A DNA stretch of 59,745 nt from Phycisphaerales bacterium Planc_01 (GTDB lineage: Bacteria > Planctomycetota > Phycisphaerae > Sedimentisphaerales > Anaerobacaceae). Within the stretch, counting starts at the first letter, position 1. Every line of letters starts with the position of its first letter. Positions 1-59,745 of the stretch are shown here, in pieces. The notes below the pieces were generated by a model. That model did no database searches and was not told where the DNA came from. It saw only the letters and a list, made by a program, of their open reading frames with translations. The stretch spans positions 335,082 through 394,826 of the forward strand of contig LVBB01000016.1 of NCBI GenBank assembly GCA_001603075.1, in the 5' to 3' direction. The translations under genes and the position numbers were made by a program.

Positions 1-670
1 CGGAAAACCCGCCGTATGGCTCGGCTCGGCCGGCCAGCCATTGCAGTGCGGATGTGGGCAGCGGCGCTTCGAGATAGTGAAAGATCGTGATCACCGCCGC
101 GGTGGCGGCAGTGGCGCTAACTGTCATCGTCGGTTCGTTCGAGAAACCGCCGTCGGGCATCTGGAGAGAACGAACGGAATCGAGCACACCGGTCGGGTCC
201 AGATCATCCACCAGAAGGTCCTGACAGACACCCAAGGCCAGGAAGCTGCCGTACACATGACCACGTTCAGCCCCGGCTGATACGCTGAAACCTCCATCGC
301 TCGCCCGAAACTCCATCAGGCGCGCGATCAGGGTCCGTCGTGTACCCGAATCGAATGCGTCACGCGCGATATCCGTGAGGTTGACCCGACATCGGACCAG
401 GGAGGCCAGGTGCACCAGGTCCAGGGACTGGCCCGTGCTGAAGCGATGAAGATACTCTGCAACGCGCTCGTATGGTATGTGCGCTTTCAGAGCCAGGGAC
501 GCCTCCAATCCGAAGACGGTGTAATACAGATCGCTCTTTCCGTCCCGACCCCGAAAGCCCCCGTCGTCATTGAGATGGCGGCCGAGAAACTCTCGGACCG
601 CCTCGACGGAATCGCCCAGGGCCTCGGCGGCCTTAGTCACGGCGTGGCGCATGTCGAGGCGGATGGTCAT
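1..670 (-). CDS. Prenyltransferase/squalene-cyclase-type repeat protein (C-terminus cut by window edge)
   Basis: Translating the minus strand from the ATG at 670 gives an open frame of about 223 codons that runs off the left edge. It has spaced repeats of the alpha/alpha-barrel type seen in protein prenyltransferase beta subunits and squalene/terpene cyclases: NDDGGFRG near residue 35, ASDGGFSVS near 124 and MPDGGFSN near 171, each followed by a helix. The start overlaps the 3' end of the upstream polyprenyl synthetase gene by 38 nt, so the two are probably co-translated. A cyclase or prenyl-binding role fits the neighbour, which would supply a polyprenyl diphosphate, but the repeat also occurs in non-enzymatic proteins. 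The catalytic DxDD or QW motifs of true cyclases are not visible in the part present. Family assignment is fairly secure; the reaction is not known. Confidence 0.75.
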   Translation of the reverse strand, partial: MTIRLDMRHAVTKAAEALGDSVEAVREFLGRHLNDDGGFRGRDGKSDLYYTVFGLEASLALKAHIPYERVAEYLHRFSTGQSLDLVHLASLVRCRVNLTDIARDAFDSGTRRTLIARLMEFRASDGGFSVSAGAERGHVYGSFLALGVCQDLLVDDLDPTGVLDSVRSLQMPDGGFSNEPTMTVSATAATAAVITIFHYLEAPLPTSALQWLAGRAEPYGGFS

Positions 671-2318
671 TGCAGCAGCCCATGATCTCGAAGTCGTTGA
701 ATATCTTGCCCATTACGCGGCGCAGCAGGCCCTTGAGGTTGGCGTTCTTCAAGGCGATCAGCGAGCCGATGGCCTGCGCCTTGTAGCTCTCCATCAGTCG
801 CATCGCCGCCAGCTCGACCTCCGGCGCCGAGACAATCTGGCGCACCTGTTGCCGATCGGCATCCGTCGCGGACGGGGCCCACTGCCGCTCGATCTGCTTT
901 CTCTTCGCCTCGTCACCCATCTCGTAGGCCAGGGCCAACAGGACCGACGGCCGCCGGCTCGCACACAGATCGATCCCCTCGGGGCTGCGAAGGTCGTCCA
1001 GATCATCGCGAATCTGATACGCGATGCCCAGAGACTCGCTGTATTGCCTCAGCACGCTGCCGACCCGATCGTCGCAGCCGGCGAGGATCGCCCCGAGGCG
1101 CAGGGCCACCTCGAACGCCGGCGCCGTCTTCATACGAAAGATCTCCAGCACCTGGTCCACCGTCAGCGGCCTCGGCGCCCGGGCCCACGCCAGCTCGCGG
1201 CCCTGGCCCAGGCACAGCGTACGATGGCCTTGCACGGCGGCATTCAGGAGTCTCGCCTTGCGTTCGTCCGAGCCGTCGGTCTCGACGAGAAGCCGATAGC
1301 CCTCGCCCAGAAGCAGGTCGCCGACGTTCAGCGCGATGGGAACACCGTGCTGCGAATGGAGCGTCTGGTCGCCGTACCGCTCCGAGTCGCCATCTTCGAT
1401 ATCGTCATGAACGAGCGACGCTTTGTGGAAGCACTCCACGGCGACAGCAATCCGTTGCAGGTCCGGATCTGTAGCAGGCAGGTCGTCGGTCGAGAGGGCC
1501 TTGTACGCGCAGACACCGAGGAAGGGACGCCAGCGTTTGCCCGCCTTGGCCATCCAATCCAGGGCCACCCGCTCGGTCTCGTCGGGCTGCGGCGCAATCA
1601 ATTGCGCGAGGGCTTCCTGCGAGAACCACGCGTTGACCTGTTCGTGCAGCGCATCAAGGTCGAGACGCCTGGTTTGATCGTCCGTTGTTTGATAGATCGC
1701 CTCCCAGAGCCAGCCGAGGTCCACGCTGGTGTCGGCGCAGCCGTCTCGCAGGAGGGGAATCGCCACGCCGGGGACCGCTCCGGCCTCCATGTACGGAAAC
1801 ACCCGTTCCAGCACCGACAGGCAACTGGCGCCCACGACCGCTTCGATACGTCCCGTCTCGATCAGGCCCATCACAACGGGTGAACCCTCAGCGACGAGGA
1901 CGGCATAGCCCAACTGCTCCGCCTGACTCTTCAACTCGTCGATGGCGCATCGGCCGCAATGCTCGCAAAGCAAGCCCAGATCGTCGAAGCTCGCCGGGCA
2001 TTCCGTGCTGCTCCGCAAGCACTTGGGCAGAAGCAGCAGACGTTTCTCGTAGGGAATAGCCGCCACCGTCTCGCGCCAGACCTCGTTGTTGACGAGAACC
2101 GCGGCGTAATCGGTGTACTTGCGATCCATGCCGGCCTGTTCGAGCACGGCCTCCGTGTGAGCCCGCAGCTCGCCGATCGACAGGGGCGGAACCGGCCCAT
2201 GCGCCTCGACGTATTGACGGATGACACCGAGCAAATCGTCGCGCTCCTGCTTGGTCTGTGGGACGTTGTCCTGAGGCTGCCTGACAGGCCGGGCCGTTGT
2301 CACACGGTCATGAGGCAT
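633..2318 (-). CDS. DUF116 / polyprenyl (isoprenyl diphosphate) synthetase fusion
   Basis: 561 aa in two parts. Residues about 60-210 match DUF116: a KCLR motif at 99-102, CPA at 107, and a C-x2-C-x2-C group at 118, 121 and 124, which suggests metal binding. Residues about 225-540 are a trans-isoprenyl diphosphate synthase: GKRWRP near 260, first aspartate-rich motif DDIED at 305-309, FRMKTA near 395 and second motif DDLDD at 438-442. Both Mg-binding motifs are intact, so chain elongation of allylic diphosphates with IPP is expected. The ordinary enzyme is about 320 aa, so the extra N-terminal domain is the odd feature. The start ATG at 2318 overlaps the end of the radical SAM gene by 11 nt. 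The chain length of the product cannot be read from the sequence. Confidence 0.85.
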   Translation of the reverse strand: MPHDRVTTARPVRQPQDNVPQTKQERDDLLGVIRQYVEAHGPVPPLSIGELRAHTEAVLEQAGMDRKYTDYAAVLVNNEVWRETVAAIPYEKRLLLLPKCLRSSTECPASFDDLGLLCEHCGRCAIDELKSQAEQLGYAVLVAEGSPVVMGLIETGRIEAVVGASCLSVLERVFPYMEAGAVPGVAIPLLRDGCADTSVDLGWLWEAIYQTTDDQTRRLDLDALHEQVNAWFSQEALAQLIAPQPDETERVALDWMAKAGKRWRPFLGVCAYKALSTDDLPATDPDLQRIAVAVECFHKASLVHDDIEDGDSERYGDQTLHSQHGVPIALNVGDLLLGEGYRLLVETDGSDERKARLLNAAVQGHRTLCLGQGRELAWARAPRPLTVDQVLEIFRMKTAPAFEVALRLGAILAGCDDRVGSVLRQYSESLGIAYQIRDDLDDLRSPEGIDLCASRRPSVLLALAYEMGDEAKRKQIERQWAPSATDADRQQVRQIVSAPEVELAAMRLMESYKAQAIGSLIALKNANLKGLLRRVMGKIFNDFEIMGCCNDHPPRHAPRRD

Positions 2319-3879
2319 ACACCTGCTCCTTCTCCACCACTGTCGGAATGGAACGGTCCATCTGTCTTCGCAATCTCCTGAAGGTCCGTCGCCAGGTCAT
2401 CACCTCGCCGTGCCCGAGAGTCTGCATGAACGCACGTCGGGCCCACGAGACGCCGCCGGCACGCTGATTGTCCCAGAACAACTTCGGGACCATCTTGAAA
2501 TTCTGCTCGTAGCAGGTTCGATAGAGCTCCAAATGCTCCGGCGTCATCTTCGCCAACGTGAATCGCTGCCGGTCGGCCTCCTCCCCGGAGGCCATCGGCT
2601 CGTAGAAGATGGGGAAAATCACGGCGTTCTTTGCCGCCAGGTCCCGAACCAGTTCCAGGGTGGCCACGACGTCGTCCGGGGTCTCGCCCGGCATGCCCAG
2701 CAGGACACTGACGACGGGAAAGAACCCGCAGCGCGTCGTGCGGTCCGCCGTCTCGCGAACCATCTGCCCCCAATCGTCCGGATCGAAGGGCGCGACCTTG
2801 CCGGGGCTGTTGGCGGCCACCAGATGCCCGTTGGCGCTTTCGACGCCCATATTCACCCATAGATACTCGCTCGGCTGCTCCCAGGTCAAGAGACGCCGGA
2901 TCTCGCGAAGCTGCTCGTCGGTCAGTTGCAGAACCGATGTCACATTCGCGTGGTCGATCTGCATGAACGACAGCCCCTTGATCTGCCGCATCCGTTCCAG
3001 CAGACCGCACAGCTTCTCGAAATCGGGACGCAGCCCCTTGGCGCCGTATCGGAAGAAGTCCTCGCTGCCGCTGACGACCGCCTTGAGCCCCCCGGCCACG
3101 TTGGTTTGCAGGTCCGCCAGGATCGTATCGGGATCAAGGTGCTTCATTCCGTGACGCGCCATCGCGCAGAACTTGCACCCCCTGCCGCAGCCGCGCGACA
3201 ACTCGACGATCCCGAGCAAGGATGGACTGCAAATCGGCTGGATGCGATCCGCGCCGATGTCCGCTTCGACCACGTGATGCCCGGGCAGGCGGCCGTTCAG
3301 CAGTTCGGTGAACAGCTCAGGCCCCGAGGCCTCGAAGTAGCCTTGGAAGACCACGTCGATATCGACATCGGGTCGCTTGTCCGCATGGGCAATCCACTGC
3401 CAGGCTCCTGCGCCGCCGACGACGATCTTGAAACCATGCCGGCGCTTCAGCGCCGTCAGTTGCTCAAGGGTCTGACGCGTCCATCGCCGGGTGTAGAGTT
3501 CGCCCTTCCAGAAGTTGGAGGTCGTCGTGTTGCTCATGCCCATGCCGAGCGGGTCGCTGGAGCTGAAGCCCACGATCTTCACCCACGGACCGATCACGTC
3601 GCCCAGTCGCTCGGGCGTCGTGCAGACCACATCGCCCGGCTCCAGAGTCGTGTATTTCAGCAGCGCCGACTCGACCCGCCGCAGCCCCAAGGGGACCGTT
3701 CGGGCGCGTCCGTCGGCATCGGTCGGCACGGGCGGTGCGAGGAAGTGACGCATGAACGCTTCCGGCACCTGGGTCATCTGCATGGTGGCGAACATGCCGT
3801 CGAAGAGGATGCGATAATCGGCGCTGAGTGTCCGGTCGGCGACGAGGACGACAGCGGGCTGGAGTCGCGACTTAGGCAT
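2308..3879 (-). CDS. B12-binding-type radical SAM protein
   Basis: 523 aa. The start at 3879 was chosen because its ATG overlaps the stop of the upstream Fe-S gene by 8 nt (ATGCCTAA). Residues about 70-200 resemble the Rossmann-like B12-binding region of class B radical SAM proteins, but the cobalamin-ligand motif DxHxxG is not visible. C231, C235 and C238 in CGRGCKFC form the 4Fe-4S SAM-binding motif, followed by a TIM-barrel-type region with GSEDFF, NMGVESAN and LLGMPGETPDDV. Class B enzymes methylate unreactive carbons or rearrange rings. In this operon the substrate may be an isoprenoid or a quinone/porphyrin-like ring, but that is inference from neighbours only. The C-terminus is basic. 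Confidence 0.85.
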   Translation of the reverse strand: MPKSRLQPAVVLVADRTLSADYRILFDGMFATMQMTQVPEAFMRHFLAPPVPTDADGRARTVPLGLRRVESALLKYTTLEPGDVVCTTPERLGDVIGPWVKIVGFSSSDPLGMGMSNTTTSNFWKGELYTRRWTRQTLEQLTALKRRHGFKIVVGGAGAWQWIAHADKRPDVDIDVVFQGYFEASGPELFTELLNGRLPGHHVVEADIGADRIQPICSPSLLGIVELSRGCGRGCKFCAMARHGMKHLDPDTILADLQTNVAGGLKAVVSGSEDFFRYGAKGLRPDFEKLCGLLERMRQIKGLSFMQIDHANVTSVLQLTDEQLREIRRLLTWEQPSEYLWVNMGVESANGHLVAANSPGKVAPFDPDDWGQMVRETADRTTRCGFFPVVSVLLGMPGETPDDVVATLELVRDLAAKNAVIFPIFYEPMASGEEADRQRFTLAKMTPEHLELYRTCYEQNFKMVPKLFWDNQRAGGVSWARRAFMQTLGHGEVMTWRRTFRRLRRQMDRSIPTVVEKEQVYAS

Positions 3880-4795
3880 TGCGGCTCTCTTTCTTGTCGC
3901 TGTCTCCGGCCTTCGGGGTGCGCGCCTGGGCTCGGAGGCGCTGCAACTCGGCGCCGGACAGCGAGGCCAGGACGTCATCGGGGATATCAAGGTCGCGCCG
4001 CAGGGCGTCGATCGTGGGACACGGCCCGGCCGGTACGGAGTCCGGCGCATCGGTCGAGAATCGTTTGCGTCCCGGCTCGCGCCGGCGAATTCTGTCGTAA
4101 ACATCGCCGCGCAGCAGGCTACGCAGGTCCGGAGCCGATTCCTGTCGCACCTCGGCCGGCGGCGCGACGTCATCGCCGTTGATCGGGGAATCGGCGTACT
4201 TGGGGAAGATGATCGCACTAGCCGGACACATCCGCGCGCACGCCGGGCAGTTCGTCTTGCAGCCGGCCGGGTTTTGCACCTCCACGCAGCCTTCATCGGA
4301 CAGCCCGTATACCCCGAACAGGCAGAAATTCATACACTGCTTGCAGTTGGCGCATCGGTCGTAGTCGATCACAGGGAACCAAGGCACCCAGCCTTCTTCC
4401 TTCACAGGCAAGGTCGACACGGATGGCAGGGGCGACGCATGCGTCGCCCCCACGAGATCGAGAATTGCGTTTGCGATCTCCTCGGGCGATTGGGTGCGCA
4501 TGTTGAACAGCCGTGTCCGTTGGGGGTTCAGCGGGGTACCGGCGGCCTCGAACAGCCACCGGACTGCCCGCGGAAAGCACGCGACGATCGACAGCGGATC
4601 GGTCTGAGCCCAGTGCCCCAATCTCGGATGGCGGTTGGCCGCCATGCCGCACAGATCGGCTACAGCCTCTACAGTGATGCCGGCGTCGCACAGGGAGCTG
4701 AAGACCTGCTCCTTCACGGCTTGGGGGATGGTTTCATAGTAGGCGCAGCTACAGAACACCACGTGTGGTCGCTTCTCAGTTTGCCCTGCTGTCAT
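3872..4795 (-). CDS. 2[4Fe-4S] ferredoxin-type protein with Cys-rich N-terminal domain
   Basis: 307 aa. Two cluster motifs are visible: C148-x2-C151-x2-C154-x3-C158 and C179-x3-C183-x2-C186-x3-C190-P. The N-terminal 110 residues contain C15, C17, C36, C49 and C73 in a context (CSCAYYE, ADLCGMAA) reminiscent of the cysteine-rich parts of heterodisulfide-reductase-like subunits; that likeness is only suggestive. It is the first gene of the set with the radical SAM enzyme and may supply electrons to it. Residues 116-122 (GATHASP) are encoded by a perfect 22-bp palindrome at 4429-4450 that belongs to the dispersed repeat family and looks like an in-frame insertion in the linker between the two halves. 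The start ATG at 4795 has only a weak Shine-Dalgarno. Confidence 0.8.
   Translation of the reverse strand: MTAGQTEKRPHVVFCSCAYYETIPQAVKEQVFSSLCDAGITVEAVADLCGMAANRHPRLGHWAQTDPLSIVACFPRAVRWLFEAAGTPLNPQRTRLFNMRTQSPEEIANAILDLVGATHASPLPSVSTLPVKEEGWVPWFPVIDYDRCANCKQCMNFCLFGVYGLSDEGCVEVQNPAGCKTNCPACARMCPASAIIFPKYADSPINGDDVAPPAEVRQESAPDLRSLLRGDVYDRIRRREPGRKRFSTDAPDSVPAGPCPTIDALRRDLDIPDDVLASLSGAELQRLRAQARTPKAGDSDKKESRNA
4429..4450. repeat. Dispersed palindromic repeat, copy inside the Fe-S protein gene
   Basis: A perfect 22-bp palindrome (arms GGGGCGACGCA/TGCGTCGCCCC). It has the same GGGGCGA...TCGCCCC ends as the four other copies but a different centre (GCATGC instead of an ATNATNAT type). It is translated in frame as part of GATHASP. 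Confidence 0.8.
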
Positions 4796-4836
4796 TCGAT
4801 CACTGCCCTACCTTGCCGTCAATTGCCCTGCACCGC

Positions 4837-4864
4837 GTAGGGGCGAATAATTATCCGCCCCTAC
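4837..4864. repeat. Dispersed palindromic repeat, intergenic copy upstream of the Fe-S/radical SAM operon
   Basis: A 28-bp near-perfect palindrome running from GTAGGGGCG to CGCCCCTAC with one arm mismatch (T to C). It lies 42-69 nt upstream of the Fe-S gene start, in the 222-nt gap between the PQQ-propeller gene and that operon. As RNA it would form a strong hairpin in the leader or act as a terminator for the gene behind it. The rest of this gap shows no gene. Confidence 0.85.
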
Positions 4865-5017
4865 GGGCGAGGCACGCCCCGCCCACCAGCCGCGTGGTGC
4901 GTTGTGACGCTCGATTATACCCCACGCCGGCCCCAATGGTTCATTCCTGCCCGGATCTGGGGCGAAAAGCCACACGCAAGCCATCCGGCCATAACGCGCG
5001 CCCTATGCATGTGCGCC

Positions 5018-6253
5018 CTACGACCCGGCGTGAATGTCGTAGACCAGCAGTGCATCGCCATGGCGGACGTACAACCTTCGGTTGGCGATGGTCGGGTGGG
5101 CCCAGTGCTCGTTGGTCCCGCCCGAGATCGTGAACTGCCCTGCCGGCCTGTACCCATCGAGGCTCGGCTGCACGAGAATCATCGTCCCATCCTGGGTGTA
5201 GACGTAGAGCATGTCGTCGGCGGCCACGACCACACCCATTTTGGTGGCCGGGGCATTCCATTTCACCTGGCCTGTCTTCCAGTCCAGGCAGACGAGACCC
5301 CGGTTGCCGCTCTGGGCCGTCCCGTAGATGCAGCCATCGAGCAGGACCGTCCCCTGCATCTGGCAATCCAGCGTCTTGTCCGTCCACCTGGCGGCCGCGG
5401 CGGTCTGGGCCAACGGCAGCATCGCGCCACCGGCGCCCATCCCCGATGCCACGTAGACCATTCCGTCGGCGTAGAGCGGCGGATTGGGCTGAACCCCCGC
5501 GCGGTGGGGGTATTCGTGCTGCCAGACGACCTCGCCCGACCCAGCATCGACGGCGACCACGGATTTCGCCAGCATCGTCAGGACCAGCTTTCGACCGTTA
5601 TGGTTGACCAGCCTGGCGGAGCAGTAACCTGACGGCTGACCGAGCCCCTTGGTCTGCCAGAGGGTCTCGCCCGTCTCCCGATCCAGAGCCACGAGAGACG
5701 CATCGGGGCCGCCTGGCGTGCAAATGACCTTGCGTTCATCGACGAGAACACACTCAGCGAAGCCAAATGCCGCCTTCTCGGCGCCAAATCGCTCCAGCAG
5801 ATCGATGGTCTTGAGCACCTGTCCCTTGTTCGCGTCGAGAATGATCAGTCTGGTGAAGCCGGTCATCACGAAGACTCGGCCGCCATCCACGGTCGGCGTG
5901 CCGCGCGTTCCCGTCGGAGCGGGCCCCTCCTTGACGAATTCCGGGCCGTAGGCCACCTTCCACTTCCGCGAGCCGTCCTCGCCGAAAGCAAACAGCACAC
6001 CCTGGTTCTGGTTGTCCATGCCGGTCACATAGACGGTCCCGTCGACAACGACCGCCGAAGAGTAGCCTGGGCCCAGCCCGTCAGCGGACCAGGCGAGTTT
6101 CGGCCCGCCCTCCGGCCATTGCTTCAGCAGACCCGTTTCCGGGAATACCCCGTCCCCCGCCGGCCCGCGAAACCGAGGGCAATCCCCCGCTTGAGCCGCC
6201 ACGGCCAGACCGAAGGCCCCTATGAACATCCAAACAACCGTCGTCCGCTTCAT
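5018..6253 (-). CDS. Exported PQQ-type beta-propeller repeat protein
   Basis: 411 aa from the ATG at 6253, which has an AGGAGG ribosome site; a longer frame starting at 6343 lacks this. Residues 1-22 (MKRTTVVWMFIGAFGL...) are a signal peptide. The mature protein starts with PRFRGPAGDGVFPETGL, typical of planctomycete BamB/PQQ-like proteins. Repeated blades follow, with motifs such as VYVTGMDN, RVFVMTGF, VALDRETGETLWQTKG and VVAVDAGSGEVVWQHEYP. The alcohol-dehydrogenase catalytic features that need PQQ are not evident, so a binding or scaffolding role is as likely as catalysis. It is monocistronic as far as visible. Confidence 0.85.
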   Translation of the reverse strand: MKRTTVVWMFIGAFGLAVAAQAGDCPRFRGPAGDGVFPETGLLKQWPEGGPKLAWSADGLGPGYSSAVVVDGTVYVTGMDNQNQGVLFAFGEDGSRKWKVAYGPEFVKEGPAPTGTRGTPTVDGGRVFVMTGFTRLIILDANKGQVLKTIDLLERFGAEKAAFGFAECVLVDERKVICTPGGPDASLVALDRETGETLWQTKGLGQPSGYCSARLVNHNGRKLVLTMLAKSVVAVDAGSGEVVWQHEYPHRAGVQPNPPLYADGMVYVASGMGAGGAMLPLAQTAAAARWTDKTLDCQMQGTVLLDGCIYGTAQSGNRGLVCLDWKTGQVKWNAPATKMGVVVAADDMLYVYTQDGTMILVQPSLDGYRPAGQFTISGGTNEHWAHPTIANRRLYVRHGDALLVYDIHAGS

Positions 6254-6348
6254 GAGCTGCCTCCTTTTTTTCCAGCGAGTATACCACTCTTGCCGGCCCA
6301 TAAACAACCTCATGCCCATTCGGTCGGAACATGGGTCTCGCAAGCAAA

Positions 6349-6774
6349 TCAGAGCTTGAATGTCTGGGGCGGATTGCCGCTGAAATCGGCGATGGTTGCC
6401 GCAGCACCGTCCAGATAGAAGATTTCGAAGGTCGGGTTATCCGGCGTCTTGTAGATGGACTTGACGATGGGACTGGCGTCATGGATTCTGGCTTTGAGCA
6501 CCGGGTCATTCGAGAATACGACCTTGCCGCGCAGACGAAGCCAAGAGAAGCTATCCCCGGATGCGCAGAACTCGACGTATGGATGCTTCTGCATCTCCTG
6601 AAATACGGGCTTCTGGTTGGAGGTGCAGAAGTACAGTCGCCCCCCTTCTTCCAGCATGAACTGGAAGGGACGGACCTTGGGTCTGTCGTCCAAGCCAATC
6701 GTGGCCAGATACTGGACTTGGCTCTTGACCAAAAAACTGTGGACGGCGTTCAGCGGACTCGATGTGATCGGCAT
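6349..6774 (-). CDS. Pyridoxamine 5'-phosphate oxidase-fold flavoprotein
   Basis: 141 aa, the usual size of small PPOX-fold split-barrel proteins. Characteristic parts are QYLATIGLDDRPKVRPFQF near 20, GGRLYFCTSN near 45 and the WLRLRGKVVF strand near 83. It probably binds FMN or F420 and reduces a small molecule or detoxifies; the substrate is unknown. AAGGAG at about 6782-6787 is the ribosome site. It follows the MarR gene by 65 nt, and that gap carries its own operator-like palindrome at 6803-6822 matching the one at the marR promoter, so MarR probably controls it directly. Confidence 0.85.
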   Translation of the reverse strand: MPITSSPLNAVHSFLVKSQVQYLATIGLDDRPKVRPFQFMLEEGGRLYFCTSNQKPVFQEMQKHPYVEFCASGDSFSWLRLRGKVVFSNDPVLKARIHDASPIVKSIYKTPDNPTFEIFYLDGAAATIADFSGNPPQTFKL

Positions 6775-6802
6775 GGTTCGGCTCCTTTTCGTAATGAAAC
6801 AT

Positions 6803-6822
6803 ATCGTTCGTCTACGAACTAT
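6803..6822. promoter_or_regulatory. Probable MarR operator upstream of the PPOX gene
   Basis: ATCGTTCG-N4-CGAACTAT, with 8-bp arms and one mismatch. It lies 29-48 nt upstream of the PPOX start and has the same arms and spacer length as the perfect site at 7315-7334. The shared sequence at two sites beside one MarR gene supports an operator role. Confidence 0.7.
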
Positions 6823-6839
6823 AGGCAGAAGAAAAACGA

Positions 6840-7289
6840 CTACTCGCTCAGGTTCTCCTCGATCTCGTCCAACTGTCTGACCAAACGCTCACGCTCTTCT
6901 TGGCTCATGTCGCCGTAGAGTTTGTTCCGCAACGCCTGCGAAATCTCATCGAAGTCTTTCCGAAGCCTGTGACCCTTGGCGGTCAACTCGACATAGGTGA
7001 CACGAGCATCCGTCTCACAGGGAAGCTTGCGAAGGTAGCCGTGCTTCTCGAGGATGCCGATCGTCACGGTCACAGTTGATTTGACGCGTCGCACGCTCTC
7101 GACCACCGCCCTGATCGGAACGGGTCCCCTCTGCTGCAAGAGAAAGGCCAGCACGGGTCCGTGCGCGGGGACAATCCCCTTGAGCCCCCGGTTCTTCAGC
7201 TCGTCTTCCACCAGGGCATTGGCCTTCTCTCTGATCCTGCCTATCTGCCCTGCGATACCATCGAGGTCAACCATAGCCGTCCTGTTCAT
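6840..7289 (-). CDS. MarR family transcriptional regulator
   Basis: 149 aa with the winged-helix layout of MarR proteins: an N-terminal dimer helix, a recognition region around VKSTVTVTIGILEKHGYLRK, a wing (CETDARVTYVELTAKG) and a C-terminal dimer helix rich in E and R. An in-frame ATG at 7274 is an alternative start. It is divergent from the aldose epimerase gene and directly upstream of the PPOX gene. Palindromes at 7315-7334 and 6803-6822 suggest that it represses itself and the PPOX gene. The ligand is unknown; MarR proteins often sense phenolics or oxidants. Confidence 0.9.
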   Translation of the reverse strand: MNRTAMVDLDGIAGQIGRIREKANALVEDELKNRGLKGIVPAHGPVLAFLLQQRGPVPIRAVVESVRRVKSTVTVTIGILEKHGYLRKLPCETDARVTYVELTAKGHRLRKDFDEISQALRNKLYGDMSQEERERLVRQLDEIEENLSE

Positions 7290-7311
7290 CGCCTGAACAT
7301 GTTATGCGGGA

Positions 7312-7340
7312 TGAATAGTTCGCACGCGAACTATTGTCAA
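7312..7340 (-). promoter_or_regulatory. marR promoter with embedded palindromic operator
   Basis: On the minus strand, TTGACA (7340-7335) and TATTCA (7317-7312) are 17 nt apart. The palindrome ATAGTTCG-N4-CGAACTAT (7315-7334) fills the spacer and covers part of the -10. Both arms match perfectly. A repressor bound here would exclude RNA polymerase, a classic autoregulatory layout. Confidence 0.8.
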
Positions 7341-7516
7341 GCGGAAATCGGCGCGAGCAGTAAAGAATATGACGTGGCGACCGGGTTGTTCCGGCAGATC
7401 GAGTGGCGCCGGACTGTCGTCTTGACCGGGCCACCATGCTGTGCCTACAATCCCGTCGTCGTCCCGTGGCCAATCCATAGTGTGCCAGCAGGCGCCAAGT
7501 GCAGGAGAGACAGACC

Positions 7517-8653
7517 ATGACCGTCAGACGCCCATTTGCCCCGTTGTTCCTGATCGCCGTCATTCTTGTATCCACGCTGTCGGCAGGGGCCGACCAGCCA
7601 GCGATCACCAGCCTCTCTGAGACCCTGTATGGCACCACGGCGGATGGACGGAATGTCATGCTCTATACCCTCACCAACGCCCACGGACTGCAGGTGAAGA
7701 TCATTACGTACGGGGCCATTCTCGTCTCGCTGGACGTACCCGACCGCAACGGGCAGATGGCGGATGTCGTGCTGGGCTTCGACGACCTGGATTCCTATAT
7801 CAAGAGGAATCCGCTCTTCGGCGCCGTCGTCGGGCGCTATGCCAACCGGATCGCCGGCGCACGATTCACGCTGGACGGGGTCGAGCACCGCATCACCGCC
7901 AACGCGGGCAAGAACCACATTCACGGCGGAGGCGACAAGCGATTCGACAAGGTCGTCTGGAAGGGCTCAAGCTACCGCGACGGCACGGAGATCGGCGTCC
8001 GCCTGACCCACTTCAGCCCTGACGGCGAGGAGGGCTTTCCCGGCAACCTCCAATGCACCGTTACATATGCGCTGACCGACAAGAATGAACTCAGGATTAC
8101 GTATGCCGCCACTACGGACAAGCCGACTGTAGTTAACCTCACGAATCACAGCTACTTCAATCTGGCCGGCGCCGGCAGCGGGGATATCCTGGGCCATGAG
8201 CTGATGATCGCCGCGCCGTGGTACACCCCGGCCGGTGAAGGCCTGATCCCGACGGGCGAGATTCACGTTGTCAAAGGCACACCCCTGGATTTCACCGCGC
8301 CTCGTACGATCGGCGAGCGAATCGACGAACTGACCGAGACACGGGGATACGACCACAACTACGTGCTCAAAGGCTCGTACGGCTCGTCGATCCTGGCCGC
8401 CCGCGTCCACGAGCCTCTCAGCGGGCGGGTCATGGAGGTCTACACCACCGAGCCGGGCGTGCAGCTCTACACCGCCAACGGTATGAACAACGTCAAGGGC
8501 AAGGGCGGCAAGATCTACGGCTCGCACCACAGCTTCTGCCTGGAAACGCAGCATTTTCCCGATTCGCCCAACAAGTCGCACTTCCCGTCCACTGTGCTCC
8601 GACCAAACCAGAGGTTCGAGAGCACGACCATCTTCAGATTCTCCACAAGGTAA
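7517..8653 (+). CDS. Exported aldose 1-epimerase (GalM-type)
   Basis: 378 aa. The ATG at 7517 is preferred over a GTG at 7499 because GGAGAGA sits at the right distance. Residues 1-24 form a signal peptide, so the enzyme works outside the cytoplasm. Family motifs are GRYANRIAGARFTLDG near 113, NAGKNHIHGG near 135 and the catalytic-His region VNLTNHSYFNLAG near 205. It interconverts alpha and beta anomers of aldoses and probably helps in use of sugars released by exported glycosidases such as those encoded further along the window. Shortly after its stop is a 12-bp palindrome (8685-8696) in the convergent gap to the secretin. Confidence 0.9.
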   Translation: MTVRRPFAPLFLIAVILVSTLSAGADQPAITSLSETLYGTTADGRNVMLYTLTNAHGLQVKIITYGAILVSLDVPDRNGQMADVVLGFDDLDSYIKRNPLFGAVVGRYANRIAGARFTLDGVEHRITANAGKNHIHGGGDKRFDKVVWKGSSYRDGTEIGVRLTHFSPDGEEGFPGNLQCTVTYALTDKNELRITYAATTDKPTVVNLTNHSYFNLAGAGSGDILGHELMIAAPWYTPAGEGLIPTGEIHVVKGTPLDFTAPRTIGERIDELTETRGYDHNYVLKGSYGSSILAARVHEPLSGRVMEVYTTEPGVQLYTANGMNNVKGKGGKIYGSHHSFCLETQHFPDSPNKSHFPSTVLRPNQRFESTTIFRFSTR

Positions 8654-8719
8654 CCGATCGTTGCCTTTGCGAGGATCCGGACCGGCTTGCGCAAGCTGCC
8701 TGACATCTCTGGCATCCGT

Positions 8720-10177
8720 TCAATCCGCGGGTTTCTCCGCCGGCACCGGGGCTGGGGTGGGTGCTGAAGTCTTCGTCGGTGGCTCGGGCGCTGATACCGT
8801 GTGCGGTTCCTCGGCGGGGTTCGAGACGGATTCCTCCGCAGGCCCCTCGACATGTTCTTGCTTCTCCTCGGGGTCTTCGTTGGGGTCCTTGGGGTGTCCG
8901 AACCGAGTAGGAGGATACACGCTTCTGAGGAAGTCGATCTGTTCCTTTTCCGCGTGTTTCCTACGAATCATCTTCATGGTCTTGTAGTGATCCTCACCCA
9001 TGTCCGAAATGGTCGGCGTCAGGATGAAGAGAACCTCTGTGGCGCTGGTCTCGTAGTCTTTGCTGGAGAAGAGAATCCCCAGCAAGGGGAGATCCATCAG
9101 GAAGGGTATACCTCGCGTGATGCCGACCTTTTCGGTCTTGCGCAATCCACCGATGGTGAGGCTCCGACCGGGTTGGATCAGGTTCTCGGCGACGTCTATC
9201 GTGCGGGTTGTGATGATGGTCTTCTGGGAAACCCCCTGCGGTGTAGAAGTCGAACCCAACACCACCTTCGTGGACAAGCCGATCGAGCCGTCTGCATATA
9301 CATTGGGTGTCACCTCGAGCGAATCCGTGACATCGGTGTACTCCGTGATGTCGTAGGGCTCGACATTGGCGGCCGTAACCGTCTTGGTGACCGGTACCGA
9401 AGCCGAGGTCTTGATTGAGGCCTTTGAGCCGTTGACGACCTTCAGTTTCGGCCGCATCACCACCTGCATGTAGCCCCGAGAAACCAACATATCGATCATC
9501 GCACCGAAACTGCTGCTGGCCGAGGAGAGCCCGATGGTGATCCCCATATTGGAGCGAGTCACCTCCCGATTGGAGGCGCCCGGCAACGTTCCGGTAAGCT
9601 CGATGGCATCCGCCAGGACGTCGCCCACCTTTCGGAGCCCTCCGCCTCCGGTCCCGAACAGATCCTGAATGGCCAGGGTGGTTTCGTAATCGAGCGTCAG
9701 ATCGGCATATACTTCCGAGACCAGACAGTCAATCTCCACCTGAATGGGCCGCTTATCCATCCTTCCCAGAAACTCGATCACAAGTTGCGCGGCATCCTCG
9801 GAATCGCACTTGATCACGCATTGATTGATTCTCTCATTGCCGGAGACAGTCACCCCGAGAGTATCTTTGAGCAGGGAGGTCAATGTCGCCGGCGGCTGGT
9901 ACCTGGTGTTGTAGAAGACAAACGTCCCCATGGCATTTTTGACGATTTCCGGCGGGCCCGTATAGACGGTGTCCACCAGCGCGTTGGGGTCGGGAATGGG
10001 CTTGATATCCTCCATCTCACGGATCAGGTCTCTGGAATGGGTGTCGATGGGCGTTCGGTCAAAGAACTTCCGTAGATCCCCACAGCCGCAGACGGATAGC
10101 ACGATCACCAAGCCCAGGATCAGCACAAGCGAAGAACGGTATCGGGTGGTCTCCGACTTCAGGAATGGCACCTCCAT
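8720..10177 (-). CDS. Secretin (type II/III secretion GspD-like family)
   Basis: 485 aa from the ATG at 10177 (GGAGA ribosome site 8 nt upstream). Residues 15-33 are a hydrophobic export segment ending in VCGCG, possibly lipidated. Residues about 60-130 form a short N-domain. Residues about 200-410 carry the secretin core, ending in PGRSLTIGGL, GIPFLMDLPLLG and EVLFILTPTIS, the typical secretin signature. The last 60 residues are a Pro/Glu-rich tail. No other type II, type IV pilus or type III genes are next to it, so its partner system must lie elsewhere if there is one. The N-domain is shorter than in most GspD proteins. Confidence 0.88.
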   Translation of the reverse strand: MEVPFLKSETTRYRSSLVLILGLVIVLSVCGCGDLRKFFDRTPIDTHSRDLIREMEDIKPIPDPNALVDTVYTGPPEIVKNAMGTFVFYNTRYQPPATLTSLLKDTLGVTVSGNERINQCVIKCDSEDAAQLVIEFLGRMDKRPIQVEIDCLVSEVYADLTLDYETTLAIQDLFGTGGGGLRKVGDVLADAIELTGTLPGASNREVTRSNMGITIGLSSASSSFGAMIDMLVSRGYMQVVMRPKLKVVNGSKASIKTSASVPVTKTVTAANVEPYDITEYTDVTDSLEVTPNVYADGSIGLSTKVVLGSTSTPQGVSQKTIITTRTIDVAENLIQPGRSLTIGGLRKTEKVGITRGIPFLMDLPLLGILFSSKDYETSATEVLFILTPTISDMGEDHYKTMKMIRRKHAEKEQIDFLRSVYPPTRFGHPKDPNEDPEEKQEHVEGPAEESVSNPAEEPHTVSAPEPPTKTSAPTPAPVPAEKPAD

Positions 10178-10631
10178 GTAGCTTTCTCCAGTCTTCCCCA
10201 ACACTCGAATTCGGAGGGCATTGCCTCTCCAGTCGGCGGGCATGCGCATCCTCGAAACCCGTTCAGAATTACGCCGAGTCCTTATTCGCCTTTGCCATGT
10301 CATAGCAGTGATATCGAGCGGAGGCGGGGTTACACTACGATGGCCTCAACCGTCGTCCTTGGGGCTTGGCACATCGCTGCCAGAGGACAGTGGCAATGTC
10401 GGCATCGAAAGGTGCATATAACACAAAGTATTATAAACAAGGGATTTATGGAAATACCGATAATCCGGAGGATCGCAGGGCCATCGACCGAGAATATCTA
10501 ACGCACTTTTGAAAAATACGTTTGATCTATCCATGAGAATTCGCCTATTATGCTGATTGGCTGCAACTTCTTCTCGCTTACGAAGCCACGATCGGTCCAA
10601 CGTTCAGACTGACACGGCCAAGGGTCACACA
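10178..10631. other. Divergent intergenic region between secretin and TetR genes
   Basis: 454 nt without a convincing gene. It contains a plus-strand sigma70-like promoter (listed separately) and an AT-rich patch near 10415-10445 that, read on the minus strand, has TATAAT and may serve the secretin gene, though no good -35 is visible. No riboswitch fold was recognised. Confidence 0.5.
10522..10551 (+). promoter_or_regulatory. Sigma70-like promoter of the tetR-efflux operon
   Basis: TTGATC (10522-10527), an 18-nt spacer and TATTAT (10546-10551), about 80 nt upstream of the tetR start. It is embedded in the most AT-rich part of the gap and oriented into the operon. Confidence 0.5.
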
Positions 10632-11381
10632 ATGGCCAGACGAAGAGATGGAATCGAAACGCACCGCCGGATTCTCGCCGTGGCGCAGGAGGTCTTTGCC
10701 GAGAAGGGCTATCACGAGGCGACCGTCGAGGACATCTGTTCACGAGCTGGGAGCAACATTGCGGCGATCAACTATCATTTCGGGTCCAAGGAAGAACTCT
10801 ACGCCCGAGTCTGGCGCAAGGCCTTCGATGAGGCCAATGAGGCCTACCCTCCCGAAGGCGGACTCGGCCCCGATGCGCTCGCCGAAGACCGTCTGCGCGG
10901 GACCATCCATTCGCTGGTGGGCAAACTGGTTGATCGCGGGCGAATCGGACACTCGGGCAAGCTGCTGCTGCGCGAGATGATGAACCCGACCGAGGTGATC
11001 GAGCGCGTCAAAGACGATGCCCTTCGGCCGATGCAGGAACGGATGCGCCGACTGATGAAGGAAATGCTCGGGCCGGGGGCCTCCGACGAACAGATCCATC
11101 TGTGCGGCATGAGCGTAGTACACCAGTGCCTCGCGATCGGAATCCGCTTGTTCAGCGGCAAGATCCCGCCTCATGTGAGGTTCGATGCGCCGACCGATCA
11201 ACTGGTCAAGACGCTGACCGATCATATTGCGCGTTTCTCGCTGGCAGGGATTGAGAGGATACGTCAAGATATTCGGTCCGGCGTTGGACGGACTGCAGAG
11301 TGTGGGCGCGGGGCGGCGAATTCGCCGTCCGCCACAGATTCGCCATCCGCTGGGACCTGCGTGGGGATCAGTCCTAAATAG
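10632..11381 (+). CDS. TetR family regulator with CecR-type C-terminal domain
   Basis: 249 aa from the ATG at 10632, chosen because MARRRDGIETHRRIL is the usual start of the family. Residues about 10-55 form the TetR helix-turn-helix (FAEKGYHEATVEDICSRAG, INYHFGSKEELY). The rest resembles the CecR/YbiH ligand domain (LLREMMNPTEV, LCGMSVVHQCL). It is the first gene of an operon with an outer-membrane factor, a membrane fusion protein and an RND pump, and probably represses that pump until a toxic compound binds. The last about 30 residues are a low-complexity tail with two SP-containing repeats encoded by a partly palindromic DNA segment (11308-11345), absent from typical members. Confidence 0.88.
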   Translation: MARRRDGIETHRRILAVAQEVFAEKGYHEATVEDICSRAGSNIAAINYHFGSKEELYARVWRKAFDEANEAYPPEGGLGPDALAEDRLRGTIHSLVGKLVDRGRIGHSGKLLLREMMNPTEVIERVKDDALRPMQERMRRLMKEMLGPGASDEQIHLCGMSVVHQCLAIGIRLFSGKIPPHVRFDAPTDQLVKTLTDHIARFSLAGIERIRQDIRSGVGRTAECGRGAANSPSATDSPSAGTCVGISPK

Positions 11382-11399
11382 GATCGTGGTAGGAAGAGC

Positions 11400-12842
11400 A
11401 TGACACGTTTGAGGACAAGACGTCACGTCTGGCTGCTACTGGGACTGCTGTGTTTCGGCGGCGGTTGCAGCCGGGCAACCAGGAAGCCGGCCATGCCGGT
11501 ATCGGTGCCTGAGTCGTTTTCGGATAGCGGCCAATCGCCTGTGGCAAACGACTGGTGGAAGGACTTCGGCGACCCGACGTTGAACGACCTGATCGCCAGG
11601 GCCCTGACGGAGAACTTCAGTCTGCGAACGGCCTGGGATCGACTGGCGCAGGCGGAGGCTGTCGCACGCAAGACCGACGGGACACTCTGGCCACAGGTCA
11701 ACCTCAATGCCGGCTACCGACGCAATCGTCAGATCGTCCAGGACCAGGGGGTGTACGGCAACCTCTACAGCGTCGGTGTTGCCGCCAGCTACGAGGTGGA
11801 CCTCTGGCGGCGTCTGCGGTCGTCACAGGAGGCGGCCCGACTCGACGCCCAGGCCAGCCGCGATGCGGTCGATGCCGCCGCGATCACACTGGCCGCCTCG
11901 GTCGCCAACACGTGGTGCCAATTGGCCGAGGCCAAGGCACTCGTACGCATCGCCCAAAATCAGATCGAGAACAACCGGCAGGTCCTCGAGATCGTTACCA
12001 TCCAATTCCGCAACGGCGCAGCTTCGGCCGCCGACGTTCTGCGGCAGCGGCAACTGGTCTCGGCCACCGAGGGCCAGTTGATCTCGGCGCAGGAGACTGT
12101 CGAACTGCTGCAGCACACCCTCTCGGTGTTGATCGGTCGGCCCCCCGAACGAGCGTGGGAGCAGATGACGGTGGCCCTGCCCGAGCTGGGCCCCATGCCC
12201 GAGGTGGGCGTTCCCTCTGAGATACTCTGGCGCCGTCCCGACGTCCGCCAGGCCTATTGTCAGGTGCAAGCGGCCGATCAGCGGCTGGCCGTGGCGGTTG
12301 CCGATCGGTATCCACGACTGAGTCTGTCGGCCAGTGCCGAGACGACGGCTACGTCAGTCCGCGATCTCTTCGACGACTGGATCGGGAACCTGGCGGCCAA
12401 CGCCGTCCAGCCGCTGATCGACGGGGCACAACGAAAGGCCGAAGTCGAACGGCAGGAGGCGATCGTCTCCGAGCGAATCCACGCATGGGGGCAGGCCCTG
12501 CTCGATGCGATTCAGGACATCGAGACGGCGCTGACCCAGCAGCGTCAACAAGCGCTGCTGCTGGAGAGCGTTCAGCAACAACTGGAACTGGCCGAACGGA
12601 CATACGGCCACAACCGGGAGCGATTCATGAAGGGCCAGACGGACTACATCCGGGTATTGGAGTCGCTTCAGAGCCTGCAATCTCTGGAGCGGGACGTGGT
12701 CAGGGCCCGGCGTACATTGATCCAACGTCGCATTGATTTGTATCGTTCCACGGCCGGGCCATGGGACCTGCTCCGGCCCGAACTGGCGCAAACAACCACG
12801 GCTACACAGAGCACCATCGAAGACAATCAGGTGAGGTTATGA
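11400..12842 (+). CDS. Outer-membrane efflux factor (NodT/TolC type)
   Basis: 480 aa. The N-terminus has a hydrophobic stretch ending in FGGGCS, so Cys23 may be lipidated as in NodT-type proteins. The two repeated halves of the OEP family are visible, with DWWKDFGDPTLNDLIARAL near 50 and WRRPDVRQAYCQVQAADQ near 278. It would form the trimeric channel through the outer membrane for the RND pump encoded downstream. It starts 19 nt after tetR with an AGGAAG ribosome site and ends in a 4-nt ATGA overlap with the membrane fusion gene. Confidence 0.9.
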   Translation: MTRLRTRRHVWLLLGLLCFGGGCSRATRKPAMPVSVPESFSDSGQSPVANDWWKDFGDPTLNDLIARALTENFSLRTAWDRLAQAEAVARKTDGTLWPQVNLNAGYRRNRQIVQDQGVYGNLYSVGVAASYEVDLWRRLRSSQEAARLDAQASRDAVDAAAITLAASVANTWCQLAEAKALVRIAQNQIENNRQVLEIVTIQFRNGAASAADVLRQRQLVSATEGQLISAQETVELLQHTLSVLIGRPPERAWEQMTVALPELGPMPEVGVPSEILWRRPDVRQAYCQVQAADQRLAVAVADRYPRLSLSASAETTATSVRDLFDDWIGNLAANAVQPLIDGAQRKAEVERQEAIVSERIHAWGQALLDAIQDIETALTQQRQQALLLESVQQQLELAERTYGHNRERFMKGQTDYIRVLESLQSLQSLERDVVRARRTLIQRRIDLYRSTAGPWDLLRPELAQTTTATQSTIEDNQVRL

Positions 12843-14125
12843 CAACACCGCGCGATTCAAAGACAGATGTGGATTCAACGCCACGACGGTGGCTGCCCAG
12901 GATCCTTGGAGGCACGCTGAAGGTTGTGCTGACATTGTTGCTCGTGGGCGGAGCGGCGGCCGTCTACAAGCACCAGATGGACACCAGCCCCCGGGCCCAG
13001 CGGCAGACGCCGGCCCGTCAGGCCAGGCTCGTCCAGGTGATTGCCGCACAGAAGGGCCGCCATACCACCACCGTCAGCGCGATGGGACCGGTCATCCCCG
13101 CCCAGCAGGTGACGCTGCACCCGCAGGTCGCCGGCCAGATCGTGGAGGTGTGCGAGACACTCCTTCCGGGCGGCCTCATCGAAACCGGCAAGAAGCTGAT
13201 CACGATCGATCCGCGCGACTACGAAGTCCAGGTCCGGCAACAGCGAGGGAACGTGGCCCGGGCGGTCGAGAACCTGAAAGTCGAACAGGGCAACCAGGCC
13301 ATCGCGCGACAGGAATTCGCGCTTCTCGGCGAGATCATAGCCGAAGAGGACCGCGAGCTGGTGCTGCGCGAGCCCCAACTGGCTTCGGCCCAGTCGGCTT
13401 GGGAGTCGGCGAAGGCGGCCCTGGAAAAGGCCGAGCTGGATCTGGCCCGATGCGAGATTGCCGCCCCGTTCAACGCTGTCATTCAGGACAAACACGTCGA
13501 CCTCGGAGCGACCGTTTCGGCCGGTTCACAGTTGGTGACCCTGATCGGGACCGACGAGGCCTGGGTCGATCTGAAGGTGCCGATCAGCCAACTCCGATGG
13601 ATCACGATCCCCCGGAAAGATGGGGACACCGGTTCGAGCGTGAGAATCTACAACACCTTGGCTTGGGGACCGGAGGAGTTTCGCATGGGGCGCGTGGTGC
13701 GTCTGTATGGTGAGATCGAGGCCGAAGGGCGCATGGCGAGGCTGCTGGTGGCGGTCGACGATCCGTTCTGTCTGAAACCGGCCAACCAGGACCAGCCCAA
13801 ACTGCTGATGGGGACGTTCGTTCAGGCCGAAATCGAAGGGCGTACGCTCGAATCGGTCTACCCCATCGCCCGGCCGCACCTGCGCGACAACAACACCGTG
13901 TGGATCATGGACGCCAACGATCAGCTGGAGATCCGCCCCGTGCAGATCGTCTATCGCGGGCCGGAGAAGGTGTTTGTCAGCGACGGGCTTGAGGAGAACG
14001 AGCGACTCATCCTCACTGACATCGCCGCACCGGTGGCAGGCATGCCGCTGCGTCTGGGCGTTCCGGGCGCCGGAGACGTCCAGCAAGAAACAGCCGTGGC
14101 TCAGGGACAAGGAACACAGCCATGA
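12839..14125 (+). CDS. RND efflux membrane fusion protein (HlyD/AcrA type)
   Basis: 428 aa from the ATG at 12839, which overlaps the stop of the preceding gene (ATGA). A single membrane anchor spans about residues 27-48. The biotinyl-lipoyl-like half near 95-130 contains VIPAQQVTLHPQVAGQIVEV, followed by a coiled-coil hairpin (about 145-215) and the second lipoyl half (LARCEIAAPFNAVI). Beta-barrel and membrane-proximal domains follow. It bridges the inner-membrane RND protein and the outer-membrane channel. It overlaps the RND gene by 4 nt, so the three pump subunits are translationally coupled. Confidence 0.92.
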   Translation: MTTPRDSKTDVDSTPRRWLPRILGGTLKVVLTLLLVGGAAAVYKHQMDTSPRAQRQTPARQARLVQVIAAQKGRHTTTVSAMGPVIPAQQVTLHPQVAGQIVEVCETLLPGGLIETGKKLITIDPRDYEVQVRQQRGNVARAVENLKVEQGNQAIARQEFALLGEIIAEEDRELVLREPQLASAQSAWESAKAALEKAELDLARCEIAAPFNAVIQDKHVDLGATVSAGSQLVTLIGTDEAWVDLKVPISQLRWITIPRKDGDTGSSVRIYNTLAWGPEEFRMGRVVRLYGEIEAEGRMARLLVAVDDPFCLKPANQDQPKLLMGTFVQAEIEGRTLESVYPIARPHLRDNNTVWIMDANDQLEIRPVQIVYRGPEKVFVSDGLEENERLILTDIAAPVAGMPLRLGVPGAGDVQQETAVAQGQGTQP

Positions 14126-17100
14126 GCGATTCGAAACCTCTGACCAACCAGACGGAGCACCATGGGGTCATCGCCTGGATGATCCACAACCGCATCACAC
14201 CCAACGTCATGATGGCGGTCTTCCTGCTGGGCGGCCTGTTCATGGCGACGCGCATCAAGCAGGAGGTGTTCCCCGAGTTCGATCTGGGCATCGTCACGAT
14301 TCAGGTGGCCTATCCCGGTTCGAGTCCCGAGGAGGTCGAACAAGGCATCATCCTGGTGGTCGAAGAAGCGATTCGCGGCCTGGACGGCATCAAGGAGATC
14401 ACCGCGACCGCGTCCGAAGGGATCGGCCTCGTCACCGCGGAACTGGAGGAAGGCGGTGACCACCAGCGCGTCTATCAGGATATCAAGCAGCAGATCGACC
14501 GCATCATCACGTTTCCGCTGGATGCGGAAGAACCGGAGGTGAGCCTGCGAATCGCCCGCCGCGAAGTGCTCCAAATCCAAATCTACGGCGACACGAGCGA
14601 GTGGGTCCTGCGCGAGCTGGCCGAACAGGTGAGGGACCGCCTTCTTCAGGACCCCCAGATCACACAGATCGACCTGGTTGGCGCCCGCCGGTACGAAGTC
14701 GCCGTCGAACTCGATCAGGATACGCTGCGCACCTACGGGCTGACGCTCGATCAGGTCGCCGAGCGCGTTCGCACGACGAGTGTCGAGATCCCGGGCGGTA
14801 CGCTGGAGACACAGGCCGGCGACATCCTCCTGCGTGTCAACGAACGGCGCAATTGGGCGAAGGAATTCGCCACCATTCCCCTGGTGACCACCGCCGACGG
14901 GGCGGTATTGACCGTCGGCGACATCGCCCGGATCAGTGATACGTTCGAGGAGTCGCATCGCTATGCGACCTACAACGGTTTTCCCGCTGTGGGGATCAGC
15001 GTTTTTCGCGTGGGCAAACAGACCCCCATCGGCGTCTCGGATGCGGTGCGTGCGGCCATGATCGAAATCGAAGAGGACCTCCCTCCCGGTGTCGACTGGA
15101 CCGTCAGCCGGGATCAGTCCAACGTGTACCGCCAGCGTCTGACGCTGCTGCTGAAGAACGCGTTCTACGGCCTGACACTCGTCCTGCTGCTGCTGGGCCT
15201 GTTCCTCGAGCTGAAGCTGGCGTTCTGGGTGACGCTGGGTATCCCCATTTCGTTCCTCGGGTGCTTCCTGTTTCTGCCGGGCATGGACGTCACCATCAAC
15301 ATGATCTCCATGTTCGCCTTCATCATCGCCCTGGGCATCGTCGTCGACGATGCCATCGTGGTCGGGGAGAACATCTATGAGTACCGTCTGCGCGGCATGA
15401 GTTTCATGCGGGCGGCCGCCCTGGGCGCACGGGACGTGCTGCTGCCGGTGACATTCAGTATCCTGACCAACATCGTCGCCTTTATGCCCCTGCTCTATAT
15501 GCCGGGCTTCATGGGCAAGATCTGGCGCGTCGTTCCTTTGGTGGTCATCACCGTCTTTGCCATCAGTTGGGTCGAGAGCCTGCTGATCCTGCCGTGTCAC
15601 CTGGCCCACGGCCACCGCGCGCATGGACGGCGCAGAGGCCCCGTCGGCGTCGTTCAAAACGGCGTCAGCGCGGGCCTGGACTGGTTCATCAACCGGCTCT
15701 ACGCACCATTCCTCGACTTCTGCATTCGCTTTCGCATGGTGACCATCGCCGCCAGTGTCGCGGTCCTGATCGTCGTGGTCGGCTACGTCTTCAGCGGCCG
15801 CATCGGCGTGATCCTCATGCCGCGCATCGAATCGGATCAGTCCGTCGTCACGGCCACACTGCCCTACGGCTCGCCCCTGTCGAAGGCCGAAGAGGTCCGC
15901 GAGCGGCTGCTCCGGACCGCCGAGGAGATGGCCCAGGCCAACGGCGGCGACAAGCTCGTTGAGGGCATCTTCGCCCAGATCGACGAGAACGTCGTCGGCG
16001 TCACCGTCTATCTGACCGATCCGCGCATCCGGCCGGTCAGCACCACGCGGTTCACGCAGTTGTGGCGAGAGCGGACCGGTCCGATCCCCGGCCTGGAGAA
16101 CCTTCTGTTCGAGTCCGACCGCGGCGGACCCGGTCGCGGGGCGGCTCTGACGATCGAATTGAGCCATCGCGACATCGATGTCCTCGACGCCGCCAGTGCG
16201 TCGCTGGCCGAACGCCTGGCCGACTATGCCAACCTGCGGGACATCGACGACGGGTTCACGCCCGGCAAGCAGCAATTGGACTTCAGCCTCACCGAGGAAG
16301 GGCACGCCCTGGGTCTGACCCAGCAGGCGCTGGCCCGTCAACTGCGAAACGCCTTCTACGGTGCCGAGGCCGTGCGCCAGCAACGCGGACGTAACGAGGT
16401 TCGCGTCAAGGTCCGCCTGCCGCGCGCCCAGCGGATTCGCCAGTACGACCTCGAGAACCTGCTGGTCCGCACGCCTCGCGGCACGTTCGTCCCACTCACG
16501 CAGATCGCGGAGGTCCGCCCGGGCCGGGCCTATACCAGCATCACCCGACGCGAAGGCCGACGCACCGTCAGCGTCACCGCCAACGTCGAGCCCATCAGCC
16601 AGACCAGCCAGTTGCAGACGACGCTGGACCAGGAGGTCCTGCCGCAATTGCTGGCCGATTTTCCCGGCCTGTCCTACGCGTGGGAGGGCCGCCAGCAGGA
16701 CATGAAAGAGAGCACCGCCAGTCTCATCCAGGGTCTGGTGCTGGCCCTGTTCGCCATCTACACGCTGCTGGCAATCCCGTTCCGAAGCTACACGCAGCCG
16801 TTGCTCGTGATGATCGCCATCCCCTTCGGCATCGTCGGGGCCGTGCTGGGCCACATCCTGATGGGCTATGCGTTGAGTCTCCAGAGCCTCATGGGCGTCG
16901 TCGCGCTGTCGGGAGTGGTCGTCAACGACTCGCTGGTGCTGATCGACTACGCCAACCGGCGGACCCGAGAGGGCCTGCCGCCCCTCGAAGCGATCCATCA
17001 GGCGGGGGTACGGCGTTTTCGTCCGATCCTGTTGACGACGCTGACCACCTTCGGCGGCCTGGCGCCGATGATCTTCGAGACGAGCCGGCAGGCACGGTTC

Positions 17101-17274
17101 ATGATCCCCATGGCCATCAGCCTGGGCTTCGGGATTCTCTTCGCCACGGCGATCAGTCTCGTCATCGTCCCGTGCCTCTACTCGATCGCCGAAGACGTCC
17201 AGCGCGCTCTTCTGAAGCTCTGGCCTTCCGAAGACGACGACGTTGACCTGGTTCCGGGCGCAACGGGGTCCTAA
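14122..17274 (+). CDS. RND-family efflux permease (AcrB/MdtBC-like)
   Basis: 1050 aa, normal for the family, with 12 membrane segments split by two large periplasmic loops. The N-terminus contains NRITPNVMMAVFLLGG. The TM4 proton-relay signature GIVVDDAIVVGENIYEYR has D409 and D410 intact, and the TM10 counterpart SGVVVNDSLVLIDYANRR is near 930. It exports hydrophobic compounds by proton antiport, together with the two upstream proteins. The substrate is not predictable. The long opposite-strand reading frame over this gene is a codon-bias shadow. Confidence 0.93.
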   Translation: MSDSKPLTNQTEHHGVIAWMIHNRITPNVMMAVFLLGGLFMATRIKQEVFPEFDLGIVTIQVAYPGSSPEEVEQGIILVVEEAIRGLDGIKEITATASEGIGLVTAELEEGGDHQRVYQDIKQQIDRIITFPLDAEEPEVSLRIARREVLQIQIYGDTSEWVLRELAEQVRDRLLQDPQITQIDLVGARRYEVAVELDQDTLRTYGLTLDQVAERVRTTSVEIPGGTLETQAGDILLRVNERRNWAKEFATIPLVTTADGAVLTVGDIARISDTFEESHRYATYNGFPAVGISVFRVGKQTPIGVSDAVRAAMIEIEEDLPPGVDWTVSRDQSNVYRQRLTLLLKNAFYGLTLVLLLLGLFLELKLAFWVTLGIPISFLGCFLFLPGMDVTINMISMFAFIIALGIVVDDAIVVGENIYEYRLRGMSFMRAAALGARDVLLPVTFSILTNIVAFMPLLYMPGFMGKIWRVVPLVVITVFAISWVESLLILPCHLAHGHRAHGRRRGPVGVVQNGVSAGLDWFINRLYAPFLDFCIRFRMVTIAASVAVLIVVVGYVFSGRIGVILMPRIESDQSVVTATLPYGSPLSKAEEVRERLLRTAEEMAQANGGDKLVEGIFAQIDENVVGVTVYLTDPRIRPVSTTRFTQLWRERTGPIPGLENLLFESDRGGPGRGAALTIELSHRDIDVLDAASASLAERLADYANLRDIDDGFTPGKQQLDFSLTEEGHALGLTQQALARQLRNAFYGAEAVRQQRGRNEVRVKVRLPRAQRIRQYDLENLLVRTPRGTFVPLTQIAEVRPGRAYTSITRREGRRTVSVTANVEPISQTSQLQTTLDQEVLPQLLADFPGLSYAWEGRQQDMKESTASLIQGLVLALFAIYTLLAIPFRSYTQPLLVMIAIPFGIVGAVLGHILMGYALSLQSLMGVVALSGVVVNDSLVLIDYANRRTREGLPPLEAIHQAGVRRFRPILLTTLTTFGGLAPMIFETSRQARFMIPMAISLGFGILFATAISLVIVPCLYSIAEDVQRALLKLWPSEDDDVDLVPGATGS

Positions 17275-17315
17275 CCCCCGTACGAACGGATCCCGATGGA
17301 CACCGGGAAGAGATC

Positions 17316-18542
17316 CTACCCGTTGGCACAGCTTGATGCCACGGGTATGGCATCGCAGTCGTTGAGCATGCGCAACAGGCTCGGCCAGATCGCCAATACG
17401 CAGGCCGGAAGCAGCAGGGCCAGTAGACCGAACACAGGAATCGGATGGGCCCAATCCATCGTGACAATCCGCATACAAACGGCTCCGATCATGAACTGGT
17501 AGAACACGAGGAACGACGAGGCCGAGCCGATGTCGCGATCGACCTGCTGCAAGATCAGGTGGTTGCTCAGCGGCCGGCTCATCCCACAGAAGAACGTGAT
17601 CGCGCTCATCGAGGCCGAAAAGGCCAGAAAGTGCCAATGCCCCAGCATCAGGATTCCTGCGCCCCCCAGCGTGCAACCGATCAGACAGACCCGCAGAAGG
17701 AAGGTGTCGGAGAAGCGCTTCATCACCTGCGTACAAGCGAACGCGCCGGCCATGCTCATCAGAGCGTTGAGGCCGAACAACAAGCCGAAGACGCGCTCGG
17801 ACAGGCCGAAGATCCGGATGTACACGATCGAACTGAAGGCGATGAAGCCGTAAAACGGCCCAAGGATCAGCCCCATCGCCGCCGTCGAGAGGAAGTACCG
17901 GCGGTTTCGCAGCAACCGTCGATACCGGCCGATCATCTGCACAACACCCCCGTATACGCGTTCGGCCGCCGTCTCACGATAGCCAAGCGAGACCAATAGC
18001 GCGGCGATCCCCAGCACGCCCTGCACCAGGAAGATGGCCCGCCAGTGGAACCACGCCAGAAGCCATGCCCCGACGGTCGGCGCCACAGCCGGTGCGACCG
18101 TCAGGATAATGCCGATATAGGCGAGCGCGCGCTTGCGCTGGAGGCCGTCGTATCGGTCACGACAGATCGCCATCGCCATCGACGACGGCCCGGCTGCTCC
18201 GATCCCCTGAAGGACTCGGAAGGCAACCAGTTGCCAGACGTTCTGCGCCAGGGCACAGGCGAACGTCGCGACAATGAACAGCGTCAGGCCCGCCCGCAGA
18301 ACCGGCCTGCGACCATGCCTGTCCGAAAGCGGGCCGCAGACCAGCAAGAACATGCTGAAGGCGACGAACCACAGGACCAGCGACAGTCCGACTCGGCTGT
18401 CCGCAACACCCCAATGCGCCGCAATCGTGGGCATCGCCGCCAGGTACATGTCCGTCGCCGTCGCGGGGACCGCGGCGATCATCGCCAGGAACACAATATA
18501 CAAGGCCCCCTTCGTTTCGAGGGCCGTCGTTGGCTTGAACAT
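17316..18542 (-). CDS. MFS drug-resistance transporter (Bcr/CflA type)
   Basis: 408 aa from the ATG at 18542 (GGTGAG ribosome site); this gives the usual length, whereas the longer frame back to 18818 adds a non-hydrophobic extension. Twelve hydrophobic segments are visible. Motif A-like GPLSDRHGRRPVLRAGL follows TM2 and a DMYLAAMPTIA segment, common in Bcr/CflA members, is in TM1. It is convergent with the RND operon, with a 41-nt gap. Its likely role is proton-coupled export of a drug or metabolite; a sugar-efflux role is possible. Confidence 0.85.
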   Translation of the reverse strand: MFKPTTALETKGALYIVFLAMIAAVPATATDMYLAAMPTIAAHWGVADSRVGLSLVLWFVAFSMFLLVCGPLSDRHGRRPVLRAGLTLFIVATFACALAQNVWQLVAFRVLQGIGAAGPSSMAMAICRDRYDGLQRKRALAYIGIILTVAPAVAPTVGAWLLAWFHWRAIFLVQGVLGIAALLVSLGYRETAAERVYGGVVQMIGRYRRLLRNRRYFLSTAAMGLILGPFYGFIAFSSIVYIRIFGLSERVFGLLFGLNALMSMAGAFACTQVMKRFSDTFLLRVCLIGCTLGGAGILMLGHWHFLAFSASMSAITFFCGMSRPLSNHLILQQVDRDIGSASSFLVFYQFMIGAVCMRIVTMDWAHPIPVFGLLALLLPACVLAIWPSLLRMLNDCDAIPVASSCANG

Positions 18543-18916
18543 ACTCACCCAGTGAAAAAAAGAACGCGGAATATAGCCAGGCAATCCTGCCGCGTCAATG
18601 CACCCCTGCCACATACAAAGGCTCGGCCGACCGCCGAGAGAATCCAAACGATCGCGTTGAAATCGCCATTTCCAAGAGCCGTTCACATAACTATCTGACT
18701 GTCCCAGTGTTACAGATGCCCTTTGTCCGGCTTGGCCGGAGGTCGCGTGAGGGCGGGGACCGAAGGGCCGGTCGCTCCTGCCCGAAAAACAAGCGTGAAA
18801 CACAAGAACGACGCACATTCACACCGCCAATCTGGTAAAATAGGTGGTTTGAAGATTTCTGACACATGGCAGGGACGAATCATCATTCGCCCCTGCCGGA
18901 AAGGATCGGAAGAGCA
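18543..18916. other. Divergent intergenic region between MFS and CotH-type genes
   Basis: 374 nt without a gene. It contains a short inverted pair ACGCGG/CCGCGT just upstream of the MFS start and a dispersed palindrome at 18868-18897. No confident promoter was found. Confidence 0.5.
18868..18897. repeat. Dispersed palindromic repeat, copy upstream of the CotH-type gene
   Basis: A 30-bp palindrome from GGCAGGGACG to CGCCCCTGCC with one arm mismatch and an imperfect centre. It lies 20-49 nt upstream of the chosen start. The reading frame is open through it, which would extend the protein by GTNHHSP-type residues if translation began at 18866. Confidence 0.8.
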
Positions 18917-21900
18917 ATGAGAGATGGCGGACGGAGATCCGGACTGGGATGGGGGTTGGCTTGCGCGATGGTCTTCTGGGTCCCGATGCTGCCGGGATCG
19001 ACGAGCGTGGCCTTGGTCGTCAGCGAGATCATGTACCATCCGGCCGATGAAGGCGAATCGCTCGAGTTCATCGAGTTGTACAACGATCAGGCGGTCTTCG
19101 AGGACCTCAGCGGCTACGCGTTCACGCGGGGCATCGAATACACGTTCGGACCGGAGACGATCCTCGGCGCCAAGCAGTATATGGTCGTCGCGCGCGATCC
19201 GGCCGCACTCGAAGCCGCCTATGGGATCACCGGAGTGCTGGGCCCATATGTCGGCCGGCTCGACAACGCCGGCGAGCGAATCGAACTGTCCAATGCCAAT
19301 GGGGGCATCGTCCTTTCCGTCCGCTACGACCGAGAACCGCCCTGGTCGGCAGCACCGAGCGGGACGGGGCACTCGCTGGTCCTGGCCACCCTCGGGGGCG
19401 ACCCGGACGAGGCATCGAGCTGGGTCGCCGGCAGCACACTTGGCGGCACGCCCGGCGCACCGGACCCGATCCAGGTCGAACCCGAAGGCCCGACACCGCT
19501 GACGCTCATCGACATCGGCCATCCGGGACGATATTTCAAGGGAACCAAGGAACCTTCGCCGGATCGCACGGGACGGGCCACCACGGACTGGACGGCGATC
19601 GATTTCAACGACGACCCGACTGCGACCGACTGGCTTGAGGGTCCAAGCGGCTACGGCTACAGCAACGACGCCGCCGAGCTTGCGTATATCCAGACGCGAC
19701 TGAACGATATGAACGGCGGCTACATCTCCGTCTATGCGCGCCTGCCGTTCACGCTGACGGCCGAGCAGATCGACTCGTTCGCGCAGTTGCAGGCGGAGGT
19801 CTACTACGACGACGATTTCGTCCTGTACCTCAACGGCGTTCGGGTAGCCGATTCCGGGCAGATTCCCGGCGACCCGCCGGCCTTCAATCAGACCGCCGGC
19901 CAGGGATGGGAGCCACCGGCCGAAATCGTGGATCTGACCGATCGCATGAACCTGTTGGCCGTCGGGACGAACGTCCTGTCGATTCAGGTCCACAACTCGT
20001 CGCTTTCCGGCAGTTCCGACTGTGTCGCCAGCCCCATCCTTCGCGCAGTCGTCAAGAGCCCGGAGCAGGCCGACGACCCGCGCGCCCGCGTAGTCATCAA
20101 CGAACTGCTGGCCAAGGGCGGCACTGACTGGATCGAGCTGTACAACCCCGGTCCGGTCGCGGTCGATCTGAGCGGCGTCTACCTCAGTGACGATCCGGCG
20201 AACCTGCTGCAATACAAGCTGCCCGATGGGATCACGCTGGCCCCGGGCGAGTTCTGGGCCGTCGAGCAGGGCGCAGAGCCACAGGGGTTTCCGTTCGGGC
20301 TGGATTTCTCCGGCGAAACGGTCTATCTGACCGCCGCGACCAATACGACGACGCCCAAGGCGGTTCGCGTGATGGACGCGGTGCGTTTCGGGACGATCCC
20401 GTCGGGGATGACCTTCGGGCGGTATCCGGATGGATCGGCCGACCTGCATCTCCTGGAGACCGCCACGCCGGCGCTGCCCAATGCCCGGCCGTTCGTACAC
20501 GACATCGTCATCAACGAGATCATGTACCAGCACCTCACCGCTGATGAACGATTCGAATACGTCGAGCTGTACAACAAGGGCGACGAGACAATCTCGCTGG
20601 GCGGATGGGCCTTCACCAGTGGCATCGACTACACGTTTGACGAGGGCGTGCAGATGCCTCCGGATTCGTATCTCGTGATCGCCCAGTCGCCGAACTTCCT
20701 GGCGGCGATCTACGACCAACTGGAACTCGGTGTCAACGTGGTCGGACCATACACTGGTCGCCTGAGCAACCGCAGCGATCGCCTGCGTCTGTCGTATCCG
20801 CTGACCGAGAACGGCAAGGTCCACATGGTCACGGCCGATGAAGTCACCTATTACGACGGCGGTCGATGGCCCGTCTGGGCCGACGGCCAGGGGGCCAGCC
20901 TCGAACTGCGCGACCCGCTCAGCGACAACAACAAACCCGACGCCTGGGCCGCCAGCGACGAGAGCGCCAAGACCGAGTGGACCCAGTACGCCTTCACCAT
21001 CGCCGGCAACGACACGCAATACAGTCACGACAGCGCCAACGTGTTCGACCTGATGCTCCTGAATCGAGGCGAGGTCCTCCTGGACGACATCGAGTGCATC
21101 ATCGACGGGACCAACCGCCTGACCAACGGCGGATTCGAGAGCGGCACGTCACCCTGGCGCAGGCTCGGCAACCACGTGCGCTCCTTCGTCACGACAGCCG
21201 AAAGCTACTCCGGCTCTCGCGCGCTGCACCTGATCGCGACCGGGCACGGCGATCCGGGCGCCAATCGCCTGAACCAGTCCATCTCCGGCGTCAGCGGCGG
21301 CACGGTGACGTTCCGCTTCCGGGCTCGCTGGCTGCGCGGCAGCCGGTATCTGCTGATGCGAACCGCCCGAACTCAATCGCCCGTCCAGCCCCCCCGGCCG
21401 GCCTACGCCTTCGAGCTGGACATCCCGTTCCATTTGGGTACACCGGGCCTGCGAAACACCGCCCTCGTAGCCAATCGCGCTCCGGACATCATGGACGTCA
21501 GACATAGTCCCGTCCTTCCCGCAGGCGGCGAGCCGATCGTCGTGACCGCACGCATCACCGACCGCGACGGCGTGGTGATGGCGATGCTCAGTTACCGATC
21601 CGAGGGCGGCGCGTTCACCAACATGCCCATGGTCGATGACGGTTCCGACGACGATGCGGTCGCCGGCGACGGCGTGTTCACCGCGACCATTCCCGGCGCG
21701 CCGTCCGGCACGATGCGGGCGTTTTATATCGAGGCCTTCGACGGCGCTGCCTTCACGCGGTTCCCCAGCCGGCTGGCCCCCACCGCGGAAGTGCCCGACC
21801 GAACCTGCCTGGTCCGCGTCGGTGAGACACCCGTGAACAGCCGGTTCGCCACGTATCGCGTCTGGCTCTCGAACGATGTCGTCAGTACGTTCCGCTCGCG

Positions 21901-23017
21901 CCCGAATCTCTCGAATGAGTTGCTGGACTGCACCTTCGTCTACAACGACACGGACATCTTCTACAATGTTGGGATTCGTCACCGAGGCAGTCCGTTTCTG
22001 CGAAGCGGAACAGGGCGCGAGCCGGCCCCCGCCGACAGTCACGGCGTCCGACTGGACTTCAACGCGGACCAGCGATTCCGCGACCGCCAGGAGGTCAATC
22101 TCGACGGCACGGAGGGCTCCAGTCGCGGACCGTTGCAGGAACGCGCCTCGTATTGGTTCTATCAGCAAATGGGCCTGCAGTTCTCCCGGCAAGAGCACGT
22201 ACGCCTGATCATGAACGGCCGCGCGAGGAACATCTATGAGGACGTCCAGAAGATCGACGGCGATTATGTCGACAAGTGGTTCCCCGACGACGCCGATGGC
22301 TACATTCACAAGATCGACGACTACTTCGAGTATTCCGCCGACGGCACCGCACATTCGAATCTCGATGAAGGTCTGCGGTATAGTTCCCGGCACCCCCTGC
22401 TCAAGGAGACGTATCGCTGGGGCTTCGAGAAGCGCTCGCACCGTGAGAATGACCGCTGGAACCATCTGTTTGACTTCGCGGTGGCGATGAACACACCGTC
22501 TGCAAGCTCGACGTACGAGCAGGCCATTGAATCGGTCATCCATCCGGACCATTTTGCGGCGGTCCTGGCGATTCGCCACGCGGTGGGCGACTGGGACAGT
22601 TACGGATACCGTCGCGGCAAGAACAACTGCTTCTACTATGCTGCTCAAGAGGGCAAATGGTATCTCCTGCCGTGGGATATTGACTTCACGCTCGGATCGG
22701 GCGACGGGCCGTCCACATCGCTGCCACCGACGAACTCGAGCATCTTCCCCGAGGTTCATCAGTTCCTCAATCACCCCACATACAAGCAGGTGTATTGGGA
22801 CGCGCTGCGGACGCTGGTCGAAGGCCCGTGGCAGACGTCGTATGGCACGAACGACCCGCCGACGGCGTTCGACCGATTCCTGGACGACGCGGCCGACGCG
22901 CTGGGGGCGGAGGGCTTCGACAACAGCCGACGCAACGCAATCAAGCAATTCGTGCGCTCGCGCCGCAGTTACGTCCTCTCACAGCTTCCGACGGCGCCGA
23001 CCGGCAGAGACCGGTAG
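18917..23017 (+). CDS. Large exported protein with three lamin-tail domains and CotH kinase-like domain
   Basis: 1366 aa from the ATG at 18917, preceded by GGAAGAG. Using 18866 would put the signal peptide 17 residues inside. Residues about 12-31 are the signal peptide. Lamin-tail domains (LTD) lie at about 33-165 (VSEIMYHPADEGESLEFIEL), 391-470 (VINELLAKGGTDWIELYNPG) and 529-690 (VINEIMYQHLTADERFEYVE). A carbohydrate-binding-like beta domain spans about 720-815 and an Ig-like region 860-960. The last about 370 residues are CotH-like: VGIRHRGSP, RQEVNLDG, EDVQKIDGDYVDKW and LLPWDIDFTLG, with the Asp pair expected for ATP/metal. CotH proteins phosphorylate surface or spore-coat proteins. The gene is monocistronic. 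Confidence 0.88.
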   Translation: MRDGGRRSGLGWGLACAMVFWVPMLPGSTSVALVVSEIMYHPADEGESLEFIELYNDQAVFEDLSGYAFTRGIEYTFGPETILGAKQYMVVARDPAALEAAYGITGVLGPYVGRLDNAGERIELSNANGGIVLSVRYDREPPWSAAPSGTGHSLVLATLGGDPDEASSWVAGSTLGGTPGAPDPIQVEPEGPTPLTLIDIGHPGRYFKGTKEPSPDRTGRATTDWTAIDFNDDPTATDWLEGPSGYGYSNDAAELAYIQTRLNDMNGGYISVYARLPFTLTAEQIDSFAQLQAEVYYDDDFVLYLNGVRVADSGQIPGDPPAFNQTAGQGWEPPAEIVDLTDRMNLLAVGTNVLSIQVHNSSLSGSSDCVASPILRAVVKSPEQADDPRARVVINELLAKGGTDWIELYNPGPVAVDLSGVYLSDDPANLLQYKLPDGITLAPGEFWAVEQGAEPQGFPFGLDFSGETVYLTAATNTTTPKAVRVMDAVRFGTIPSGMTFGRYPDGSADLHLLETATPALPNARPFVHDIVINEIMYQHLTADERFEYVELYNKGDETISLGGWAFTSGIDYTFDEGVQMPPDSYLVIAQSPNFLAAIYDQLELGVNVVGPYTGRLSNRSDRLRLSYPLTENGKVHMVTADEVTYYDGGRWPVWADGQGASLELRDPLSDNNKPDAWAASDESAKTEWTQYAFTIAGNDTQYSHDSANVFDLMLLNRGEVLLDDIECIIDGTNRLTNGGFESGTSPWRRLGNHVRSFVTTAESYSGSRALHLIATGHGDPGANRLNQSISGVSGGTVTFRFRARWLRGSRYLLMRTARTQSPVQPPRPAYAFELDIPFHLGTPGLRNTALVANRAPDIMDVRHSPVLPAGGEPIVVTARITDRDGVVMAMLSYRSEGGAFTNMPMVDDGSDDDAVAGDGVFTATIPGAPSGTMRAFYIEAFDGAAFTRFPSRLAPTAEVPDRTCLVRVGETPVNSRFATYRVWLSNDVVSTFRSRPNLSNELLDCTFVYNDTDIFYNVGIRHRGSPFLRSGTGREPAPADSHGVRLDFNADQRFRDRQEVNLDGTEGSSRGPLQERASYWFYQQMGLQFSRQEHVRLIMNGRARNIYEDVQKIDGDYVDKWFPDDADGYIHKIDDYFEYSADGTAHSNLDEGLRYSSRHPLLKETYRWGFEKRSHRENDRWNHLFDFAVAMNTPSASSTYEQAIESVIHPDHFAAVLAIRHAVGDWDSYGYRRGKNNCFYYAAQEGKWYLLPWDIDFTLGSGDGPSTSLPPTNSSIFPEVHQFLNHPTYKQVYWDALRTLVEGPWQTSYGTNDPPTAFDRFLDDAADALGAEGFDNSRRNAIKQFVRSRRSYVLSQLPTAPTGRDR

Positions 23018-23310
23018 CGCAAACAGCAGCGTACGATTTGGCGAGCCAGGCGCCCGCCCTGCGGAGAATCCCTCGCGAACAGCGGGCACAGCGGCCGCGT
23101 AACCCCAAGGGAATGACTCGCGGCTCGTCGCCTATCCGCGATCAAAAAAAACAGTAACGTCTCGGCGCCGCTTGGCACTATCATGGCACTGGACGGCGGT
23201 CCGGAGGATCGTCGAAGAGTGACTCTCGTGACAGGCCGCCCAAATGCCTTTGCCAAGCCGGGCTTTGGGCGGGAAACGCTTCACGGACGCCGGATCGAGT
23301 GGGCCAACGG

Positions 23311-25893
23311 ATGATCGCGTCGGACAGACAGGATTCTCGCCGCAGGCTTCTGAGCGGAGCGGCAGCTTGTATGGTACTGGTGCTCGGATCGATGCGGCCC
23401 GGGCAGGCGGCGGGTCTGGATGCATCGCGGGAGCAATTCCGAAGAGGCCTGTACAGCGTTTCGCTCGACGCAGCGGAGAAGGCTATCGCCGATTCGGCGT
23501 ATCAACCCCAATGGCGCATGCTGTGGATCGAATCCCTGCTGGCCCTGGGTCGATACGACGAAGCCGCCGACAGGATCGATTCGATCCTGATTCAGTACCC
23601 GCTGAACCTCACGCTCTTGAAGCTCGCTCATACGGTGTATACGGACAACGGCCGGCCCGATCTGGCGCGAGAGATGCTGGAGAAAATCTATCGGATCGCC
23701 TCCGCCAGGCGCCTGGCGTTTGTCACGAGTAACGACATGGTGGCCCTCGGACAGGCGCTTCTGTTGCTGGGGGCCGAGCCACGCACTGTCCTGCGGGATT
23801 TCTACAACCGGGCGCTGCAGAACGACCCGAACTGTCGCGAAGCGTATCTGGCGGCCGGCGATCTGGCGATCGCCAAGCAGGACTTCGAACTGGCGGCCGA
23901 GCAATTGGGCAAGGCGCTCGCACGCTTCAGCGACGATCCGGACGTCCACTGCGGCCTGGCCAGGGCGTTCTATCACAGCGATCGCCGGGCCATGATGGAG
24001 CACTTGGACGCTGCCTTGTTCGTCAATCCGAGGCACGCGCCCTCGCTGATCCTGCTGGCCGAGCACCAGATCGACTGTGAGGACCACGACGGGGCCGCCA
24101 AGTCGCTGGACAGGGTGCTGGCTGTCAATCCCTGGCGGCCCGAAGCGTGGGCCTATCGCGCGCTGCTGGCCCATCTGGCGGGCGATCCCAACGAGGCGAC
24201 TGCCTGCCGGGCCAAGGCGCTGAAGTTTCGGCCGCTCAATCCGCTGGTGGACCACCGGATCGGGACCAAACTCTCGCAGAAGTATCGATTCGCCGAGGGC
24301 AGCGCCCATCAACGACGCGCGCTGCAAGCCGACCCGAACTTCATTCCGGCACGAATCCAGTTGGCCGAGGACCTGCTGCGGCTCGGAGACGATGAGCCGG
24401 GCTGGACGCTCGCCCGACAAGTCGCCGATGCCGACCCGTACAACGTCAAGGCGTACAACCTGGCCACCCTGCGCGACAGCATGTCCAAGTTCAAGACGCT
24501 GGAGGCCGACGGGTTCGTGTTGCGGATGAACGAGCTTGAGGCGGCGGTCTATGGAGACAGGGCGCTGGCGCTGTTGAAGCAGGCCCGGTCGCAGTTGTGC
24601 GAGAAGTACGGTCTGCAACTTGACCACTCCGTGATCGTCGAGCTGTTTCCCAATCCGCAGGATTTCGCGGTGCGCACGTTCGGCATGCCTGACGTCGATG
24701 GCTATCTCGGTGTCTGCTTCGGCAACGTCATCACGGCCAACAGTCCCAAGGCTCAGCGACCTGCGAACTGGGAGGCGGTGTTGTGGCACGAGTTCGCTCA
24801 CGTCGTGACGCTGAACCTGACGCGAAACAAGATGCCGCGCTGGCTGAGCGAAGGAATCTCCGTCCACGAAGAGTTGCAGCGGAACGCGGCGTGGGGCCAG
24901 CGGATGAATCCGACGTATCGCCGGATGATCCTGAGCGGAGAACTGACGCCGGTCGGCAAGCTCAGCGGCGCGTTCCTGAATCCGCCGACGCCGGTGCATC
25001 TCCAGTTCGCATACTATCAATCGGCGCTCGCGGTCGAGTTTCTCATCGAGCGTTTCGGCCTGGATGCCGTCAAGGCGATCCTGGCCGATCTGGGCGATGG
25101 CGAGGAAATCAACGCGACCCTCACCAGGCACACTGCGCCGCTGGCGCAGATCGAGCAGCAGTTCGCGGCTTCTGCGCGAAAGCGTGCCGAGGGTCTGGCG
25201 CCGGACGTTGATTGGGAGCAGCCGAGCACAGAGCAGGTCGATCCCGGCAATCCCGAGGCGGTAGCGGAATGGTTGGCCAAGCGCCCCAACAGCTTCTGGG
25301 CTCTGCAACTTCAAGTTCGCATGCTCCTGGCCGGCGAGCGATGGGAAGAGGCGAAAGAGCCGCTTGAAAAGCTGATCGACCTTTATCCCGAGCACGTCGG
25401 TGAGGGAAACGCATACGGGCTCCTGGCGGCTGTGCATCGCGCGCTTGGCGAGACCGAACGGGAGCGTGACGTTCTCAGCAACTTGGCGGAGATGTCTTCT
25501 GATGCAGCCGATGCCTATATGCGGCTGATGGAAATCGCGGCCGAACGGAAATCATGGGACCAGGTCATAGAGAACGCCGAGCGATATCTGGCCGTCTACC
25601 CCATGCTGGGCAGGGTTTATGAGTCGCTCGGGCGGGCCGCGGAGGAACTCGGACGCAGCGAACAGGCTGTCGATGCCTACCGCCGACTGCTCCTGCTGGA
25701 GCCGGCCGATCCCGTTGAGGTCCATTATCGCCTGGCTCGACTGCTTCGACATAGCGAGCCCGCCGACGCCAGACGCCACATCCTCGAGGCCCTCGCCGAT
25801 GCCCCGCGCTTTCGAGAGGGACATCGATTGCTTCTGGAACTGCTCGACGCGCAGGATACACCGTCTTCGACAGATCAGGGAGGTGCGCAATGA
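23311..25893 (+). CDS. Exported TPR protein with gluzincin metalloprotease domain
   Basis: 860 aa from the ATG at 23311; a GTG at 23299 is possible and no strong ribosome site decides between them. The N-terminus (DSRRRLLSGAAACMVLVLG) resembles a twin-arginine signal. TPR repeats fill residues about 40-400 and 630-850. Between them is a peptidase MA-like domain with HEFAH at 493-497 and a downstream WLSEGISVHEE that provides the third zinc ligand Glu, so the protease site looks complete. It is the first gene of an eight-gene operon and overlaps DUF4159 by 4 nt (ATGA). It may process or check envelope proteins handled by the MoxR/VWA proteins; the substrate is unknown. Confidence 0.85.
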   Translation: MIASDRQDSRRRLLSGAAACMVLVLGSMRPGQAAGLDASREQFRRGLYSVSLDAAEKAIADSAYQPQWRMLWIESLLALGRYDEAADRIDSILIQYPLNLTLLKLAHTVYTDNGRPDLAREMLEKIYRIASARRLAFVTSNDMVALGQALLLLGAEPRTVLRDFYNRALQNDPNCREAYLAAGDLAIAKQDFELAAEQLGKALARFSDDPDVHCGLARAFYHSDRRAMMEHLDAALFVNPRHAPSLILLAEHQIDCEDHDGAAKSLDRVLAVNPWRPEAWAYRALLAHLAGDPNEATACRAKALKFRPLNPLVDHRIGTKLSQKYRFAEGSAHQRRALQADPNFIPARIQLAEDLLRLGDDEPGWTLARQVADADPYNVKAYNLATLRDSMSKFKTLEADGFVLRMNELEAAVYGDRALALLKQARSQLCEKYGLQLDHSVIVELFPNPQDFAVRTFGMPDVDGYLGVCFGNVITANSPKAQRPANWEAVLWHEFAHVVTLNLTRNKMPRWLSEGISVHEELQRNAAWGQRMNPTYRRMILSGELTPVGKLSGAFLNPPTPVHLQFAYYQSALAVEFLIERFGLDAVKAILADLGDGEEINATLTRHTAPLAQIEQQFAASARKRAEGLAPDVDWEQPSTEQVDPGNPEAVAEWLAKRPNSFWALQLQVRMLLAGERWEEAKEPLEKLIDLYPEHVGEGNAYGLLAAVHRALGETERERDVLSNLAEMSSDAADAYMRLMEIAAERKSWDQVIENAERYLAVYPMLGRVYESLGRAAEELGRSEQAVDAYRRLLLLEPADPVEVHYRLARLLRHSEPADARRHILEALADAPRFREGHRLLLELLDAQDTPSSTDQGGAQ

Positions 25894-26744
25894 TGAAGAC
25901 GCGCTGGCTTCTCGGCTTGGTCATCCTGTCCGCTGTCGGTGGGACGCTGGTGTTCGCCCAGCGGTATTACGATCGCCGGGGCGTGCCCGACTGGCAGACG
26001 GACAAGGAGTTCGCTCACGATGTATTCACCTTCGTGCGGATCCAGTACTCCTCCGGATACGGCGGCGGAGGCTTCGGTCCGGGATACGGCCCCGGTCGTG
26101 GCCGGCGCGGTTTCGGACGCGGAGGAGGACGCTGGGCTACCGATTATCCCGACAGCGACCTGAACTTCTCCTATCGCCTCCAGCAATTGACGTCGCTGGA
26201 GGTCAACCCGGACGGCCTGGTCCTCGAACTGACCGACCCGGAACTCTTCAACTATCCGTTCATCTATATCGTCGAGCCCGGCTATCTGGTGTTTACCGAA
26301 GAGGAGGTCGTGGCCTTGCGGCAGTACCTGCTCAACGGCGGGTTTCTGATGGTCGATGATTTCTGGGGACAGGAGGAGTGGTACAACTTCTACTATGAGA
26401 TCAAGCGGGTCTTCCCCGATCGCGAGCCGGTCGAGCTGCCGCTGAGTCACCCGATCTTCCGCGCCGTGTTCGAGTTGAAGGAGAAGCCTCAGATCCCCAG
26501 CGTCGACGCGGCGATCCGCGGCCGGCCCTATGGCATCACCTGGGAGCGCGAGGACGCCCGCGAGCCGCACTACAAGGCCCTCTACGACGACAAGGGCCGG
26601 ATGATGGCGATCATCTGCCACAACACTGACCTGGGCGACGGATGGGAAGAGGAAGGTACCGATGAGTGGTTCTTTCGAGAGTTCTCGGAGAAGAAGGCCT
26701 ATCCGATGGGGATCAACATCGTGTTCTATGCGATGACTCGGTGA
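25890..26744 (+). CDS. DUF4159 domain protein, exported
   Basis: 284 aa with signal peptide MMKTRWLLGLVILSAVGGTL. A Gly/Arg-rich linker lies at about 55-80. The DUF4159 domain follows from about 90: DLNFSYRLQQLTS, PFIYIVEPGYLVF, LRQYLLNGGFLMVDDFWG and HPIFRAVFEL. This domain has a GATase-like fold and is usually found with MoxR, DUF58 and VWA genes, as here. No catalytic Cys/His/Glu triad is obvious. A 40-nt gap separates it from moxR, the largest gap in the operon. Confidence 0.85.
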   Translation: MMKTRWLLGLVILSAVGGTLVFAQRYYDRRGVPDWQTDKEFAHDVFTFVRIQYSSGYGGGGFGPGYGPGRGRRGFGRGGGRWATDYPDSDLNFSYRLQQLTSLEVNPDGLVLELTDPELFNYPFIYIVEPGYLVFTEEEVVALRQYLLNGGFLMVDDFWGQEEWYNFYYEIKRVFPDREPVELPLSHPIFRAVFELKEKPQIPSVDAAIRGRPYGITWEREDAREPHYKALYDDKGRMMAIICHNTDLGDGWEEEGTDEWFFREFSEKKAYPMGINIVFYAMTR

Positions 26745-26784
26745 GACCGGGCCCGGCGACACGCACCACAGACGAGAAAGGACA

Positions 26785-27791
<1,007 letters not shown>

Positions 27792-27795
<4 letters not shown>

Positions 27796-28760
27796 CGGAA
27801 GTGCCGACTCCATTCGAATCCCGCACGACGAGCGGGATGATCGATCCGGCCGCATTGATGAAGATCCGGTCGATGGAGCTGCGCGCCAAGGGCGTCGTCC
27901 AGGGGTTCCTCAGAGGCATCCACCGAAGTCCCTATCACGGCTTCTCCGCCGAGTTCACCGAGTATCGCCAATACAGCGCCGGCGACGATCCGCGCTACGT
28001 CGATTGGCGCGTCTACGCGCGGAGTGACCGGTTCTACATCAAGAAGTTCGAGGACGAGACCAACCTGCGCTGCCACCTGCTGATCGACCACAGCCGGTCG
28101 ATGAGCTATGGGTCCATCGGCTACAGCAAGAGCCAATATGCCGGCACCCTGGCGGCCACGCTGGCGTACTTTCTCTTCACGCAAGGTGATGCTGTCGGCT
28201 TGGCGATGTTCGACGACCGGATCACCCAGTACATGCCGCCCCGCAACCGGCCCAGCTATCTGCGACGCCTGATGCTGGCGCTCGACGCGGATCCGCAGGG
28301 CCGCGCCACCGACCTGGGGCCCCCACTGCAGCGCCTGGCCCGAATGCTGGCCAAGCGCGGTCTGATTGTGCTGGTCTCGGATCTGCTGACCTCGATCGAC
28401 TGGCTCGAATCCGACCTGGGCTATCTGGCGGCCGGCGGCCACGATGTCGTCGTATTCCAGGTGCTCGACCCGGCCGAATTGAACTTCGATTTCGACGCGC
28501 CCGCCCTGTTTCGGGACCTCGAATCAGATCGTGACATGTACGTCGATCCACCCGCCGCCCAGAAGGGCTACAAACGCATGCTCGAGGCGCACCTGGACAA
28601 GGCCCGGACCGCGTGCCGGCGTCTGGGGATCGACTACCACCTGTTCGCAACGGACCGTCCGTTCGATCTGGCCCTGCTGGAGTTCCTGCAGGACCGGATG
28701 CGTCGCCACAAGCAACAGGTCCGACGGACCCGGAGCGCAACTGCCGGGAGGAGGACATGA
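27792..28760 (+). CDS. DUF58 domain protein (VWA-like MoxR partner)
   Basis: 322 aa. The DUF58 signature EFTEYRQYSAGDDPRYVDWRV is near 55. It is followed by a VWA-like segment with LLIDHSRSMSYG, which contains a DxSxS metal-binding (MIDAS) motif. It is cytoplasmic or membrane-associated; no signal peptide is seen. Coupling by ATGA overlaps to moxR before it and to the BatA-like gene after it supports a physical complex. Confidence 0.92.
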
Positions 28761-30859
28761 GCTTTCTGTATCCTCTGTTTCTGGCCGGCATCGCCGCGAT
28801 CGGCGTGCCGATTGTCCTGCACATGATCCGGCGCCATACGCGGAAGCGCGTGACGTTCAGCTCGCTGATGTTCGTGCGGACGACGGCGCCGCGTCTGCGG
28901 AATCGCAGCCGGGTGGAGAATCTGCCGCTGCTGATCCTGCGCTGTCTGCTGCTGGTCCTTCTGGCGGTGGCGTTCGCCCGCCCACTGCTCTCCCGGCAGG
29001 AACCTGAGGCCGTCGTTCGCGCGGGCCGGCGGGTCGTTCTGCTCGTCGACACCAGTGCCTCGATGCGCCGCACCGGACTCTGGGGCCAGGCCCTCGACGA
29101 AGTGCGCTCGGTACTGCGCAGCGTCGAACCGATGGATCGCCTGTGCCTGATGACCTTCGACCGAAGTGCGCGCATACAGATCGGCTTCGAGCAGTGGGCC
29201 GGTCTGGACGTGTCGCAACGCGCTGCGGCGGTGATGGCCAGCCTTTCGGACCTTTCACCCGGCTGGGCCTCAACCGATCTGGGCCGGGCCCTTGTGGCCG
29301 CGGCCGAAGCCGTCGAAGACGACGAAGTCCACGACGACCGGCAGCCGGTCGGACCGCGACAGGTCGTGCTGATCGGCGACGTGCAACAGGGAAGCCGCCT
29401 CGATGCGCTTCACACGTACGAATGGCCCGCTACAACGGAACTGGTCGTTCGCCCCGTCGACTCGCGTGGTTTGACCAACGCCACCTTGGAATGGGTGGCC
29501 GAGCGAGATCGTCTGGCAAGCCCGGACGGCAGCGAGGCGCTCCGCATTCGCGTGAGCAACTCGTCCGAGGCGACCACCGAGCAGTTCCAGTTGCGATGGG
29601 ACGCCCATGACGCAAGGACGGAGATCTACGTGCCGCCGGGCACAAGTCACGTCGTCCAGGTTCCGCCGCCGCCCGACTCTTCGGCCACCCATCACCTCAT
29701 CCTGACCGGCGACGATCACGATTTCGACAACACGCTCTACATCGCACCGCACCTGCAACAGCAGATCGACATTCTCTATATCGGCCGCGACGACCCCGAC
29801 GATCCGCAGGGCATGCTGTTCTACCTGCGTCAAGCGTTCGGCGTCACGAGCGCACTCCATGCCCGCGTGACGAGCCGCCGGAGCGATGGGGCACTGCGCG
29901 CGGACGAAGTGGCGACGGCGCATTTGATCGTCGCAACCGACGTGACCGGCACAGAGAGCCTCGCGACCCTTCGACGACACATCGAAACCGGTGGGACCAT
30001 CCTTCTGGTCATGCCTTCGGCTCAGGCCGCTACAATGCTATCGGCCCTGACAGGCGGCAGCCGCATCGAATTGCAGGAGGCGGACATCGATCGATACGCG
30101 ATGCTCGGACGAATGGAGTTCGCCCATCCCGTGCTGTCGGCCTTCTCCGATCCGCGCTTCGGCGACTTCACCAAGGTCCACTTCTGGCGACATCGTCGCG
30201 TCGAACTCGCCGGCCTGCCCGACGCCCGCGTTCTCGCCTGGTACGACAGCAACGACCCGGCGTGGTTTGAAGTACCGATTGGCTCCGGTGCATTGCTTGT
30301 CCTGACCGGCGGCTGGCATCCGGCCGACAGCGATCTGGCCCTCTCGTCGAAGTTCGTTCCGCTGCTCTACAGCATCCTCGAATACGGCGGCGTCCGAATG
30401 GCGACGCAGGCACAGTACGTTGTCGGCGATCCGGTGCCTGTGACCGGTCCGGACGGACCGCGAGCGGACGTACGAGTTCGCAAACCCGACGGCGCGGCGG
30501 TTGCCCTTGACGCGGGCGTTGAGACGTTCATGCAGACCGACGTGCCCGGGATCTATGGCGTCGAATCCGCCGGCGAGACAGCGTGGTTTGCGGTTAATGT
30601 GGCCGCCTCAGAGGGCCGGACCGACCCGATGCCCTTCGAGGATCTGGAGAGACTGGGGCTCTCGATGAAGACGCCGGGGCCGGCTGCCGTCGGACAGGTT
30701 GCGAAGACCGCGATTCACAGAGGGTTGGTGGAAACCGAAAATCAGCAGAAGCTCTGGCGGTGGGTGTTGGTTGCCGCTTTGGCTGTGCTGTTGATGGAGA
30801 TCTGGCTGGCGGGCCGGCTGACCCGACCGGCGACAGAGTCTCAGGGGGCTCAGCCATGA
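28757..30859 (+). CDS. BatA-type membrane protein with VWA domain
   Basis: 700 aa from the ATG at 28757 (overlaps the DUF58 stop). Residues 1-80 form the BatA N-terminal module: a first membrane segment MSFLYPLFLAGIAAIGVPIVL, the motif HMIRRHTRKRVTFSSLMF, and a second membrane segment. The VWA domain begins with VVLLVDTSASM near 95 (complete DxSxS MIDAS), with the later Thr (WASTDLGRAL) and Asp (LIGDVQQGS). The central part (about 220-600) is extracytoplasmic and contains a GATase-like region. A C-terminal membrane segment is at about 667-687. It is a likely target or partner of MoxR. Confidence 0.88.
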   Translation: MSFLYPLFLAGIAAIGVPIVLHMIRRHTRKRVTFSSLMFVRTTAPRLRNRSRVENLPLLILRCLLLVLLAVAFARPLLSRQEPEAVVRAGRRVVLLVDTSASMRRTGLWGQALDEVRSVLRSVEPMDRLCLMTFDRSARIQIGFEQWAGLDVSQRAAAVMASLSDLSPGWASTDLGRALVAAAEAVEDDEVHDDRQPVGPRQVVLIGDVQQGSRLDALHTYEWPATTELVVRPVDSRGLTNATLEWVAERDRLASPDGSEALRIRVSNSSEATTEQFQLRWDAHDARTEIYVPPGTSHVVQVPPPPDSSATHHLILTGDDHDFDNTLYIAPHLQQQIDILYIGRDDPDDPQGMLFYLRQAFGVTSALHARVTSRRSDGALRADEVATAHLIVATDVTGTESLATLRRHIETGGTILLVMPSAQAATMLSALTGGSRIELQEADIDRYAMLGRMEFAHPVLSAFSDPRFGDFTKVHFWRHRRVELAGLPDARVLAWYDSNDPAWFEVPIGSGALLVLTGGWHPADSDLALSSKFVPLLYSILEYGGVRMATQAQYVVGDPVPVTGPDGPRADVRVRKPDGAAVALDAGVETFMQTDVPGIYGVESAGETAWFAVNVAASEGRTDPMPFEDLERLGLSMKTPGPAAVGQVAKTAIHRGLVETENQQKLWRWVLVAALAVLLMEIWLAGRLTRPATESQGAQP

Positions 30860-33800
30860 TCGAGCACTCGCTTCGCAGACAACTCGAGCCGATCGTGACG
30901 CGCCGAAGGCGTCTCGACCTCGCATGGCGTCTATCGCTCCACTGGCTCATCACCGCCCTCATAGGACTGGTGCTGATTGGCGCCGCCTGGCTCTCGGGCT
31001 GGAGACTGCCCTTTGCCCTGGTTCTGTGGGGTATTGCCGCCGTTGTGGCGACGATTATAGCCTTCTGGCGATGCGAGCGTGTCGGGCCCGACTACCAGAC
31101 CATCGCGCGGGACATCGAACGGCACCACCCCGATCTCCGGGCCCTCCTATTGGCGGCCATCGAGCAGAAGCCACAGAGTCCGGGCGGCCGGCTGGGCTAC
31201 CTCCAGACGCAGGTGCTCAGGGAGGCCGTCGTTCATGCGACGAACCATGACTGGCTCGAAAGCATTCCGCCGAGGACCGTGGCACTGGCCCACGCAAGTT
31301 GGATTGCCGCCCTGTTGCTCCTGGTCGCTGTGTTCTCGCAAATGCTGCCCTCGCTGTCTTTGCTGCCGCAGGGCCGTCGCGGTTTCCTGACGTCCAGAGG
31401 CTACGACGTGACGATCACGCCGGGCGACACCATCGTCGAAGCCGGGAGTCCCGTGGTGATCGTCGCACGATTTGACGGACGGGTTCCGTTGGAGGTCAGT
31501 CTTTCTTACGGCGTGGCCGGGCAGGCACAACAGCGGGTGCTGCTGACGCGAAGTGTGGATGACGCCGTGTTCGGGGGCGTCATTCAGGACGTTCGATCCG
31601 ACCTGCTCTATCACGTTGAATACGACGGCCAGCGAAGCGACAACTACAGGATCGGCGTCCATGACCGCCCACGACTGGTGCGCGCCGATGCAAAGATCGT
31701 CTTCCCGGCTTATACGAACCTGCCCGAGAAGACGATCCACGACACGCGGCAGATCAGTGTGGTCGAGGGATCGCACATCACGCTGATCTTCACGTTGAAT
31801 AAGCCGGTTGCGACGGCGCGTTTGGCCCCCCGGACAGGCATCGCCCTGGCCCTGAGCGTTGACACCGGGGTTCCAAATGTCCTGACGACATCCTTCACCG
31901 CCGAGAATAGCGAACGCTACGAACTGCTTGTGGCGGATGCCCAGGGTCTGGAGAACGAGTTCCCCCCGCGCTTCGCGATCGACGTCCACAAGAACCTTCC
32001 GCCGCAAGTCAAGCCGGTGTTCCCCAATCGTGACGTTGCCGCGTCTGCTCTCGAGGAGCTGGATCTCCAGGCAGAGGTCTCCGATGATTACGGCGTGACC
32101 AGTTTCGGATTGACATATACCCTTGCCGGCGTGCAGAGTCGCGAGATCGCGCTGGCCGGTTCATCGGTCTCGCCCAGCGGGACGATTCAGCACCTGCTGG
32201 CCCTCGAAGAACTGGGGGCCGTGCCGGACCAACTGCTGACGTACTACTTCTGGGCCGACGACGTGGGGCCGGACGGCAACCCTCGCCGGACCGCCAGCGA
32301 CATCTACTTCGCCGAGATCCGTCCTTTCGATGAGGTCTTCGTCGAGAATCAGTCGTTCCAGGATCAACAAAGCCAACAGCAGCAAGGCCAGGACGGACAG
32401 CAGCAGGGCAGGCAGACCGAAGAACTGATCCAGATGCAGAAGCAGATCATCATCGCCACGTGGAATATCAAGCAGCAAACCGACCTCTCGGGCAACCTTG
32501 GCGACCGCGCCGACGATCTCGATGTTGTCCGCCAGTCACAGGTCGATGCGTTGGAGCAGGCCCAATCGGCACTGGCCGAAGCGGAAGACCCCTCGGCCGG
32601 CCAGACCCTTCAGGCAGCGACCGAACATATGACTGAGGCTGTGCACCACCTGACCCAGGTGGAGGCGAGGCATGCCTCGTCCCTACTCGACGCACTGGAC
32701 GCTGAGCAGGCGGCCTACCAGGAACTGCTCAAGCTCAGACAGCGCGAGCACCAGGTCGCACGAGGACAAAACTCCGATCGCGGCAGTGATCGCGGTTCGG
32801 CCCGATCGCAGCAGCAGTTGCAGCAACTGCAATTGACCGAGCAGGAAAACCGTTACGAAACGGAGCGCCGCGCCCAATCGCAGCGGCAGACGGCCCAGCG
32901 GGAAGACCTTCAGGTGCTCAATCGGCTCGGCGATCTTGCCCGGCGGCAGAACGACATGAGCGAACGGCTGCGAGAGGCCGAGGCTGCCCTGCGGCAGGCC
33001 CGCAATGAACAGGAGCGGCAGGAAGTCCTCCGAGAGCTCAGACGCCTGCGAGACGAGCAGCTCGAATCCCTCCGTGATGTCGATGAACTTCAGGCCAGGA
33101 TGGACCAGGCCCAGAGCCGGCAGCGAATGACAGACACCCGGCAGCAACTCGACGATTCGCGTTCGCAGATCCAACAGTCGGCTCAGGAGCTTGAAGAAGG
33201 CAAGGTCTCACAGGCCATCACATCCGCCACCCGCGCCCAGCGCCAACTCGAAGAGATGCGCGACGAGTTTCGCCGCAACACGTCGAGCCGATTTTCCGAG
33301 GAGATGCGTGACATGCGCGATCGCGCCCAGCAGCTCGACCGACGGCAGGACCGGATTGCCGAACAAATGGAGCAGGAACAGAGTTCGAGTCGCAGGATGC
33401 TGGCCGGCAGCGACGCGAACGAAGACCTGACCGAGCAGATCGGCCAACAGCAAAGAGAGATCGAAGAGTTGATCGAGCGGATGAGAGACGTCAGCGATCA
33501 GGCAGAGGTCGCTGAACCCCTCCTTTCGCGCAGGCTCTACGACACGCTTCGCCGGGCCAGCGCGGAAAACCTCGACCGGACCCTCGAAGCCGCCGGGCAG
33601 TTGCTGGAGCGAAACTTCCTGCCCGAGGCCCAGGAGATCGAGCGACGGGCGGCTCGGGGAATCCGCGAGCTTCGCGAAGGCGTCGAAGAGGCCGCTGAGG
33701 GCGTGCTGGGCGACGAGGCCGAATCGCTCCGACTGGCCCGGCAACAACTCGACGAATTGATCGAGCAGGTCCAGGAAGAGGCCGCCCGCGCGAGAGGATC

Positions 33801-34260
33801 GTCACAGGACAACCGAGCCTCTGCCGAAGACGCCAGGACCGTACAAGAAGAAGGGAGCGATCCCACCGGTCGGGGCTTGAATGACGAGCTGTCGGACCGA
33901 TGGAACGATGCCGCGCGGGGCCCGCTGACCGGAGGAGACTATCGCGAGTGGTCCGACCGGCTCCGTGACGTGGAGGAGATGCTCACCGAACGCGAACTCC
34001 GCGAGACCGTGGCCAGGGTCCGGGATCGGGCCCGCACCGTGCGGACCGAGCTTGTGCGTCACGGCAAGGAGCCGCAGTGGGACCTTGTGGCCCGGCAGAT
34101 TATGAAGCCTCTGGCCGAACTGCGCGAGCGGCTCGCCGACAGACTCGCGCAGCTTGCGTCGGACAAGGCCCTGGTCCCGATCGACCGCGACCCGGTGCCC
34201 GACCGTTTCACCGAACTGGTCCGCAACTACTTCGAGAACCTCGGGGGGGAGGCGCGATGA
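30856..34260 (+). CDS. DUF4175-like membrane protein with very long coiled coil
   Basis: 1134 aa from the ATG at 30856, within the ATGA overlap. Membrane segments lie at about 28-52, 55-75 and 140-160. A beta-rich extracytoplasmic region spans about 180-490 (YDVTITPGDTIVEAGSPVV, HDRPRLVRADAKIVFPAYT). From about 495 to 1000 the protein is dominated by Gln, Glu and Arg in heptad-like order (DQQSQQQQGQDGQQQGRQ, RLREAEAALRQARNEQERQE), a very long coiled coil. The DUF4175 likeness rests on architecture and position in MoxR/VWA operons. It probably spans the periplasm or binds other envelope proteins. No enzyme motif is seen. Confidence 0.75.
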   Translation: MIEHSLRRQLEPIVTRRRRLDLAWRLSLHWLITALIGLVLIGAAWLSGWRLPFALVLWGIAAVVATIIAFWRCERVGPDYQTIARDIERHHPDLRALLLAAIEQKPQSPGGRLGYLQTQVLREAVVHATNHDWLESIPPRTVALAHASWIAALLLLVAVFSQMLPSLSLLPQGRRGFLTSRGYDVTITPGDTIVEAGSPVVIVARFDGRVPLEVSLSYGVAGQAQQRVLLTRSVDDAVFGGVIQDVRSDLLYHVEYDGQRSDNYRIGVHDRPRLVRADAKIVFPAYTNLPEKTIHDTRQISVVEGSHITLIFTLNKPVATARLAPRTGIALALSVDTGVPNVLTTSFTAENSERYELLVADAQGLENEFPPRFAIDVHKNLPPQVKPVFPNRDVAASALEELDLQAEVSDDYGVTSFGLTYTLAGVQSREIALAGSSVSPSGTIQHLLALEELGAVPDQLLTYYFWADDVGPDGNPRRTASDIYFAEIRPFDEVFVENQSFQDQQSQQQQGQDGQQQGRQTEELIQMQKQIIIATWNIKQQTDLSGNLGDRADDLDVVRQSQVDALEQAQSALAEAEDPSAGQTLQAATEHMTEAVHHLTQVEARHASSLLDALDAEQAAYQELLKLRQREHQVARGQNSDRGSDRGSARSQQQLQQLQLTEQENRYETERRAQSQRQTAQREDLQVLNRLGDLARRQNDMSERLREAEAALRQARNEQERQEVLRELRRLRDEQLESLRDVDELQARMDQAQSRQRMTDTRQQLDDSRSQIQQSAQELEEGKVSQAITSATRAQRQLEEMRDEFRRNTSSRFSEEMRDMRDRAQQLDRRQDRIAEQMEQEQSSSRRMLAGSDANEDLTEQIGQQQREIEELIERMRDVSDQAEVAEPLLSRRLYDTLRRASAENLDRTLEAAGQLLERNFLPEAQEIERRAARGIRELREGVEEAAEGVLGDEAESLRLARQQLDELIEQVQEEAARARGSSQDNRASAEDARTVQEEGSDPTGRGLNDELSDRWNDAARGPLTGGDYREWSDRLRDVEEMLTERELRETVARVRDRARTVRTELVRHGKEPQWDLVARQIMKPLAELRERLADRLAQLASDKALVPIDRDPVPDRFTELVRNYFENLGGEAR

Positions 34261-36677
34261 CACTGTTGGCGACGGTCACCATCCCGCAGACGGCCTGGGT
34301 CTGGCCGGCGGCGATTCTGGCGCTGGCGGCGACGGGGCTGCTGGTCTGGACGTACCGGCGCAGTCCGCGCAACGACCCGGCGGGGAGAATCGCCTTCGTC
34401 GCGAAGCTGCTGGGCGTCTTTGTCCTGACCGTGTGTCTGATCGAGCCTCTCTGGAGCGGTCGGCGCGCCAAGTCCGGCGCCAACCTGTTCGTCGTGATCG
34501 CCGACAACAGTACCAGCATGAACATCCGGGACACCGGCTCGGAACGAACGCGCGGCGAGATACTCCGCGACGCCCTGGATGTCACGAAGACGGATTGGCT
34601 GGCGGCACTGGCCGACAATTTCCAGCTTCGGATGTACGCCTTCGATTCACGGCTGCGCCGTACGTCGGACTTTTCGGAACTGACCTTTCAAGGCACCGCC
34701 TCCACGATCGGCGCCGCCCTGCAAACGGTTGCCGAGCGATACCGCGATCGGCCGCTCGCCGGCGTACTACTGATGACCGATGGCAACGCCACCGATGAGC
34801 TTGCGCAACCGACCGCCCCTTTGAGCGTGCCGCCGATCTATCCCGTGGTCATCGGTCGGAATCGAGCCGGCAAGGATCTCTCCGTGGCCAATGTCTCCGT
34901 CACTCAGACGGCGTTCGAAGACGCCCCCGTGATTGTCCAGGCCGACATCGAAGCCATCGGGTTCAGCGGGCAGAGCGTCGCCGTCGAACTGATAGACGAG
35001 TCGGGAAATCCGGTCGAATGCCAGCTATGGAAGGTGAGCAAGGACGGTGCCAGGCAGGTCTTCCGCTTTCGCATCCGTCCGGGCAGATCGGGCGTCCTGT
35101 TCTACCAGGTTCGCGTCACAGACGTGAAAGACGAATCAGCCGACCCGTCCAAGGGCTCCCCCGAAGCGACGCTCGCCAACAACATGCGGACCGTTGTGGT
35201 GGATCGCGGCCAGGGCCCTTACCGAATTCTCTATGTCGCCGGCCGGCCGAACTGGGAATACAAGTTTCTCCAGCGGGCCATCAGCGAAGATGAGCAGATT
35301 CAGATGGTCGGCCTGATCCGCGCGGCCCGGCGCGAGCCAAAGTACGACTGGCGCGGACGCCCTGGCGAACAGAGCAACCCACTTTATCGCGGCTTCGACC
35401 GCCAGGATCGGGAAGGAATGGAGCAGTATGACCAGCCCGTTCTGGTCCGTTTGAACACGCGCGATGCGGCGGAGCTTCAGGAGGGGTTCCCGAAGACGCC
35501 CGAACTGCTGTTCGGCTATCACGCTGTGATCCTGGACGACGTCGAGGCGACGTTCTTCACGCACGACCAGATGGACCTGCTGCGGCGATTCGTCACGGAA
35601 CGAGGCGGTGGATTCCTCATGCTGGCAGGCAAGGATTCCTTCCGAGACGGCGGCTTCGACCGCACGCCGATCGGCAGCATCCTGCCGGTCTACCTGGACC
35701 GATTGCCCAGAGACGCGGCCCCGCCTTCGATTCATATGTCTCTGACGCGCGAGGGCTGGTTGGAGCCGTGGACCCGACTGCGCGACAACGAACCGGACGA
35801 ACGGGAGCGGCTCGCGCAGATGCCCGACTTCCGCGTGCTCAATCGCATCGCGTCGACGAAGGCCGGAGCGAGAACCGTCGCGACCGTCGGAGACGACGGC
35901 ACGGTGGGCCTGCCGGCCTTGGTCGTGCAACGCACCGGCCATGGACGCAGCGCCGCGCTGACTGTCGGCGACATCTGGCGGTGGGGCATGCAGAGTCCTG
36001 AGATGCGTGAGGATATGAACAAATTCTGGCGACAAACGCTGCGATGGCTGGTGGCAGACGTACCCGAGCGCGTTTCGCTTCATGTGGCCCACGACGCCGA
36101 TCGGACCAACGAGGCCATGCCGTTGCAGGTCCGCGTCCGAGGTGAGAACTTCGAACCGATGGACAACGTCTCGGTGGCCATCGAAGTGGACGGGCCGTCT
36201 GTGGGTCGTGTACCCTCGCACGACGAGGCGAGCGGGGACGCTCGCTCTGCGCAGGGGCAAGTGCTGCGTCTGGCGGCAACCCCGGCGGCCGGCCGGAGCG
36301 GCCTGTTCGAGAGCACATATGTCCCGCGCCTCAGCGGTGGATATCGCGCCCGAGCGGTGGTCACCGGTCGCGACGGTATCGAAATCGGCCGAGCGGAAGC
36401 AGGCTGGGCCACCGACCTGGAGGCCTGCGAGTTGCGCTCGATCGGGGTCAACCGCTCGCTGCTGGAGCAGATCGCCCGCCAGACGGGAGGTCGCGTCCTG
36501 GAGATCGACGAACTGGAACGCTTCGCTCGCAGTCTGCCGAATCATGAGGCCCCCATCAGCGAGTTCTGGGTCCGACCCCTGTGGGACCTGCGGGGGGTCC
36601 TACCGGCCGTCTTCCTGCTGGTGGTGCTCTGCCTCGTTGTCGAATGGACGCTTCGCCGCTGGAAGGGAATGCCATGA
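34257..36677 (+). CDS. Membrane VWA protein with GATase-like domain
   Basis: 806 aa from the ATG at 34257, in the overlap with the preceding stop. Two N-terminal membrane segments lie at about 10-32 and 45-65. A VWA domain follows with LFVVIADNSTSMNIRD (complete DxSxS), Thr in GTASTIGAAL and Asp in LLMTDGNATDE. Residues about 330-620 include a GATase1-like fold (RILYVAGRPNWEYKFLQRAI, FGYHAVILDDVEATFF, ERGGGFLMLAGKDSF) in which the usual nucleophile Cys is missing. A C-terminal membrane segment lies at about 775-798. It resembles proteins annotated as VWA/glutamine amidotransferase-like in planctomycetes. It probably senses or organises envelope cargo. Confidence 0.87.
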   Translation: MTLLATVTIPQTAWVWPAAILALAATGLLVWTYRRSPRNDPAGRIAFVAKLLGVFVLTVCLIEPLWSGRRAKSGANLFVVIADNSTSMNIRDTGSERTRGEILRDALDVTKTDWLAALADNFQLRMYAFDSRLRRTSDFSELTFQGTASTIGAALQTVAERYRDRPLAGVLLMTDGNATDELAQPTAPLSVPPIYPVVIGRNRAGKDLSVANVSVTQTAFEDAPVIVQADIEAIGFSGQSVAVELIDESGNPVECQLWKVSKDGARQVFRFRIRPGRSGVLFYQVRVTDVKDESADPSKGSPEATLANNMRTVVVDRGQGPYRILYVAGRPNWEYKFLQRAISEDEQIQMVGLIRAARREPKYDWRGRPGEQSNPLYRGFDRQDREGMEQYDQPVLVRLNTRDAAELQEGFPKTPELLFGYHAVILDDVEATFFTHDQMDLLRRFVTERGGGFLMLAGKDSFRDGGFDRTPIGSILPVYLDRLPRDAAPPSIHMSLTREGWLEPWTRLRDNEPDERERLAQMPDFRVLNRIASTKAGARTVATVGDDGTVGLPALVVQRTGHGRSAALTVGDIWRWGMQSPEMREDMNKFWRQTLRWLVADVPERVSLHVAHDADRTNEAMPLQVRVRGENFEPMDNVSVAIEVDGPSVGRVPSHDEASGDARSAQGQVLRLAATPAAGRSGLFESTYVPRLSGGYRARAVVTGRDGIEIGRAEAGWATDLEACELRSIGVNRSLLEQIARQTGGRVLEIDELERFARSLPNHEAPISEFWVRPLWDLRGVLPAVFLLVVLCLVVEWTLRRWKGMP

Positions 36678-37693
36678 ACAAGCTGGTGACATTCTTGACC
36701 GGCGCACTGGTCATCGGCGCGATCGCAGCGCCGATTTCACATGCGGCGTCGCAACGCGTAGGGGCGAATGATCATTCGCCCCCACAACGCGTGATCCTGG
36801 TGGTCGGGGCCCCCGGAATGCCGGGATATCTGGAACAGTTCGTCGAGTGGACGGCCCTCTGGGAGAGGGCCTGCGCCAAGGGCAGCGTGCGGTTCTCCAC
36901 CATCGGGCTGAACGGATCAGACGACATCCCTGACCGCCTGCTTCTGAAGCAATTGCTGATCTCGGAATCGCGGGAGAGCGACGGCCCGCTGTGGCTGGTG
37001 CTTATTGGACACGGGACGTTCGACGGCAGGACGGCCCGGTTCAATCTGAGAGGGCCGGACCTGACGACGGACGACCTGGTCGAATGGCTCGCCCCGATAG
37101 AGAGGCCCGTCGCTCTGATCAATACGGCTTCCGCCAGCGCCCCGTTTCTCACGGCGCTGTCCGCTCCGGGGCGGGTGATCGTCACGGCGACCAAGAGCGG
37201 ATTCGAGCAGAACTACACGCGTTTCGGCCGGCATCTGGCCGAGGCGATTGCAGAACCTGCGGCCGATCTCGACAAGGACGGCCAGATCTCGCTGCTGGAA
37301 GCGTTCCTGACCGCCTCCCATCGCACGCAGGCGTTTTATCAGGGACAGGGATGGCTGGCAACCGAGCACGCGCTGCTCGACGACAATGGCGACGGCCTGG
37401 GTACACCGGCCGACTGGTTCCGAGGCATCCGCCCCGTCCGCAAGGCAGCCGGCGGGGCGAATCATGATTCGCCCCTACTCGATGGCTACCGGGCCCATCA
37501 GCTTCATCTGCTCTACAATGACACCGAGGCCGCCATGCCCCCGGCTCTGCGCGCCGAGCGCGATCGGCTCGAACTCGACGTGATGAGGCTGCGCGACGCC
37601 AAAGGCGATCTTCCCGAAGCGCAGTATTACTCTCAGCTCGAAGCCCTGCTCCGCGAGATCGCCCAAATCTACGAACGGTTCGACCGAGAGTAA
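36674..37693 (+). CDS. Exported caspase-fold-like protein with EF-hand, catalytic Cys absent
   Basis: 339 aa with signal peptide 1-24. Residues 105-175 resemble a caspase/legumain (C13-like) core: LWLVLIGHGTFDG supplies the His113-Gly pair, but the strand that normally ends in the nucleophile Cys reads VALINTASASAPF, so Ala or Ser stands in that place. A canonical EF-hand loop lies at 198-209 (D198, D200, D202, Q204, S206, E209). The fold call is tentative. It is the last gene of the MoxR/VWA operon, overlapping the previous gene by ATGA. Two copies of the dispersed palindrome lie in frame, giving VGANDHSP near 29-36 and GGANHDSP near 260. Confidence 0.7.
   Translation: MNKLVTFLTGALVIGAIAAPISHAASQRVGANDHSPPQRVILVVGAPGMPGYLEQFVEWTALWERACAKGSVRFSTIGLNGSDDIPDRLLLKQLLISESRESDGPLWLVLIGHGTFDGRTARFNLRGPDLTTDDLVEWLAPIERPVALINTASASAPFLTALSAPGRVIVTATKSGFEQNYTRFGRHLAEAIAEPAADLDKDGQISLLEAFLTASHRTQAFYQGQGWLATEHALLDDNGDGLGTPADWFRGIRPVRKAAGGANHDSPLLDGYRAHQLHLLYNDTEAAMPPALRAERDRLELDVMRLRDAKGDLPEAQYYSQLEALLREIAQIYERFDRE
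36752..36792. repeat. Dispersed palindromic repeat with 8-bp flanking direct repeats, in frame in a gene
   Basis: The palindrome (36758-36785, perfect 22-bp core at 36761-36782, arms GGGGCGAATGA/TCATTCGCCCC) is bounded by CAACGCGT at 36752-36759 and again at 36785-36792. The two repeats are 33 bp apart, an exact multiple of three. Removing one unit would restore a continuous SQRVIL sequence. This is what an insertion with target-site duplication would leave. Confidence 0.85.
37454..37475. repeat. Dispersed palindromic repeat, second copy in the same gene
   Basis: A perfect 22-bp palindrome, arms GGGGCGAATCA/TGATTCGCCCC, read in frame as GGANHDSP. No clear flanking direct repeat is visible. 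It is about 700 bp from the first copy in this gene. Confidence 0.8.
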
Positions 37694-37698
37694 CGCTG

Positions 37699-37714
37699 GC
37701 CGGCTGACGCCGGC
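37699..37714 (+). terminator. Possible terminator hairpin after the MoxR/VWA operon
   Basis: GCCGGC-TGAC-GCCGGC forms a 6-bp GC stem with a 4-nt loop five bases after the stop codon. There is no T-run, so termination is uncertain. Confidence 0.3.
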
Positions 37715-37754
37715 GGCGGATGAACTCCTGACAGGTCAAGGCCGGGCCCGGAGA

Positions 37755-37773
37755 AATAGGGAAATTCCCTATT
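37755..37773. promoter_or_regulatory. Perfect 19-bp palindrome upstream of the histidine kinase gene
   Basis: AATAGGGAAATTCCCTATT has 9-bp arms around a single A and ends 35 nt before the kinase start. It is AT-richer than its surroundings and is a good candidate for a regulator binding site, perhaps for the NarL-type response regulator encoded two genes on. Confidence 0.6.
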
Positions 37774-37808
37774 CGGAGTCGAGCAGGACCCGCATAGCAT
37801 ACGTTCCC

Positions 37809-39794
37809 ATGCACGACCATCGTACGCCGATCCACAGGATGCTTCTTGGCCTGATCTGCTGGGCGGCGGTTCTCGGCGCTCTTTACGCGCTCAGTCTGCG
37901 TCGGTTTCTGCTGTTCCACAGCGTGGTCGAGATCGCCAGCGTCAGCGTCGCGTTCGCCATCTTCCTGATCGTCTGGAACAGCCGGAAGTTCATGCAGAAC
38001 GGCTACATGCTCTTTCTCGGTGCGGCGTTCCTCTTCGTCGGCGCGTTCGACCTGATTCACACTCTCGCATACAAGGGGATGGGGGTCTTTCCCGATCACG
38101 GAGCCAACCTGCCGACACAACTCTGGATCGTCGCAAGGTACACCGAGAGCCTCTCGTTTCTGATCGCTCCGCTCTTCCTTCGACGCAAGTACAACATTCT
38201 TTGGGTCCTTCTGGCCTATGCCGTATTATCGTGTCTCGTTCTTCTGTTGATCTCTCCCTGGGGATTCTTCCCCATCTGCTATGATGACATCCACGGCCAA
38301 CTGACCTCATTCAAGGAAATCAGCGAATTCATCATCATCGGCATCCTTCTGGGCGCCCTGCTCGCACTGGTCAGGAATCGACGCGCCTTTGACTCCAGGG
38401 TTCTGAAGTACATCAGTTTCTCGATCGTTGTGACGATACTGTCCGAATTCATGTTCACCCGGTACACGAGTCCTTATGAAGGGACCAATGCCGTCGGCCA
38501 TCTCCTGAAGATTGTCGCGTTCTACTTTGTCTATAAGGCCCTGATCGAGATCGGCCTGCGCGAGCCCTACAATTTGCTCTACCGTGAGTTGAAACAGCGC
38601 CAGATCGATCTTCAGGAAGCTCACGACGATCTGGAAGCCAGGGTTCGGCAGCGCACCGCCGAGCTGTCGCAGACGGTGGAGACCCTTCGGAAGGAAGTAG
38701 AGGCGCGGATACGGACTGAACAAGAGCTGGCTGCACAGTCGAAGACCCTTGAGGCTTTCTTCCACTACTCGATCACACCACTGGTAATCCTCGATCGCCG
38801 GTTCAACTTCATCCGAGTCAATCAGGCCTACGCGGACAGTTGTGGGCGGGCCATCTCCGACTTCAAGGGACACAATCATTTCGAGTTTTACCCCGATCCG
38901 GACAATCAGCGGATCTTCGAGGAGGCCGTCAGAACGAAGACGACCTACCAGGCCCTGGCGAGACCCTTCCGCTTCGCGGATCATCCCGAGTGGGGCGTGA
39001 CGTACTGGGACTGGACACTGGTGCCCATTCTGGGTACAGACGGCGAGGTCGAGTCCCTGGTCCTCTCGCTCAAGGACGTCACCGACGCCAAGAAGGCCGA
39101 AGAGAAGATCCTCGCCGATCAGGTGCAGCTCCGAGCCCTGACCGCCCAACTGCTCCGCGTCGAGGACCAGGAGCGGCGCGCCATCGCCATGGAGCTGCAC
39201 GATTCCGTCGGCCAGATTCTGGCGTTCATCAAGATCGAGATGGGTGAGTTGCGTCGGGCCCAGTTGCCTGCCAAACTCTCGCAGACGGTCAGCCACATCC
39301 GCGAGCAGGTCAACGAGGCGATTCAGCAGACACGGACGCTGACGTTCGAGATCAGTCCGCCGGAGCTGTATACGCTTGGCCTGGAGTCCGCTCTGGAGGA
39401 ACTGACGCAGCGGTTCAGTCAGGAGCGTCAGATCGAGTGCACCATGCAGGACACGGACGATCCCAAGCCGCTGAACGATCAGATGAAGACGCTGCTGTAC
39501 CGTTCGGTTCGCGAACTCCTGGTCAATGCAGCCAAGCATGCCGACGCCCGCGTCGTGCACGTCACGGTGGACAGGATCGATGACAACATCCGAATCACGG
39601 TGGAAGACGACGGCATCGGTTTCGACACGTCGGACCTCGAAGACCGCTCGCCACACCGGACCGAAGGGTTCGGGCTCTTCAGCATCCGGGAAAGGTTGAC
39701 ACATATGGGCGGGACCGTGTATATTCAGTCCGATCGAATGAAGGGAACGAAGGTGGTGCTGCGGGCGCCTTTGGAGAACAGCAGCCCCCAATAG
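37809..39794 (+). CDS. MASE3-PAS sensor histidine kinase (HisKA_3 type)
   Basis: 661 aa. Residues about 10-250 contain seven or so membrane helices with the MASE3 pattern (FLFVGAFDLIHTLAYKGM). A coiled linker follows at about 255-315, then a PAS domain at about 318-435 (ITPLVILDRRFNFIRVNQAY). The HisKA_3 dimerisation domain carries H464 in ERRAIAMELHDSVGQ, and the ATPase domain has RELLVNAAKHA (N box), VEDDGIGFD (G1) and GFGLFSIRERL (G2). It autophosphorylates on H464 and passes phosphate to the adjacent response regulator. The signal is unknown; MASE3 is a membrane sensor. The gap to the regulator gene is 12 nt. Confidence 0.93.
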   Translation: MHDHRTPIHRMLLGLICWAAVLGALYALSLRRFLLFHSVVEIASVSVAFAIFLIVWNSRKFMQNGYMLFLGAAFLFVGAFDLIHTLAYKGMGVFPDHGANLPTQLWIVARYTESLSFLIAPLFLRRKYNILWVLLAYAVLSCLVLLLISPWGFFPICYDDIHGQLTSFKEISEFIIIGILLGALLALVRNRRAFDSRVLKYISFSIVVTILSEFMFTRYTSPYEGTNAVGHLLKIVAFYFVYKALIEIGLREPYNLLYRELKQRQIDLQEAHDDLEARVRQRTAELSQTVETLRKEVEARIRTEQELAAQSKTLEAFFHYSITPLVILDRRFNFIRVNQAYADSCGRAISDFKGHNHFEFYPDPDNQRIFEEAVRTKTTYQALARPFRFADHPEWGVTYWDWTLVPILGTDGEVESLVLSLKDVTDAKKAEEKILADQVQLRALTAQLLRVEDQERRAIAMELHDSVGQILAFIKIEMGELRRAQLPAKLSQTVSHIREQVNEAIQQTRTLTFEISPPELYTLGLESALEELTQRFSQERQIECTMQDTDDPKPLNDQMKTLLYRSVRELLVNAAKHADARVVHVTVDRIDDNIRITVEDDGIGFDTSDLEDRSPHRTEGFGLFSIRERLTHMGGTVYIQSDRMKGTKVVLRAPLENSSPQ

Positions 39795-39806
39795 GAGCGC
39801 GAGAAG

Positions 39807-40460
39807 ATGAGCATCCGAATCATCGTCGCCGACGACCACACCATCGTCCGCCATGGACTGACCAAGCTGCTCCAGCAGGAAACCGATGTCGAGGTCGTCG
39901 CCCAGGCCCAGAACGGACATGCCACCGTGGAACTGGCGAGAGAACTGTCGCCGGATGTCATCGTCATGGATGTCGGCATGCCGGATCTCAACGGAATCGA
40001 CGCAACTCAGCAGATCCTGCGAGAGAACCCCGAGATCAAGGTCCTGGCGCTATCCATGCACTCCGGCCGGAAGTTCGTGGTGGCGATGCTCAAGGCGGGC
40101 GCTTCCGGCTATTTGCTCAAGGACTGTGCCCTGGAAGAGCTGACCGGCGCTTTGCAGACCATCCTGTCCGGCAGAATCTACCTGAGCCCGGCCATTACCG
40201 ACATCGTCGTCGACAGCTATGTCCGTCAGCCGGCGGAGGCGGAGAAGTCGGCGTTCTCCGTCTTGTCCCAACGCGAGAGGGAGGTGCTTCAGCTCATGGC
40301 CGAGGGCAACACGACCAAGCAGATTGCCCTGCGTCTGCATATCAGCCCCAAGACTGTCGAAGGCCATCGCCTCCGTCTGATGTCGAAGCTCGACATCGAC
40401 AACATCGCGCAGCTCACCAAATACGCCATCCAGGAAGGATTGACGTCGGCCGAGCTATAG
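39807..40460 (+). CDS. NarL/FixJ-family response regulator
   Basis: 217 aa. The receiver domain (1-120) has the acidic pair in VADDHTIVRHG, the phosphoacceptor D55 in VMDVGMPDLNGID, and the conserved Lys in ASGYLLKDC. The LuxR-type helix-turn-helix spans about 150-212 (LSQREREVLQLMAEGNTTKQ, SPKTVEGHRLRLMSKL). It is the cognate partner of the upstream kinase. Its targets are unknown, but the palindrome upstream of the kinase gene could be one. Confidence 0.95.
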   Translation: MSIRIIVADDHTIVRHGLTKLLQQETDVEVVAQAQNGHATVELARELSPDVIVMDVGMPDLNGIDATQQILRENPEIKVLALSMHSGRKFVVAMLKAGASGYLLKDCALEELTGALQTILSGRIYLSPAITDIVVDSYVRQPAEAEKSAFSVLSQREREVLQLMAEGNTTKQIALRLHISPKTVEGHRLRLMSKLDIDNIAQLTKYAIQEGLTSAEL

Positions 40461-40480
40461 TCTCCGCACGGCTCCTGCGA

Positions 40481-40494
40481 ACGGTGGACACCGT
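40481..40494. other. Tight palindrome between convergent genes
   Basis: ACGGTG-GA-CACCGT lies between the response regulator stop and the isomerase-like stop. It may help bidirectional termination, but the 2-nt centre is too short for a relaxed RNA hairpin. Confidence 0.25.
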
Positions 40495-40506
40495 CGAACA
40501 GAGATT

Positions 40507-42069
40507 TTATGCCTCTTCGAGCACTTTGTAGCCCATCGCATCGGCCAGCGCGAAGATCGGCCCCTTGAGATCGCCGTAGCAGGTGACCCGATGCCAGCTC
40601 CACTGGTCCCACTGCCCGAAGAGCTTCTCGATGTCCCCCACCGGTTCGACGGCCAGTTTGGTCCGGCAGGCCCGGTCGTCCGGGTCATTCTCCACCGCTT
40701 TGCCCTGATGGAAAAGAATTTCCTTGCGCGATTGCTCCATCTCGACGGTCGTGGTCATGTATCCGATCGGCAGCACAGAACGCACCGATGCGCCCTGGCG
40801 GTCCTCTGAATGCGTCATGATCGCGAATGGATTGACTGCACCTTGGGGTCCGAAGGCCTTGTTCGAGGCCACACAATGGGCGTAAATGATCTGGCGCTTG
40901 GCCGTGTTGATGACCGGGTCGGAGATATATCCCGGCCGGCCCTGCGTCAACGCGGTCAGCATCACCATCGTTGCGGTCGAACGGACGTCGCATTCGCAGG
41001 CGCCGATCAGTCCTTCATTGTTCAGCTCGTGGAAGCCCAGGCACGGATAGGCGTGGATGTGCCCTCCATAGAAGCCGCCCAGGCAGTTGATCGTGATCGC
41101 ATTGGCGCCGTGCCTCTTCAGCACCGACTTCATGCCGAGGTACATCGCCGCCGAGGTCTCCAGCGTCTGGCGCGAGACGTCGATCACCTCCGTGGCACTT
41201 CGCTGCCAGCGGTCGGCCACAGCGCGGGATTCGTCCTTGTCGGCGGCCTTCCACGCCTCATTGACTTCGGCGAACGAGACGCGTTCCATAGGAATGCCGG
41301 AGACCGGCTCGGCCGGTCCCGACTCCTGGTCGCGCACCGCAAGGATCTTCGACGACTTCATCGCCGCGATGCACTCGGCCGACGAGAGCGTCTTGACCGG
41401 ATCCGGCTTGCAGGACAGATCGCCTGCCCTGGGCGTCGTGGAGGTCCGCACGCGCGCCGTCGCGGCGACGAACTCGGCGGGCGAGCCCCCCCTGCCGACG
41501 ACGCCGAAGCACTTGACCGCCTCGACCAGGTCCTCCATATGCGACGACGATACGAACCCAACGTTGGGCGTACTGTTTCGCAGGAATGCGGCAGTGTAGA
41601 CCAGGAAGCCGCCGCTGCCGGCATACTGAAAGTCAACATACAACGTTGGCTTTCCCGAGGTCGCAAGGGTCTGCACGACACGGTTCCAGCAATTCAACTG
41701 GCAGACAACGTAGCCGTCGATCGCACCCTTGTCGTCGTCGAGAATCTTCTGAGCCTGCTCCGGCCCCGTCGCCATCGACGCGCGGAACTGGAGGTCAGGA
41801 CATTGCCTCGTCAACGTGCCCGTGATTCGCTCCATCACCGGACGGAAATCAAACCCGACGTTCGGCCAGTCCGGGCCGGGCTGGACCGGCGCGTGCAACG
41901 CGTAGACAATGTGGATGCGCATCTTTCCGCTGCTCTGAGCCGCAGGAGCGACGCGAGGGGCTGTCACAATACCGGCCGCACCGAGGCAGGCCCCGCAGCC
42001 GGCCGCCAGGAACCGACGCCGACTCCATCCGCAGCACGCACATCCCGATGGTTGTCTCTGCATCTCCAT
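40507..42069 (-). CDS. Twin-arginine exported L-fucose/arabinose-isomerase-like protein
   Basis: 520 aa from the ATG at 42069 (GGGAGG ribosome site). The N-terminus has a Cys-rich stretch and the Tat motif SRRRFLAAG with a hydrophobic region. The body resembles the fucose-isomerase-like fold: PTLYVDFQYAGSGGFL near 150, HGANAITINCLGGFYGG near 325 and GLIGACECDVRSTAT near 358, where the family's metal-binding Glu/Asp would lie. Sugar isomerases normally work in the cytoplasm, so an exported member is unusual and may bind or modify a sugar outside. It is divergent from an exported rhamnosidase-like gene. Family-level call; activity unproven. Confidence 0.7.
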   Translation of the reverse strand: MEMQRQPSGCACCGWSRRRFLAAGCGACLGAAGIVTAPRVAPAAQSSGKMRIHIVYALHAPVQPGPDWPNVGFDFRPVMERITGTLTRQCPDLQFRASMATGPEQAQKILDDDKGAIDGYVVCQLNCWNRVVQTLATSGKPTLYVDFQYAGSGGFLVYTAAFLRNSTPNVGFVSSSHMEDLVEAVKCFGVVGRGGSPAEFVAATARVRTSTTPRAGDLSCKPDPVKTLSSAECIAAMKSSKILAVRDQESGPAEPVSGIPMERVSFAEVNEAWKAADKDESRAVADRWQRSATEVIDVSRQTLETSAAMYLGMKSVLKRHGANAITINCLGGFYGGHIHAYPCLGFHELNNEGLIGACECDVRSTATMVMLTALTQGRPGYISDPVINTAKRQIIYAHCVASNKAFGPQGAVNPFAIMTHSEDRQGASVRSVLPIGYMTTTVEMEQSRKEILFHQGKAVENDPDDRACRTKLAVEPVGDIEKLFGQWDQWSWHRVTCYGDLKGPIFALADAMGYKVLEEA

Positions 42070-42245
42070 GACAATCCTCCCGCTACAATGAGTGTTCCTT
42101 CTTGACGTGCGACCCCGGCCGCAATCCCAACGAACATCGGGACTTTCTTCTGTCAACAGATGCCACACTTGCCACCATTCTATCGGGGCCCCCTGCCGGC
42201 TACAACCAAATCGACAACCATTCCCTTTTGGCGTGCATTCCGGCC

Positions 42246-42275
42246 TTCCGATCTGACAGGGTCGATAGGTATAAT
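42246..42275 (+). promoter_or_regulatory. Possible promoter of the rhamnosidase-like gene
   Basis: TTCCGA (42246-42251), 18 nt, then a perfect TATAAT (42270-42275), 87 nt before the start. The -10 is strong and the -35 weak, so an activator may be needed. It is the only clear promoter in the 293-nt divergent gap 42070-42362. Confidence 0.45.
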
Positions 42276-42362
42276 GCAGCGATTCGGTGGCATGATTGCC
42301 CGACACTCCCGATGGTCGGCGGGATCGGTTTGCACGGAAGAAGTGATTCGAGGGGACAAACG

Positions 42363-44780
42363 ATGAGAACGCGATTCGGATCGGTTCGCAGTTTGGTGTT
42401 TATTGGAGTTCTTTGCGTCGCGGCAACCTCGGTCTCTGCCGAAGCAGGGCCAGCCGCCGGTGATCAGGCGTCCTTTGCCTCGGCCCGGCCCATCTGGGTG
42501 GCCGATCGGCAGACGGAGAAGAACCTGTTCGTGGGATTTCGGACTGAATTCGACGCCCCGAAATCGGGTCAGCCCGCCCTGCGGATCACCGCCTCGTCAC
42601 TCTACCGCGTCTACCTCAACGGGCGATTCGTCGGTCACGGTCCCGCTCGCGGCCCTCACGGGCACTGCCGCATTGACGAATGGCCGCTCCAGCCGGCAAG
42701 TGGACGCAACGTCCTTGCCGTCGAGGTCGCCGGCTACAACGCCAACAGCTACTACCTCTTGGACGAGCCCGCCTTCCTCCAGGCCGAGGTCGTCGCCGAT
42801 GCGAAAGTGCTGGCCTCCACCGCCGGCGCGGGCGCCGGTTTCGAGGCCACGGTCCTGCCCCATCGGGTGCAGAAGGTGCAGCGCTACAGCTTTCAGCGAC
42901 CCTTCATCGAGTACTATCGCATGCGCGCCGGCGACGACCGCTGGTGGGACCGCCCCACAGCCCAGTCCACCGCTTGTTCGATTCAGCCTGCCCGCAGACT
43001 CCTGGTCCGCCGGGTGGCCTACCCGCGATTCCTGAAGCGCCAGCCGAGCCGCATCCTCGCACAGGGCACGCTCGAACAGGATGTGCCGGTGGAACGACTC
43101 TGGAAAGACCGCTCGCTCGTCAATATCGGGCCGCAACTCAAGGGGTATCGCGAAAGCGAACTCGAGATCGTCCCCTCGACCCAGTTGCAGCAAGTCCGAT
43201 CGACGTTCACCAGCAAGGCCGAGAAGCCCTATCAGCCGAACGAGGCCATCACGCTGGGCCAGAACACGTTTTCCATCGTTGACCTCGGCACGAACCTCAC
43301 GGGTTTCGTCGGGGCACAGATCCGCTGCGCCGGGCCGACCACGCTCCACATCACATTCGATGAGATCCTGACACAGGACGACATCGATTTCAAGCGGCTC
43401 GGCTGCGTCAACACCATCGGCTACGAACTGCAGCCTGGAACGTACCATCTGGAGTCGTTCGAGCCCTATACCATGCGGTATCTCAAGCTCAACGTACTGG
43501 CCGGCGAGTGTCGGGTGGAGGGCCTTTACCTGCGGGAATACGCCAATCCCGAGGTCGACCAAGCCAGGTTCGCGTGCAGCGACCCCGGCCTGAACCGCAT
43601 CTTCGAGGCCGCCCGCGAGACCTTCCGACAGAACGCCGTGGACGTCTTCATGGACTGCCCGTCGCGGGAGCGAGCCGGCTGGCTGTGCGACAGCTTCTTC
43701 ACGGCCCGCGTCGCACTCGATTTGTGCGGCAATACGACCATCGAGAAGAACATGTATGAGAACTACCTCCTGCCGCCGCGCTTCGACCACCTGCCCGAAG
43801 GGATGCTGCCGATGTGCTACCCCGCCGATCACTACGACGGCGTCTTCATTCCGAACTGGGCGCTGTGGTTCGTGATCCAATTGGAAGAATACCAGGCCCG
43901 CAGTGGCGACCGCGAGCTGGTGGCCGCCCTGCGACCCCGATTGGAGGGCCTGTACGAGTACTTCCAGAGGTTCAAGAACGCCGATGGGCTGCTGGAGAAG
44001 CTGGAAAGCTGGGTCTTCGTCGAGTGGTCGGCCGCCAACAGCTTCGTACAGGATGTCAGCTATCCGAGCAACATGCTGTATGCGGCGGCCCTGGCGGCGG
44101 CCGGCCGGATGTACGACGAGCCCGCCCTTCTCGACGAGGCCGAGCAGATCCGTGAGGTCATCCGCCGGCAGTCCTTCGACGGCGAGTTCTTCGTCGACAA
44201 CGCCGTGCGTAAGGACGGCCGGCTCGAAGTCACCCGTAATCGCAGCGAGGTCTGCCAGTATTTCGCCTTCTTCTTCGACGTGGCGACGCCCGAGACTCAC
44301 GGCGAACTCTGGGACCGGCTGGCCCATCAGTTCGGCCCACGGCGCAAGACGACCGGCGTCTTCCCCGAGGTCCACCCGGCCAACGCCTTCATCGGCAACT
44401 ATCTGCGGTTCGAGCTGCTCAGCCGCTACGGGATGCCGGGCCAGATCCGCAAGGAACTCGCAGATTACTATCTCTACATGGCCGACCGGACGGGGACCCT
44501 GTGGGAGAACGTCGGCTCCGAGGCAAGCTGCAATCACGGCTTCGCCTCCCACGTGGCCCACAGCCTCTACCGCGACCTGCTCGGCATCCGGCACGTCGAT
44601 ACGCAGAACAAGACCGTACACCTGAGGATCGCCGATGTGGGCCTGGACTGGTGCGAGGGCAAGCTCCTGACGCCGGACGGCCCCGTGGTGGTCCGATGGT
44701 GGAACGACAACGGCCAGACCCGCCGCCACGTCGAACTCCCCGCCGGATACGTCCTCCGTGACGCCGATAAGGAAGGATAG
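42363..44780 (+). CDS. Exported alpha-L-rhamnosidase-like glycosidase (GH78-like)
   Basis: 805 aa from the ATG at 42363, with AGGGGAC upstream and signal peptide 1-27; the longer frame from 42102 has no export signal at its start. The N-terminal beta domain includes LYRVYLNGRFVGHGPARGP and RNVLAVEVAGYNANSYY, standard in GH78. The six-hairpin catalytic domain starts near 400 and contains DCPSRERAGWLCDSFF from residue 431, matching the family's acidic signature, with WVFVEWSAANSF further on. It would release terminal rhamnose from polysaccharides or glycosides. It may act with the divergent isomerase-like protein. Confidence 0.85.
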   Translation: MRTRFGSVRSLVFIGVLCVAATSVSAEAGPAAGDQASFASARPIWVADRQTEKNLFVGFRTEFDAPKSGQPALRITASSLYRVYLNGRFVGHGPARGPHGHCRIDEWPLQPASGRNVLAVEVAGYNANSYYLLDEPAFLQAEVVADAKVLASTAGAGAGFEATVLPHRVQKVQRYSFQRPFIEYYRMRAGDDRWWDRPTAQSTACSIQPARRLLVRRVAYPRFLKRQPSRILAQGTLEQDVPVERLWKDRSLVNIGPQLKGYRESELEIVPSTQLQQVRSTFTSKAEKPYQPNEAITLGQNTFSIVDLGTNLTGFVGAQIRCAGPTTLHITFDEILTQDDIDFKRLGCVNTIGYELQPGTYHLESFEPYTMRYLKLNVLAGECRVEGLYLREYANPEVDQARFACSDPGLNRIFEAARETFRQNAVDVFMDCPSRERAGWLCDSFFTARVALDLCGNTTIEKNMYENYLLPPRFDHLPEGMLPMCYPADHYDGVFIPNWALWFVIQLEEYQARSGDRELVAALRPRLEGLYEYFQRFKNADGLLEKLESWVFVEWSAANSFVQDVSYPSNMLYAAALAAAGRMYDEPALLDEAEQIREVIRRQSFDGEFFVDNAVRKDGRLEVTRNRSEVCQYFAFFFDVATPETHGELWDRLAHQFGPRRKTTGVFPEVHPANAFIGNYLRFELLSRYGMPGQIRKELADYYLYMADRTGTLWENVGSEASCNHGFASHVAHSLYRDLLGIRHVDTQNKTVHLRIADVGLDWCEGKLLTPDGPVVVRWWNDNGQTRRHVELPAGYVLRDADKEG

Positions 44781-45167
44781 GGAAGATCATCTCTCGGCGA
44801 TGTCGGCGAGAAAAATGTCACGCGCGCGGATTTTGTCGTCCACATTCGCACCATGCCCGACGCCATCAGGGATGGCCAAGGGGGTGCGCGCACCTCTATT
44901 GGGGACTCTTTTCATTCCCGCCCCCTTGGCCTGATTCGGCACACCGGGCAATGTCCCAGGGCCAGTCTCAGCCAGGCGGGTACAAGACACGTCACACCAT
45001 AGCGGATTGGCAGGGAATAGCCTGCATCAAGTCGCTGGAAGCCAGGCCAAATCCAACAAGGTTCTGGTTTGACCGGCACGGGGAGGCACGGTAGTCTGGG
45101 AAAGATGCTGGAGCCGCTGTGTCGGTATCGCCTCGGAAGACGTGTTTCACGGAAAGGAAGACATCCT
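44781..45167. other. Intergenic region after the rhamnosidase-like gene
   Basis: 387 nt with no gene I can support. Its main feature is a long-armed inverted repeat at 44874-44931 (listed separately). No promoter for the phosphoesterase was recognised. Confidence 0.5.
44874..44931. repeat. 11-bp perfect inverted repeat with 36-nt loop
   Basis: GGCCAAGGGGG (44874-44884) pairs perfectly with CCCCCTTGGCC (44921-44931). The loop itself contains TGCGCGCA and a T-rich patch. It lies 94 nt beyond the rhamnosidase stop. It could be a terminator or RNA-stabilising hairpin, or the remnant of a small element. Confidence 0.55.
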
Positions 45168-46163
45168 ATGTACGCATCAGCCAAAGTTCTCGTTTCGCTG
45201 CCGGCTCTCGTTCTGTTCGCTGTCGCGACGTGCGGCGCTCAGTCCGGTCCGCAGGAGAAACCATCGTTGAGATTCGACGCTCAGGGCCAGTTCAAGATCG
45301 TCCAATTCACCGACCTGCACCTGAAGGAGGGCAACAAGGACGACGGCAAGACCATTGCGTTGATGGCACAAGTGCTCGATGCGGAGAAGCCCCAGCTCGT
45401 CGTGCTGACAGGCGACGTTCTCGGCGCGGCCAAGGAGGTGCGAGAGACGATGGAGTTGTGCTCGCGGCCCATGGTCGAGCGGCGCATCCCCTGGGCAGTC
45501 ACCCTGGGCAACCACGACGACGAGGGCACCGGGGACCGTCGAGGCCTGATGGACGTCATCGCATCCCTGCCATATTCGCTGTCGCAGCATGGTCCAAGGG
45601 AGATCACCGGCGTTGGCAACTACACCTTGCCGGTACATTCGGCCGACGGCAAGGAGGCGAAATGGATTCTCTATTTTCTCGACTCGAATGCCTATCCGCC
45701 TGAGAAATCGCTGGGCAAGTACGACTGGATTCACACCGATCAGGTCGACTGGTACCGCCGAACCTCAAGAGAGCTGACAGCTCAGCACGGCGGCCGCCCC
45801 TGCCCGGCACTTGCCTTCTTTCACATCCCCCTTCCGGAATACGATCAGGTGCTGGCCGATGCCAACGCGAACCTGGCCGGCTATCGATACGAAAGCGTGT
45901 GCTGCCCCGACATCAACTCCGGCTTCTTCGCCGCCATGCTCGAATGCGGCGACATCAAGGGCACATTCGTCGGCCATGACCACGTCAATGACTACGAGGG
46001 CACCCTCCACGGCATTCGCCTGATTTACGGCCGAGCAACCGGATTCAGCGCCTATGGCCGCGATGGATTCCCCAGGGGCGGCCGCGTCATCCTCATCGAG
46101 GACGGCAAAGAGACGTTTGCCACGTGGCTTCGACTTGAAAACGCCATGAAAGTGCAATATTAG
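45168..46163 (+). CDS. Exported calcineurin-like metallophosphoesterase
   Basis: 331 aa from the ATG at 45168, preceded by AAGGAAG. Signal peptide spans residues 1-24. The metal-site motifs are in order: FTDLHLKEG (DxH) near 48, VVLTGDVLGA (GD) near 83, TLGNHDDEG (GNHD) near 110, FFHIPLPEY (H) near 224 and GHDHVNDYEG (GHDH) near 270. It is a dinuclear metal phosphoesterase similar to the PhoD/purple-acid-like class of exported enzymes; the substrate is probably a phosphate ester outside the cell. It is monocistronic. Confidence 0.92.
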   Translation: MYASAKVLVSLPALVLFAVATCGAQSGPQEKPSLRFDAQGQFKIVQFTDLHLKEGNKDDGKTIALMAQVLDAEKPQLVVLTGDVLGAAKEVRETMELCSRPMVERRIPWAVTLGNHDDEGTGDRRGLMDVIASLPYSLSQHGPREITGVGNYTLPVHSADGKEAKWILYFLDSNAYPPEKSLGKYDWIHTDQVDWYRRTSRELTAQHGGRPCPALAFFHIPLPEYDQVLADANANLAGYRYESVCCPDINSGFFAAMLECGDIKGTFVGHDHVNDYEGTLHGIRLIYGRATGFSAYGRDGFPRGGRVILIEDGKETFATWLRLENAMKVQY

Positions 46164-46522
46164 AACAACACTTCCGCGACTCACGCCATGCTATAAAGAT
46201 ATTAGTACCATTTATGGATAATTTTTCTGTGCGAAATGGCCAAGCTGCGCAGGACGGGATTGCGATTGAGTCATCCGTGGATCATGTCAGTCGATTGTAA
46301 ACCTGAGCCCATCCACAAAACCCACCGGCATCAGAACCTACCCGTACAATGTTCTTGCTTGACAAGAGAGGGATGCATTGGTTATGATCCCGACGCTTTG
46401 AGGCATGGAGAAACACCGAGAGGGGTTTCCAGCCTCGATACTGATCCAGATTCTGGCCTTGGCCGAGAGAGGGTGGAGCGTCCACAGATTCACGGTCTCG
46501 ACAGGCCGCCAAGAAGGTGCCA
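46164..46522. other. Intergenic region with leader of the DUF1015 operon
   Basis: 359 nt. The first 195 nt are AT-richer than their surroundings and show a loose GTGGAT/ATCCAC inverted pair but no gene. A sigma70 promoter follows (listed). The resulting leader of about 125 nt has a short hairpin near 46405-46432 (GAAAC/GTTTC). No known riboswitch was recognised. Confidence 0.5.
46359..46388 (+). promoter_or_regulatory. Strong sigma70-type promoter of the DUF1015-aminotransferase pair
   Basis: A perfect TTGACA (46359-46364), an 18-nt spacer and TATGAT (46383-46388). It is the best promoter match on the plus strand in the window and points at the gene starting at 46523. Confidence 0.7.
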
Positions 46523-47836
46523 ATGGAAATCCAACCGTTCAGAGCATATCGATTCGATGCCAATGTTGTGGGCGATGTCGGCGACTGCATCGCCCCGCCC
46601 TACGACGTTATTGACGCCGATCAGCAGCGGCAACTGTACGAGAAGAGCCCCTACAACATCGTCCGCATCACCAGGGGCAAGACCACCTCTTGCGATGACG
46701 AACAGCACAACCAGTACACCCGCGCCGCCGAGTACCTGACACAATGGATCCAGCAGGGTGCTCTCAAGCAGGATACGAGAGAGGCCATCTACGGCTACGT
46801 TCAGGATTTCGAGATCGACGGAGTCGCCTTTGAGCGTCTGACCTTCATCGCTCTGGGCAAGCTCGAAGACTTCGGCAAGACCGTCAAGCCGCACGAGCAG
46901 GTGTTCGCCAAACCGATGCTCGACCGCCTCAATCTTAAGAAGGCCACCGCCGCCCGGTTCGGCCTGGTCTTCATGCTCTACGAAGACCCCCAGGGCGTCG
47001 CAGACCGGATCATTCAGAAGGCCGCCGCCCAGAAACCGCTGATCGACTTCGTCGATGATCAGCAGGTGCGACATCGGCTCTTCGCCATCACCGCCAAGGG
47101 AGAGATCGAGGCCGTCCGTCAGATGATGGACGAGAAGAGCTGCATCATCGCCGACGGCCACCACCGCTACACCACGGGACTGAACTACTGGCGTCAGAGC
47201 GGTAATCCTGCGGCCGCGTATCAGATGATGGCTTTCACGAACCTCCGCCAACAAGGCCTCGCGGTTCTGGCCACGCATCGCGTCGCCGGTGGAATGGTCG
47301 GCTTTGAGCCGGAGACCTTCCTCAGGAGATTGCAGGGCAAGTTCGATCTCGTCGAGTTCCGATTCACATCGGAGAACGAGGACAAGGCCCAGGCCCGACA
47401 GAAGATGCTGGCGGCGATGAGGAGTCTGTATGAGAAGGACCAGGTCGCGTTCGGGATCTACATGGCCGGCGGGGCGTTTCATGTGGCGGTCCTCAAAGAC
47501 AAGCAGCTCATGGCGGACGCGGCGCCCGGGATGAGCGAAGCCTGGCGGACGCTCGACGTCTCGGTGCTCCAGAAGCTGGTCCTGGAGGAGTTGCTGGGCA
47601 TCGACGAGGATCGCATGGGCAACCCCGACTGCGTCGAATACGTCAAGGACGTCCCCAACGCCATCCGCGACATCATCGCCCGCATCGACGCCGCACAGAG
47701 GCAGGTCGCCTTCTTCACGAACCCCGTGAAGATGCAACAACTCGTCGGCGTGACCGACACCGGCGAGCGCATGCCCCACAAATCGACGTATTTCTTTCCC
47801 AAAATGTATACCGGTTTGACGATTCAGAAACTCTAA
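46523..47836 (+). CDS. DUF1015 family protein
   Basis: 437 aa from the ATG at 46523 (AGAAGG ribosome site; a GTG at 46517 is the alternative). Family motifs are FRAYRFDANVVGDVGDCIAPPYDVI at the N-terminus (IAPPYDVI is diagnostic), YNIVRITRG near 45 and IIADGHHRYTTGLNYW near 213. The biochemical function is not established. The family often sits beside serine/phosphoglycerate genes, and here it is 23 nt upstream of a class V aminotransferase, which fits a link to serine or glycine metabolism. Confidence 0.9.
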   Translation: MEIQPFRAYRFDANVVGDVGDCIAPPYDVIDADQQRQLYEKSPYNIVRITRGKTTSCDDEQHNQYTRAAEYLTQWIQQGALKQDTREAIYGYVQDFEIDGVAFERLTFIALGKLEDFGKTVKPHEQVFAKPMLDRLNLKKATAARFGLVFMLYEDPQGVADRIIQKAAAQKPLIDFVDDQQVRHRLFAITAKGEIEAVRQMMDEKSCIIADGHHRYTTGLNYWRQSGNPAAAYQMMAFTNLRQQGLAVLATHRVAGGMVGFEPETFLRRLQGKFDLVEFRFTSENEDKAQARQKMLAAMRSLYEKDQVAFGIYMAGGAFHVAVLKDKQLMADAAPGMSEAWRTLDVSVLQKLVLEELLGIDEDRMGNPDCVEYVKDVPNAIRDIIARIDAAQRQVAFFTNPVKMQQLVGVTDTGERMPHKSTYFFPKMYTGLTIQKL

Positions 47837-47859
47837 AACTAATCCTTTGGAGCACACCC

Positions 47860-48948
47860 ATGCCAGATTGGAAGAACCCCCCGAGACTTTTCATCCCCGG
47901 CCCTGTCAAGGTCAATGACGATGTCCTCCAGCAGCTTGCCCGGCCCACGCTCGGGCACCGCGGCAAGGAGTACGCCCAGCTTCACGGCGAAACGGTCGAG
48001 ATGCTCAAGAAGATCCTCTTCACGGAGCAGAACGTGTTCCTGTGTACGTGCAGTGGTTCGGGCCTATGGGAGGCCGCCATCCGCAACTGCGTGGCGCCGG
48101 ACGAGACGATCCTGGCGACGTGCTGCGGCGCGTTCAGCGACAAGTGGGCGGAAGTCGCAGAGATGTGCGGACGCAAGGTGGATAGGCTGAAGGTCGAGTG
48201 GGGCCAGCCGACGACGGCCGAACAGATCGATGCGAAGCTGTCGGCGGGCAAGTACGCTGCGATCACGCTGGTGTACAACGAGACGAGCACGGGGCTGACC
48301 AATCCCGTCTACGAAATCAGCAAGATGATGAAGGCCAAGTACCCCGACGTACTGGTCTTCGTTGACGCCGTCAGCGGTCTGATCGGTCTGCCCGTGCACT
48401 TCGATGAGCTGGGTTGGGATATCGGTTTCGCCTCGGTCCAGAAGGCCTTTGCGCTTCCGCCGGGATTCACCGTCGCCGCCGTCAGCAACCGAGCCGTGGA
48501 GAAGAGCAAAAGCGTACCCAATCGGGGCTACTATTTCGATTTTCAGCAGTGGGCCAAGTCGGCCGCCAAGAACCAAACGCTTGTGACGCCGAGCATCCCG
48601 CACATTGTGGCGCTGCACTACCAATGTGAGAAGCTCGTGAAAGAGGGCATGGAGAACGTCTGGGCCCGGCACAAGCAAATGGGCGAATTCGTTCGCGGCT
48701 GGGCCCGGAAGAAGTTCGAGGTCTTCTGCGAGGAGAAATACGCCTCCAACACGCTGACCACGGTGAAGAACACGCGAGGAATCGTCGTGGCCGACGTGAT
48801 CAAGGCTGTTCAGGAGAAGCACAACACCGCCTTCGGAAATGGCTATGGCCAGCTCAAGGACAAGACCTTCCGCATCGCGCACATGGGCGACATCACCCTG
48901 GCCGATGTGAAGGAATTGTGTGGCTGGATCGATGAGGTGGTCGGCTGA
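47860..48948 (+). CDS. Class V aminotransferase (serine/alanine-glyoxylate type)
   Basis: 362 aa. The N-terminus RLFIPGPVKVNDDVL is typical of serine-pyruvate/alanine-glyoxylate aminotransferases. The cofactor region has CSGSGLWEAA near 66, VDAVSGLIG near 169, and the PLP lysine K195 in FASVQKAFALPPG. It interconverts amino and keto acids, probably serine with glyoxylate or hydroxypyruvate; a phosphoserine aminotransferase role is also possible because DUF1015 precedes it. TTTGGAG is the ribosome site. A hairpin terminator follows at 48984. Confidence 0.9.
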   Translation: MPDWKNPPRLFIPGPVKVNDDVLQQLARPTLGHRGKEYAQLHGETVEMLKKILFTEQNVFLCTCSGSGLWEAAIRNCVAPDETILATCCGAFSDKWAEVAEMCGRKVDRLKVEWGQPTTAEQIDAKLSAGKYAAITLVYNETSTGLTNPVYEISKMMKAKYPDVLVFVDAVSGLIGLPVHFDELGWDIGFASVQKAFALPPGFTVAAVSNRAVEKSKSVPNRGYYFDFQQWAKSAAKNQTLVTPSIPHIVALHYQCEKLVKEGMENVWARHKQMGEFVRGWARKKFEVFCEEKYASNTLTTVKNTRGIVVADVIKAVQEKHNTAFGNGYGQLKDKTFRIAHMGDITLADVKELCGWIDEVVG

Positions 48949-48983
48949 GCCAGCCGCCGATTCGGTGAAGACTGCAATAGAAC

Positions 48984-49015
48984 GGGCCTGGGTTCCAGCG
49001 ATGGAACTCAGGCCC
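48984..49015 (+). terminator. Hairpin terminator after the aminotransferase gene
   Basis: A 14-bp stem (GGGCCTGGGTTCCA with TGGAACTCAGGCCC, one mismatch) and a 4-nt GCGA loop, followed by TTCCTCT. It lies 35 nt after the stop codon. Confidence 0.75.
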
Positions 49016-49137
49016 TTCCTCTATGCACACCGAAGCGGCGTGCTTCCCACAAGGGGGGTCCGCGCCGCCTGAATCTCTGATATACTGTCGGGCGATTCAG
49101 AAGGGATCATCACTGGCAACGGTCGCGGGCAGGTGCA

Positions 49138-50307
49138 ATGATCATGACGTCGAGAGAGAGACTGATGGCGACATTGGAGGGTCGAGCCATAGATCGTCCG
49201 GCTGTCAGCTTCTATGAGATCGGCGGCCTGACGATGGACCCGTCCGATCCGGACCCGTTCAACATCTATCGCGACCCATCCTGGCAGCCGCTGCTGGCGC
49301 TGGCCGAGGAGCGGACCGATCTGATCCGCATGCGAAGTCCCGTGCGAGCACAGTCGCATCAGGCGTGGGAGTCTCCGCCCGCCGCTTCGCAGGCGGCCCA
49401 CAGCGAGTTCTTTACGATCGAACGGTATCTGGATCGGGGCTGTCGAATGACGCGGACGACGCTGACAATTGCCGGCCGGGGCATGACGGGCCTGACGCGA
49501 CGCGATCCCGATGTCGATACCGTGTGGACCGTCGAGCACCTGCTCAAGAGCCCCGAGGACGTGGAGGCTTATCTTCAGCTACCCGACGAAGTCTTCGCCG
49601 AGACGATCGACGTGTCGCCTCTGGTTGAGGAGGAGAATCGCCTGGGCGAGCGCGGCATCGTCATGGTGGACACCGAAGACCCCCTCTGTGCGGCCGCTAC
49701 CTTGTTCAGCATGGAAGATTTCACGATCCTCGCCATGACACAGCAAGGCCTGTTCCATCGCCTGCTGGAGAAGTGTGCCCGGGTCATTCATCCCCGAACC
49801 GAGCAGGTCGCGCGGCAATTCCCCGGGCGTCTGTGGCGCATCTATGGACCCGAGTTTGCGACGCAACCCTATCTGCCACCGCACCTGTTTGATGAGTATG
49901 TCGTCAGGTACACTGGACCGATGATCGAAGCGATCCATCGCAGTGGCGGCTTCGCGAGGGTCCACATTCACGGCCGGATTCGAACCATCCTGGATTCCGT
50001 TGTGCGAATGGGCGCCGACGCGATCGACCCGATCGAGCCGCCTCCACAGGGCGACGTGGACCTGGCCTTCGTCCGGACCGAATACGGCAAGAGCCTGGTG
50101 CTGTTCGGAAACATCGAAATCGCCGACGTCGAGAACGCCGAGCCAGCCCGGTTCGAGCAGATCGTGCGGAAGGCCTTGGCCGATGGGACGCGCGGGCCAG
50201 GTCGCGGATTCGTGCTGATGCCGTCGGCGTGCCCCTATGGCCGGACGGTCAGCACGCGGACCCTGAGAAACTACGAAACGATGGCACGTTGCATCGAGGA
50301 TTTCTGA
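49138..50307 (+). CDS. Uroporphyrinogen-decarboxylase-family (UroD/MtaA-like) protein
   Basis: 389 aa; a second ATG at 49144 is also usable. The start region MTSRERLMATLEGRAIDRPAVS and the TIM-barrel pattern match the UroD/corrinoid methyltransferase superfamily. VHIHGRIRTILDSVVRMGADAIDPIEPP near 276 corresponds to the usual zinc-site region, which here shows HxH rather than the HxC of MtaA/MtbA enzymes. Haem synthesis is unlikely given the divergent sequence; a methyltransferase or demethylase in sugar or glycoside catabolism is a better guess. It sits 33 nt upstream of a GH36-like glycosidase gene, probably in one operon. Confidence 0.82.
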   Translation: MIMTSRERLMATLEGRAIDRPAVSFYEIGGLTMDPSDPDPFNIYRDPSWQPLLALAEERTDLIRMRSPVRAQSHQAWESPPAASQAAHSEFFTIERYLDRGCRMTRTTLTIAGRGMTGLTRRDPDVDTVWTVEHLLKSPEDVEAYLQLPDEVFAETIDVSPLVEEENRLGERGIVMVDTEDPLCAAATLFSMEDFTILAMTQQGLFHRLLEKCARVIHPRTEQVARQFPGRLWRIYGPEFATQPYLPPHLFDEYVVRYTGPMIEAIHRSGGFARVHIHGRIRTILDSVVRMGADAIDPIEPPPQGDVDLAFVRTEYGKSLVLFGNIEIADVENAEPARFEQIVRKALADGTRGPGRGFVLMPSACPYGRTVSTRTLRNYETMARCIEDF

Positions 50308-50340
50308 CGCGAACAATCACCATGTGAAGGGAGAACACAA

Positions 50341-52368
50341 ATGAATCGAGGAACCATTCTTGTACTGATCGCAGTCTCTCTTCTGCCTTCGGTCGCTCGT
50401 GCGGCAACAGCCGGGGCGGCACGAACCGAGATCGCCGGCGACACGGTCACGCTGGAGAACGAAGCCCTGGCCGTCACATGGGAAATCGGACAGAGGCGGC
50501 TGCGCCCGCTGGCGATCAGAGACAAGCTCTCGAACCGCGTCATCGAGACAATCGGTGAAGCGTTCGCCATAACCCTGTCGAATGGACGGAGCATCAAGGC
50601 CTCGCAGCTTGAGATGGTCGAGGCGCCGCGGATTCGGACCCTGTCGGCCCGTCCCGACGCTCCGAGACTGGCCGACCGCCTGGCCGGACGGTCTGTGACA
50701 GCAAGGTTTCGAGACACCGAACATGGACCGTACATTCAATGGCAGGCCGTGCTTCGAGACGACACGCATTACATTCGACAGTCCCTAACGTTGCGCGCCG
50801 GCCGCGAGTCGCTCCCCATAGAGACCATCACGCTGGTCGATCTGGTTTGCCCCAATGCCCGTGTGGCCGGTACGGTAGCCGGTTCGCCCGTCGTGGCCGA
50901 GGGCATGTTCTTCGCCTACGAGCATCCGAATGCAGCGAGCGTCGTTCGCGTTGACAACGGGTCCGACGATGCGTCGAGACGCGTGACATGCCGTCTTACG
51001 CGCAACATGCCCTTGGACTCGGATCGACCACTGATCCAGTCGTCTGTCATCGGCGTCGCTCCATCCGGACAACTGCGGCGGGCCTACGGCCAGTACATCG
51101 AGCTGGAGCGCCCGCGACCCTACCGGCCCTTCCTGCACTACAACTCCTGGTATGATATCGCCTGGGCGGACCGCAAAATGAACGAGCGGCAATGCCGGGA
51201 GGTGATCGAGCAATTCGGTCAAGAGCTGACGCAACAGCGCGGTGTCAATCTTGATTCGTTTGTCTTCGACGACGGCTGGGACGACAACAAGACGCTGTGG
51301 GGCTTTCACGAAGGCTTTCCCAACGGGTTCGGCCCGCTCGTGCCGCTGGCGAAGAGACATGACTCAGCGATCGGCGTCTGGCTGTCTCCCTGGGGCGGGT
51401 ATGGGCAGGCCAAAGAGGAACGGATGAAGTACGGCCAAACGCAGGGCTTCGAAGCCAATCGCAACGGCTTCTCTCTGGCCGGGCCAAAGTACTACGCGCG
51501 CTTTCGCGACGTGTGCGCGCAAATGATCGACGAGTACGACGTCAACTACTTCAAGTTCGACGGCGTGGGAATCGGCAACGACCGTGACGGCGCCGACGCG
51601 GAGTTCCTGCCCGATATCGAGGGGCTGCTGAGACTCTGCACCGAGCTGCGGGCGTTGCGGCCCGATGTGTACCTGAGCATCACCACCGGCACATGGCCGT
51701 CGCCGCACTGGCTGCTCTACGGCGATTCCATCTGGCGCAACGGACTCGACTGCGGCTTCCACGGCGCCGGCACGATGCGCCAGCGCTGGATCACCTACCG
51801 CGACATGATCACGTATCGCATGATCGTCCAGCGCGCGCCGCTGTATCCGCTCAACTCGCTGATGGTCCAGGGCATCTGCTATGCCCAGCTCGGCACGGCA
51901 ACGCAGATGGCGAACGATCTGGGCGACCTGGTGGACGAAATCCGCATGCTGTTCGGCTCCGGGACGCAACTCCAGGAGCTGTACGTCACGCCGGCGATGA
52001 TGACGCCGCCGATGTGGGACGCGTCAGCGGAGGCCGCCGCGTGGTCGCGCCGCAATGCCGACGTGCTGGTGGACGTGCACTGGATCGGCGGCGACCCCGG
52101 CAACGGCGAACCCTATGGCTACGCTTCGTGGTCGCCTCGCACGGGCATTCTCGTGCTGCGCAACCCGGGTGAGACGAAGACCCGATTCGACGTAGATGTC
52201 CGGACGGCGTTCGAACTGCCGGCCGGGGCCTCTGCGCGCTACCGGCTGAAGCAACCTTGGAAGACTGTCGAGGATTCGCCTGAGATTACGCTGGAGGCGG
52301 GTCGGCCGCATACGTTCGACTTGGAGCCCTTTGCAGCGCTCGTCTTCGAGGCATTGCCTGTGAAGTAG
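50341..52368 (+). CDS. Exported GH36-like alpha-galactosidase family glycosidase
   Basis: 675 aa with a signal peptide (1-22). An N-terminal beta-sandwich domain (about 30-260) leads into a TIM barrel with HYNSWYDIAW near 263, SFVFDDGWDDNKTLWG near 304 and VNYFKFDGVG, where D407 is the expected nucleophile of clan GH-D. A C-terminal beta domain follows (about 580-675). It would cleave alpha-galactosides or alpha-N-acetylgalactosaminides outside the cell. It is downstream of the UroD-like gene and convergent, with a 9-nt gap, with the Gfo/Idh gene. Confidence 0.85.
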   Translation: MNRGTILVLIAVSLLPSVARAATAGAARTEIAGDTVTLENEALAVTWEIGQRRLRPLAIRDKLSNRVIETIGEAFAITLSNGRSIKASQLEMVEAPRIRTLSARPDAPRLADRLAGRSVTARFRDTEHGPYIQWQAVLRDDTHYIRQSLTLRAGRESLPIETITLVDLVCPNARVAGTVAGSPVVAEGMFFAYEHPNAASVVRVDNGSDDASRRVTCRLTRNMPLDSDRPLIQSSVIGVAPSGQLRRAYGQYIELERPRPYRPFLHYNSWYDIAWADRKMNERQCREVIEQFGQELTQQRGVNLDSFVFDDGWDDNKTLWGFHEGFPNGFGPLVPLAKRHDSAIGVWLSPWGGYGQAKEERMKYGQTQGFEANRNGFSLAGPKYYARFRDVCAQMIDEYDVNYFKFDGVGIGNDRDGADAEFLPDIEGLLRLCTELRALRPDVYLSITTGTWPSPHWLLYGDSIWRNGLDCGFHGAGTMRQRWITYRDMITYRMIVQRAPLYPLNSLMVQGICYAQLGTATQMANDLGDLVDEIRMLFGSGTQLQELYVTPAMMTPPMWDASAEAAAWSRRNADVLVDVHWIGGDPGNGEPYGYASWSPRTGILVLRNPGETKTRFDVDVRTAFELPAGASARYRLKQPWKTVEDSPEITLEAGRPHTFDLEPFAALVFEALPVK

Positions 52369-52377
52369 AGCCGCCCG

Positions 52378-53706
52378 TCACACGCGGAAGGCGTCGGGGG
52401 TGAGATCCAGGGTCTGCTTGCTTTCGATGGACTCAACAATCTTCAGCGCGGTGACAGTACCGGCGTAGGCCACTTCTCCGGAGCAGTTCAACTGCGCGCG
52501 GCCTCGAATCGCGTCGAAGAAGTTCGCCAGGTGCGGCTGGTGGTATGGGACATCCAGCGAGATGGGAATTTCGTACCTGGCCGGCGGTGTCGTCTCCTGC
52601 ACGTCGATATTTGCCGGACTCGGCAGTGGCTTGTCCTCGCCGCCGGGCTCGCGTAGCAGACCCAGTCGGACCCACTTGCGCCAGTCCGGCGCCTCGGGGT
52701 CGCGGTAGACCCCGCTGCGACCGGCCGATTCGGACAGTTCCAACGTCCCCTGGTCGCCCATGAAGACCTCGACATGCCCGCCGTAACCGTTGGTGCAGAG
52801 GGTTTCGTACGAAACCGTGACAAGGCCCTTGTCCGTCTCGTACTCCAGGATAGCCATCGCGGTGTCCGGCCACTCGTGCGTCTTCGGATCGTAGTAGTAC
52901 GTGCCGCCCCGTGCGGTGATCGTTTTGGGCGGTCCGCCCAGGAACCAGTTGATCACATCGATCTGATGGACCCCGAAATCAACGGACGGGCCGGAGCCCA
53001 GACCTCTGTACCACATCCAGTTCCTGAACTGATGCATCGAGGCGTAGCCGTGCCTGGCAAGCGTCGCCTCATCGAGCGCCCATCGCCTCGCCCATCCCCG
53101 ATCCGTGCGGGCGGGATGATGCCACCGGCCGTTGACGGCGGTCAGGCGACCCAGGAGATTGGCGGCATCCAGCAACTGCGTTTGCCCGTGGCGATACCGT
53201 GGATTGCTTCGCCGCTGCTGGCCGATCTGGAGGAGCTTGCCGGCCTGGCGTGCGGCTTGCACCATTCGGCGGGCCCCCTCGATTGTGTTGGACATCGGCG
53301 CCTCGCAGTAGACGTGGAGACCGGCCTCGAGACACCCCACTGCCTGCTCGGCATGACAGGAATCGGGCGTGGCGATCAACACGACGTCAAGGTTCTTCTC
53401 CTTGTCGAACATCTCGCGGTAGTCCACATAGCCGTGGACCTCGTGGCCGTAACGGCCCAGCAGGCCGACGGCGCGTTTGAGATTCAGGTCCTCCCAGACA
53501 TCACAGACCGCTGTGATGCGAATGCCGGCTTCAACGCCCATCTTGAGACAAATGTTCAGCAGGACTTCCCCCTGGGCGCCGGCCCCGATGAGCGCGACGT
53601 GGATGTCATCACTGTTGTCGCTGCCCGCCGAAGCGGCAACGGACGACGAGACGACCAGGCCCGCGCCGGCCGCCGCCGTGGAACGAAGGAAACTGCGTCT
53701 GTTCAT
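52378..53706 (-). CDS. Tat-exported Gfo/Idh/MocA-family oxidoreductase
   Basis: 442 aa from the ATG at 53706 (GGGAG upstream). The start MNRRSFLRSTAAAGAGLVV is a twin-arginine signal. The Rossmann NAD-binding motif VALIGAGAQGEVLL is near 45. The family's catalytic EKP motif reads CEAP (HVYCEAPMSNTIEGA), so the usual catalytic Lys is Ala. DFGVHQIDVINWFLGG near 245 retains the conserved H of the C-terminal domain. The enzyme would oxidise a sugar or inositol-like substrate. Export with bound cofactor is typical for planctomycete members. Confidence 0.88.
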   Translation of the reverse strand: MNRRSFLRSTAAAGAGLVVSSSVAASAGSDNSDDIHVALIGAGAQGEVLLNICLKMGVEAGIRITAVCDVWEDLNLKRAVGLLGRYGHEVHGYVDYREMFDKEKNLDVVLIATPDSCHAEQAVGCLEAGLHVYCEAPMSNTIEGARRMVQAARQAGKLLQIGQQRRSNPRYRHGQTQLLDAANLLGRLTAVNGRWHHPARTDRGWARRWALDEATLARHGYASMHQFRNWMWYRGLGSGPSVDFGVHQIDVINWFLGGPPKTITARGGTYYYDPKTHEWPDTAMAILEYETDKGLVTVSYETLCTNGYGGHVEVFMGDQGTLELSESAGRSGVYRDPEAPDWRKWVRLGLLREPGGEDKPLPSPANIDVQETTPPARYEIPISLDVPYHQPHLANFFDAIRGRAQLNCSGEVAYAGTVTALKIVESIESKQTLDLTPDAFRV

Positions 53707-53766
53707 GGAGGAAACTCCCACGTGGCACAATCTGCGCGCAATCAGGAAACACGGCGTCGTATGGGC

Positions 53767-54822
53767 TCAAGCATACCAGGGCCGCGTGCGATTGCGGACC
53801 TCGTCCATCGCCAGGATCCGGTTGGCGATGATCGTGTTCTCAATGACCTGGAAGTCGAACATGCCCACGGCCAGGAAATCGGCGCCGCCCTTGAAGCAGA
53901 ATTGGAAGGCCGATTCGGGGTGAATGGCGCCGGCCGCCAGCGTCTTGAAGGCGATCCACGGCTTCTTCTTGCCCGCCATCAAGGCCTCGGTCTTGTCGGG
54001 GAACAGGTCGTAGATGTTGTCGTGGTACTCATTGTGATCGTTCGAGCGATCCGAATCAACCGACCAGTGCTTGCGGTTCTCCCGTGGGTGGGCCGACCAG
54101 TAGTTGTCGTGGTGGAACGTCTTGAAATAGTAGTCCGGATCGATGCCGTATTCGTCGGCCACCTCGATGACCTTGACGTCATGGCAGCCGAGCCCGGCCG
54201 GATAGCCCTGCTCCTTGATGTACTGGACCGCCTTGGCGATGACCTCGATCAGCTCGGGCTTGCTCTGCTTCATCGCATGTTCGGTGAAACCTCCCTGGGT
54301 GTACATCGTCGTGGCGCCCTCGTCGATGCTGCGGTCGATGCACTCCTTCATCCCGCTCCACGTGGGTTTGCCCAGGCGCGACCAGTCGTCGCGCACACCG
54401 ACGACGGTCTGAAGCTCGCCGCCCCGCTCGCGCTTGTACTTGTTGATGATCCCGAGCTGAGAGGGGTCGGGAGAGATCGTGTTGATCCCGTACTCCTCCA
54501 TCAGTTCGAGCGTATCGAACTGCTTCTCCTCGGTCAGGTACTGTGCGGCCAGGGTCGAGACGTAGAGCAGGTCACGGTTATGGCACCACCCGCTGATCAC
54601 GTTGCCGCCGGCAATGATCCGGCTCATCTCCAGATTCCCGATCTTCCCCGTGGGAATCTTGGGCTCGGCCCCAGTGGTCTTCTTCAGCTCGCGCGTCTTG
54701 TTGCCGTCGTCCTGGACCGCCGCCAGCAGGTTCTTCTCTTCGAGGCTGCGAACGCCGGCGTATGCAGCGCCCGCAACAATCGATTGGCCCAGAAAACTCC
54801 GCCGGTCGATTCTGCACGCCAT
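53767..54822 (-). CDS. Tat-exported aldo/keto-reductase-like protein
   Basis: 351 aa from the ATG at 54822 (AGGAGG ribosome site). The start MACRIDRRSFLGQSIVAGAAY is a twin-arginine signal. From about 60, IGNLEMSRIIAGGNVISG and FDTLELMEEYGINTI resemble the opening of aldo/keto-reductases, with a TIM-barrel pattern to the end. The canonical catalytic Tyr/Lys/His set is not obvious, and the body is rich in His, Asp and Tyr (KTFHHDNYWSAHPREN). The function is unknown. It is upstream of the Gfo/Idh gene on the same strand with a 60-nt gap, so the two are probably expressed together. Confidence 0.7.
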   Translation of the reverse strand: MACRIDRRSFLGQSIVAGAAYAGVRSLEEKNLLAAVQDDGNKTRELKKTTGAEPKIPTGKIGNLEMSRIIAGGNVISGWCHNRDLLYVSTLAAQYLTEEKQFDTLELMEEYGINTISPDPSQLGIINKYKRERGGELQTVVGVRDDWSRLGKPTWSGMKECIDRSIDEGATTMYTQGGFTEHAMKQSKPELIEVIAKAVQYIKEQGYPAGLGCHDVKVIEVADEYGIDPDYYFKTFHHDNYWSAHPRENRKHWSVDSDRSNDHNEYHDNIYDLFPDKTEALMAGKKKPWIAFKTLAAGAIHPESAFQFCFKGGADFLAVGMFDFQVIENTIIANRILAMDEVRNRTRPWYA

Positions 54823-54974
54823 GATCGGGTCCTCCTTATTGCCCTGCCCACAATGCGGTCACACCCGTACGAACCTCCGCGCTCGACATCAAAGCCATGA
54901 GATCATGGTAACCGAAGGAGACGCTGGAATCAAGTGGCGTATGAGAGATCCAGCGAGGATGGCAGCAAACGCGC

Positions 54975-56321
54975 CTACGGCATCCAATACAACAGGGCCG
55001 CATGCGCATCGACCACGCCCCAGCCGTACTCCGGGTCCCAGCCGGACGGTCCCACATCTCGCGCTGTGCCTTCGATCGCAGCACGGACCATGTCCGGGGC
55101 CGTCACACCCTGCGAGATCAGGAGCGCTGCGACGGCACTGACGTGCGGCGCAGCCGAGGAGGTTCCCTGGAAGAAGTAGTAGTTGAACGTACTTGGATCG
55201 ACCGTGAAGGTTTGTTGGATGATACCGTCCGGGTAGCCATCGCGGTTCTGATCGACTCGCAGGTCGCCCCCGGGCGCGACGACGTCCAGATGGGGGCCGG
55301 TACTGGAGTAATATGCCCTGGTGTCATCGTATCGGACGGCGCCGACTGCGATGCAGTAGTCGTTATGGGCTGCCGGATAGGACGGCAGGTTGCCATCCGC
55401 AAAACCGTTGCCGGCTGCACAAACGATGGTCACTCCCCTGCCATAGGCGAAAGCCAGGGCCTGCTCGATCGTGCGGGAACGGTCGGAACTGCCGAAACTC
55501 ATGTTGATTACGTGTGCGCCGTTCTCCGCCGCATGATAGACGCCGCGAGCAATGTCGAACGAATTGCCAACCCCTCGGGTATCGAGCACCTTGACCGGCA
55601 TGATCGAACAGCCGAAGGCGATGCCCGCGACCCCGCGCGCGTTGTCCGTGCTCTGCGCGATCGTCCCGGTGACGTGTGTTCCATGCCCATGATCGTCGTT
55701 GGGATGCGCGTCATCGTTGACAAAATCGTAGCCCGGGACGAACAATGTCTGTGCCAGATCGGGCGCCTGCCGAAAACGACCGTGGTCCTCGTAGGCAACC
55801 CCCGTGTCGAGAACGGCCACGATCACGTTGGGATCGCCCATCTCGATGTCCCAGGCCGCCTCCATATTGATCCCGCCGCTCACCTCGTTCTGAAGGTTCC
55901 ATTGGTAGGGAGCGTAAAATGGATCGTCTGGCACGAAATAGAGGCTCGCGTAGTGGTTCAACTCGGCGTACTCAACGACGCCCTCCATATCGAGAAGCCA
56001 AACGACTCGTTCGGGCATCTCGCTCGGAGGAATGCGCACTCGATGAAACATGCCGCGTTCACAGGTCTGCACTACGAAACAGCCGTAGCGGCCCAGAACC
56101 AGATCTCGATCCTCTTCCGGGACGTCGCCGGAGAATTTGACGATGATACTTTCAGGACAATACCGATTCAGAGGGTCTGTAATAAGGCGGGGCCCGGACT
56201 GGCGGTCTCCAACGGCCTCAATTCCGCCGATGGGTTCATCGCCCACCCGGGCCGCCACTCGGGGTCCGTAGACCGGTGAACACAGAGCAACAATGACAAC
56301 CAGCAAAGACCGTCGGAACAT
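54975..56321 (-). CDS. Exported subtilisin-family serine protease (S8)
   Basis: 448 aa from the ATG at 56321 (AAGGGG upstream). Signal peptide spans about 1-20, followed by a propeptide region (about 55-130, YCPESIIVKFSGDVP) of the inhibitor I9 kind. The catalytic triad is complete: D172 in VIVAVLDTGVAYE, H213 in DDHGHGTHVTGT and S388 in FFQGTSSAAPHV, with the oxyanion N305 in CAAGNG. It is a secreted endopeptidase that would be activated by propeptide removal. It is divergent from the GT2 gene. Confidence 0.95.
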   Translation of the reverse strand: MFRRSLLVVIVALCSPVYGPRVAARVGDEPIGGIEAVGDRQSGPRLITDPLNRYCPESIIVKFSGDVPEEDRDLVLGRYGCFVVQTCERGMFHRVRIPPSEMPERVVWLLDMEGVVEYAELNHYASLYFVPDDPFYAPYQWNLQNEVSGGINMEAAWDIEMGDPNVIVAVLDTGVAYEDHGRFRQAPDLAQTLFVPGYDFVNDDAHPNDDHGHGTHVTGTIAQSTDNARGVAGIAFGCSIMPVKVLDTRGVGNSFDIARGVYHAAENGAHVINMSFGSSDRSRTIEQALAFAYGRGVTIVCAAGNGFADGNLPSYPAAHNDYCIAVGAVRYDDTRAYYSSTGPHLDVVAPGGDLRVDQNRDGYPDGIIQQTFTVDPSTFNYYFFQGTSSAAPHVSAVAALLISQGVTAPDMVRAAIEGTARDVGPSGWDPEYGWGVVDAHAALLYWMP

Positions 56322-56465
56322 GCCATCACCCCTTTCACAGGCGTTCGGCCCTTGAAGGCACGTACGAGCTGTGGCAGGCTGCGGTTCGCCATCGTTTCGA
56401 GCCGAACCGAAAACTGCGTCTCTCACACCCCCGCCTGAGTGTTGGCCGCCTGCGAGAAGGGAAGC

Positions 56466-56493
56466 TTGCCCACAGCCACGATTGGCCTATAAT
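56466..56493 (+). promoter_or_regulatory. Promoter of the GT2 gene
   Basis: TTGCCC (56466-56471), 16 nt, and a perfect TATAAT (56488-56493). A transcript from here would begin near 56500, too close to the ATG at 56506 for a ribosome site, which favours the ATG at 56539. Confidence 0.55.
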
Positions 56494-56538
56494 GGTGGAG
56501 ACAGCATGGACAGCACGGCCAACGAGTTAAGGAACGCA

Positions 56539-57312
56539 ATGGATTTATCGATCGTCATACCGGCCTATGAAGAGAGCAGAAAGATCGCTCGCGACATCGA
56601 GGCGGCCGCACAGTTTCTCACAGGCAATGCCTTGGCCGGCGAGATCATCGTGGTTGATGACAGCAGCCAGGACAACACGGCGGAGGTCGCAAAGAAGGTC
56701 AGCGTCCCCGTGGACGTCCGTCTCGATGTCCTGCGCTATGAGCCGCATCGCGGGAAAGGCTTTGCCGTCCGCACGGGCATGAAGGCCACGACGGGTCGGT
56801 ATGTCATGTTCGCCGACTGCGGCTTGTGCATCCCCTACGGCAACGTCCTTCAGGGACTCGAAATGCTCCAGAAGGACGAGTGCGACATCGCGCACGGCTC
56901 CAGACGACTGATCGCCAGCGACATTCTTCGCGATCAGCCCTGGCACCGCCGTCTGTTCTCTCGCACGTTCAAAGCCGTGGTCCGGACCCTTTTGGGCGTC
57001 CCCAGGCAACTGAGCGACACGCAATGCGGCTTCAAGGTCTACAAGGGCGACGTGGCCAGGACCCTGTACGGGCAATGCGTCACCGATGGGTTCATGTTCG
57101 ACATCGAGATCATTCTGCGGGCGAGCCGGCAGGGCTATCGCATCGGCGAGTTTCCCGTCGAATGGGCCTGCGACCTCGACAGTCGGCTGTCGGTTACGCG
57201 AACGCCCTGGCCGGTACTTGCCGAACTGCTGGAACTGAGACGCGCCCTGTCACAGAACAATCCCGAGGTCGGTCAGGACGGCACCGATCCGCATCCGAAG
57301 ACGTCGAGCTAA
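56539..57312 (+). CDS. Family 2 glycosyltransferase (dolichol-phosphate-mannose-synthase-like)
   Basis: 257 aa from the ATG at 56539. It has AAGGA at the right distance and gives the usual N-terminus MDLSIVIPAYEES; an ATG at 56506 is possible but would be almost leaderless. The nucleotide-binding pair IIVVDDSSQDNT near 36 and VMFADCGLCIPY near 88 (DxD-like region reading ADCG) are present, along with SDTQCGFKVYKG and TDGFMFDIEIILRA. It transfers a sugar from a nucleotide sugar, probably to a polyprenyl phosphate. No C-terminal membrane segment is visible. It overlaps the opposite apbE gene by 4 nt at the stops. Confidence 0.85.
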   Translation: MDLSIVIPAYEESRKIARDIEAAAQFLTGNALAGEIIVVDDSSQDNTAEVAKKVSVPVDVRLDVLRYEPHRGKGFAVRTGMKATTGRYVMFADCGLCIPYGNVLQGLEMLQKDECDIAHGSRRLIASDILRDQPWHRRLFSRTFKAVVRTLLGVPRQLSDTQCGFKVYKGDVARTLYGQCVTDGFMFDIEIILRASRQGYRIGEFPVEWACDLDSRLSVTRTPWPVLAELLELRRALSQNNPEVGQDGTDPHPKTSS

Positions 57313-58301
57313 TAGACCAGTTCGCCCTCTCGCCACGACCCGACCGCGATGATGCATTCAGGCGTCTCTGCGCCCGGCACGATGAGCAGGCCGGCCACCC
57401 TTGGGTGCCTCGCACAGTACTGCCGCACCTCGGTGACGGACATCACCATGAACGCGGTCGAAAGGGCGTCGCCCGTCGCCGCATCGGGCGCAGCGGACCA
57501 GGCGGCAATCTTCCCTTCGATCGGCCGACCGATTCGCGGGTCGATGATGTGGTTGCCCTTCTCCAATCCCGACCCACTGACCGCAACGCCCTTCAGATTC
57601 AGACGTGCCAACGTCCGACTCCGATCGCGCGGGTCGCTCAGAGTCACCGGCCATCCGGCGGCGCCCTGCGGAGCATCCATTGCCAGGACCGAACTGAACC
57701 CCCCGTGAATCAGCGCTCGCTCAATACTCCAGTCCCTCAGCATCGCGGCCATACGGTCGACGCCGTAGCCTTTGCCAACACCTCCGAGGTCCACGCGGAT
57801 CGGACTGGCCACCAGTTCCACGGTGTACCGGCTCTCGTCCAGACACAGCAGTGACATGCCGGTGTGCTCGCGTGCAAACGCCAACTCTTCCGGCGACGGG
57901 GTTCGAGGCTTCTTGTCCTTGTCGCGCCAGCAATCCACGAGCAGGCCGACCGTCACATCGAAGGCTCCCCCGGTCTCCGTATGCACCATCGCACTGATTC
58001 GGAGGCATTCGAACGTATCGAGGCCGAGCAGAAGCGGCTGGCCGGCGGGAAGATGGTTGATCCTCGCCACGTCGCCGTTTTCGACATACCGACTCAGCTC
58101 GTGCTCGATCCGGTCCAGCTCATCGAAGGCGGCATCGGCTGCCTGCCGCGCGTAGACCTTGTTCTCGTGCTGAACGATGATCTCGAATGTCGTCGCCATC
58201 GCATGATGTGCGAATCGGTGGACGTCGGCGACCGCGTTGCAGTCACTGTGGACGAACGGCCCCGATGGATCCGGAGACGGATTGTTCGCTTTGTCGGTCA
58301 T
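57309..58301 (-). CDS. apbE: FAD:protein FMN transferase (ApbE)
   Basis: 330 aa. Family motifs are HHAMATTFEIIVQ near 33, GGAFDVTVG near 111, VDLGGVGKGYGVD near 170, VSGSGLEKGNHIIDPRIGRP near 247, and the metal-binding TGDALSTAFMVM near 278. It attaches FMN covalently to Thr/Ser of target flavoproteins such as Rnf/Nqr subunits. No export signal is visible. The ATG at 58301 has AAGGG upstream and overlaps the end of the upstream membrane glycosyltransferase gene by 59 nt. Confidence 0.93.
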   Translation of the reverse strand: MTDKANNPSPDPSGPFVHSDCNAVADVHRFAHHAMATTFEIIVQHENKVYARQAADAAFDELDRIEHELSRYVENGDVARINHLPAGQPLLLGLDTFECLRISAMVHTETGGAFDVTVGLLVDCWRDKDKKPRTPSPEELAFAREHTGMSLLCLDESRYTVELVASPIRVDLGGVGKGYGVDRMAAMLRDWSIERALIHGGFSSVLAMDAPQGAAGWPVTLSDPRDRSRTLARLNLKGVAVSGSGLEKGNHIIDPRIGRPIEGKIAAWSAAPDAATGDALSTAFMVMSVTEVRQYCARHPRVAGLLIVPGAETPECIIAVGSWREGELVY

Positions 58302-59745
58302 GCATGCCCTTCAACAGTTCGGTCGGGTCCGGCCGCTGCTGGAGGAGTTCCCAGATGTTCTTGCGAACGAAGCCGAGCAGTTTGACCTGCGGGCGCAGCC
58401 ACATGTAGTAGGGATCGTCAAACAGGTACATGTACATCCGGCGGTCCTCGGTCGGTGTCTCGACGTAGAGCCGCCGAGCCAGAGCCCCTTCCAGATCATT
58501 CGAGATAACGATCAACGGTCCGATTTTGGGAGGAAGTTCGACCGACCAAGCGACGGCGTAGGACCGAAGATACCAGGGCAGCGGCCAGTAGTCTTTGCCC
58601 GAGCACGCCACCTGGATCGGCACCGATTCGCCCAAACCGCCCACACCACCGTACTCCTGAACGGCGTTCACCACCGCAAAGATATCCTCAGCCGTGTGGG
58701 CATAGACATAGGGATTACGGCTGTCGGCATGATACACGAAGCTGCCTCGATAGCTCTGGAACGCCAGATGCCCTGCCGCAACGACCAGCAATCCGGCAAC
58801 CACCCATCGAGCGACGGGCTTCCGCATGCAACTGAGCAGCGCAACCGCACCGGCGCCGGCCAGAAGGATCGTGCCGTGCAGAAAGCCCAGCAGACACCAC
58901 GGTGTCTTGTAAGGGATCGCCGAGTAGACCGCCGTCAAGGCCACCGTGTAAATCGCGATAAACCGCAGCAGGGTTGAGTCCATGCCACAGATGGGCTTGC
59001 CTCGGACAGCCACGACAAGCCCCACGACCGCCAGCAGAAAAATCGCCCCTTCGCTCCAGACCGGACCGCCCTCATATCTGGCGAAGGCAAGCATCTGAAG
59101 GTAGTAGTGCCACGGATGAACGTGCGTGGTGTCGTGTCCGCCACCTCGGGCCAGGTACGTCGTGTACGTCAGGTACGAGTCCCAAATCCCCTGCGACCGG
59201 GTGAAAAACGAGGAATAGAATACGGCCGAGATGCCAACGGCGGCAACCAGACCGACGACAACATGCCTGCACGGCACGCCGGCGAGACCGCCTCGCCACG
59301 ATCTCTGGTGGACCATATGGTTCAAGACCAGGAGCCCCGCAGCCAGCCCCATGCCACCGAACGCGATGATGCACGTCTCCTTGGTCGCGTGCATCAGCCC
59401 CACGGAGACGCCGGCGGCCACCATCCAGAACAGGGCCTTCGTCCGAGCATAGCGATAGCCCGAAACGATGGCGCCGAAGGTGAAACAGACCAACAGCATC
59501 TCCTGGATGTAGTAGCGGCTGTAGAAGAACATCGCCGGCGAGACAGCGGCGAGCAAAGCGGCCACGATCGCTGCCGGTCCCAGACCGTCCAGGAGCAGCA
59601 CGGTCAGCGCAATGAGAAGTACGCTGAAGATGACGGGGACGACGCGAAGAGTGACCTCGGTGATCTCGGTGTACTTGTGCCGGCCGGCCAGCCAGGCCGG
59701 GATCAGTGTGGAGTAGTTGAGCGTCGGGCCGTGATACTCGTGGGG
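58243..59745 (-). CDS. GT39-like multi-pass membrane protein (TIGR03663-like), N-terminus cut by edge
   Basis: The frame is open to the right edge, and 48 further codons beyond the internal GTG at 59601 are visible, including EYHGPTLNY, a motif of this family's first loop. At least nine hydrophobic segments follow (LLLIALTVLL, AALLAAVSPAMFFYSRYYIQEM and others) with a soluble C-terminal part (GKDYWPLPWYLR). It resembles the PMT/GT39 superfamily group often annotated TIGR03663, which probably uses a polyprenyl-linked sugar. It is placed upstream of apbE with a 59-nt overlap. Confidence 0.82.
   Translation of the reverse strand, partial: PHEYHGPTLNYSTLIPAWLAGRHKYTEITEVTLRVVPVIFSVLLIALTVLLLDGLGPAAIVAALLAAVSPAMFFYSRYYIQEMLLVCFTFGAIVSGYRYARTKALFWMVAAGVSVGLMHATKETCIIAFGGMGLAAGLLVLNHMVHQRSWRGGLAGVPCRHVVVGLVAAVGISAVFYSSFFTRSQGIWDSYLTYTTYLARGGGHDTTHVHPWHYYLQMLAFARYEGGPVWSEGAIFLLAVVGLVVAVRGKPICGMDSTLLRFIAIYTVALTAVYSAIPYKTPWCLLGFLHGTILLAGAGAVALLSCMRKPVARWVVAGLLVVAAGHLAFQSYRGSFVYHADSRNPYVYAHTAEDIFAVVNAVQEYGGVGGLGESVPIQVACSGKDYWPLPWYLRSYAVAWSVELPPKIGPLIVISNDLEGALARRLYVETPTEDRRMYMYLFDDPYYMWLRPQVKLLGFVRKNIWELLQQRPDPTELLKGMHDRQSEQSVSGSIGAVRPQ

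Follow-up and report, generated by a model that had tools for sequence, protein, structure and literature searches.

Described relatives and layout of the locus

Sterols, hopanoids and tetrahymanol are polycyclic isoprenoid lipids that order membranes and persist as molecular fossils; their biosynthetic routes start from squalene. Radical SAM tailoring and glycosylation are also known around hopanoids. Among the closest described relatives of the locus reported here is a single protein, Psta_0175 of Pirellula staleyi, in which the fusion of DUF116 to a polyprenyl synthase was noted in 2015, with DUF116 proposed to be a flavodoxin-like electron-transfer domain (Makarova et al. 2015, PMC5898192). 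Our locus encodes the same domain fusion. In the accessible part of that paper, however, the fusion alone is mentioned, without an operon, a cyclase, a toroid repeat protein or a radical SAM partner. A literature search, partly judged by titles and abstract openings, found no published description of the whole operon, in keeping with a preliminary description of this DNA, whose author knew of no characterised pathway of this exact composition. So far as that search shows, what is new here is the operon, in which the published fusion is joined by cyclase, repeat protein (REP) and radical SAM partners.

We analysed a window of 59,745 nt from Phycisphaerales bacterium Planc_01, whose relevant features are as follows.

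3872..4795, minus strand: FeS protein of 307 aa, with an N-terminal domain and a 2[4Fe-4S] ferredoxin-like domain
2308..3879, minus strand: radical SAM protein of 523 aa, with CxxxCxxC and a degenerate B12-binding-like N-terminal domain
633..2318, minus strand: DUF116-PPS fusion, a 561-aa chain with DUF116 at residues 1-230 and polyprenyl diphosphate synthase (PPS) at residues 231-561
1..670, minus strand: REP, a single alpha/alpha-toroid protein, only its 5' part in the window
5018..6253, minus strand: PQQ_2 beta-propeller protein, upstream of the FeS gene on the same strand, operon membership uncertain

The overlaps of 8, 11 and 38 nt claimed earlier for the first four genes were confirmed on coordinates (3872-3879, 2308-2318 and 633-670, respectively). 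The REP gene is truncated by a 2-N assembly gap that adjoins base 1 on its left, and is intact (~300 aa) in L160, a genome of the same genus; these two observations rule out the left edge of the window as the end of a gene or of the operon. Recovery of the genes past this edge, as had been proposed, yielded a fifth gene at G000:C16:333003-334895, overlapping the preceding REP gene by 4 nt and encoding a squalene-hopene-cyclase-like (SHC-like) class II cyclase of 630 aa with an intact DXDD motif (DADDTA). The four-gene set of the window is an incomplete operon, and the cyclase gene lies outside the window.

Recurrence was assessed in 80 named loci, 50 of which had room on both sides. All six components (FeS, radical SAM, DUF116, PPS, REP and SHC) were present in 39 of these 50; the other 11 were incomplete, which counts against our best explanation. 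Full sets occurred in two gene orders (36/80 and 16/80 loci) and were seen in Planctomycetota, Verrucomicrobiota, Armatimonadota, Omnitrophota and WS1, the hosts belonging to several groups of mostly uncultured bacteria. One carrier that is in culture is Ca. Uabimicrobium amorphum SRT547 (NZ_AP019860). Minorities of loci also carried a GT4 glycosyltransferase (13/80, adjoining the PPS in 7/80) or an MFS transporter (5/80); the position beside the PPS favours our best explanation, and the low frequency of both genes counts against it. Within the class, a relative of the window's radical SAM protein was found in 38 of 298 genomes, the window's own included (threshold 1e-10). Because of this recurrence and the conserved neighbourhoods, a chance origin of the gene association is unlikely. 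The objection raised in advance, that the genes might not be conserved together in relatives, fails because the set recurs as a unit across phyla.

As a separate observation, a PQQ-type open reading frame lay at most ~4 kb upstream of, or within, the operon in 34/80 named loci, a raw count for a family that looks abundant. The propeller is in this sense a recurrent neighbour.

We consider it an even bet that this operon is dedicated to the biosynthesis of a ring-containing polyprenoid lipid with no need for squalene, the product itself being a candidate.

Cyclase, prenyl synthase and toroid protein

The recovered cyclase scores 155.2 bits for SQHop_cyclase_C and 74.7 bits for SQHop_cyclase_N (Pfam). 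With SHC-type toroid domains and DXDD, it belongs to the class II terpene cyclases in the broad sense, and its DADDTA aligns to the DVDDTA of AaSHC (1gsz), its nearest solved structure. D-x-D-D-T is present in 64/66 operon cyclases, the two exceptions being fragments of 179 and 375 aa. Length filtering of the 66 left 49 sequences, all of which have the equivalents of DXDD, D447, H451, W312 and W489. The Y495 equivalent is Tyr in just 36/49, which counts against our best explanation. The operon cyclase thus shares with the hopanoid SHC (TIGR01507, AaSHC) the class II architecture, the DXDD acid motif and the H451, W312 and W489 equivalents, but differs in having Trp at the F365 position (49/49), Cys at D421 and another C-terminal motif, and in scoring 115.4 bits for the hopene cyclase family TIGR01507 against a curated cut-off of 431.1. 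Three of four chosen SHC loci gave a usable protein for comparison with canonical SHC; the alignment of the C-terminal active site was ambiguous. The SQHop_cyclase_C domain, found in 241/298 class genomes, was too unspecific for counting the operon cyclase.

An ordinary squalene triterpenoid would result if the SHC-like enzyme drew its squalene from neighbours or from a synthase that escaped detection, with the remaining genes decorating a hopanoid-like product. That AaSHC is the nearest solved structure fits this account, as does the presence of squalene/phytoene synthase (SQS_PSY) in 9/60 class genomes with the DUF116 core and in 14/20 further operon genomes; the latter count also weighs against a squalene-free reading. 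SQS_PSY was undetected, however, in 51 of the 60 core genomes and in 37 of the 38 genomes with the window's radical SAM type (present in 1/38), and was not found in the window's own genome, yet the same search was positive in 116/298 class genomes and 7/14 control genomes. Within the class, this contrast runs along family lines, with ancestry as a confounder. The hopene cyclase shortfall, the invariant Trp and the operon's own dedicated PPS also speak against squalene as substrate, and we regard this account as highly improbable. Membership of the hopanoid pathway itself was rejected on the TIGR01507 shortfall together with the SQS_PSY distribution.

The fusion protein scores 117.5 bits for DUF116 (gathering score 25) and 137.3 bits for polyprenyl_synt. 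As the preliminary description had stated of this chain-elongating prenyl synthase, both Asp-rich motifs are intact in the window's protein, and so is GKRxRP. Across the family, the first DDxxD is kept in 72/72 readable rows, while the second motif has D438 in 53 (Asn in 19), D439 in 72 and D442 in 67. Relative to DDxxD, positions -5 and -4 of the window's PPS are A and S, and the -5 residue is Ala in 72/72 readable rows (73 rows, one gap). At this position, the listed solved synthases of the GGPP and farnesyl types carry Tyr or Phe, whereas 3oyr, named a trans-isoprenyl diphosphate synthase, has Ala. By this short residue rule, we infer that the PPS makes an all-trans polyprenyl diphosphate above C20.

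A C20 chain would instead suit a labdane-type diterpenoid, in which the PPS makes GGPP, the SHC-like enzyme converts it to a C20 diphosphate with two or three rings, and the radical SAM enzyme decorates the resulting secondary metabolite. Of the solved relatives of the PPS, the best two do carry the name GGPP synthase, which counts against a product above C20, and the cyclase has drimenyl diphosphate synthases (7xq4 and others) among its own solved relatives. Against these names stand the uniform Ala at -5 and the length of the cyclase, which at 630 aa matches SHC (631 aa) and not the listed chains of 501-539 aa. Conservation across phyla would also be unusual for a secondary metabolite, and a labdane-type product appears quite improbable.

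REP matches Prenyltrans at 37.4 bits (Pfam). An AF2 model of its L071 ortholog reached a pLDDT of 95.4 and, among the Foldseek matches listed, aligned with the best TM-score to the beta subunit of Rab GGTase (1dce; TM 0.75 over the query, rmsd 3.1), which is also the top sequence match of REP. As modelled, REP is a single alpha/alpha toroid like the beta subunits of protein prenyltransferases. It differs from Rab GGTase beta at the positions that we take to be the Asp, Cys and His zinc ligands of such subunits: Asp is retained, but Cys is replaced by Leu in 20/20 sequences and His by Tyr in 19/20 (L131 keeps His). DXDD is absent from REP in 65/65 sequences. REP is probably not the cyclase because of its beta-subunit-like toroid, the loss of two of three zinc ligands and the missing DXDD, and on these grounds it was ruled out as the cyclase of the operon. 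The earlier label of a squalene-cyclase/prenyltransferase-type repeat protein holds for the prenyltransferase-like toroid and probably not for a cyclase role, the true cyclase being encoded by the next gene. The accompanying worry that the repeat protein might belong to a non-enzymatic family proved half true, given the missing DXDD and the two lost ligands. No recognised catalytic signature was found in REP, which counts against our best explanation.

The resemblance to Rab GGTase beta would favour a meroterpenoid or other prenylated acceptor, with REP attaching the polyprenyl chain, cyclised or not, to an aromatic or other small molecule prepared by the radical SAM enzyme. The listed structural matches of the REP model also include the cyclase MstE, whose structure was solved with farnesyl dihydroxybenzoate. 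The loss of two of three zinc ligands tells against such a transfer, as does the finding of no acceptor-biosynthesis genes among neighbours scanned for other purposes; we judge it distinctly unlikely.

Two alternating radical SAM enzymes

The window's radical SAM protein scores 47.2 bits for Radical_SAM (Pfam). C231, C235 and C238 of its CxxxCxxC motif are invariant in 20 sequences, and PF04055 was found in 20/20 family members. The B12-binding domain PF02310 was found in 5/20 (best 1.4e-5) and is absent from the window's protein. TIGR04013, a family of B12-binding radical SAM proteins, is its nearest NCBIfam family, but the protein scores 72.5 bits where the cut-off is 251, and the B12 domain is degenerate. 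The initial assignment as a B12-type radical SAM enzyme thus stands for radical SAM, the B12 part being weakly backed. None of the hopanoid radical SAM families HpnH, HpnP and HpnR was among the matches listed for the protein at E <= 0.01. The FeS protein has Fer4-type Pfam matches under curated cut-offs and eight Cys present in 100% of ungapped rows of a 72-sequence alignment, and is predicted to be an electron donor.

The DUF116 core is carried by 60 of the 298 class genomes. Their radical SAM enzymes fell into two types, with 38 genomes having the window's type, 20 an unrelated alternative that often occupies the same operon slot, none both, and two neither, these last being 60-65% complete. 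Search thresholds differed (1e-10 for the window's radical SAM, 1e-12 for DUF116 and 1e-50 for the alternative). The window's type is not always required, as it is absent from 22/60 core genomes, 20 of which have the alternative. On a DUF116-PPS tree, the radical SAM type changed eight times, with three changes forced by well-supported (starred) branches. This tree was built by a quick method with SH-aLRT support only, contains long branches (L178 and L186), excludes five of 58 loci that had no usable fusion ORF and leaves L188 and L195 unlabelled. Exceptions to strict alternation were seen in G199, where the alternative occurs with no DUF116 match, and in G300, one of the 20 further operon genomes, which has highly similar relatives of both types, the second accompanied by separate FeS and DUF116-PPS genes.

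The best NCBIfam match of the alternative type reached 77 bits against a cut-off of 525, and all 25 listed matches were far under cut-off, HpnH included (41 bits against 225). NirJ-, AhbC- and SPASM-type families are among its nearest matches, but the alternative differs from them in these far sub-cut-off scores and in its genomic context, which is this operon. Because the core genomes show a pattern of one of two radical SAM types, a radical step looks obligatory: the pathway appears to include one obligatory radical modification.

Seven Cys of DUF116 are conserved at 97-100% in the alignment, although L128 has lost four of them. A fold search with DUF116 returned no PDB match at E <= 0.001, so structure offers no mechanism for the domain. 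Its Cys-rich character and physical fusion to the PPS, together with the apparently obligatory radical partner, would fit an oxygen-independent replacement for squalene synthase, in which the FeS, radical SAM and DUF116-PPS proteins reductively deoxygenate or couple prenyl diphosphates into a hydrocarbon for SHC-like cyclisation. SHC-type cyclases act on hydrocarbons, and SQS_PSY is undetected in most class core genomes. Such a replacement would nevertheless coexist with SQS_PSY in the 9/60 core and 14/20 further genomes noted above and leaves REP unexplained; we rate it very unlikely.

A candidate route to ring-containing polyprenoid lipids

The preferred reading of a squalene-independent polyprenoid lipid operon extends the preliminary description of the genes as a toolkit for a polyprenyl-derived lipid, which fits the gene set well, the product being a prediction. 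The PPS domain would start from an allylic diphosphate and lengthen it into an all-trans polyprenyl diphosphate above C20, as its motifs suggest. The SHC-like cyclase, whose acid motif is present, would protonate the far end of this presumed substrate and fold part of it into fused rings. From its fold, REP may bind and hand on the prenyl chain, or remove or transfer the diphosphate head. The radical SAM enzyme, receiving low-potential electrons through the FeS protein and DUF116, would make one obligatory modification of the isoprenoid. In some lineages, a cluster-encoded GT4 may glycosylate the product and an MFS transporter may move it. All proposed steps would be independent of O2, and the product would be a membrane lipid comparable in role to hopanoids or sterols.

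In its most specific form, the proposal is that the product is a tricyclopolyprenol-type lipid, in which an SHC-like enzyme folds part of a regular, head-to-tail polyprenyl chain into rings before a radical modification. It would be the long-postulated bacterial membrane lipid behind cheilanthanes, made without squalene or oxygen, with two unrelated radical SAM enzymes repeatedly swapped for one obligatory step. We hold this full version to be tentative and unlikely. In the accessible part of PMC9247107, tricyclic terpanes are termed 'orphan biomarkers' for want of precisely known sources, and tricyclohexaprenol is named as their proposed precursor; the corresponding part of PMC6618112, on cheilanthanes, leaves their biological source undiscussed.

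The operon places the uncharacterised DUF116 domain in a functional setting and, with two unrelated radical SAM enzymes trading places at a single position, amounts to a natural experiment in how radical enzymes function. If the proposal is true, the operon would be a second route to polycyclic isoprenoid lipids besides the squalene-based ones and a testable candidate source of the tricyclic terpanes (cheilanthanes) in sediments and oils, and may help to explain fossil lipids whose makers are unidentified.

The operon and its continuation beyond the window edge

A set of four minus-strand genes lies at the left end of the window (335082-394826 of contig C16 in genome G000):

3872-4795, minus strand: FeS protein (open reading frame; Fer4-type Pfam matches below cut-offs)
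2308-3879, minus strand: radical SAM protein (Pfam Radical_SAM, 47.2 bits)
633-2318, minus strand: fusion of DUF116 and polyprenyl diphosphate synthase (PPS) in a single chain (Pfam DUF116, 117.5 bits; polyprenyl_synt, 137.3 bits)
from 670 to the left edge, minus strand: start of REP, a repeat protein (Pfam Prenyltrans, 37.4 bits)

The open reading frame coordinates and Pfam matches bear out the four-gene arrangement of the preliminary description, with overlaps of 8, 11 and 38 nt between neighbors. The operon is real and larger than first described: the cyclase proposed at that stage exists, but as a fifth gene outside the window. The window edge is set by a 2-N assembly gap (17081-17082 of L002, the extended locus on C16), which immediately precedes base 1 and splits REP. 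Past this gap, reading continues in a different frame and closes with the REP stop. REP is intact, at ~300 aa, in a genome of the same genus (L160), and comparison with it gives an estimate of ~50 nt missing at the gap. The REP stop is overlapped by 4 nt by the start of a 630-aa cyclase gene, whose product matches SQHop_cyclase_C (155.2 bits) and SQHop_cyclase_N (74.7 bits) and contains the sequence DADDTA.

Just downstream of the cyclase gene are a MarR-type regulator (L002 14477-14887) and a thioredoxin/DUF6132 protein (L002 13902-14456). Within the window, consecutive open reading frames at 11400-17274 resemble, by appearance, an outer-membrane factor, adaptor and RND pump. An Rfam scan of positions 1-59745 returned no family at its gathering score.

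Conservation and gene order

The operon is conserved. A search of 298 class genomes found relatives of the window's radical SAM in 38 of them, its own genome included. All six domains were present at 22 of the 35 loci around these relatives (FeS at 30, DUF116 at 33, PPS at 31, REP at 27, and the squalene-hopene-cyclase-like cyclase, SHC, at 28), several of which are interrupted by contig ends. We also examined the best 80 of 194 confirmed loci from named genomes, which partially overlap in contigs with the 35 class loci. Among the 50 with room on both sides, 39 had the complete six domains. The full set was ordered FeS-rSAM-DUF116/PPS-REP-SHC at 36 of the 80 loci and FeS-rSAM-SHC-DUF116/PPS-REP at 16. 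According to record titles and taxonomy, carriers span Planctomycetota, Verrucomicrobiota (including a Methylacidiphilum MAG), Armatimonadota (including Zipacnadia), Omnitrophota and WS1, and one locus lies on the chromosome of Ca. Uabimicrobium amorphum (L096).

Seven of the 11 incomplete loci with room had no local SHC. A genome-wide look-up covered all of these but L148. The genomes of L096, L097, L113 and L118 have an operon-type cyclase at another site; L110 and L115 match contigs of G050 and G057 in length, and in those two genomes the cyclase likewise lies elsewhere.

Accessory genes varied among the 80 named loci. A GT4 glycosyltransferase adjoins PPS in seven (L121-L124, L126, L138 and L142; L123 by position only), lies past REP in L130 and L133, and is farther off in four more. 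An MFS protein is inserted in five (Pfam on L072 only), and 34 have a PQQ_2-type propeller within the operon or close by. A CobW-type GTPase was detected with Pfam upstream of the FeS genes at L167 861-1991, and an open reading frame at L096 7745-8848 looks similar by eye; such a protein may serve the Fe-S or radical SAM module as a metallochaperone.

One of two radical SAM types in the same slot

The DUF116 core was present in all 38 genomes with the window's (first-type) radical SAM and in 22 more genomes without it. One of those 22 carries a different radical SAM in the same slot, nearest to NirJ/AhbC/SPASM-type families. This second type occurred in 21 of the 298 class genomes, namely 20 of the 22 and G199, and it lies in or beside the operon at 14 of 22 core loci read. 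The 60 core genomes of the class showed a one-of-two pattern: 38 had the first type and 20 the second; no genome carried both, and the two that carried neither, G151 and G157, are 60% and 65% complete. A tree of DUF116-PPS from 53 loci, 51 of them labelled by type, required a minimum of 8 type changes, with 3 forced by well-supported branches alone. Such a pattern would be expected of an obligatory radical step that either enzyme can perform; it does not imply that the two reactions are identical.

In 20 further operon genomes, picked from the named loci for depth or other phyla, both types occurred at high similarity in one (G300, a Verrucomicrobia UBA1319 MAG), where the second type sits in its own FeS-FeS-rSAM-DUF116/PPS locus; two more had weak matches (146-147 bits). 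G300 holds two versions of the FeS-rSAM-DUF116/PPS block (L196 and L118) with a different radical SAM in each. Across the phylum, the second type was found in 59 of 294 genomes, and operon genes lay within 1.5 kb at 19 of the best 30 loci and at none of the other 11. No operon genes were within 1.5 kb of the alternative radical SAM at L218-L228 (many in group f50), and the pathway may be dispersed in those genomes. An additional gene order, PPS, REP, alternative radical SAM, SHC, was seen at L217 (G382).

Properties of the enzymes and the proposed pathway

The cyclase motif is intact, with D-x-D-D-T in 64 of 66 operon cyclases and the remaining two being fragments. We aligned the 49 within a 560-700 aa filter to AaSHC and three canonical SHCs of the class. 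All 49 kept the equivalents of D374, D376, D377, D447, H451, W312 and W489 and had Trp at F365 and Cys at D421, while the Y495 equivalent was Tyr in only 36. Their C-terminal motif differs from the aligned SHCs, and the operon cyclase fell below the cut-offs of the hopene-cyclase model (115 vs 431 bits) and the wider squalene-cyclase model (135 vs 323 bits). On these grounds it is a class II cyclase that looks catalytically competent and forms a subfamily of its own. SHC variants at F601, F605 or Y420 are reported to act on geranylgeraniol or other linear terpenes (PMC11165016).

Squalene synthase is usually not found in class core genomes. The squalene/phytoene synthase family was present in 116 of the 298 class genomes, 1 of the 38 radical SAM genomes and 9 of the 60 core genomes (Fisher tests, 5e-8 and 1e-5, uncorrected for kinship, with the contrast mostly following family lines). 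It was present in 14 of the 20 further genomes. On balance, the operon neither requires nor excludes squalene synthase.

PPS motifs are also intact. In all 72 readable sequences (73 rows, one with a gap), positions -5 and -4 relative to DDxxD are occupied by Ala and Ser, respectively. Among five solved relatives, the -5 residue is Tyr or Phe in the two GGPP synthases (1wy0 and 5jfq, respectively), Phe in 6kd7 (named only polyprenyl synthetase), Tyr in the geranyltranstransferase 3p8r, and Ala in 3oyr, named trans-isoprenyl diphosphate synthase and presumably long-chain. The other two synthases of G000 read ATLLHDD and YSLVHDD at this site, presumably long-chain and short-chain types by the same residue rule. 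The two top-scoring solved relatives are named GGPP synthases. Given Ala at -5, the predicted product is likely longer than C20. Against NCBIfam, the PPS domain of the fusion (633-2318) scored highest with the family 2 encapsulin cargo polyprenyl transferase, at 122.9 bits vs a cut-off of 450.

REP is a single alpha/alpha toroid. An AlphaFold2 model of the L071 ortholog (pLDDT 95.4) was searched with Foldseek, and the first four chains by E-value are named squalene-hopene cyclase (8pak, 8paj), with the top TM-score among the matches listed belonging to Rab GGTase beta (1dce_B; TM 0.75, rmsd 3.1). At the positions of the protein prenyltransferase Zn site, alignments showed that REP retains Asp but has Leu in place of Cys and Tyr in place of His, and DXDD was absent from all 65 REP sequences. 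REP is therefore a toroid that lacks both of the known catalytic signatures. Across 20 sequences, D47, Y49, Y50, D228, S231, D277, E279 and Y283 do not vary.

The FeS protein has eight Cys at 100% of ungapped rows in a 72-sequence alignment. In DUF116, seven Cys are 97-100% conserved (ungapped rows, 73 sequences), four of which are lost in L128. A DUF116 structure model (pLDDT 80.3) had no PDB match at E ≤ 0.001. For DUF116, a flavodoxin-like fold and a part in electron transfer have been proposed by Makarova et al. 2015 (PMC5898192), who also mention a DUF116-polyprenyl synthetase fusion in Pirellula staleyi.

The operon's parts all come from known families, and we found no published description of their combination in open-licence literature searched partly by title and abstract start. 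In the pathway we propose, the substrate would be a polyprenyl diphosphate longer than C20, the chain would be partially cyclized, a radical modification would be driven by the FeS protein and DUF116, and the product would have a role in the membrane. More boldly, the product may be of tricyclopolyprenol type, with the number of rings conjectural. Tricyclic terpanes are called "orphan biomarkers" in one account, with tricyclohexaprenol as precursor (PMC9247107). As a form of class II terpenoid lipid biosynthesis, the operon is of high interest because it lends itself to direct tests.
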